In this document: positions 1-20,536 of the stretch, one piece after another
How positions within the stretch are numbered: the first letter of the stretch is position 1
How the letters are laid out: each line of letters opens with the position of its first letter
Source of the DNA: a virus
Direction: 5' to 3' (one strand)
Length of the DNA stretch: 20,536 nucleotides
IMG/VR virus record: IMGVR_UViG_3300042294_002890
Location: 1-20,536 of that record
Notes under the pieces: generated by a model
What the model was told of the DNA's origin: nothing
Database searches by the model: none
Seen by the model: the letters and a program-made list of their open reading frames with translations, nothing else
Made by a program: the position numbers and the translations under genes

Positions 1-62
1 TTGCCTACGCTTATTACTTCGTCTTTATGAAATGGTGCTAGGTCAACTAATAATTTTATCAT
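1..62 (-). CDS. Start of an unidentified gene, cut by the window edge
   Basis: An ATG at 62-60 on the minus strand opens a frame that stays open to the window edge, giving MIKLLVDLAPFHKDEVISVG. It begins 11 bases after the stop of the glycosyltransferase-like gene at 74-628, in the same direction, so it is probably the next gene of that cassette. Only about 20 residues are visible and I do not recognise the family. By its position it may be another surface-sugar or tail-associated gene, but that is a guess from context. Confidence 0.45.
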   Translation of the reverse strand, partial: MIKLLVDLAPFHKDEVISVG

Positions 63-73
63 AAAGATACTAT

Positions 74-628
74 TTATTTCATTAAATGTTTTTTCTCATT
101 CCAAGGCTCGAAATCAGTCCAAGGTCTATAAGAATGAAAAACATAAAGTGAACGGATTAAACCAATCTTTAAGCCAAGCTCTTTAACTCGCATCGAAAAC
201 AGAGAATCAAAAGCTAAGCTATTTTCTGTAAACTTAATTTTCTTCCAAGTCTTGTACTGAAATGCCATAAAGAATCCGGCAATGTATTCCTTAATTTCTT
301 CTATCCCACCCCCCTCATATGACATGGCGATGTTGTAATGATTTCTTATGTTTAAATCGCTGCTAAACGCTTTTCCATGCAATTGGTGCTTTGACCTTAG
401 CCGATTGGTGTAACAGCCAACCAAGCCAAATTTGTCTCCATCTAAAGACAAAGCATCATGTATTCTTTTGCCCCAATCTGGAGTCAGATAGAGAATGTCT
501 CCGTCTTGCATTACTACCCAATCATCATCGTTTGCATTTAGACTAGCCAAGTATTCGTTGTAGGCTTTACCTATATTTTTATCTAAGTCAAACGGGTTTG
601 AATAAAATATCTTTAAAGGTTGATCCAC
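74..628 (-). CDS. Glycosyltransferase, family 2-like (GT-A fold)
   Basis: Predicted nucleotide-sugar-dependent transferase of 184 residues. The N-terminal part has a hydrophobic strand followed by QDGD (residues 41-44), matching the metal-binding DxD motif of GT-A enzymes. Around residues 117-131 there is the AGFFMAFQYKTWKKI segment typical of GT2 proteins, and a terminal HSYRPW segment. The start is GTG, preceded by GAGGAG; that purine run also encodes residues of the upstream gene, so its role as a ribosome site is uncertain. The gene overlaps the end of the 613-1254 gene by 16 bases, which suggests translational coupling. The protein is short for a full GT2 enzyme and lacks an obvious membrane segment. 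It may modify virion proteins or host surface sugars; the substrate cannot be read from the sequence. Confidence 0.7.
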   Translation of the reverse strand: MDQPLKIFYSNPFDLDKNIGKAYNEYLASLNANDDDWVVMQDGDILYLTPDWGKRIHDALSLDGDKFGLVGCYTNRLRSKHQLHGKAFSSDLNIRNHYNIAMSYEGGGIEEIKEYIAGFFMAFQYKTWKKIKFTENSLAFDSLFSMRVKELGLKIGLIRSLYVFHSYRPWTDFEPWNEKKHLMK

Positions 629-1254
629 GTTCTCTCCTCGTAAAAGTTTAAATTCTTTTCTGAAAATGGGTAAGCAAAATTACACTGGCTTTTAGTGGCA
701 ATAATTGCTGGAAATCTTTCGGTTAAATATCGATTCATTTCGTAATCCTTTATTCTTAGTTTTACTTTCTCAGTATTAAACCAGTAGAACGACCCAGAGT
801 AATGAAACTCTTGAGGAACATAAGGAGGGCATGGCAAAAGCTTGCCGCATACCCCAGAAAATAGCTTCTCAGAAAGGTCTGGAATATTATCCAAGTTACC
901 TTTGTATAATTGCTCAATCCAAATATCCAATCCACTCCAGACAGGCCGAGAAACGCCTTTACAATGAGCGTAAAACGTAATCCCATCCTTTACTTTGTTG
1001 ATGGAGTCTATAAAATGAACCGACTCACCTAGTCTAGGATTATTCTCTACAATCTCAAACTCACAGTCGCTCGGTAGAAGCGATTTTAAAGGCTCTAGGA
1101 AGGCTTTACCATCAATTGCAACCTTGACTACCTTTTTACCATTAAACACGCTCCAGTACTTGTTTAATAGCCTTAAATTAAGCCTGTGGTAATGCGTAAT
1201 CTTTCCTCCGTAATAAATGAAGTAGATTAGATTTTTTGGAACGTGAGTGCCCAT
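613..1254 (-). CDS. Putative glycosyltransferase-like protein (HCKG motif)
   Basis: 213 residues. The N-terminus (YFIYYGGKITHYHRLNLRLL) and the block FYAHCKG at residues 94-100, followed by an aromatic W...LYKGNL region and GSFYWFN at 154-160, resemble families of polysaccharide-related transferases that carry an 'H(S/N/C)KG' signature. I recognise the pattern but cannot name the family with certainty. There is no clear DxD motif. The ATG at 1254 overlaps the methyltransferase end by 28 bases and the 3' end overlaps the next gene by 16, so the three genes are probably translated as one unit. A role beside the neighbouring GT2-like protein in sugar decoration is an inference from the motif and the neighbours. 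Confidence 0.5.
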   Translation of the reverse strand: MGTHVPKNLIYFIYYGGKITHYHRLNLRLLNKYWSVFNGKKVVKVAIDGKAFLEPLKSLLPSDCEFEIVENNPRLGESVHFIDSINKVKDGITFYAHCKGVSRPVWSGLDIWIEQLYKGNLDNIPDLSEKLFSGVCGKLLPCPPYVPQEFHYSGSFYWFNTEKVKLRIKDYEMNRYLTERFPAIIATKSQCNFAYPFSEKNLNFYEERTWINL

Positions 1255-1760
1255 TGTGTTGGTGTTTTTGGCTTCTCAATTAATTTATATCCGAATGCTT
1301 TAAACATCGCAATCCATTCTTTCTCTTGCTTAATATTGATGTGTCCCCAATCAGCGTCAAAATCTGTCGTTTCAGGAGTAGAAGAGAAAAGAATAATATT
1401 TGGTGAAACCGCATTTAAAGCCTTTGATATTTCGTCATCAGTCATGTGTTCGGCCACTTCGATCCATAACATCAAATCTGATTTCTTTGGCTTTTGCAAT
1501 ACCTTTAACTTTGGGTAATTTTCTTTGCAATAATCTCTATGAGATTTGAAAATGTCTTGGGCCGTTATGTCAAAACCATTTTGTCTCAGCACCTCAGAGT
1601 AAACTCCAGTTCCACATCCAAAGTCTAAAACGCTTTCTGGTTTAAACTTTTGGCAATAATCTGCAACCTCTTGAGCCAACGCTACAAAGTCGGGATTGTC
1701 AAATGTTAAATTAAAATTCTGAATTTCCGCTTTTAGGAAATCGTCTTCGCTAATATTCAT
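1227..1760 (-). CDS. Class I SAM-dependent methyltransferase
   Basis: 177 residues from the ATG at 1760. An upstream in-frame ATG at 1853 exists, but it would run through the Cys-rich gene at 1771-1947, so the later start is preferred. Motif I, VLDFGCGTG (residues 44-52), is a classic SAM-binding loop. QDI at 68-70 may be the acidic end of strand 2, and LMLWIEVAEHM at 96-106 the motif IV/post-IV region. WGHIN (138-142) is a pattern often seen in phage and polysaccharide-cluster methyltransferases of this type. There is no DPPY motif, so DNA is an unlikely substrate. With two glycosyltransferase-like genes immediately downstream, O-methylation of a sugar is the simplest proposal, but the substrate is not shown. 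Confidence 0.8.
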   Translation of the reverse strand: MNISEDDFLKAEIQNFNLTFDNPDFVALAQEVADYCQKFKPESVLDFGCGTGVYSEVLRQNGFDITAQDIFKSHRDYCKENYPKLKVLQKPKKSDLMLWIEVAEHMTDDEISKALNAVSPNIILFSSTPETTDFDADWGHINIKQEKEWIAMFKAFGYKLIEKPKTPTQWALTFQKI

Positions 1761-1770
1761 ATTTTGGTTT

Positions 1771-1947
1771 TTAGATTTCGCCGCAAGGCTTACAATTTTT
1801 CTTAAAATACACTTCACAAGCAGTACCATCAGGATTGCTTGGCTCATTCTCAAAGTAAATTTGTGCCTCGCTAGGCTTTGCTGTGTATCGCTCGCAAGTT
1901 AGTTTCAGCTTGCATCTTTGAGGCTTACACATCGTAAATGTTGCCAT
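1771..1947 (-). CDS. Small Cys-rich protein, C-x4-C-x5-C...TAKPSE family
   Basis: 58-residue frame, ATG at 1947, TAA at 1771. Cysteines fall at residues 7, 12, 18, 44, 52 and 55, with the core CERYTAKPSE. The same C-x4-C-x5-C-x-R-[FY]-TAKPSE...DG-x(1-2)-CE pattern is in the protein at 19503-19703, so the two are paralogues about 17.5 kb apart and on opposite strands. The cysteine spacing suggests a metal-binding knuckle (zinc, possibly iron-sulfur), but this is inference. The stop lies 10 bases before the methyltransferase start, so the genes are likely co-transcribed. It is the first gene after the capsid terminator. Function unknown. Confidence 0.75.
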   Translation of the reverse strand: MATFTMCKPQRCKLKLTCERYTAKPSEAQIYFENEPSNPDGTACEVYFKKNCKPCGEI

Positions 1948-1993
1948 ATCTTATAATTTATTTTTAAAGTAAATGATTTTGAACTCGTTAAAC

Positions 1994-2024
1994 AAAAAAA
2001 GGCGGGAAATTTTCCCGCCCTTTT
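1994..2024 (-). terminator. Rho-independent terminator after the capsid gene
   Basis: On the minus strand a GGCGGG/CCCGCC hairpin with A/T pairs closing inward (2001-2019) is followed directly by seven T. It lies 30 bases past the capsid stop and should end or attenuate the head operon. On the plus strand the trailing run is only TTTT, so activity that way would be weaker. Confidence 0.85.
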
Positions 2025-2053
2025 AACACTAAACACAAAACACAAACTAAATA

Positions 2054-3325
2054 TTAGGTAGTCTCAAGAAGAGCCTTAGCAGTTGAGAATACACCCTTAA
2101 CCAATACTGGAGTATCGTTAGCAGAGATAAACTGCACCAAACGCTGCTCGATTCTTACAGTCTTCAAGTTGTCGATGAAGTCATCGCCAGACTCTCCGAT
2201 TGCTACTTGCAAACCGCTTCTCAAACGTACATTGATAACAGAAAGGTCACCACCTACGAAATCAGCAGCAGTTCCAGTCAAAGCGTTAGTTGGGATGATT
2301 TGAACTCCCCAAGCATTGATTCCGCCTTGTGCGTTGAAAGTAACGCCAGCTGGCAAGATATACTGCTTGTCTGCATCCTTCTCAGAAAGCATAACGTGAT
2401 ATTGTCCAGTCTCAACGAATACGCCAGTAGCGGTTCCGTTTGCAGCTCTTACTTGAGCGATGATTCCGTGGATAACATCCCAGTTAGTAGCAGCCTCAAC
2501 TTTACCAGCCATTGTAGAACCAGTGAAAGTGGTAGACTTAGAAAGCAAACCAGCAAGCTGAGGAGAAGTACCGTTACCAGTAAACAATTGGTTTTCAATT
2601 ACAGTCTCAACACGCTTAACTCCATTGGATTGGATGTAAGAAGCCAAGTAAGCGGCATCTTCCAACATTTCCATAGAAACCTTCATGTGTACACCGATTT
2701 TCTCAACCTTAGCTCTCTGCTCCTTGTATTGTACGTCGATTTGAGTCTTCTCAACACCTTCGCCAATCATTACTGGCGTTCCTTCTTGGTCGTACTCTTC
2801 TACCCAAACTGCATACTGAGTTCCAATTGCTCCAACGCTTGCATTAGCAAGGTAAGTCAACAAACGCTGACGGATAGGAGAAACAACACCAGTAAACTCA
2901 GAAATAGTTACTTGTCCAGAAGAAGCTTCGTTAGCGATTGTAGAAGCTAGAGTAATAGTTCCAACTGCCTTCTCGTTGATTTCGAATACCAAAGGAGCCT
3001 TAAGACGAGCATTAGGCTCAGACTTCAATCTTTCGATTTCTGCTCTTACTGGCTCATAAGCCTTCATAAATGCGGTTTTGAAATCTTCAGCACTTACTTC
3101 TTTGTCAACTGCATTCTTTTGCATTGCAATGTCCAACTTATCAAGTTGCTTTTGCATTTCTGCTGCCTCTTCTTTGGTTACTACACCATTCAAAGACTTC
3201 AATAGGCTTTCAGCCTTTTCGAAAGCTTCATTAGCTTTCACTTCTGCATTGCTTGCTTTAGCCTTAAGAGCCTCGCCAGCTTCTGCGATTACCGCTTTAA
3301 CGGCATCGATTGTTAAATTTTCCAT
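2054..3325 (-). CDS. Major capsid protein, HK97 fold
   Basis: 423 residues, within the usual HK97-type range. Residues 1-115 are rich in A, K and E with predicted coiled-coil character and match a delta (internal scaffold) domain that is normally cleaved by the head protease. From about residue 120 the capsid domain follows: TLASTIANEASSG, then SPIRQRLLTYLANASVGA and YAVWVEEYDQEGTP (N-arm/E-loop region), the long spine helix around MEMLEDAAYLASYIQS, ENQLFTGNG (a motif common in HK97-type capsids), and a C-terminal P domain ending in VLVKGVFSTA. Its start overlaps the protease gene by 13 bases. Delta domain plus adjacent protease implies proteolytic head maturation. HK97-style covalent cross-linking cannot be judged from the sequence. 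Confidence 0.93.
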   Translation of the reverse strand: MENLTIDAVKAVIAEAGEALKAKASNAEVKANEAFEKAESLLKSLNGVVTKEEAAEMQKQLDKLDIAMQKNAVDKEVSAEDFKTAFMKAYEPVRAEIERLKSEPNARLKAPLVFEINEKAVGTITLASTIANEASSGQVTISEFTGVVSPIRQRLLTYLANASVGAIGTQYAVWVEEYDQEGTPVMIGEGVEKTQIDVQYKEQRAKVEKIGVHMKVSMEMLEDAAYLASYIQSNGVKRVETVIENQLFTGNGTSPQLAGLLSKSTTFTGSTMAGKVEAATNWDVIHGIIAQVRAANGTATGVFVETGQYHVMLSEKDADKQYILPAGVTFNAQGGINAWGVQIIPTNALTGTAADFVGGDLSVINVRLRSGLQVAIGESGDDFIDNLKTVRIEQRLVQFISANDTPVLVKGVFSTAKALLETT

Positions 3326-4335
3326 GATTCAAATTGTTTTTTAAGTTCGTTAATTGTAATTATATCTACGGGCTCGGCTTCTTTAATCTCCAAAGTAGGC
3401 TCGGCTGGCTTTAGAAATTCCAAAAGTGATTTAAGTTGATTTTCTAGTTTTTCAAGTGTTTCATCGGTTGCATCTGATGTCTTTACAAACTTCTCAAGTC
3501 TATCAAGATATTCAAATGCATCCGCTTCGCTTTTAAGGTCAATAAACGTGGTTTCAGGATTAGCACCCAAGAATTGGACTGCTGAGCCTTCGTACATCAT
3601 TACCTCCTTAATTAGGTTCGCTTTAGCTTGCTGGTCGAACTGTTCCTTAATAGTTCTGAAGCCAAAAGAATGCTGATTAATCAATTCGCTCTCAATCATC
3701 TTTTGAAAGTCTTGGCCAGCAGCATGACTACCAATTTTAGCCTCATAACGCAAGCCTTTATTGTCTTCGTAAAGATTGGTGATTTTTGCTACAACTTTAT
3801 TTTTATCGTGATCTAGCAAATACTTGATTAACTGCTTTCCTTGTGGGCCTCGCTCCATTACAGTCTTGGTAAACGCTCCTGCCTCAATAACATCGCCATC
3901 GAGGTCTTTGTTACCGAAAACGGCAAAATAACCCGAAACAATTCCTTGTTTCATGTCACTATCTGTAAAGCCTTGGTTCAATCCTTTTTTTACAAAACCC
4001 ATATCGCTAGTCTTTTCTAATTCCTTTAATTTATTTCTGCTCCACGTCAAAGCAGCCCTACCCCCCCACGCATCGTACATCAACAACCCACAACCATCAG
4101 AATAAGATGACGAAGACTCTAAATCTACTTCATGTCTGCTAAGATAGCTAAACATTCTTTTAATCGTATCAACCGAAAGAGGTTCGCCGTTTGCAAGCTG
4201 ATTTGCCCTCTGTTTTCCGACCGGAGTACCACATGGCCCCCATCCGTTCTCATCAACATATTTCAAAACTCTTTTGGCATTATTTCTAACCGCCTCGGGA
4301 TAATCGGAATACGTTTGCTCGGCTTTCTCTAGCAT
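3313..4335 (-). CDS. HK97-type prohead protease with N-terminal accessory domain
   Basis: 340 residues in three parts. Residues 5-105 (KYVDENGWGPCGTPVG, RMFSYLSRH, AWGGRAALTW) form a domain seen fused to phage head proteases and sometimes found elsewhere in head modules; its role is unclear. Residues 128-245 are the S78/U35 protease: GYFAVFGNKDLDGDVI, a catalytic-type His176 in LLDHD and Ser223 in HSFGFR. Residues 270-340 are acidic and coiled-coil-like and could act in scaffolding. It would cleave the capsid delta domain inside the prohead. A strong promoter-like sequence lies just upstream of the ATG at 4335. The codons for AWGGR carry a run of seven G on the coding strand that matches the C-tract motif described in the findings. 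Confidence 0.9.
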   Translation of the reverse strand: MLEKAEQTYSDYPEAVRNNAKRVLKYVDENGWGPCGTPVGKQRANQLANGEPLSVDTIKRMFSYLSRHEVDLESSSSYSDGCGLLMYDAWGGRAALTWSRNKLKELEKTSDMGFVKKGLNQGFTDSDMKQGIVSGYFAVFGNKDLDGDVIEAGAFTKTVMERGPQGKQLIKYLLDHDKNKVVAKITNLYEDNKGLRYEAKIGSHAAGQDFQKMIESELINQHSFGFRTIKEQFDQQAKANLIKEVMMYEGSAVQFLGANPETTFIDLKSEADAFEYLDRLEKFVKTSDATDETLEKLENQLKSLLEFLKPAEPTLEIKEAEPVDIITINELKKQFESWKI

Positions 4336-4351
4336 TGCTTATTCGTTTAGA

Positions 4352-4380
4352 CAAATATACAAATAAATAAAATTAACAAA
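4352..4380 (-). promoter_or_regulatory. Bacteroidota-type promoter before the protease gene
   Basis: On the minus strand TTTG (4380-4377), 17 bases, then TATATTTG (4359-4352) fits the known Bacteroidota consensus TTTG / TAnnTTTG. A second TTTG sits 4 bases further upstream (spacing 21). The box ends 16 bases before the ATG, so the transcript would be almost leaderless. Confidence 0.7.
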
Positions 4381-4389
4381 CAAAACTGA

Positions 4390-5157
4390 TTACAGAACAA
4401 AAGTATCCTTAAAATACCTTCTAGCATAGGATTCTGAAACGTAAACCACTACACATGAGCAGTTTATAGTCTGAGCAGCTCCTCCGTTTAAATCGCCAGG
4501 CTTGTCCATCAATACCTGAACTCCATTCGTAAAAAACACAAAAGGCTGATCAAATCTCTTCGGTTTATTCTGTGCTTGTATATGCTGAATCCTTGGCTCC
4601 TTAGCACCTCCATGAATCCATATCTTCCATAATGAAGTACCTGTCTCATTGGCCCATTGAATTGCAGATTGCCTCTTGCCTTCATTGTATGCCCGTGTCG
4701 ATTCAGTCCTAGCGATTGCCCTTGCTCTTTTGATATCAGGAATCTGCTCAATCAACAATTCTTCAATCTGTCTTGGCGTTAATCCATCCGCAATACCTTG
4801 AGCAACTATCTCGTTAACTTTTTTTTGACTAGTGTCCGTTACATCAAATATTAACTGACCTAAATTCTGAATTACCCAATTCTTTATAAACTCAAGCCAA
4901 GTGTTAATAAAAAAATCATTTGGGAATAAAGCCTTCTGTTTATTGTCCTGCCTAATCCTATTGTATTCCTTAGTCGCAGAATCAACAAAAACTGCCTGAT
5001 AGAACTTTACATAAGCATCTTGCATCGGCAACAACGGTACAACTGGCTTAGCCTGTTCCTTCAATGCCTCAGTAAATATTTTTACTCCAAGGCGCTCGTA
5101 TTTCTTCAAATCAGCTTGCGCCGACCTTCTAACCTTAGAGTAATTTATTTTATTCAT
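4390..5157 (-). CDS. Phage head morphogenesis protein, SPP1 gp7-like
   Basis: 255 residues. The first 110 are helical. The signature is RARAIARTESTRAYNEGKR (residues about 143-161), followed by WIHGGAKEPRIQH, RFDQPF and a C-terminal INCSCVVVYV. This Ala-Arg-Thr-Glu helix, H-x2-A-x-E-PR block and N-C-x-C end are characteristic of the SPP1 gp7 / Mu gpF minor head family. Such proteins sit at the portal and take part in early capsid assembly or DNA ejection. The conserved Cys and His suggest a small metal-dependent fold. Placement between portal and protease is the usual order. It is 3 bases from the portal stop. Confidence 0.88.
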   Translation of the reverse strand: MNKINYSKVRRSAQADLKKYERLGVKIFTEALKEQAKPVVPLLPMQDAYVKFYQAVFVDSATKEYNRIRQDNKQKALFPNDFFINTWLEFIKNWVIQNLGQLIFDVTDTSQKKVNEIVAQGIADGLTPRQIEELLIEQIPDIKRARAIARTESTRAYNEGKRQSAIQWANETGTSLWKIWIHGGAKEPRIQHIQAQNKPKRFDQPFVFFTNGVQVLMDKPGDLNGGAAQTINCSCVVVYVSESYARRYFKDTFVL

Positions 5158-5160
5158 TTC

Positions 5161-6543
5161 TTATGCTTGGAAATCCACAAAGTCCGTTGCAGCATTCCCA
5201 AGTGCCTCATCGCTTGGAATCACGTTGCTAGGTATCCAATGCACATCCATTGCTGGGTCTTCGCTCGCGTGCCAGTTCAACAAGCTTCTAACTTCGTTAC
5301 CTGTAAAGTATGGAGATTTTCCATAAGTATCCAAAATTACCTGCACATCTGGTTGTAACTCAGAGAATGATGAAATATCGAAGTCAATCACATAATCCAT
5401 GCCGTAAGACCTTCCAAGCCATTGCGTAAACTTCTCCTCAATCATTTGAAGCTGTGGCATAATAACATCCGTAACCAAAGCCTTCTGAGCGCCTTCCAAA
5501 TTGGCATAGGTAGCGTTGGAAGTAAACAAAACAGGATTAACTCCCCAAAGACCGCAAAGTGTTTGCAAATCCATGTTCTGAGAGTTTATAATATCCATCG
5601 CAACTGGCGACAATCCAATTGCATCATAACGCAAAGGAATTGAAGAAGCCACAATCTTATTTAAGTTCTTATTACCGTTTATCCTCTCATCTATCCGCTC
5701 ATCCATCTTAGCGCGCTGATCAGGCGATGGCCAGAACTCAGGGTTTGTGATATTAGGAGAAATAATTCCTTTCGCTCCTCCATTCTGGAAAGTCTTCTGC
5801 TTTGCTTCTGTCGCTTCGTTGTTAGCTTGCAATGTTGTCAAACCAGCCAAGAGCGGAGGCATTCCACGCAATTGTGCGCCATTCAAATCCCAAGTTAAAT
5901 TCGTGGTTTTAATGTGCAATACTTGGTCGGCTGGAATCTCAATGTTCTGGTCGCCAATAATCAATTTATAGCCTCTCACAGGCTCAAATAAACTGCCAGC
6001 CACTAACTCGACATAGTTAGACGGCAAAACGTACATCTCCTTAATTTTGCCCTTATTTAACCCATCCTGTGGAGCAAAGCCGTAAACGAAAATCTCGCCG
6101 CTAGTATTGTACCACGTTAGCATCGAATCAAGAAACTCCGCCCAAGTTTGCATCGGGTTAGGATTCTTAATCAATTGGTTTACGGGATCGGAGTAGTTAA
6201 CGTCTTGCAATTCCTTTTTACGAAATGCTATACTTTGCAATCTGTTAAGCTCTTTGGAGTTATATTTTCCGCCTCTGTATTTTTTTGCCGCTTCAGTCTC
6301 CTTGTAAACGTATGTCGGGCACTGCTTGCCTTTTTCGGCTATCTTTCGAATTATTGAGTAAACAAGTGCGTTACCTTTGTAACCTTTGTCGATAAATGTT
6401 TGTTGATTTGAGTCATACCAAACTACCATCGTGGAGGCCGTAAATTGACCGTATAGGATTTGATTGAGTAGGTTTACATCGGGTTTCTGTGGTGTCGAAA
6501 TAACCGTAGGATTGATGTATGACCTTAGAGCCTTTAATAGCAT
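5161..6543 (-). CDS. Portal protein, HK97 family
   Basis: 460 residues, typical for HK97-type portals. Recognisable blocks: GNALVYSIIRKIAEKG near the start, NPMQTWAEFLDSMLTWYNTSGE (wing/clip region), YVLPSNYVELV, QVLHIKTTNL, and the C-terminal LCGLWGVNPVLF...YANLEGAQKAL motif shared by this portal family. It forms the dodecameric channel for DNA packaging and is the docking site for the terminase. Two ATGs lie close together (6548 and 6543, in different frames); 6543 is in frame. A promoter-like TATATTTG lies 16 bases upstream. The next gene follows after 3 bases. Confidence 0.93.
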   Translation of the reverse strand: MLLKALRSYINPTVISTPQKPDVNLLNQILYGQFTASTMVVWYDSNQQTFIDKGYKGNALVYSIIRKIAEKGKQCPTYVYKETEAAKKYRGGKYNSKELNRLQSIAFRKKELQDVNYSDPVNQLIKNPNPMQTWAEFLDSMLTWYNTSGEIFVYGFAPQDGLNKGKIKEMYVLPSNYVELVAGSLFEPVRGYKLIIGDQNIEIPADQVLHIKTTNLTWDLNGAQLRGMPPLLAGLTTLQANNEATEAKQKTFQNGGAKGIISPNITNPEFWPSPDQRAKMDERIDERINGNKNLNKIVASSIPLRYDAIGLSPVAMDIINSQNMDLQTLCGLWGVNPVLFTSNATYANLEGAQKALVTDVIMPQLQMIEEKFTQWLGRSYGMDYVIDFDISSFSELQPDVQVILDTYGKSPYFTGNEVRSLLNWHASEDPAMDVHWIPSNVIPSDEALGNAATDFVDFQA

Positions 6544-6559
6544 AGCATATTCGTTTTAG

Positions 6560-6567
6560 CAAATATA
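6560..6567 (-). promoter_or_regulatory. -7 element before the portal gene, same cassette as at 4352
   Basis: TATATTTG on the minus strand, then CTAAAACGAATA and two overlapping ATGCTA. This nearly repeats the leader before the protease gene (TATATTTG, then TCTAAACGAATA, then ATGCTA). No good TTTG is present 17-23 bases upstream, so the promoter may be weaker or need an activator. Confidence 0.5.
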
Positions 6568-6568
6568 C

Positions 6569-6733
6569 TTATTTATTCTTTTCTAAAAATGTAACTCCAT
6601 AAAACCAAGTTACTACCATAACGGCGCGAGCGCTCCAATGCCAATTAAATACGTTAAAATCCAATGTCACGAAAACTATGAATAAATAAGTTATCAGCAT
6701 CAAGATAAGCGCGGCAATAGTTTCTTTTTTCAT
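6569..6733 (-). CDS. Small two-helix membrane protein
   Basis: 54-residue frame whose ATG overlaps the terminase stop as ATGA (6733-6730), a strong sign of coupled translation. Residues 7-24 (AALILMLITYLFIVFVTL) and 37-50 (RAVMVVTWFYGVTF) are hydrophobic enough to span the membrane; the N-terminus MKKE is charged and the C-terminus ends EKNK. The family is not recognised. A small two-helix protein could be a holin-like peptide or a packaging accessory, but its place between terminase and portal is not typical for lysis genes. Its last codons lie next to the portal promoter box, so the -33 region of that promoter falls inside this gene. Confidence 0.7.
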   Translation of the reverse strand: MKKETIAALILMLITYLFIVFVTLDFNVFNWHWSARAVMVVTWFYGVTFLEKNK

Positions 6734-7941
6734 ATTGAGAATTCAAAGTTATTTTTTACCATTAGTTCAGTTAATCCCCAAACAAGCGCGTCGACTCTAT
6801 CGGGGCTCTTTCCTTTATCAGGGTTAAAGGTTACCATTTGCGATTCTAAGATAGGGAAACTACCAACGTGATAAATTTGCCCTTGCTCGTACAACGAATA
6901 AACGGGTTCAGCTCTCACGTATTTTCCCTTTGTTGCAGTTACTAGCTTTATTCTAAAATTACTTCCTTGCGACTTTAATACAGCTTCTACCATGTCACCA
7001 CCTTGGTTCTTTTCAGCTACAATGCAATCAGCGTTCCAACGGAAGGCGGCATCATTTGCGACTTTTGCCCAATGATTCGGCGAGTATTTTCCGCTAAGGT
7101 CTTCGAGAACGTATCCAAAGCCTTCGCTATCTTTTCCAACAATCATTATTCCCGTTTCATCGCTTTGCATATTTGCAGTAGTCGCGGGGTCGATTGCTAC
7201 AATTATTCTAGAAAGGTTTGGAGCTTCATCAATTCTAGCCTTTCCGATTATTGCGCGGTTCCATAGCATCCCTTCGGCATCATCCAACCAAGTACCCAAA
7301 AACAGGTGTTCATATCGCGCGCGGTTCTCTCTCTTTGTCTTTTCCGCGGCCTGTATGAATGAATCGGATAAATTCTCTTTGTTGTCTATGTATGTCGTGT
7401 GTATGTACGTTGTATCCGTTCGCTTCTTTTTTACGAAATCGTTGTATATCCAATGGCTTTTATAAGCGGGATTCATTACCAAAATAACGCGGTTATAATT
7501 TTCCTTCGCGCGTATCGATAAGTCTACTTTATCAAATACATCGGAGTCGGTTAATTCCTCGGCTTCATCAATAACCCAAGTTGATAAACCAGCAATACTT
7601 TTGAGATTTGCAGTGTTAACGCCGGAACTTGTTTTGATGCCGCGAAATAAAATTTTCGATCCTGTTAATTTATTAATGATTTCGGATTGGGTTACTTCGA
7701 AGTCGTTAACTTTTCCCATGATTTCTATCTTGTCTAAAAATTCGGGGATAATTGATATGAACGCGGATACCAAAGTATAACGCGTGAAAAGAATGACGTG
7801 TCCTTTTTGATACGTTAAATTAAGTAGGAACAGCGCCAAAGTCCAAGATTTGCCGCTTCCACGGCCGCCGGTAATTAAATAATATCTTGTTTCTGGTTCC
7901 TCGTAAAAAAGCGGCTTGTAATCTTCTAGCAAGTTAATCAT
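6730..7941 (-). CDS. Terminase large subunit
   Basis: 403 residues, PBSX/Terminase_3-type. Walker A is GGRGSGKS (residues 25-32), the adenine-side block HVILFTRYT follows, Walker B is VIDEAEE (123-129), and a coupling-type motif VMNPAYKSHW lies at 155-164. The C-terminal RNase H-like nuclease has AIDPATT (Asp251), VAEKNQGGD (Glu310) and a terminal DRVDALVWGL (Asp381/Asp384). It pumps DNA into the prohead and cuts concatemers. The ATG follows the small-terminase stop with no gap, and its TGA overlaps the next ATG. Confidence 0.95.
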   Translation of the reverse strand: MINLLEDYKPLFYEEPETRYYLITGGRGSGKSWTLALFLLNLTYQKGHVILFTRYTLVSAFISIIPEFLDKIEIMGKVNDFEVTQSEIINKLTGSKILFRGIKTSSGVNTANLKSIAGLSTWVIDEAEELTDSDVFDKVDLSIRAKENYNRVILVMNPAYKSHWIYNDFVKKKRTDTTYIHTTYIDNKENLSDSFIQAAEKTKRENRARYEHLFLGTWLDDAEGMLWNRAIIGKARIDEAPNLSRIIVAIDPATTANMQSDETGIMIVGKDSEGFGYVLEDLSGKYSPNHWAKVANDAAFRWNADCIVAEKNQGGDMVEAVLKSQGSNFRIKLVTATKGKYVRAEPVYSLYEQGQIYHVGSFPILESQMVTFNPDKGKSPDRVDALVWGLTELMVKNNFEFSI

Positions 7942-8316
7942 TTAAAAAAGATAGGTTTGTTTATTATCAATTGCCAAAGGTTCGGGCTGGTTTGTTTCTA
8001 GTTCGCTTTGTTCGTCGTCGTCATCATTTATCACCTTTGCGGCTTCGATCGCCGCATTTCGACCAATCCATTGGATAGGAGGCGCGATTTTTTCACCGTT
8101 ACTCGTTACGTCGATTTGCTGTTTTGGTAATCCAAAGCGATAAGATAGCCAAAGTTTCAGCGCGTTCGTGTCACCTTGTTGACATTTGTACAAAAGCGCC
8201 TCCCAAATTTTATCCGGCACACATATCGCGTCCATTTGTTCTATCAACTTGATTTCCTGTATTTTAGGTGGCCTACCTGAGTTCGGCCTAGGTCCGCCGC
8301 GTTGTTTCTTTTCCAT
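7942..8316 (-). CDS. Terminase small subunit-like protein
   Basis: 124 residues directly before the large terminase. The N-terminus GGPRPNSGRPPK is a basic, Gly/Pro-rich AT-hook-like segment that is common at the front of small terminases and related packaging proteins. The middle (WEALLYKCQQGDTNALKLWLSYRFGLPKQ) is a helical region typical of these small phage DNA-binding proteins, and the C-terminus is acidic with DDDDEQ. It should recognise the packaging site and recruit the large subunit. The call depends on context and the N-terminal motif. It is the first gene of the leftward operon. Confidence 0.75.
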   Translation of the reverse strand: MEKKQRGGPRPNSGRPPKIQEIKLIEQMDAICVPDKIWEALLYKCQQGDTNALKLWLSYRFGLPKQQIDVTSNGEKIAPPIQWIGRNAAIEAAKVINDDDDEQSELETNQPEPLAIDNKQTYLF

Positions 8317-8336
8317 ATGTTACAAAGGACTGCATT

Positions 8337-8365
8337 AAAAAATAGGTTTATATTGGTTAATCAAA
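8337..8365 (-). promoter_or_regulatory. Possible promoter for the head operon
   Basis: Minus strand TTTG (8365-8362), 17 bases, TATTTTTT (8344-8337), one base off the TAnnTTTG box. It lies about 20 bases upstream of the small terminase ATG in the 163-base divergent gap. The rest of that gap is very AT-rich and holds the rightward promoter. Confidence 0.4.
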
Positions 8366-8418
8366 GTAAAGGTAATTGAAAATAAATAAAAAAAAATAAA
8401 AAATATTATTACAAATAC

Positions 8419-8449
8419 TTGCACATAAGTACAAACCTTTGTACATTTG
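8419..8449 (+). promoter_or_regulatory. Rightward promoter with embedded palindrome, copy 1
   Basis: TTGC (8419-8422), 19 bases, TACATTTG (8442-8449), fitting the Bacteroidota promoter pattern. A perfect inverted repeat GTACAAA-cc-TTTGTAC (8429-8444) overlaps the downstream box, so a bound dimer would block or help the polymerase. Similar cassettes lie at 8596 and 10945. Confidence 0.65.
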
Positions 8450-8479
8450 ATAAACGATAACACTAAAACAAACAACAAA

Positions 8480-8590
8480 ATGGAAACACTACTTATCGAA
8501 ATCGCAACAATTTTCTACTTCGCATCAACTACGGTTTATGTCGTATTAACTGCAAAAAAAAGTAAAAAAATAAATAAAAATATTTTCTAA
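8480..8590 (+). CDS. Small single-helix membrane peptide
   Basis: 36-residue frame (METLLIEIATIFYFASTT...) beginning 30 bases after the promoter box, with the leader ACTAAAACAAACAACAAA that is seen before several genes here. Residues 4-24 are hydrophobic and the tail KKSKKINKN is strongly basic, so an N-out, C-in membrane peptide is plausible. No family recognised. It is the first rightward gene and therefore probably early. Such a short frame could be chance, but the promoter, leader and amphipathic design argue for a real gene. Confidence 0.55.
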   Translation: METLLIEIATIFYFASTTVYVVLTAKKSKKINKNIF

Positions 8591-8595
8591 TTTAC

Positions 8596-8626
8596 TTGAC
8601 TTATATTACAAACCTTTGTACATTTA
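8596..8626 (+). promoter_or_regulatory. Rightward promoter with embedded palindrome, copy 2
   Basis: TTGA (8596-8599), 19 bases, TACATTTA (8619-8626), with inverted repeat TACAAA-cc-TTTGTA (8607-8620) overlapping the downstream box exactly as in copy 1. It lies between the two first small genes. Confidence 0.6.
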
Positions 8627-8660
8627 CATAACAATCACACACACTAAAACACAAAACAAA

Positions 8661-8798
8661 ATGACAACTTCAAACAACAACACAGCAACAAGAAACAACG
8701 AGAACGCAAAAGCCAATATTATCGCGTTCGGCATCATGGCCGTAGTAATAATCCTCGGCGTTATTTATGGAATGCAATTGGACGCAATCGGATATTAA
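8661..8798 (+). CDS. Small single-helix membrane protein
   Basis: 45 residues from the ATG at 8661. An in-frame ATG at 8616 lies inside the promoter box and is rejected. Residues 1-17 are polar (MTTSNNNTATRNNENAK), and residues 18-38 (ANIIAFGIMAVVIILGVIYG) form one clear membrane helix. The leader ACTAAAACACAAAACAAA precedes the start. No family recognised. Together with its two membrane neighbours it may act early at the host membrane, for example in superinfection exclusion, but nothing in the sequence proves this. Confidence 0.7.
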   Translation: MTTSNNNTATRNNENAKANIIAFGIMAVVIILGVIYGMQLDAIGY

Positions 8799-8800
8799 TT

Positions 8801-8893
8801 ATGAAAACTTTGCTACAAATCATTTACACAATTATCGCATTTAGTCCAATCTTATTTTTGGGTTACTTGCTAGGCTTAACACTACTTAAATAA
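8801..8893 (+). CDS. 30-residue hydrophobic peptide
   Basis: Frame of 30 codons beginning 2 bases after the previous stop. MKTLLQIIYTIIAFSPILFL and the remaining residues are hydrophobic almost throughout, with Lys near both ends. It is likely a single membrane helix and is probably translated by coupling with the gene before it. It is the third consecutive membrane peptide. No family recognised. Confidence 0.5.
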   Translation: MKTLLQIIYTIIAFSPILFLGYLLGLTLLK

Positions 8894-8922
8894 ACACAAA
8901 CAATACTAAAACACTACACAAA

Positions 8923-9189
8923 ATGACTAATTCACTCGCTTACTTAGACGCAAAATCAAAATCCATAGTTTGGGCCGCATACGCTGAACACTTCGCGGGC
9001 GAAGAAATCCAAGAAGAAGGCTTCAACATCAATAGTGGAAACGTTTACCTAGCCTTGGAAAACGGCGTTACAATCGCTAGCGCGTTCGGTCAATCGGTTG
9101 AATTTTACGTTTACGATTTTGACAATGACGACGAATTCGCCTTTGAATCAATAGACGAATTAAACCAGCATTTAAATACTAGATATTAA
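8923..9189 (+). CDS. Acidic protein of unknown function
   Basis: 88 residues, strongly acidic, with a DFDNDDEFAFESIDELNQ stretch at about 65-82. Aromatic and beta-rich in the middle (NVYLALENGVTIASAFGQSVEFYVYDF). There is no Cys and no membrane segment. The leader ACTAAAACACTACACAAA supports the ATG at 8923. The strong acidity recalls phage inhibitors that mimic DNA, but no such family is recognised and this remains a guess. Confidence 0.75.
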   Translation: MTNSLAYLDAKSKSIVWAAYAEHFAGEEIQEEGFNINSGNVYLALENGVTIASAFGQSVEFYVYDFDNDDEFAFESIDELNQHLNTRY

Positions 9190-9211
9190 TCAACACTAAA
9201 CAGCACACAAA

Positions 9212-9727
9212 ATGAAAACGGTATTTAATTCAAACACTCAATTGGCCCAAACTTTTGCGATTCAATCACAAAGCCACGGCCGCACAAAGTCAATGTTTTT
9301 CGAATATGGCACGGCCTATTCCTACGGTTATCACTATATAGGAGCAAAGTTCGTAACGGCTAACAACGGGGAAAAAGTTTGCTTTGTTAATTCAAGATAT
9401 TATAGCCCAACGACTGCAAAACATTGCGGCCAACTTTGGAACGCAATCCCCGACGGTATAAAAGTTTTTCGGGTTCCTTTGCCGCGTGTTTTTGACTTGG
9501 ATCAATTACCTACAATTATCAAAGTAATGACCGAACAAGCGGAAGGCTATTTATTTAAACAATTAACAGCTAGAAAAAACACGGTTAATTTTTATATCGC
9601 TAACAACTTGATAAGCGATATAAAAGAAATCAGCGAGCTATTTGGGCTAAATGTTCCTAGAAATTGGGACTTCAAAAACTACGAACAAGCAAGACAAAAA
9701 ATATATACAATTCAAAACGCGGCATAA
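9212..9727 (+). CDS. Unknown protein with SYGYH ... YSPTTAKH motif
   Basis: 171 residues. Two conserved-looking blocks, AYSYGYHYIGAKF (about 34-46) and CFVNSRYYSPTTAKHCGQL (57-75), match a family of unknown function found in many phages and plasmids, in which an N-terminal beta region holds 'YG.HF' and 'YS.TT..H'. The C-terminal half is helical. I do not know the activity. It has a leader similar to that of its neighbours and overlaps nothing; the next gene begins 1 base after its stop. Confidence 0.8.
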   Translation: MKTVFNSNTQLAQTFAIQSQSHGRTKSMFFEYGTAYSYGYHYIGAKFVTANNGEKVCFVNSRYYSPTTAKHCGQLWNAIPDGIKVFRVPLPRVFDLDQLPTIIKVMTEQAEGYLFKQLTARKNTVNFYIANNLISDIKEISELFGLNVPRNWDFKNYEQARQKIYTIQNAA

Positions 9728-9728
9728 T

Positions 9729-9962
9729 ATGAAACGAATAAACAACGACGTAAACGGGAACCCTAGATTTGTAGTTCATTTTTACGACCTATTAAACGAC
9801 GGCGAAGGCGAAGGCCTTACTATTTTAGAAAAGTTTGATCTAGTGGTAAAAAAGTCCCGTAAAGTAGGCGGTAAAATGTACCGTGGTAAAGATTTTGGTG
9901 GCGGGATTGTGTTCCAATCGTACGACATTCAAACAACAATAAACAAAGCAAAGGGGATTTAA
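9729..9962 (+). CDS. Small unknown protein
   Basis: 77 residues from the ATG at 9729, one base after the previous stop. An in-frame ATG at 9651 would overlap the preceding gene by 77 bases and is rejected. The sequence is basic in the middle (VVKKSRKVGGKMYRGKDFGGG). No family recognised. Its stop codon lies within the loop of a terminator hairpin. Confidence 0.65.
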   Translation: MKRINNDVNGNPRFVVHFYDLLNDGEGEGLTILEKFDLVVKKSRKVGGKMYRGKDFGGGIVFQSYDIQTTINKAKGI

Positions 9963-9975
9963 TTCCCCTTTTTTT
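9950..9975 (+). terminator. Rho-independent terminator over a stop codon
   Basis: AAAGGGGA / TCCCCTTT stem of 8 bp, loop TTTAAT, then four further T. The stop codon of the 9729 gene is in the loop, so a translating ribosome would cover the hairpin and could couple translation to read-through. Confidence 0.75.
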
Positions 9976-9995
9976 CAACCCTAGACAAAAACAAA

Positions 9996-10184
9996 ATGAA
10001 AACGCCTTTATTTTCAATCCACTCAATTAAAGCGCTCGAAAATCGGGCCTTTTCCGTGTTCCGCGCAAATATTGAGAACACGCCCGAAAAATTAGAATTA
10101 GCTAAAAATCTTTATCCTAGTTCGCATTATTATTTTGAATTTCATTTTAACCCGATTTCGGTAAATGTAATTTTCGGCGGTTAA
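9996..10184 (+). CDS. Small unknown protein
   Basis: 62 residues beginning 20 bases after the preceding terminator, with leader ACAAAAACAAA. Sequence MKTPLFSIHSIKALENRAFS, then a helical middle and an aromatic, beta-like end (YYFEFHFNPISVNVIFGG). No family recognised. It is enclosed between two terminator hairpins, each lying on a stop codon, so its expression should depend on read-through or an unseen promoter. Confidence 0.6.
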   Translation: MKTPLFSIHSIKALENRAFSVFRANIENTPEKLELAKNLYPSSHYYFEFHFNPISVNVIFGG

Positions 10185-10198
10185 TAAACCGCTTTTTT
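10177..10198 (+). terminator. Rho-independent terminator over a stop codon
   Basis: GCGGTT / AACCGC stem, loop AATA, then TTTTTT. The TAA of the 9996 gene is in the stem and loop boundary (10182-10184), the same arrangement as at 9950. Confidence 0.75.
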
Positions 10199-10200
10199 CT

Positions 10201-10243
10201 AGCCACTTTGGAACATTGGGCGGGCTCGTTTCCCGCCGTGGCT
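10201..10243 (+). promoter_or_regulatory. Two-storey RNA hairpin in the leader of the 10276 gene
   Basis: AGCCAC (10201-10206) pairs with GTGGCT (10238-10243), and inside it GGCGGG (10219-10224) pairs with CCCGCC (10232-10237). The two 3' arms are adjacent, so the stems can stack, leaving a 12-base bulge on one side only. No T-run follows, so it is not a plain terminator. It lies 32 bases upstream of the next ATG. Confidence 0.55.
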
Positions 10244-10275
10244 TCTATTTATTACTAACTTAAAAAACTTATAAA

Positions 10276-10464
10276 ATGGTCGACCTATTCGAATATCCTG
10301 AACAATGGCCCGCTAATTTGCGGGCTATTTTGGCGCATTACATGGCAAAGGAACAAACCTATACTAATCTAATACGACTTGAAAACGAATTATTTAAAAT
10401 AGGCTATTCAATTGAGTACGGTTTAGATTGTGTCGCGTATAACTTGCAAAAAATACAGCCTTAA
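10276..10464 (+). CDS. Small unknown protein
   Basis: 62 residues: YPEQWPANLRAILAHYM, then LENELFKIGYSIEYGLD and a terminal VAYNLQKIQP. The P-x-W-P-x2-L-x2-I-L and G-Y-x-I-E-Y-x-L-D pattern is one I recognise from small proteins near replication genes of Bacteroidota plasmids and phages, with no known function. It follows the two-storey hairpin leader and is the last gene before the repeat array. Confidence 0.7.
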   Translation: MVDLFEYPEQWPANLRAILAHYMAKEQTYTNLIRLENELFKIGYSIEYGLDCVAYNLQKIQP

Positions 10465-10571
10465 ATTAAGCGTTTTAACACGTTTAAATTTTAGCGTATA
10501 GATTACCACTAATAAAAATTTATCTCTTTACCACGGGCTTAAAAATAGCCTAATTAACCAAGCGCACAAAC

Positions 10572-10929
10572 GTAGTATAAAACAAAACCACTGGACGAAA
10601 CCAAAAGCAGTAGTATAAAACAAAATTAGTAGTGGAAACACGAGGAAAAATTAGAGCGCTGATCTGTAGTATAAAACAAAATAAGTAGTGGAAAAAATAA
10701 CCGGTTCGAACCGGTTCCAAAATTGAAAACCCAAACCAACTAGACGAAAACAAAATGAGTAGACGAAAACATAAACAGCGCCGCAATCTAGTGGAAAACA
10801 AAACCAGTAGTGGAAAACAAAATCCGTAGTGGAAAATAAAATTTCTCAGCCGCTAGTGGAAATTAAAACCGCTAGTGGAAATTAAAACCACTCAAACAAA
10901 AAAAATACCGCTGGTGGAAAACAAAAATA
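10572..10929 (+). repeat. Array of 14 degenerate 19-bp repeats
   Basis: Units in the form STAG-NNN-AAAACAAAA-N3, for example GTAGTGGAAAACAAAATCC. They begin at 10572, 10591, 10610, 10629, 10666, 10685, 10740, 10759, 10788, 10807, 10826, 10853, 10872 and 10911. Within each block the units are exactly 19 bp apart (blocks of 4, 2, 2, 3, 2 and 1). The core triplet has only three forms: TAT, ACG or TGG. The 107 bases before the array (10465-10571) and the 73 after it show no gene. The design fits iterons bound by a protein, as in an origin, a partition site or a control region. Confidence 0.85.
10699..10716. repeat. 18-bp perfect palindrome inside the repeat array
   Basis: AACCGGTTCGAACCGGTT reads the same on both strands. 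It abuts repeat unit 6 and is much richer in G and C than its surroundings. It is a likely dimer-binding site or cruciform seed in the middle of the array. Confidence 0.75.
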
Positions 10930-10944
10930 AATTTTACAATTCAC

Positions 10945-10977
10945 TTGCAATTAATTATACAGAAGTTTGTACATTTA
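10945..10977 (+). promoter_or_regulatory. Rightward promoter with degenerate palindrome, copy 3
   Basis: TTGC (10945-10948), 21 bases, TACATTTA (10970-10977). The palindrome is decayed (TACAgaagTTTGTA, 10958-10971), but the right arm and the box match copies 1 and 2. It lies just after the repeat array and should drive the genes from 11003. Confidence 0.55.
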
Positions 10978-11002
10978 CATCACACTAAAACACACACAAA
11001 AA

Positions 11003-11242
11003 ATGCTAAAAGATCACCACTTTATTTTTGAGCAATCGGGATTCAGTCTCGAGCTTGAATCTTTCGAGAACGAAGGAATTGTTCTTGACCTTTATTTCGG
11101 TAATGGAAAATCGCTCACGCTAGAACTTTACGACTGTTTAACAGAAAAATTCTCTGACCATTACCGCACGATTTGTGCAATTCTTGATCCTTTTATTATT
11201 GAACAATTAGAAAACAACGTACAATTATGCTTTACGAAATGA
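11003..11242 (+). CDS. Small unknown protein
   Basis: 79 residues from the ATG at 11003. An in-frame ATG at 10967 lies in the promoter box and is rejected. The sequence alternates short beta-like segments (FSLELESFENEGIVLDLYF, SLTLELYD) with an acidic C-terminal helix. It carries the leader ACTAAAACACACACAAAAA. It is the first gene after the repeat array and overlaps the next gene as ATGA. Position suggests an early regulatory or replication role; no family recognised. Confidence 0.7.
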   Translation: MLKDHHFIFEQSGFSLELESFENEGIVLDLYFGNGKSLTLELYDCLTEKFSDHYRTICAILDPFIIEQLENNVQLCFTK

Positions 11243-11421
11243 TGACCGCCACAGAATACGGAGTATTGCGTGGCTTTAGCGAAAAATCAACAAGAGTTCA
11301 CCAGATCATCCGGTCTGGAGTTAATCCGCCCGAGTGGGTGCATCCGCCTAGAAAGCTAGGAAATCAATGGGTAGTTTTTGTTTCAACTGAATGGATAGAA
11401 AATGGTAGAGGAAATAATTGA
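11239..11421 (+). CDS. Putative excisionase/MerR-like HTH protein
   Basis: 60 residues from the ATG at 11239, which overlaps the previous stop as ATGA (an earlier in-frame ATG at 11227 is less likely). TATEYGVLRGFSEKSTRVHQ followed by an IIRSG turn and PRKLGNQWVVFVSTEWIENG follows the plan of small winged HTH_17/excisionase-type proteins: 'T..EYA...G.S...V...I..G', then a beta wing ending in 'W.I'. It would bind DNA. As the nearest regulatory-type protein to the repeat array it is a candidate binder of the array or of the promoter palindromes. Confidence 0.6.
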   Translation: MMTATEYGVLRGFSEKSTRVHQIIRSGVNPPEWVHPPRKLGNQWVVFVSTEWIENGRGNN

Positions 11422-11572
11422 GCAATGGATTCTCGAGAACTACGGAAAACTAGCCAATAGTGAAAAATTCGAGATAATGAAAACCTTCGAATTGTACTGG
11501 GATCAATTTAATTTCCCATACGCTGAGATTAAAACGCTAAAAAAATACCCACCCCCCCCCTTTTTTCCCTAG
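11402..11572 (+). CDS. 56-residue unknown protein ending in a C-tract-encoded proline tail
   Basis: ATG at 11402, inside the end of the preceding gene (20-base overlap), TAG at 11572. MVEEIIEQWILENYGKLANS and KFEIMKTFELYWDQFNFPY look like a compact helical protein with strong coding character. The last residues, KYPPPPFFP, are encoded by TACCC-A-CCCCCCCCC-TTTTTT, the first of the C-tract motifs. A change in the number of C would shift the frame of the tail. Whether the tail matters or the frame simply runs into the control motif cannot be told. No family recognised. Confidence 0.65.
   Translation: MVEEIIEQWILENYGKLANSEKFEIMKTFELYWDQFNFPYAEIKTLKKYPPPPFFP
11546..11566 (+). repeat. C-tract motif 1 (C9)
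   Basis: TACCC, A, nine C, then six T, ending 35 bases upstream of the ERF gene. First of four intergenic or gene-end copies (others at 12739, 13712 and 16184). Confidence 0.75.
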
Positions 11573-11601
11573 TAAAAAACAATAAAAAAAACACGAAACA
11601 C

Positions 11602-12135
11602 ATGAAAGAACTAATTTTAATCCAATCCGAGCTGAAAGCTCCAAAGAACCAGTTTAACGCTTTCGGAAAATACAAATACCGTTCTGTAGAGGATATTCTC
11701 GAAGCGGTTAAACCTTTGCTTCTAAAGTACGAATGCACTTTGACTATTGAGGACGAAGTAAAAGAGGTTGGCGGTCTTGTCTTCATAGAAGCTACCGCAT
11801 CGATTCAGATAGATAAAGAAGGCAGAACAGAAGGCCGAGCGGTAACGGCTCAAGCCGGTATAGACATCAACCGCAAAGGAATGGATGTTGCGCAGTCGTA
11901 CGGAAGCTCATCGAGTTATGCTCGAAAATATGCGCTAAATGGTCTTTTCCTCATCGATGATACAAAAGACCCAGATTCCACGAATGATCATGGTGGTAAA
12001 AAAGAGGAGTTAAATCCTTCGCACGTAAAGTGGAACGGAGCAAAAGATTCTCTAGCTAGTGGAAAAGTTACGCTAGAGCAAATTAAGTCGGTATATATTT
12101 TAACAGCACAAAACGAAAAACTATTATTATCATGA
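11602..12135 (+). CDS. ERF-family single-strand annealing protein
   Basis: 177 residues. The family signature is complete: FGKYKYRSVEDILEAVKPLL (21-40), beta strands to about residue 85, then KGMDVAQSYGSSSSYARKYA (92-111) and LFLIDDTKDPDS. ERF proteins form rings or helices on single-stranded DNA and anneal complementary strands in phage recombination. The C-terminal 40 residues are variable, as usual. The stop overlaps the nuclease start as ATGA, so annealing protein and nuclease are made together, like the Red beta/exo pair. It follows a C-tract motif and an A-rich leader. Confidence 0.92.
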   Translation: MKELILIQSELKAPKNQFNAFGKYKYRSVEDILEAVKPLLLKYECTLTIEDEVKEVGGLVFIEATASIQIDKEGRTEGRAVTAQAGIDINRKGMDVAQSYGSSSSYARKYALNGLFLIDDTKDPDSTNDHGGKKEELNPSHVKWNGAKDSLASGKVTLEQIKSVYILTAQNEKLLLS

Positions 12136-12731
12136 ACTTTAAATGTAGAGCAAGCGCACTTGGTCATTTGATGACTAACGCTAGAAGTAAAACAGAAACT
12201 TTGTCTCAAACGACAAAAAGCTACTTACACGAATGGTACAAAGAGCAGATTTACGGCGTAAAAAAGCAAATTAAGTCAAAGTACATCGAAAAAGGTTTGG
12301 CTTTGGAAGATCAGGCTATCGAGTTTTACTCGGTAGCTATGGAAAAGGACTTCATGATTAAAAATCTAGAACATTTTGAGGACGATTTCTTTAAAGGAAC
12401 TCCAGATTGTTTCCACGAAGGAATAGTCTATGACTTTAAAACCTCGTGGGACTGCTTTACTTTCCCTCTGTTCGACGATCAGCCTGATAATGGGTACTTC
12501 TATCAACTGCAAGTTTATATGCATCTGACGGGCTTAAAAAAGGCTAAGTTGGTTTACACGCTTCAAGACACTCCAGAATTCTTGACTTACGAGGAACCGG
12601 TAAGCTACGCGCACGTGGAAAACAAGTTCAGAATCAAGGAATTTGACATCGATTACGATCCAGAAGTGATTGAAACTGCGAAAGCAAAAGTTTTGGAATG
12701 TAGAGAATATTTAAAAGGAATCTTGGTATAG
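12132..12731 (+). CDS. PD-(D/E)XK exonuclease, YqaJ/Cas4-like
   Basis: 199 residues. Catalytic pattern: KGLALEDQAIEFY (helix with Glu59/Glu64), GTPD (Asp92), then VYDFKTS with Asp101 and Lys103, and the downstream YFYQLQVYMHLTG helix with Gln125, the usual order in YqaJ/lambda-exo-type nucleases. It probably resects double-stranded ends to single strands for its partner ERF, with which it overlaps by 4 bases. The four-cysteine cluster of Cas4 is absent, so a Cas4-type iron-sulfur nuclease is unlikely. A C-tract motif follows its stop. Confidence 0.85.
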   Translation: MNFKCRASALGHLMTNARSKTETLSQTTKSYLHEWYKEQIYGVKKQIKSKYIEKGLALEDQAIEFYSVAMEKDFMIKNLEHFEDDFFKGTPDCFHEGIVYDFKTSWDCFTFPLFDDQPDNGYFYQLQVYMHLTGLKKAKLVYTLQDTPEFLTYEEPVSYAHVENKFRIKEFDIDYDPEVIETAKAKVLECREYLKGILV

Positions 12732-12738
12732 AAAATCT

Positions 12739-12753
12739 TACCCCACCCCCCCC
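12739..12753 (+). repeat. C-tract motif 2 (C8)
   Basis: TACCCC, A, eight C, then ATATTAAATACTAG, ending 18 bases before the ATG at 12772. It lies wholly in the 40-base gap after the nuclease gene. Confidence 0.75.
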
Positions 12754-12771
12754 ATATTAAATACTAGACAA

Positions 12772-12984
12772 ATGACACATAAAGAAAAAGCAATAGAAAT
12801 TTATACTAAAATGTTTAATGAAATTTATAACTCTCATTCAACTGATTTTGTAGTAAGGCAATGCGCTTTAATAGCAGTAAATGAGATAATTAATTCCAAT
12901 CCTCATTCAAATCCTTTAAATACTGAAGTGTATTCAACAATGGATTGGTGGCACGAAGTTAAACAAGAACTAGAAAAACTATGA
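12772..12984 (+). CDS. Small conserved-type phage protein
   Basis: 70 residues: KEKAIEIYTKMFNEIY, RQCALIAVNEIINSNP and a terminal WWHEVKQELEKL. A helix with A-L-I-x-V-x-E-I-I followed by a W-x-E-V-K-x-E-L-E-K-L end is a pattern I recognise in small proteins of Bacteroidota phages, with no known function. It is wholly helical and could bind another protein. Its stop overlaps the next start as ATGA, so it is coupled to the HTH protein. Confidence 0.75.
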   Translation: MTHKEKAIEIYTKMFNEIYNSHSTDFVVRQCALIAVNEIINSNPHSNPLNTEVYSTMDWWHEVKQELEKL

Positions 12985-13427
12985 CATCGCTTAATCAAGA
13001 ACAGAAAGACGAAATAGTTAGGCTGTATAAACTTAAAGTAATGAATAAAAATATAGCAACTATTTTAAATATTAGTAGGCACATAGTAAACAATTACATA
13101 TACAAAGACTACTTGCTTACAAATGAAAGAGCCAAAAATACGTGCGCTTACATGAAGGATGCGGATCAAGTAATTGAATTATATGTTAAAGGTCTTCCGT
13201 ACAAAGAAATTATGTACATGACTGGTGTAAAATACCATCATTTGTGCGAGATTATAAAACTTACACCAAAAAGAAGAATTGATCCTTTATCTATAAAATT
13301 AGTTAGGCAAATAGAGAGCATGGTAGAGGAAAATTGGAGAACTTGCGACATAGCAAAAGAGATGAATTTAGACTACAATCGGGTCTCACATTGGGTGAGA
13401 AAAGCACGAAAGGAGGGTGTACACTAG
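12981..13427 (+). CDS. Protein with three helix-turn-helix units, candidate iteron binder
   Basis: 148 residues. Three helix-turn-helix-like units can be seen: 7-41 (EIVRLYKLKVMNKNIATIL...ISRHIVNNYI), 61-94 (QVIELYVKGLPYKEIMYMTG...LCEII) and 105-144 (LVRQIESMVEENWRTCDIAK...NRVSHWVR). Such repeats are typical of sequence-specific binders of direct repeats. No catalytic motif is seen. The last codons are part of the first GTGTACAC octamer of the array at 13417-13686, and the prim-pol gene follows that array, so a role as origin-binding or autoregulatory protein is a good inference. Confidence 0.7.
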   Translation: MTSLNQEQKDEIVRLYKLKVMNKNIATILNISRHIVNNYIYKDYLLTNERAKNTCAYMKDADQVIELYVKGLPYKEIMYMTGVKYHHLCEIIKLTPKRRIDPLSIKLVRQIESMVEENWRTCDIAKEMNLDYNRVSHWVRKARKEGVH

Positions 13428-13686
13428 TGTACACTAAGTGTACACCTAAGTGTAAACCAAAATCGGCCTCCATTGGCTCCAATCGCAATAAGTGAACACT
13501 TTGAACACTTTTTGACAAAAATGAAAAAAAATAAATTTTCACCTAGTCAAAAAAAATAGATTATAAAAAAAAGTGTAAACCTGTAAACCTAGCGCAAAAA
13601 ACGGCCTAAAATCCCGCTAATTTAAGCGTATTCGCACTTTAGGGGGGTTTACACTAGGTGTAAACTAAGTGTAAACTTGTGTACAC
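13417..13686 (+). repeat. GTGTAMAC octamer array, candidate replication origin
   Basis: Octamers GTGTACAC or GTGTAAAC start at 13417, 13427, 13438 and 13450 (left cluster), at 13573 with a variant at 13581, and at 13647 (inverted), 13658, 13669 and 13679 (right cluster); GTGAACAC at 13492 is a further variant. Spacing within clusters is 10-12 bp, so all sites face the same side of the helix. Between the clusters is AT-rich DNA and a tandem GAACACTTT pair (13494-13511). The array fills most of the 329-base gap before the prim-pol gene. Confidence 0.8.
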
Positions 13687-13711
13687 TTTTTTGCCAAAAA
13701 CAGCTAAAATT

Positions 13712-13733
13712 TACCCTACCCCCCCTCTTTTTT
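13712..13733 (+). repeat. C-tract motif 3 (C7)
   Basis: TACCC, TA, seven C, TC, then a run of T. It lies 24 bases before the prim-pol ATG and is followed by CAAACCTTTGTA (13735-13746), which repeats the core of the promoter palindrome. Confidence 0.7.
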
Positions 13734-13756
13734 TCAAACCTTTGTAAAACACAAAA

Positions 13757-15964
13757 ATGAACGTAACACTAGGAAGAGCAATTAACTTACTGAACTCAGG
13801 GTTCAGCGTAATGCCCATATCGGAGGGCAAAAAACCTCTGATTTTATGGAAGGAGTACCAGACAAAAAAGATAGAAAAGTCAGAATTAGAGAAGCTCGAA
13901 TACAAGACTAAAGGATACGGTATTATAACTGGTTTTTACGATGTTGAATGTATAGATGTAGACTTAAAGGTATTTCCAACTATCCAAGACGGAAAGAAGT
14001 TCTGGAGTGACTTTATTTCCTTTATATCAGATTATATTGATGACTTTAATAGAAAGTTTGTAATATATAAGACTATAAATTCAGGCTACCACATTATTTA
14101 TCGATGCTCAAAGGTAGAGGGAAACAGAAAGCTTGCAACACTCAAGGGACATTCTCAGGCCTTAATTGAAACTAGGGGAACTGGTGGTTACATCTACATC
14201 TACGACAATCAAGTATCTGATTTGTCTTATGAGCAAGTGCAGGAAATCACAGAAGAAGAAAGAGATATTCTCTTTGGATTGTGCCGGTATTTCCATTACG
14301 ATGAAGCCAAGGAGGAAAATAAGATTGAGATCACAGAGTATAGCGGACTTACTCCTTGGCAAGATTACAATCATAGAAACAAGGTGCTAGATTTAATTGC
14401 AAATGAGTTTACCGCTGTTAAGCACCTAACGGATCGAATAGTGATAAGAAAAACTAATTCTAAGGATGCCTTGCATGGATTTATATACAAGGATAGCGGA
14501 TTGTGTTATCTCTTTACTACGGCCACGATTTACCCTCATGAGACACCTTTAACTCCATTTAGTATCTATGCTTACAAGTACTTCAATGGAGACTTCTCAA
14601 TGGCTGCAAAAGAGCTGTACAAGGAAGGCTATGGAGAGCGCAAAATTCGAAAGGTAGAAATAGAGAAAATTGAGATTCCGCAGGAGGATTTAATATTTCC
14701 GATTGATGTGTTTCCAGAGTCATTGCAGAGTTATATTCTGTTAAATCAGAAAACACTTAATCATTCTATTGACTACATGGGATGTTCATTGCTTTGGCTT
14801 TTGTCTTTGTGCATTGGAAACGCTTGCAAGGTAGAGGTAAAAACGGGATGGAGGGAATCTTGCAACATTTGGATCGGATTAATAGGCAAGGCAGGACTAG
14901 GAAAAACACCTAGTATAAATGCCATCATCTTTCCAATTGCTAAGAAAAATAGCTTTGAGATTAAGCATTACCAGAACGAATACAAAAAGTACAAGGAATT
15001 CGAGCGCTTGACTGCAAAGGAAAAAAAGGATGTAGAGGAAATTAAGGAGCCTGTAAGGAAGCAGCTAATTGTAAATGACATTACCGTAGAAGCTTTGGCG
15101 GATTTGCACGAGGAAAATCAAGTAGGTATTGCGGTATTTAAGGATGAGTTGAACGGGTGGATCAAGGACATGAATAAGTACAAGCCTGGCTCTGATCTCG
15201 AGTTTTGGCTCTCATGCTGGTCTAATCAAGCAGCGATTCTAACTAGAAAGTCTGCAAAAAGTAGCTTTGTTGCTAGTCCATTGATTCCGGTGCTAGGTGG
15301 TATACAACCTGGGATATTTTCTCAGATTTCCACAATGGAAAACAAAGACAATGGATTCCTAGACCGATTGCTAGTAAGTTATCCAGACAAAGAGATTGAA
15401 CACTACAACAAGAACTCAATTGACCAAGAAATATTGGATTGGTATGAGGCTTACATTAGTCAGTTCTATAACCTAGTGAGAAACCAAGTTTTGCAGTACA
15501 ATAAATTTGGTGAGATTGAAAGTAGAATCATTCGATTTGATAGCAAAGCAGATATTGAGTGGGAGCGTATCTTTAACAATATAACGGATTTGCAGAACTC
15601 TGATGACATCTCTGAATATGTGAAATCCATGTTGAGTAAGCAGAAGGCTTATGTGCCTAGATTTGCTCTTTTGATTAATACGCTGTGGTCATTCGAGACC
15701 GGAAAGGATTTTGATTTTGTTACTAAGGAATCTTTACTGAAGGCAGAAAAGTTGAGCAACTACTTTATTGCAATGTCAAAGAAGATTAAGATTAGCAGCT
15801 TGGAATCGAATGAGCTTAGTGAGATTATCAGGTCTATGAAAAATGAGTCAATAGAAAAGAAAATAGAAATGATTAATAAGACCATCCCAGATTTTAATCG
15901 CTCTGAATTAGCAGAGTTGCTAAATGTAAGTAGAACAACGATTTATAAACATCTAAAAAAATGA
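13757..15964 (+). CDS. Prim-pol / DUF3987 replication protein
   Basis: 735 residues. Residues 1-185 are an AEP-type primase-polymerase: GFSVMPISEGKKP, then GYGIITG, CIDVD (Asp67, Asp69), SGYHIIYRC (His112) and ETRGTGGYI. Residues 310-560 match DUF3987, a P-loop ATPase/helicase-like domain: Walker A GKAGLGKT (377-384), Walker B VFKDEL (460-465) and later SQISTMENKDNGFLDRLLVSYP. The C-terminus (715-735, RSELAELLNVSRTTIYKHLK) is an added HTH. The protein could prime DNA, and perhaps unwind and recognise an origin by itself. It sits right after the octamer array. Its stop overlaps the next start as ATGA. Confidence 0.88.
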   Translation: MNVTLGRAINLLNSGFSVMPISEGKKPLILWKEYQTKKIEKSELEKLEYKTKGYGIITGFYDVECIDVDLKVFPTIQDGKKFWSDFISFISDYIDDFNRKFVIYKTINSGYHIIYRCSKVEGNRKLATLKGHSQALIETRGTGGYIYIYDNQVSDLSYEQVQEITEEERDILFGLCRYFHYDEAKEENKIEITEYSGLTPWQDYNHRNKVLDLIANEFTAVKHLTDRIVIRKTNSKDALHGFIYKDSGLCYLFTTATIYPHETPLTPFSIYAYKYFNGDFSMAAKELYKEGYGERKIRKVEIEKIEIPQEDLIFPIDVFPESLQSYILLNQKTLNHSIDYMGCSLLWLLSLCIGNACKVEVKTGWRESCNIWIGLIGKAGLGKTPSINAIIFPIAKKNSFEIKHYQNEYKKYKEFERLTAKEKKDVEEIKEPVRKQLIVNDITVEALADLHEENQVGIAVFKDELNGWIKDMNKYKPGSDLEFWLSCWSNQAAILTRKSAKSSFVASPLIPVLGGIQPGIFSQISTMENKDNGFLDRLLVSYPDKEIEHYNKNSIDQEILDWYEAYISQFYNLVRNQVLQYNKFGEIESRIIRFDSKADIEWERIFNNITDLQNSDDISEYVKSMLSKQKAYVPRFALLINTLWSFETGKDFDFVTKESLLKAEKLSNYFIAMSKKIKISSLESNELSEIIRSMKNESIEKKIEMINKTIPDFNRSELAELLNVSRTTIYKHLKK

Positions 15965-16182
15965 TTGAAGCATTAGACGAAGTATCAGAAATACCATTTG
16001 ATGTATTTTGGGATAAATTCATGGAAGCAAGACCTGGAGAGTACGATAAGACTTATACCCAAGGGATATGGCTAAAAATGAGAGAAGCAAATAGGGTACT
16101 TGCATTTGGTTACCTATGCAGGTTTGGAACAGATTACAAGGCACCACATATACATCTAGAAGTTTTTGATTTACCCTTCTAA
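15961..16182 (+). CDS. Small unknown protein with SSB-like DLPF tail
   Basis: 73 residues, coupled to the prim-pol gene by an ATGA overlap. IPFDVFWDKFMEARPGEYDKTYTQ is followed by a basic helical part and HIHLEVFDLPF at the end. The last four residues, DLPF, equal the tip through which bacterial SSB proteins recruit replication partners, and the same tip ends the SSB-like protein at 17614. Here the preceding residues are only weakly acidic. An adaptor joined to the primase is a possible role; no family is recognised. Confidence 0.7.
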   Translation: MIEALDEVSEIPFDVFWDKFMEARPGEYDKTYTQGIWLKMREANRVLAFGYLCRFGTDYKAPHIHLEVFDLPF

Positions 16183-16183
16183 A

Positions 16184-16206
16184 TACCCATCCCCCCCCCC
16201 TCTTTT
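16184..16206 (+). repeat. C-tract motif 4 (C10)
   Basis: TACCC, AT, ten C, then TCTTTT, 24 bases before the DNA methyltransferase ATG and 1 base after the preceding stop. It has the longest C run of the set. Confidence 0.75.
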
Positions 16207-16229
16207 ATTGTAATTAAAATAAAAAAATA

Positions 16230-17093
16230 ATGGAATTTGATCTATTTGGAAATGAAATAATACGAGATGAGTTATTAAGAGATAAATTCATTGAGCCACC
16301 ATTTAGTGTTTTGGACACAAAAAGCGGAAATTGGCAAAAAAGAAAAAAGCTTTGGGTTAGTAAAGGTATTAAAAGTGAGGTTGGCCGAGATAATAAACAA
16401 GTAAATTCAATAAGACTGGAAACAAATGGCGAGGATATTACAAAAAATCCTTACCAATCAATATTTGATCCAGCTTTATGCGAGGTTTTATATCATTGGT
16501 TTTGCGAGTATGGAGGTAAAATTTTAGACCCATTTGCTGGAGGTTCAGTTCGTGGAATTGTCGCAAATTATCTAGGTTATAAATATACCGGTATCGATAT
16601 TAGAGAAGAGCAAGTCCAAAGCAATAGAGAACAAGCTTTAAATATTTTGCCAATTAATAACCAGCCACAATGGTATGTGGGAGACAGTAACGAAATATTA
16701 GACTCAAATTGGAATTATAAATTTGACTTTGTTTTTAGTTGTCCTCCTTATGCAGATTTAGAAGTTTATAGTGATTTAGAAGGTGATATAAGTAATAAGC
16801 CTTATGATGAGTTTTTAAGATTATACGAAAGCATAATTAAAAAAAGTTGCAACCTTTTAAAAAGTGGAGGATACGCTTGTTTTGTTGTAGGTGAGGTAAG
16901 GGACAAAAAAGGGAATTATATTGGTTTTGTACCCGATACAATAAAAGCATTTCAAAATTGCGGAATGAAATTTTACAATGAAGCTATTTTATTAAATGCA
17001 ATTGCAAGCGCCAGTATGAGAGCCGCTGGCAATATGAAGACTCAAAAATTGGTTAAGATTCATCAAAATGTTTTGGTATTTAGAAAACCCTAA
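16230..17093 (+). CDS. DNA adenine-N6/cytosine-N4 methyltransferase
   Basis: 287 residues. SAM-binding motif I is ILDPFAGGSVRGI (98-110) and the acidic end of strand 2 is GIDIREEQ (121-128). The catalytic motif is SCPPY (170-174), a DPPY variant with Cys in place of Asp, as in many phage and N4-type enzymes. VVGEVRDKKGNYIGF and the C-terminal TQKLVKIHQNVLVF match phage amino-methyltransferases often found near replication genes. Motif I comes before motif IV. No restriction partner is seen, so the likely role is self-protection or marking of phage DNA. The target sequence cannot be told. A C-tract motif precedes it. Confidence 0.85.
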   Translation: MEFDLFGNEIIRDELLRDKFIEPPFSVLDTKSGNWQKRKKLWVSKGIKSEVGRDNKQVNSIRLETNGEDITKNPYQSIFDPALCEVLYHWFCEYGGKILDPFAGGSVRGIVANYLGYKYTGIDIREEQVQSNREQALNILPINNQPQWYVGDSNEILDSNWNYKFDFVFSCPPYADLEVYSDLEGDISNKPYDEFLRLYESIIKKSCNLLKSGGYACFVVGEVRDKKGNYIGFVPDTIKAFQNCGMKFYNEAILLNAIASASMRAAGNMKTQKLVKIHQNVLVFRKP

Positions 17094-17098
17094 TTATA

Positions 17099-17581
17099 AT
17101 GAAACCACTTGACATTCTAAAAAAGCTAAAACAAGACTCGATGCTAGAATCATATCCTAATGTGCCGAAGTACGCTATTTCAGCACCAAAGTACGAGGAT
17201 AAGACAGCGAATGGACTAACCAAATGCGTAAAGGAGTTCCTTGAGCTTAGCGGATATCAAGCAGAGCGAATCAATACTATGGGTAGGCCAATAGACAACC
17301 GCAAGCAAGTAACCGATGTAATAGGCAGAACTAAGACCATAGGCTCCATGACATGGGGTAAGTCAACGGCAACCAAAGGATCAGCGGATATATCAGCTAC
17401 AATACTTGGTAGGTCTGTAAAGATAGAAGTAAAGATAGGCGCAGATAGGCAGTCAGAACACCAGAAAATCTATCAAGAAGCTATCGAAAAGTCTGGAGGT
17501 CAGTACTGGATAGTCAAAAACTTTGATGACTTCTATAAAAAATATGAAAATTTTCTTTTATCCAATAAATCAATAAGTTAA
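17099..17581 (+). CDS. VRR-NUC-like PD-(D/E)XK endonuclease
   Basis: 160 residues. KTANGLTKCVKEFLELSGY (35-53) is the usual first helix. The active site is GSADISATI (Asp97) then VKIEVKIG (Glu110, Lys112), followed by DRQSEHQKIYQEAIEKSGG (Gln118 and Gln122) and YWIVKNFDDF. This order fits VRR-NUC-type nucleases, which are small phage enzymes thought to cut branched DNA or take part in recombination. Residues 62-92, an insertion rich in polar residues, are family-specific. It is the second nuclease of the module after the ERF partner and begins 5 bases after the methyltransferase stop. Confidence 0.8.
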   Translation: MKPLDILKKLKQDSMLESYPNVPKYAISAPKYEDKTANGLTKCVKEFLELSGYQAERINTMGRPIDNRKQVTDVIGRTKTIGSMTWGKSTATKGSADISATILGRSVKIEVKIGADRQSEHQKIYQEAIEKSGGQYWIVKNFDDFYKKYENFLLSNKSIS

Positions 17582-17613
17582 TATTACAAGACAAAACAAA
17601 AACAAACAAAACA

Positions 17614-17928
17614 ATGGCAAATTTATCAGAAATCTTCCTCAAGCAGGAAACACTAGAAACCCTACTTACCACCGTTAAGGCAAAGGGTTTAAAAGGAGTC
17701 TCATTGACCATCTCAATGAACGATGAGGCGAACGATTACGGTCAGAATGTGCAATCCTATGTCTCACAGACAAAAGAGGACAGAGAGGCTAAAAAGCCTA
17801 AATTCTGGACGGGTTCAGGCAAAGTATTTTGGTCTGATAATAAACCAGCAATGGTAGTAGAAAAAAAGCAAGCGCATCAATCTAAAGCTCAATATGCCGA
17901 GAAAGAAAGCAACGACCTCCCATTCTAA
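17614..17928 (+). CDS. Putative single-stranded-DNA-binding protein (DLPF tail)
   Basis: 104 residues. The pattern KQETLETLLTTVKAKGLKGV, LTISMNDEANDYGQNV, YVSQTKEDREAKKPKFWTG and GKVFWSD matches a small protein common in Bacteroidota phages that is usually placed in replication modules. The polar C-terminal part ends ESNDLPF, close to the DDIPF/DDLPF tip of bacterial SSB. Length and beta-rich core would allow a small OB-like fold, but I cannot confirm the fold. The leader GACAAAACAAAAACAAAC before the ATG is A-rich. The 3' end overlaps the next gene by 35 bases. Confidence 0.65.
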   Translation: MANLSEIFLKQETLETLLTTVKAKGLKGVSLTISMNDEANDYGQNVQSYVSQTKEDREAKKPKFWTGSGKVFWSDNKPAMVVEKKQAHQSKAQYAEKESNDLPF

Positions 17929-18154
17929 GTTTATCCTTAAGCGTAGGTTTATTAATAACTTTAATGAATATACAGATTGGCAAGATATCGGATATGGAGA
18001 GTTTCTCTCCATTGAAGATGTCCAAGATAAAATCAAGCTGATGATTCAGAACTATAAGAATAAGCACATGGAGGTACACTTTGAAATGAATGGCAAATTG
18101 CTAGATTTTAATGGAAATGAAATATCACATCCAATTAAATTTACTCCAAAATGA
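17894..18154 (+). CDS. Small basic unknown protein
   Basis: 86 residues, MPRKKATTSHSKFILKRRFI at the start, then YGEFLSIEDVQDKIKLMIQN and MEVHFEMNGKLLDFNGNEI. The start at 17894 overlaps the SSB-like gene by 35 bases; no better start is seen before residue 49. The basic N-terminus suggests nucleic-acid contact. Its stop overlaps the next start as ATGA. No family recognised. Confidence 0.65.
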   Translation: MPRKKATTSHSKFILKRRFINNFNEYTDWQDIGYGEFLSIEDVQDKIKLMIQNYKNKHMEVHFEMNGKLLDFNGNEISHPIKFTPK

Positions 18155-18318
18155 CTAGACATATTTTGCATTTAGTTAAATTTATAAATACGGCATTAGG
18201 CTTTATGACTTGCCTGTATTTAATAACTAAGTCCCAAGGTTCGTTTGCATTTCTACTTTGTCTTTTTATTACCTATATAAATGTTACTATTGATGAAATA
18301 CTCAAACGAACAGATTAA
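18151..18318 (+). CDS. Small two-helix membrane protein
   Basis: 55-residue frame, ATG overlapping the previous stop (ATGA). Hydrophobic segments lie at about residues 9-25 (VKFINTALGFMTCLYLI) and 31-47 (SFAFLLCLFITYINVTI), separated by TKSQG, with a charged end DEILKRTD. A two-helix hairpin is likely. The chain of four-base overlaps supports a real gene. It overlaps the next gene by 26 bases. No family recognised. Confidence 0.65.
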   Translation: MTRHILHLVKFINTALGFMTCLYLITKSQGSFAFLLCLFITYINVTIDEILKRTD

Positions 18319-18523
18319 AAGAGCAGTTAGATCCTGCGTATGTTGCCAAAACAATGGCTTAAAAGTACATCTTGATATGGAAGACCATACAGAAGCTGGA
18401 GAGATATTCTTTAACCACTTTAGTGGCATTGTGGAGCCTAGACTTACAGAACTTCTTGAGAATACTAGATACGTTATTAAGCTACAACTTATTACTAGAC
18501 ACTTACAACACAATTACAAATGA
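18293..18523 (+). CDS. Small unknown protein with CVCC cluster
   Basis: 76 residues from the ATG at 18293 (an in-frame ATG at 18281 is also possible). KYSNEQIKRAVRSCVCCQNN carries three cysteines in four positions, followed by LKVHLDMEDHTEAGEIFFNH and a helical end. The cysteines with His residues at 27 and 32 could bind a metal, but the spacing is not a known finger. Coupled to the next gene by ATGA. No family recognised. Confidence 0.65.
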   Translation: MKYSNEQIKRAVRSCVCCQNNGLKVHLDMEDHTEAGEIFFNHFSGIVEPRLTELLENTRYVIKLQLITRHLQHNYK

Positions 18524-18711
18524 TAAAATACAAATACGAAGAATTGGACTTTCATGTTGATTCAGAATCAGGAAACTTGGTTATCGACTACGGAGAAAAT
18601 GTAGTTGAAATAGAAAATCACTTTGCAATAGAGCTTGTTGAAATATTGAGACAGAAACTCTATTTGCATAGAGAACAAAAAGAAAGTGTAATCAAACGAT
18701 TCTTTAAATAA
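18520..18711 (+). CDS. Small unknown acidic-to-basic protein
   Basis: 63 residues. YEELDFHVDSESGNLVIDYG and ENVVEIENHFAIELVEIL are acidic, and the end (HREQKESVIKRFFK) is basic. The start overlaps the previous stop (ATGA) and the stop overlaps the next start (TAATG), so it is part of a tightly coupled set. No family recognised. Confidence 0.7.
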   Translation: MIKYKYEELDFHVDSESGNLVIDYGENVVEIENHFAIELVEILRQKLYLHREQKESVIKRFFK

Positions 18712-18998
18712 TGGAAGAAGCTCAAGTACTCAATCCCTTTGGATACCTATCTGCTACCAAGGTACTCGATGAAAACCGCAAACCTAGTGAGTGGTGGATT
18801 GAGTACCAAGAGTTTAACGAAATAGTAGCTGAAAACGAATTCTATGTTCTTTTTTCAGATGGGTTACTGGTTAAAAAAGGAAGGTCTAAGTTTACGACTA
18901 GCCAGTATTTAAAATCAGAGAAGTTTGTATCATTTAATGAATTCTATAATAAAGAAGCTTTAGAAGATGATTGGGTTATGGTTGTTGGAATAATTTAA
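18711..18998 (+). CDS. Unknown protein, 95 residues
   Basis: The start shares one base with the previous stop. The sequence is aromatic and acidic: LNPFGYLSATKV, PSEWWIEYQEFNEIVAENEF, LFSDGLLVKKGRSKFTTSQYL. A mixed alpha/beta domain is likely, without cysteines or membrane segments. It is the last gene of the coupled run that starts at 17614; the tRNA-like element follows. No family recognised. Confidence 0.7.
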   Translation: MEEAQVLNPFGYLSATKVLDENRKPSEWWIEYQEFNEIVAENEFYVLFSDGLLVKKGRSKFTTSQYLKSEKFVSFNEFYNKEALEDDWVMVVGII

Positions 18999-19044
18999 GG
19001 AATTTTTGGCACAATGTGACAATTAGTGTCGAATTATAGTAACT

Positions 19045-19147
19045 AGTCAGGTGGCGGAATGTAGACGCACATTGGAACTGCTTGTAAAAGTAATGGCACG
19101 TTGAGATAACCTTAGATGTGCGTGCAGGATCATAACCTGCCCTGACT
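19045..19147 (+). tRNA. Class II tRNA-like element with distorted anticodon arm
   Basis: Acceptor AGTCAGG (19045-19051) pairs perfectly with CCTGACT (19141-19147). TG follows, then the D arm GCG-GAATGTAGA-CGC (19054-19068). The T arm is GCAGG-ATCATAA-CCTGC (19124-19140). A long variable arm has GCAC/GTGC ends. These are class II features (Leu, Ser or Tyr). The anticodon arm is odd: CATT+ACT (19070-73, 19077-79) can pair with AGTAATG (19089-95) only if GGA bulges out, leaving loop GCTTGTAAA, which contains TTGTAAA, the loop usual for Tyr (GTA). The T loop lacks TTC and no CCA is encoded. It may be a decayed or unusual tRNA, or a tRNA mimic. Confidence 0.55.
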
Positions 19148-19162
19148 TAAAAATAAAAAAAT

Positions 19163-19429
19163 ATGATACCACCATTTGCAATCCAAGTAGAAGAAGTCCT
19201 AGAGCATATTCATAAAATGCTTATCGACAAAAATCGTAAGTATGGCAACTCTGCATTAGAGCCTCTTGGCGTGTTTAGTCAGTTGTCCGCAAAAGAAGGA
19301 CTACTGATTCGAATTGATGACAAACTAAAGCGAATTAAAAACGGAAGCTTAGAGAAAGATGATGAGGATGTTGTAAATGACTTAATTGGTTACCTTGTTC
19401 TTTTGAAGATCAGCGATAATGTAAAGTAG
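19163..19429 (+). CDS. MazG/Nmad1-like nucleotide-related protein
   Basis: 88 residues, wholly helical. VEEVLEHIHKMLIDKNRKYG then LGVFSQLSAKEGLLIRIDDK and DEDVVNDLIGYLVLL follow the pattern of the small all-alpha NTP-pyrophosphohydrolase-like family that includes Nmad1/DUF1599: K-x-R-K-Y-G, R-x-D-D-K-L-x-R, and E/D-D-x-x-N-D-L. In phages these occur with nucleotide-pool or base-modification genes. Acidic residues Asp52, Asp53, Asp67-Asp69 and Asp73 could bind Mg. The protein may clear or protect dNTPs; modified bases are not proven by this gene alone. It begins 16 bases after the tRNA-like element. Confidence 0.75.
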   Translation: MIPPFAIQVEEVLEHIHKMLIDKNRKYGNSALEPLGVFSQLSAKEGLLIRIDDKLKRIKNGSLEKDDEDVVNDLIGYLVLLKISDNVK

Positions 19430-19449
19430 AGTTTACAAAATGCACAATA

Positions 19450-19471
19450 AATGTGTAATATATTGCACATT
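19450..19471. promoter_or_regulatory. Near-perfect 22-bp palindrome, operator candidate
   Basis: Arms AATGTGTAATA and TATTGCACATT, symmetric except for one pair. It lies 31 bases upstream of the Cys-rich gene at 19503. A related half-site TGCACAA is at 19441. A dimeric regulator is the simplest explanation. Confidence 0.5.
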
Positions 19472-19502
19472 AACCTAGTTTTTACCACTTAATGAATGAA
19501 AT

Positions 19503-19703
19503 ATGAGTCCTGATATCACCATGTGCATGGGGACAAATTGTCCCTACAAAGAAACTTGCTATCGATTTACCGCTAAGCCTAGCGAGTATTGGCAGTCATA
19601 TTTTACAGAGCCACCAATTAAGGACGGCAAATGCGAAATGTACTGGGGTGATTTAAGCGAAGCCATTTGGGGTCAGCTTAAAGATATCGTGAAACCTAAA
19701 TAA
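19503..19703 (+). CDS. Small Cys-rich protein, paralogue of the 1771-1947 gene
   Basis: 66 residues. Cysteines at 8, 13, 19 and 44 with CYRFTAKPSE in the middle, then an extra C-terminal helix (LSEAIWGQLKDIVKPK) that its paralogue lacks. The C-x4-C-x5-C...C spacing suggests a bound metal. It is the last rightward gene of this arm. The 22-bp palindrome upstream suggests separate control. I recognise the pattern from small phage proteins but know no function. Confidence 0.78.
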   Translation: MSPDITMCMGTNCPYKETCYRFTAKPSEYWQSYFTEPPIKDGKCEMYWGDLSEAIWGQLKDIVKPK

Positions 19704-19740
19704 GGAGAATCTGCCACAATTAGTAAAAATTCATGCAAAT

Positions 19741-19784
19741 ATCGACAAAATGGAGACAGTTGGTAACAAATATTGTCGATTTTT
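19741..19784 (+). terminator. Possible terminator or binding site at the end of the rightward arm
   Basis: ATCGACAA (19741-19748) and TTGTCGAT (19773-19780) form an 8-bp stem with a 24-base loop, followed by TTTT. The loop is long for a terminator. It is the only stem of note in the 171-base gap between convergent genes (19704-19874). Confidence 0.35.
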
Positions 19785-19874
19785 GGGACAAATTTATGTA
19801 AAAAGGTAACAAGCAATTCGGAGTTTTTCGAATAGAAACCTATAAGTTTACAAATTGGGAACTTTTATAAACCT

Positions 19875-20423
19875 TTAGAATATTTTTTTAGAGACTCCGA
19901 TTTGGTGTACCTTTTGCAAAGGCTGGAATTGATAAGTAAACAAATACTTATTGTCTAGGTAAGAAACCGATGCACTCGGCTGAATCAATGAATTAACACC
20001 AACACCAAGGTAAATTCCTTTCGCTTTTTTAACGATTGTCTCGGTTTTTGTCTCCGTAATAGTATTTGTCACCACGGGTATCTTATAATCGTTAGTAGCG
20101 GTCATTTTAAGCACTTCTCCGAGGACTTCTCCGCTTACATAGGTGTTACCATATTCAAAAGGTAAAGTGGTATTAAAATGGCTAATTTGTGGCTTAAAAT
20201 CGATTAGTACTGTATCCCTAATAATCTGTGATTTTATCCACTTTTTCGGCACATAAACTGTGTCTTTGACTTCTACCATCAAAGTGTCCGTTTTTGTCAC
20301 GGTTTCATATTTGTAGACAGTCTCTTGCTCAGGCTTTGGGTAAATGACAAAAGTCAAAAGGACACCAATTAAAAAGGCAATTATTGCGATTCGTTTGCGC
20401 TCGTCATCTAGTAAATCTTTCAT
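19875..20423 (-). CDS. Membrane-anchored protein with extracytoplasmic domain
   Basis: 182 residues from the ATG at 20423, which overlaps the upstream stop as ATGA; a longer in-frame start at 20510 would run over that gene and is rejected. Residues 12-28 (IAIIAFLIGVLLTFVIY) form one membrane helix after a charged N-terminus, so the rest should lie outside the cytoplasm. It has KTDTLMVEVKDTVYVPK-like repeats, and the C-terminal part (GIYLGVGVNSLIQPSASVSY, KYLFTYQFQPL) is beta-rich, like outer-membrane or fibre-type strands. A spanin-like role or a tail/host-envelope role is possible; I recognise the type from Bacteroidota phages but not its function. Confidence 0.7.
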   Translation of the reverse strand: MKDLLDDERKRIAIIAFLIGVLLTFVIYPKPEQETVYKYETVTKTDTLMVEVKDTVYVPKKWIKSQIIRDTVLIDFKPQISHFNTTLPFEYGNTYVSGEVLGEVLKMTATNDYKIPVVTNTITETKTETIVKKAKGIYLGVGVNSLIQPSASVSYLDNKYLFTYQFQPLQKVHQIGVSKKIF

Positions 20424-20536
20424 TTTTTTCCTCTGAATTGTACATAACAAATTACCAAGCGCTGATCCATACGCGGAAATTCTCGTTCCATTACTGGATC
20501 GGAGACACATCTAGCGACAAAATCGCTTTGACTTTC
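20420..20536 (-). CDS. End of an upstream gene (ES..FV.RC motif)
   Basis: The minus-strand frame is open from the window edge to TGA at 20420. The visible 38 residues begin ESQSDFVARCVSDPVMEREF and end with QRLVICYVQFRGKK. The pattern E-S-x2-D-F-[VI]-x-R-C...M...EFP...QR...C..Q is a short segment I recognise from phage head or tail-region proteins, where it is often near a protease or structural gene. Its start lies outside the window. The 4-base overlap with the next gene shows that they form one operon. Confidence 0.6.
   Translation of the reverse strand, partial: ESQSDFVARCVSDPVMEREFPRMDQRLVICYVQFRGKK

Follow-up and report, generated by a model that had tools for sequence, protein, structure and literature searches.

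A conserved, oriented repeat array upstream of a predicted early promoter in a lineage of uncultured phages

The window analysed in this study is an IMG/VR virus record of 20,536 bases. Head and packaging genes (capsid, protease, portal and terminase) occupy the minus strand in its left part, and early genes encoding an ERF annealing protein, an exonuclease, a multi-HTH protein, a primase-polymerase/DUF3987 protein and a methylase occupy the plus strand in its right part. A repeat array is located between a small gene (10276-10464) and gene 11003. The source phage is uncultured and probably infects Bacteroidetes, a host assignment based on the promoter type and on the similarity of its ERF to that of Riemerella phages. 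Among named phages, ERF was up to 66% identical to the Riemerella phage proteins, and no match was found for gp12981 or gp11227. A host search with the primase among 84,980 species genomes revealed no relative.

The array comprises 14 units of 19 bp in six blocks (4, 2, 2, 3, 2 and 1 units) spanning positions 10572-10929 on the plus strand. Block A (10572-10647) holds four units starting at 10572, 10591, 10610 and 10629, the last of which is degenerate; block B (10666-10703) holds units at 10666 and 10685, the latter degenerate; block C (10740-10777) holds two TAGACG-type units at 10740 and 10759; block D (10788-10844) holds three TAGTGG-type units at 10788, 10807 and 10826; block E (10853-10890) holds two TAGTGG-type units at 10853 and 10872; and block F (10911-10929) is a single promoter-proximal unit. 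The 19-bp register is kept inside the blocks only, and the block starts differ by 94, 74, 48, 65 and 58 bp. This arrangement of units, blocks and 19-bp steps had been described in a first-pass annotation of the same DNA and was confirmed by autocorrelation, TRF and a motif model. The self-match at lag 19 was 0.499, against 0.321 ± 0.024 in 2000 dinucleotide shuffles, and the shuffle maximum at any lag from 5 to 59 (0.429) was below the observed value. TRF independently detected period-19 arrays. The motif model recovered 14 of the 14 units and a mean of 0.8 (maximum 4) in shuffled sequence, a test that is partly circular in that the model was built from the units, which does not apply to the autocorrelation.

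The conserved unit is longer than the form that the first-pass annotation assigned to it, STAG-N3-AAAACAAAA, and its N3 is not free: there is also a preference for C bases a little ahead of TAG and for CC behind the A-run, and N3 is mostly TGG, TGT, ACG, TAT, AGT or CGG. The accompanying suggestion that 19 bp lies near two helical turns, so that a bound protein would face one side, is weak in that form: 19 bp is not 21 bp but about 1.8 turns, and units at strict 19-bp steps leave one face of the helix. The region contains no convincing gene, as annotated. Minus-strand open frames exist, but they are broken by step changes of 8-10 bp between relatives; these changes are not divisible by three and the spacers are mosaic, which rules out a hidden gene, and no reading frame crosses the region in relatives. 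The 19-bp register itself is retained in many of them, so that neither of the outcomes named as refuting in the first-pass annotation was observed. Rejection of a CRISPR array was also borne out: such an array has identical repeats set apart by unique, evenly sized spacers, whereas these units are back to back and the spacers irregular.

Downstream of the array lies a predicted sigma-A promoter of the Flavobacteria type (10945-10977, plus strand; TTGC...TACATTTA). In the flavobacterial sigma-A promoter, the -7 consensus TAnnTTTG occupies -12 to -5 (PMC9723704), and this placement puts the predicted start near 10982 and the core centre of the last unit near -65. The block F unit begins 39 bp after the previous unit and lies 33 bp before the -33 TTG. 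The second unit of block E, which corresponds to the conserved second unit from the promoter in relatives, has its core centre near -104 by the same placement. The last core is upstream of the promoter, and no unit overlaps it. Two other good plus-strand promoters in the window, at 8419 and 8596, have no units. Both are strong, of flavobacterial type, and share the spacer palindrome ACAAACCTTTGT, a possible common operator. A leftward promoter at 10950 in the window was not kept in relatives read by eye and was rejected. Minus-strand promoters made by the repeats themselves (TTTTG every 19 bp, resembling a TTTG box) were also discarded, as only 2 full matches occurred in 45.8 kb of arrays.

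Relatives were sought with ERF, the primase, gene 11003 and the repeat itself, which yielded some 280 metagenomic phage loci. The array was present at the same place in all 94 distinct upstream stretches cut from IMG/VR loci that carry gene 11003. Conversely, 71 contigs were recovered by the repeat alone, and in these gene 11003 followed the array wherever the contig was long enough, excepting the second array of L193. That 11.7-kb IMG/VR contig carries two different arrays facing in opposite directions, each with its own downstream genes, and appears to be two related phages joined together; its reverse-strand site belongs to a second full array. Of 19 records checked for the motif TAGTGKAAAAC, 15 contained it, in nearly every case as a single one-strand cluster at the array's place, and in near-complete genomes the core was confined to the array cluster, single strays apart.

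Core, orientation and spacing were counted in 87 non-redundant regions. TAGTGKAAA occurred 607 times in the forward direction, with transcription, and never in reverse. From 1010 liberal matches, the unit consensus is roughly AA-N-CC-N-TAG-TGK-AAA-A-C-AAAA-C-C. The number of units per region ranges from 5 to 24 and shifts among close relatives on the ERF tree, and inter-unit steps are mostly 19, 29, 27, 39 and 17 bp. The promoter-proximal end is far more regular: the last two units are 39 bp apart in 75 of the 87 loci, and the distance from the last unit to TTGCA (the -33 TTG) is conserved, as for an upstream regulatory array, at 32-35 bp in 73 loci and at 26-27 bp in 11. The 39-bp proximal arrangement spans most of the ERF tree with few changes. 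In a second clade these two distances are instead mostly 33 or 21 bp for the last pair of units and 26-27 bp for the last unit to TTGCA.

The common steps in relatives (17/27 and 19/29/39) differ by 10 bp, and these differences are largely inherited rather than independent. When distances were counted once per distinct spacer, the 10-bp signal was R = 0.35, an odd/even signal was stronger (R = 0.46), and periods of 9-12 all scored. Helical phasing was therefore set aside as evidence, since inheritance of a few lengths explains the distances equally well. The distances between units are overwhelmingly odd (17, 19, 27, 29, 33, 37 and 39), also when counted once per distinct spacer (R = 0.46, period 2); this bias likely stems from inheritance of a few lengths.

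Strict orientation would also suit an RNA element, with upstream transcription running through the array and producing repeated UAGUGG-AAAAC units that fold or are bound by a protein, and the plus strand of the window does fold better than shuffles (z -3.2). Across 24 relatives, however, the plus-strand z averages -1.5 with many values near 0, no Rfam match of note was found, and the array's position upstream of a conserved promoter leaves it out of the early transcript, so that we consider a role as RNA highly improbable. A stoperator-like roadblock, in which a protein on oriented sites halts upstream read-through into the early operon, is very unlikely for other reasons. Mycobacteriophage stoperators are asymmetric sites with one orientation relative to transcription, spread through the genome (PMC9283540), and the many asymmetric sites of the array, oriented singly to transcription, resemble them. 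Stoperators, however, are scattered in temperate phages that have a repressor, whereas the array sites all fall in one interval of apparently non-temperate phages; no immunity-type repressor was found, HTH_3 being absent from six near-complete relatives, and the fixed promoter distance is left unexplained.

That distance is likewise not needed by a packaging (pac) site or another terminase recognition site. Terminase subunits of several phages bind repeat clusters, and the relatives have overlapping contig ends, both of which would fit such a site. The contig ends, however, lie at unrelated places relative to the array, and the likely small terminase gene is 2.3 kb off on the opposite strand, which leaves the pac reading with very little probability. 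A partition (centromere-like) site, which the first-pass annotation had offered, is disfavoured: profile searches of six near-complete relatives found no AAA_31 (ParA) or phage integrase domain. With HTH_3 also undetected by these searches, the phages appear to be virulent.

Sequence constraint was compared among 74 loci. The two proximal cores were 94% and 92% identical between loci (mean pairwise), the spacer between them 78%, and the DNA just upstream (distal flank) 47%; four-fold degenerate sites of gene 11003 were 48% identical, against the 92-94% of the proximal cores. Pattern-based unit picking inflates the core figure, but columns outside the selection pattern were also invariant (AAAACC after the second core and TACC before the first). 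Even the promoter's own -33 box varied more than the proximal units did. By these comparisons, the units appear to be under purifying selection beyond the local neutral level, and the array is, judged by its conservation, real and functional. The first-pass proposal that the repeats form a large region controlling the 10945 promoter was supported by the fixed distance and orientation, by the constraint being strongest at the proximal units and by the co-occurrence of the array with the driven genes. On this sequence evidence, we consider a transcriptional role of some kind likely.

A second type of site is embedded in the array. In the window, a double palindrome, AACCGGTT-CG-AACCGGTT, occupies positions 10699-10716 and has no strand. 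An AACYRGTT palindrome pair occurs in 32 of the 87 arrays, with its middle bases varying and its symmetry kept, and it was restricted to the array in both full sequences checked that carry the pair. This pattern suggests that the palindromes are the operator of a second protein.

The first two genes after the array were examined as candidate partners. Gene 11003 (11003-11242, plus strand) encodes 79 aa with a predicted fold of four strands and two helices, and it is present wherever the array is; the model is confident (pLDDT 93) and has no known relative and no match to a DNA-binding fold. Gene 11227 (11227-11421, plus strand) encodes a 64-aa protein, the proposed array binder, for which a winged helix-turn-helix fold of the MerR/excisionase type is predicted. 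Its model (pLDDT 85) consists of a strand, two helices, a two-stranded wing and a helix. Most of the named fold matches in a viral library were phage HTH, excisionase or MerR-like proteins, none with a Foldseek E below 0.001, and the Pfam HTH_17 match was weak (E = 0.13, in 2 of 17 members). Both the helix region EKSTRVHQIIRSG of gp11227 and the core of the DNA unit are invariant. In ten contigs that carry the primase and no detectable genes 11003 and 11227, the array was absent and each contig had 0-1 stray core matches. The joint absence of the array and both genes in these relatives, which are all distant (primase about 46-70% identical) and some of which are partial contigs, is suggestive of a tie between them. 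The N3 triplet TGT accompanies one gp11227 type (VWPEEWVYPP); this covariation was set aside, as it follows relatedness. Taking the predicted fold into account, gp11227 probably binds the array units.

Our favoured explanation, to which we give about an even chance of being correct, is that the repeats form an oriented upstream control array for the 10945 promoter, with gp11227 as the binder and activation as the favoured effect. The promoter would drive an early operon running 11003-11227-11402-ERF-exonuclease and onward. A phage DNA-binding protein, most likely gp11227 as the second product of the operon, would occupy neighbouring TAG-TGK-AAAAC units, with every copy oriented towards the promoter. 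The last of these units, near -65, would place the bound protein within reach of RNA polymerase, and the remaining units would recruit further copies, so that promoter output would track the accumulated protein and the early operon would be under autogenous control. Activation would be likelier than repression because no unit overlaps the promoter. The effect on transcription, its sign, the cooperative loading and gp11227 as the binder are all points that we infer. Several observations sit less easily with this explanation. Most of what points to gp11227 is co-occurrence within a single phage lineage, a pattern expected from shared ancestry by itself, and its winged-HTH matches are weak; the second clade has its last unit 26-27 rather than 33 bp before the -33 box, a shift that does not amount to one full turn of the helix; and a simple activator would hardly seem to need more than five units.

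The same control region may instead be bound by gp12981 (the multi-HTH protein), gp11003 or a host protein, which we regard as rather unlikely. The tie of gp11227 to the array is one that we infer, the co-occurrence of gp11003 with the array is identical to that of gp11227, the HTH matches of gp12981 are clear, and a host protein would explain the constancy of the core. However, gp12981 adjoins a conserved repeat region of its own (13410-13690), which is a more natural target; the predicted fold of gp11003 has no DNA-binding match; and the phage promoters 8419 and 8596, where sites for a host factor might also be expected, have no units.

Known systems provide several parallels to the proposed control by gp11227. 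BldC of Streptomyces is a 68-residue MerR-like winged-HTH protein that binds head to tail on direct repeats of varying number at the promoters of genes under regulation (PMC5859096). Like BldC, gp11227 is small and predicted to be a single-domain winged-HTH protein (64 against 68 aa), and the array also consists of direct repeats in one orientation and varying number at a promoter. In contrast, BldC repeats are 9 bp (AATT-N4-C), whereas the array has a core of 10-12 bp every 17-39 bp; this wider spacing, which holds for most steps and departs from the 9-10-bp steps expected of a BldC-like system, argues against the favoured explanation, and gp11227 is a candidate binder with a weak fold match. 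Excisionase-type winged-HTH filaments (lambda Xis and RdfS; PMC11963761) share the fold class of the proposed binder and the head-to-tail assembly on DNA proposed for it, but no integrase was found in the array phages, and the array sites are specific and widely spaced. A more elaborate model, which we consider unlikely as it stands, is a dosage-tuned virulent-phage enhancer. The number of its oriented sites, which varies between close relatives (5-24), would determine how strongly the early operon is switched by a BldC/Xis-like phage protein that loads in head-to-tail fashion, starting at the distal units and proceeding to the fixed proximal pair. The array is a variant of known oriented binding-site arrays; its site number, rapid turnover behind a frozen proximal pair and small candidate protein are unusual, and no paper on it was found in the open-licence literature. 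If the proposed control is correct, an element that ranks among the most constrained non-coding DNA in a widespread lineage of uncultured phages would be a promoter control array whose candidate protein partner is small and open to immediate testing, and it would offer a natural series of 5-24 sites on one promoter that is useful for studying the effects of site number and spacing on transcription. TAGTGKAAAAC clusters can serve as a marker for the lineage and its early promoter in metagenomes.

A replication origin had also been proposed for the array; it could be an iteron-type origin or replication enhancer whose initiator binds the 19-bp units and opens adjacent A+T-rich DNA. Iterons are 19 bp in plasmids F and P1 and 17 bp in RK2 (PMC4980987), and 19 and 17 bp are the two commonest short steps in the array; in both cases direct repeats of one orientation lie close to the gene of a winged-helix protein. 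At the top of the PDB fold matches of gp11227, although weak (E = 0.06), are winged-helix domains of the iteron-binding protein RepE, and the cumulative G-C skew turns near the array, but this turn coincides with the change of gene strand. Unlike these iterons, the array has no Rep gene, with no Rep family found among its neighbours by Pfam and PHROGs scans, its unit number varies widely, and it is fixed to a promoter. Iteron sets usually have no fixed distance to a promoter. Moreover, the array phages have a separate origin-like region, and phages with the same primase exist that have no array, a comparison that bears on this primase only, as the array-less phages may use another site. An origin at the array is thus disfavoured, and we consider it quite unlikely.

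The separate region, 13410-13690, lies between the multi-HTH and primase genes and contains GTGTACACTA/GTGTAAAC repeats in steps of about 10 bp on both sides of an A+T-rich core. In relatives, GTGTACAC/GTGTAAAC repeats were found to the left and right of the A+T-rich core in this interval, which measures 311-334 bp in all clades examined and whose order and sequence are closely kept, in contrast to those of the distal array. It appears to be a more natural origin candidate than the array because it has the anatomy of an origin and adjoins the gene of a DNA-binding protein. That gene, at 12981-13427, encodes 148 aa with apparently three successive HTH motifs (Pfam HTH_7 at the start and HTH_23 at the end).

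Minor features were noted to the left of the array. Terminator-like hairpins with T-runs, at 9950-9977 and 10180-10199, precede the small genes 9996 and 10276, which may have their own expression timing as a result. Positions 9651-9962 encode a relative of TreK (PF24229, E = 2e-18); the gene of TreK itself lies within the terminal repeats of Staphylococcus phages, and the relative occurs here in an unrelated phage type.

Follow-up and report, generated by a model that had tools for sequence, protein, structure and literature searches.

A tRNA-framed RNA element in an environmental phage genome and its relation to a family of phage cassettes with exchangeable cores

The element and its genomic setting

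The window, by which we mean the whole stretch of DNA analysed (20,536 nucleotides), is a 20.5-kb virus record of IMG/VR with genes for portal, capsid, protease, terminase, primase-helicase and methyltransferase. The element described here is intergenic and lies at 19045-19147 on the plus strand, between two genes of the same strand at 18711-18998 (95 aa, without a match in the family search) and 19163-19429 (88 aa, phrog_1485, of unknown function). Both flanking proteins were used to fetch related loci. Elsewhere in the window, a strong GC-rich hairpin followed by a T run was detected behind the capsid gene on the minus strand (1988-2043); it is terminator-like and gives a weak L20 leader score.

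The ~103-nt element opens with the acceptor strand AGTCAGG (19045-19051), which pairs over 7 bp with CCTGACT (19141-19147), and the base following the acceptor is T, not A. The D-like arm (19054-19068) pairs GCG (19054-19056) with CGC (19066-19068) around the loop GAATGTAGA, which has no GG. The T-like arm (19124-19140) pairs GCAGG (19124-19128) with CCTGC (19136-19140) around the loop ATCATAA (19129-19135). The sequence-only reading of this DNA had described perfect acceptor and T stems, the GCG/CGC D stem and a T loop lacking the TTC core, all of which we confirmed. Absent from that description was a long variable arm (19096-19121, tip AGATAACCTTA at 19104-19114), which gives the element a class II-like layout. 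The acceptor, D, T and long variable stems are all paired in the window copy (33/33 modelled pairs intact), and the fold of the element strand is better than that of shuffles (z -2.43; 3/200 shuffles equal or better).

The anticodon-like arm (19070-19095) is altered. Its outer stem, CATT (19070-19073) with AATG (19092-19095), encloses the core motif GGAACTGCTTGTAAAAGT (19074-19091), modelled as a 6-nt 5' bulge (GGAACU; GGAACT in the DNA, 19074-19079) and the hairpin GCUU-GUAA-AAGU (GCTT-GTAA-AAGT, 19080-19091). It had been pointed out that removing GGA and GC would leave the regular arm CATTACT-TTGTAAA-AGTAATG, and the sequence bears this out.

ARAGORN called neither a tRNA, with or without introns, nor a tmRNA with a tag peptide at the element in the window, and Rfam at permissive thresholds gave nothing tRNA-like or credible there and no match at gathering score; an intron-bearing tRNA and a known RNA family were rejected on these results. 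The element has the 7-bp acceptor and the 5-bp T stem of a functional tRNA, but its arm is bulged where a 5-bp anticodon stem with a 7-nt loop is expected, and the elbow signatures (UUCRANN in the T loop, GG in the D loop) are replaced by AUCAUAA and GAAUGUAGA. With the anticodon arm and elbow both deviating, the element is no ordinary tRNA and can be read as a tRNA mimic, as had been suggested.

Conservation of the stems and of the core motif

Relatives were gathered through the two flanking proteins, frame patterns and the core motif (26 stretches from the motif scan), giving 22 distinct members. Pair statistics were calculated on alignment A2, which holds 15 sequences of subfamily A only and leaves out L028, L330, L341 and L418; subfamily B was counted by rule. 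Among the 15 aligned members the stems pair in 98.8% of 495 cells (93.2% in shuffles), nine pairs show changes on both sides (3.7 in shuffles) and covariation is 0.197 (0.081 in shuffles), values reached by 0/500 shuffles, although such counts favour a structure that was partly derived from those same sequences. The measure of further pair types is weakly above shuffles (38/500 reach it), and shifting the partner by 1 to 3 columns lowers pairing in these members to 27-52%.

Compensatory changes are present in the acceptor, D, outer anticodon, variable and T stems. The acceptor changed as a pair in L057 and L360 (AGTCATG/CATGACT) and is wholly different yet paired in L341 (TCAGATG/CATCTGA). The D stem alternates by one pair, C-G in 12/22 members (GCG/CGC) and T-A in 10/22 (GTG/CAC), while the outer helix of the anticodon-like arm is CATT/AATG, CATC/GATG or ACCC/GGGT and is paired in 22/22. 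In the variable arm GCACAT/ATGTGC stands against GCGCTC/GAGCGC in L210, and both-side changes were found in 3 of the 5 T-stem pairs. Mismatches among the 15 aligned members affect the first acceptor pair (missing in two) and the second (missing in one); L028 has two mismatches, one in the innermost acceptor pair and the other within the T stem. The covariance model of the family locates the window copy at exactly 19045-19147, this copy being one of its training sequences.

The tRNA-like element at 19045-19147 is real, intact and selected. Selection on the stems had been proposed from the sequence, with a comparison of homologous loci as the check; this comparison detected compensatory change (0/500 shuffles, as above), and the acceptor and T stems do not erode randomly among relatives as in a pseudogene. 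Stems inside the core are also retained through compensatory change, which indicates an RNA function.

The motif GAACTGCTTGTAAAAGT is invariant in 20/20 aligned members, some of which were recovered through that very motif. A looser motif search and later scans added only L330 and L418 as altered copies; both carry ACTACTTGT (G to A), and the affected pair is kept as A-U. Because minimum-energy folds form a GUAA-capped hairpin in the anticodon-like arm and these two variants keep the pair, we suggest that the arm may adopt the GUAA hairpin rather than the bulged stem closed by ACU/AGU with the loop UUGUAAA considered earlier, a preference between models and not a proof. The bulge that had been reported is present, but it is no accident of a distorted arm, since it belongs to the most conserved part of the element and possibly to a GUAA hairpin.

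The variable-arm tip is alike in both subfamilies (AGATAACCTTA in most of A, AGATAATCGTAAG in B, with exceptions such as L057). The D loop has no GG and the T loop no TTC in many subfamily A members; the T loop TTCRAAT is retained in L009, L347, L352 and L013. Conservation therefore peaks on the odd anticodon-like arm and is lowest on the tRNA elbow.

The family of tRNA-framed cassettes and the exchange of cores

The AGTCAGG-like acceptor, the TGGCGGAA D-arm start and a matching T arm and acceptor are found in the window element and belong to a common frame, AGTCAGG-TGGCGGAA ... CAGGTTCRAATCCTG-TCCTGACT. A regular-expression search of 155 loci gave 24 distinct cassettes with AGTCAGGTGGCGGAA ... 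CAGGTTCGAATCCTGTCCTGACT as their frame, two IMG/VR pattern scans raised the count to at least 276, and looser settings together with the core-motif loci raised it to at least 296 distinct cassettes from environmental phages, some of them longer than 260 nt and partly chance joins, which were dropped before the exchange, promoter and core-fold analyses. The cassettes fall into at least 199 core clusters by single linkage, the largest of which chains in at least one foreign core (L227). Most cassettes continue with ACN directly behind the frame.

ARAGORN typed 61 of the at least 276 cassettes as tRNAs of many kinds; on visual inspection some of these are canonical (L013 Ile, L308 Ile), but the anticodons of most resemble chance matches. 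Some AGTCAGG elements, such as the tRNA-Ile of L013, are true tRNAs, and the frame is therefore not reserved for non-tRNA RNAs. A second scanner, which required a T arm and a 7-bp acceptor, detected at least 429 distinct elements, including 206 with an AGTCAGG-like acceptor and no tRNA type, 49 AGTCAGG-like with a type, 151 with another acceptor and a type, and 23 with another acceptor and no type; after shuffling of the acceptor strand, 13/726 T arms matched. Among those 23 are L337 (AGTGCAG), L343 (AGGTAAG), L202 (AGCAAGA) and L187 (GAGATAG), whose D-arm start is unchanged; different acceptors on the same architecture are fully paired in L337 and L341. In six loci (L160, L195, L215, L217, L280, L238) an anticodon-like hairpin seems, by eye, to sit at the place of the D arm, with GGTTRCA before the T arm; ARAGORN left these untyped.

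The window-family covariance model detected 194 places in 98 chosen sources, with window-core members scoring at least 58.9 bits and the remaining frame-like matches at most 53.2 bits. The window element was without a match in the named phage and plasmid collections. Among GenBank phages one frame relative was found, MW202828.1 (L337), whose core comes from the family of L014 and whose different acceptor is fully paired, and the exact 27-base frame start is present in two contigs of the bacterial and archaeal genome set. Rfam searches of 13 cassette-rich loci gave tRNA-type matches (ordinary tRNAs and frames), freshwater-1 just below its cut-off, and others below their cut-offs. The freshwater-1 match (RF02979, 70.1 bits, gathering 72; L169:4124-4186) lies within an island of tRNAs and tRNA-framed cassettes. 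Phage attachment-site (attP) fragments were considered and set aside, since matches such as the one in S-TIP37 are fragments of tRNAs close to an integrase and distinct from the cassettes. The S-TIP37 sequence (MH540083.1, L338:1501-1543) is an unannotated tRNA-Leu-like fragment ~90 bases behind the cyanophage integrase gene, probably an attachment site.

Cores fold slightly better than shuffles, with a mean z of -0.71 (151 of the 199 cluster representatives) against -0.14 for 142 downstream controls, and 16% of cores against 9% of controls at p<=0.05, a small excess. Antisense action on the phage's own contig was unsupported: the longest complement averages 9.68 nt against 9.72 nt in shuffles (n=72, drawn from the first 120 of the 199 representatives with cores <35 nt dropped).

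The site of the window element varies among related phages: it is empty in L005, L021 and others, holds the same element in L002, L003, L007 and L009, a different core in L014 (compared with L013/L009) and two cassettes in L016 and L028, and in L013 there is an additional tRNA-Ile with the same acceptor. In a comparison of 294 cassettes, where two shared an upstream identity of 0.8 or more, their cores were near-identical in some cases and clearly unrelated in others. The exchange is clearest at a locus where the end of the upstream gene runs into TAGTATATTTGCATT immediately before the frame. The element is complete in 56 of the 58 contigs of this locus (two are cut by the contig end), and these 56 hold 29 distinct elements from 16 unrelated core clusters. 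Downstream lies the same gene in most of the contigs listed, and a further cassette or other sequence in some. By our reading, several cores of this locus are also found elsewhere, L390 with the L204/L280 cluster, L391 with L268 and L396 with L164. Cores are replaced in place while the tRNA frame stays nearly constant.

The 23 copies of the window core that differ in upstream sequence occupy at least nine genomic contexts, some of which may be lumped since the identity cut-off of 0.65 is close to the shuffled controls (up to 0.66). A second core family of 13 distinct elements is similarly spread; GGG/CCC, GAG/CTC or GTC/GAC pairs close its inner hairpin. The D-loop insert AGTGTRCCCTGTTWTTACGGGAAGTACATRGGAA is joined to different cores (L037, L091, L150, L330/L418, L417, L420), and single phages carry several cassettes with different cores among ordinary tRNAs, eight in L163. 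Some large phage contigs, such as that around L163:1109-1182, contain long RNA islands with ordinary tRNAs, multi-acceptor cassettes and little coding sequence. Two short sequences accompany cassettes. A trailer, AAGGCTAAGCGATCCCACCTGCCTACAATTGGGATGTGAGTTGTTAGTAGGTAGCCTT, recurs just downstream in L004, L009, L013, L014, L016 and L025 and could form nested helices and a pseudoknot followed by a T-rich run, either a terminator or another RNA. A hairpin-like linker, CTCGGAAAGACGAG or similar, precedes several cassettes (L163, L169, L013, L018).

The box TAnnTTTG, which we take to be the Bacteroidota -7 promoter element, was found 10-19 nt upstream of the first frame nucleotide in 22/280 distinct upstream regions, about 10 of which represent the single TAGTATATTTGCATT locus; other 10-nt bins hold 0 to 7 boxes, and the reversed motif occurs twice in the 10-19 bin. 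In a minority of cassettes a promoter-like box is thus positioned such that transcription could begin with the first base of the RNA, and the hosts, judged by this promoter type, are probably Bacteroidota. The window copy has no TAnnTTTG box near the frame and would be co-transcribed.

Candidate functions and significance

The best explanation, to which we give about an even chance of being correct, is that the element is a structured non-coding RNA of ~103 nt and a member of a modular phage RNA family, in which an exchangeable core acts as the effector on a tRNA frame. The near-constant outside would be this frame (acceptor stem, D-arm start, T arm), and the exchangeable inside of the window copy would comprise the bulged hairpin with GGAACUGCUUGUAAAAGU and the long variable arm tipped by AGAUAACCUUA. 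The near-identical frame ends may recombine, so that cores are swapped within a locus and moved between phages. Host RNase P, tRNase Z and CCA addition would act on the frame of most members and yield a stable RNA whose ends are defined. For the window copy, RNase P maturation is the least secure step, because the D and T loops of its subfamily are altered. This subfamily has no D-loop GG and often no TTC, and the T after the window acceptor misfits ordinary tRNA maturation, suggesting that its processing may differ.

The most likely action of the core would be to bind a protein or RNA of the host or of a competitor; such a target-binding effector is favoured because the core motif is invariant on both hairpin strands and complementarity to the own contig is at chance level. 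That unrelated cores replace one another at one locus while the phages are otherwise similar would fit counter-defence or phage-phage competition, with counter-defence as our best guess; our analysis of the cassettes revealed neither a companion gene nor a target or a link to defence.

The frame itself could instead be the function, as a bait for tRNA-targeting enzymes, with the core merely keeping the RNA out of translation. The frame is much better conserved than the cores, and defence nucleases that read a tRNA at its acceptor, tail and T arm exist, namely Cas12a3 (PMC12851939), as do phage tRNAs that counter tRNA-targeting defence (PMC10264068). We consider the bait unlikely, since it alone needs neither the invariant core motif of the window element nor cores that recur across contexts, and since the T loop and the post-acceptor base are degraded in the window subfamily. 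The related proposal of the sequence-only reading, a tRNA with a nuclease-resistant anticodon arm, found no support: it leaves unexplained the unrelated cores of sister elements at the same site, most of which have no recognisable anticodon arm.

The cassettes may also be selfish, their frame ends serving as exchange sites for homologous recombination, homing endonucleases or an integrase and their cores being passengers kept by mobility. Presence, absence and exchange at one site, the multiple copies per phage and an ORF in the L169 island that looks GIY-YIG-like by eye are consistent with this proposal, but copies within one phage differ in core instead of duplicating one element, and compensatory change preserves the stems within the core; we regard this proposal as improbable.

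The tRNAs of some organelles separate mRNAs, and the frame might similarly provide cut sites in long phage transcripts, with drifting cores. The window element is intergenic between same-strand genes and cassette arrays lie between genes and tRNAs, which fits such punctuation; however, cores are near-identical within a cluster and unrelated between clusters, which is not drift, and in some cassettes a promoter-like box is placed at the first base of the cassette itself. We give this explanation little credence. Less still is given to an aminoacylated RNA of tRNA-like or tmRNA-like type with a role at the ribosome or in tRNA-dependent chemistry. The frame, which has a tRNA-Leu-like D-arm start and, in most cassettes, an A after the acceptor, could be charged by synthetases that do not read the anticodon (LeuRS, AlaRS, SerRS), but the cores share nothing and the window copy does not have this A. 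Finally, a decaying tRNA-Tyr, proposed because the loop UUGUAAA could hold the anticodon GUA in the earlier fold and compatible with the missing ARAGORN call, is rejected almost completely, because the altered arm is invariant in the aligned relatives and present in nine or more contexts, the stems of relatives change in a compensatory way and every modelled pair of the window copy is intact.

The exchangeable-core reading has several points of contact with known systems. Bacterial class II tRNAs (Leu/Tyr/Ser type) share the acceptor stem, the T arm, the D-arm start TGGCGGAAUUGGUAGACGC and the long variable arm, whereas the element is without a canonical anticodon arm, its D and T loops are changed in the window, and sister cores are unlike any tRNA. 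The tmRNA combines tRNA-like ends with a different structure where a tRNA has its anticodon arm; the cassettes resemble it in this replacement but are short, have mutually unrelated cores and received no tmRNA call from ARAGORN. Freshwater-1 (RF02979) is likewise a small RNA and shares one phage RNA island (L169) with the cassettes, but the AGTCAGG frame was not seen around it. The phage tRNAs that counter host defence are also phage-encoded with an altered anticodon region and a possible defence link, but they are working tRNAs with point changes (PMC10264068), whereas most cassettes have no usable anticodon arm. GOLLD and ROOL are structured phage RNAs of unknown function, as are the cassettes, often near tRNA islands, but they extend over hundreds of nucleotides with conserved folds and have no tRNA frame (PMC12286853). 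The closest analogue is the engineered aptamer-tagged tRNA chassis, a tRNA body with a foreign RNA module, which is man-made (PMC7590224), while the cassette family is natural and swaps cores by itself.

In openly licensed papers, to which our literature search was limited, a description of such a family was not found. The more general proposal, which we put forward tentatively and would not be surprised to see fail, is that phages, of Bacteroidota by their promoter type, maintain an arsenal of RNA effectors on a common tRNA scaffold, matured and protected by the tRNA machinery of the host, traded through recombination at the conserved scaffold ends and inhibiting or misleading defences or competitors, akin to traded anti-defence proteins, with the window element as one payload. 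In phages, turnover of this kind usually marks loci that fight hosts or rivals. The examples of such loci known to us are almost all proteins, and a family of small RNAs that combines many unrelated cores with one constant frame readable by enzymes would be their RNA counterpart. The family would supply natural RNA modules for binding tests and would account for part of the odd phage 'tRNA genes' that are given impossible types or missed by annotation tools. The scale of at least 199 core clusters indicates an unannotated layer of phage RNA, even if its function should be mundane.
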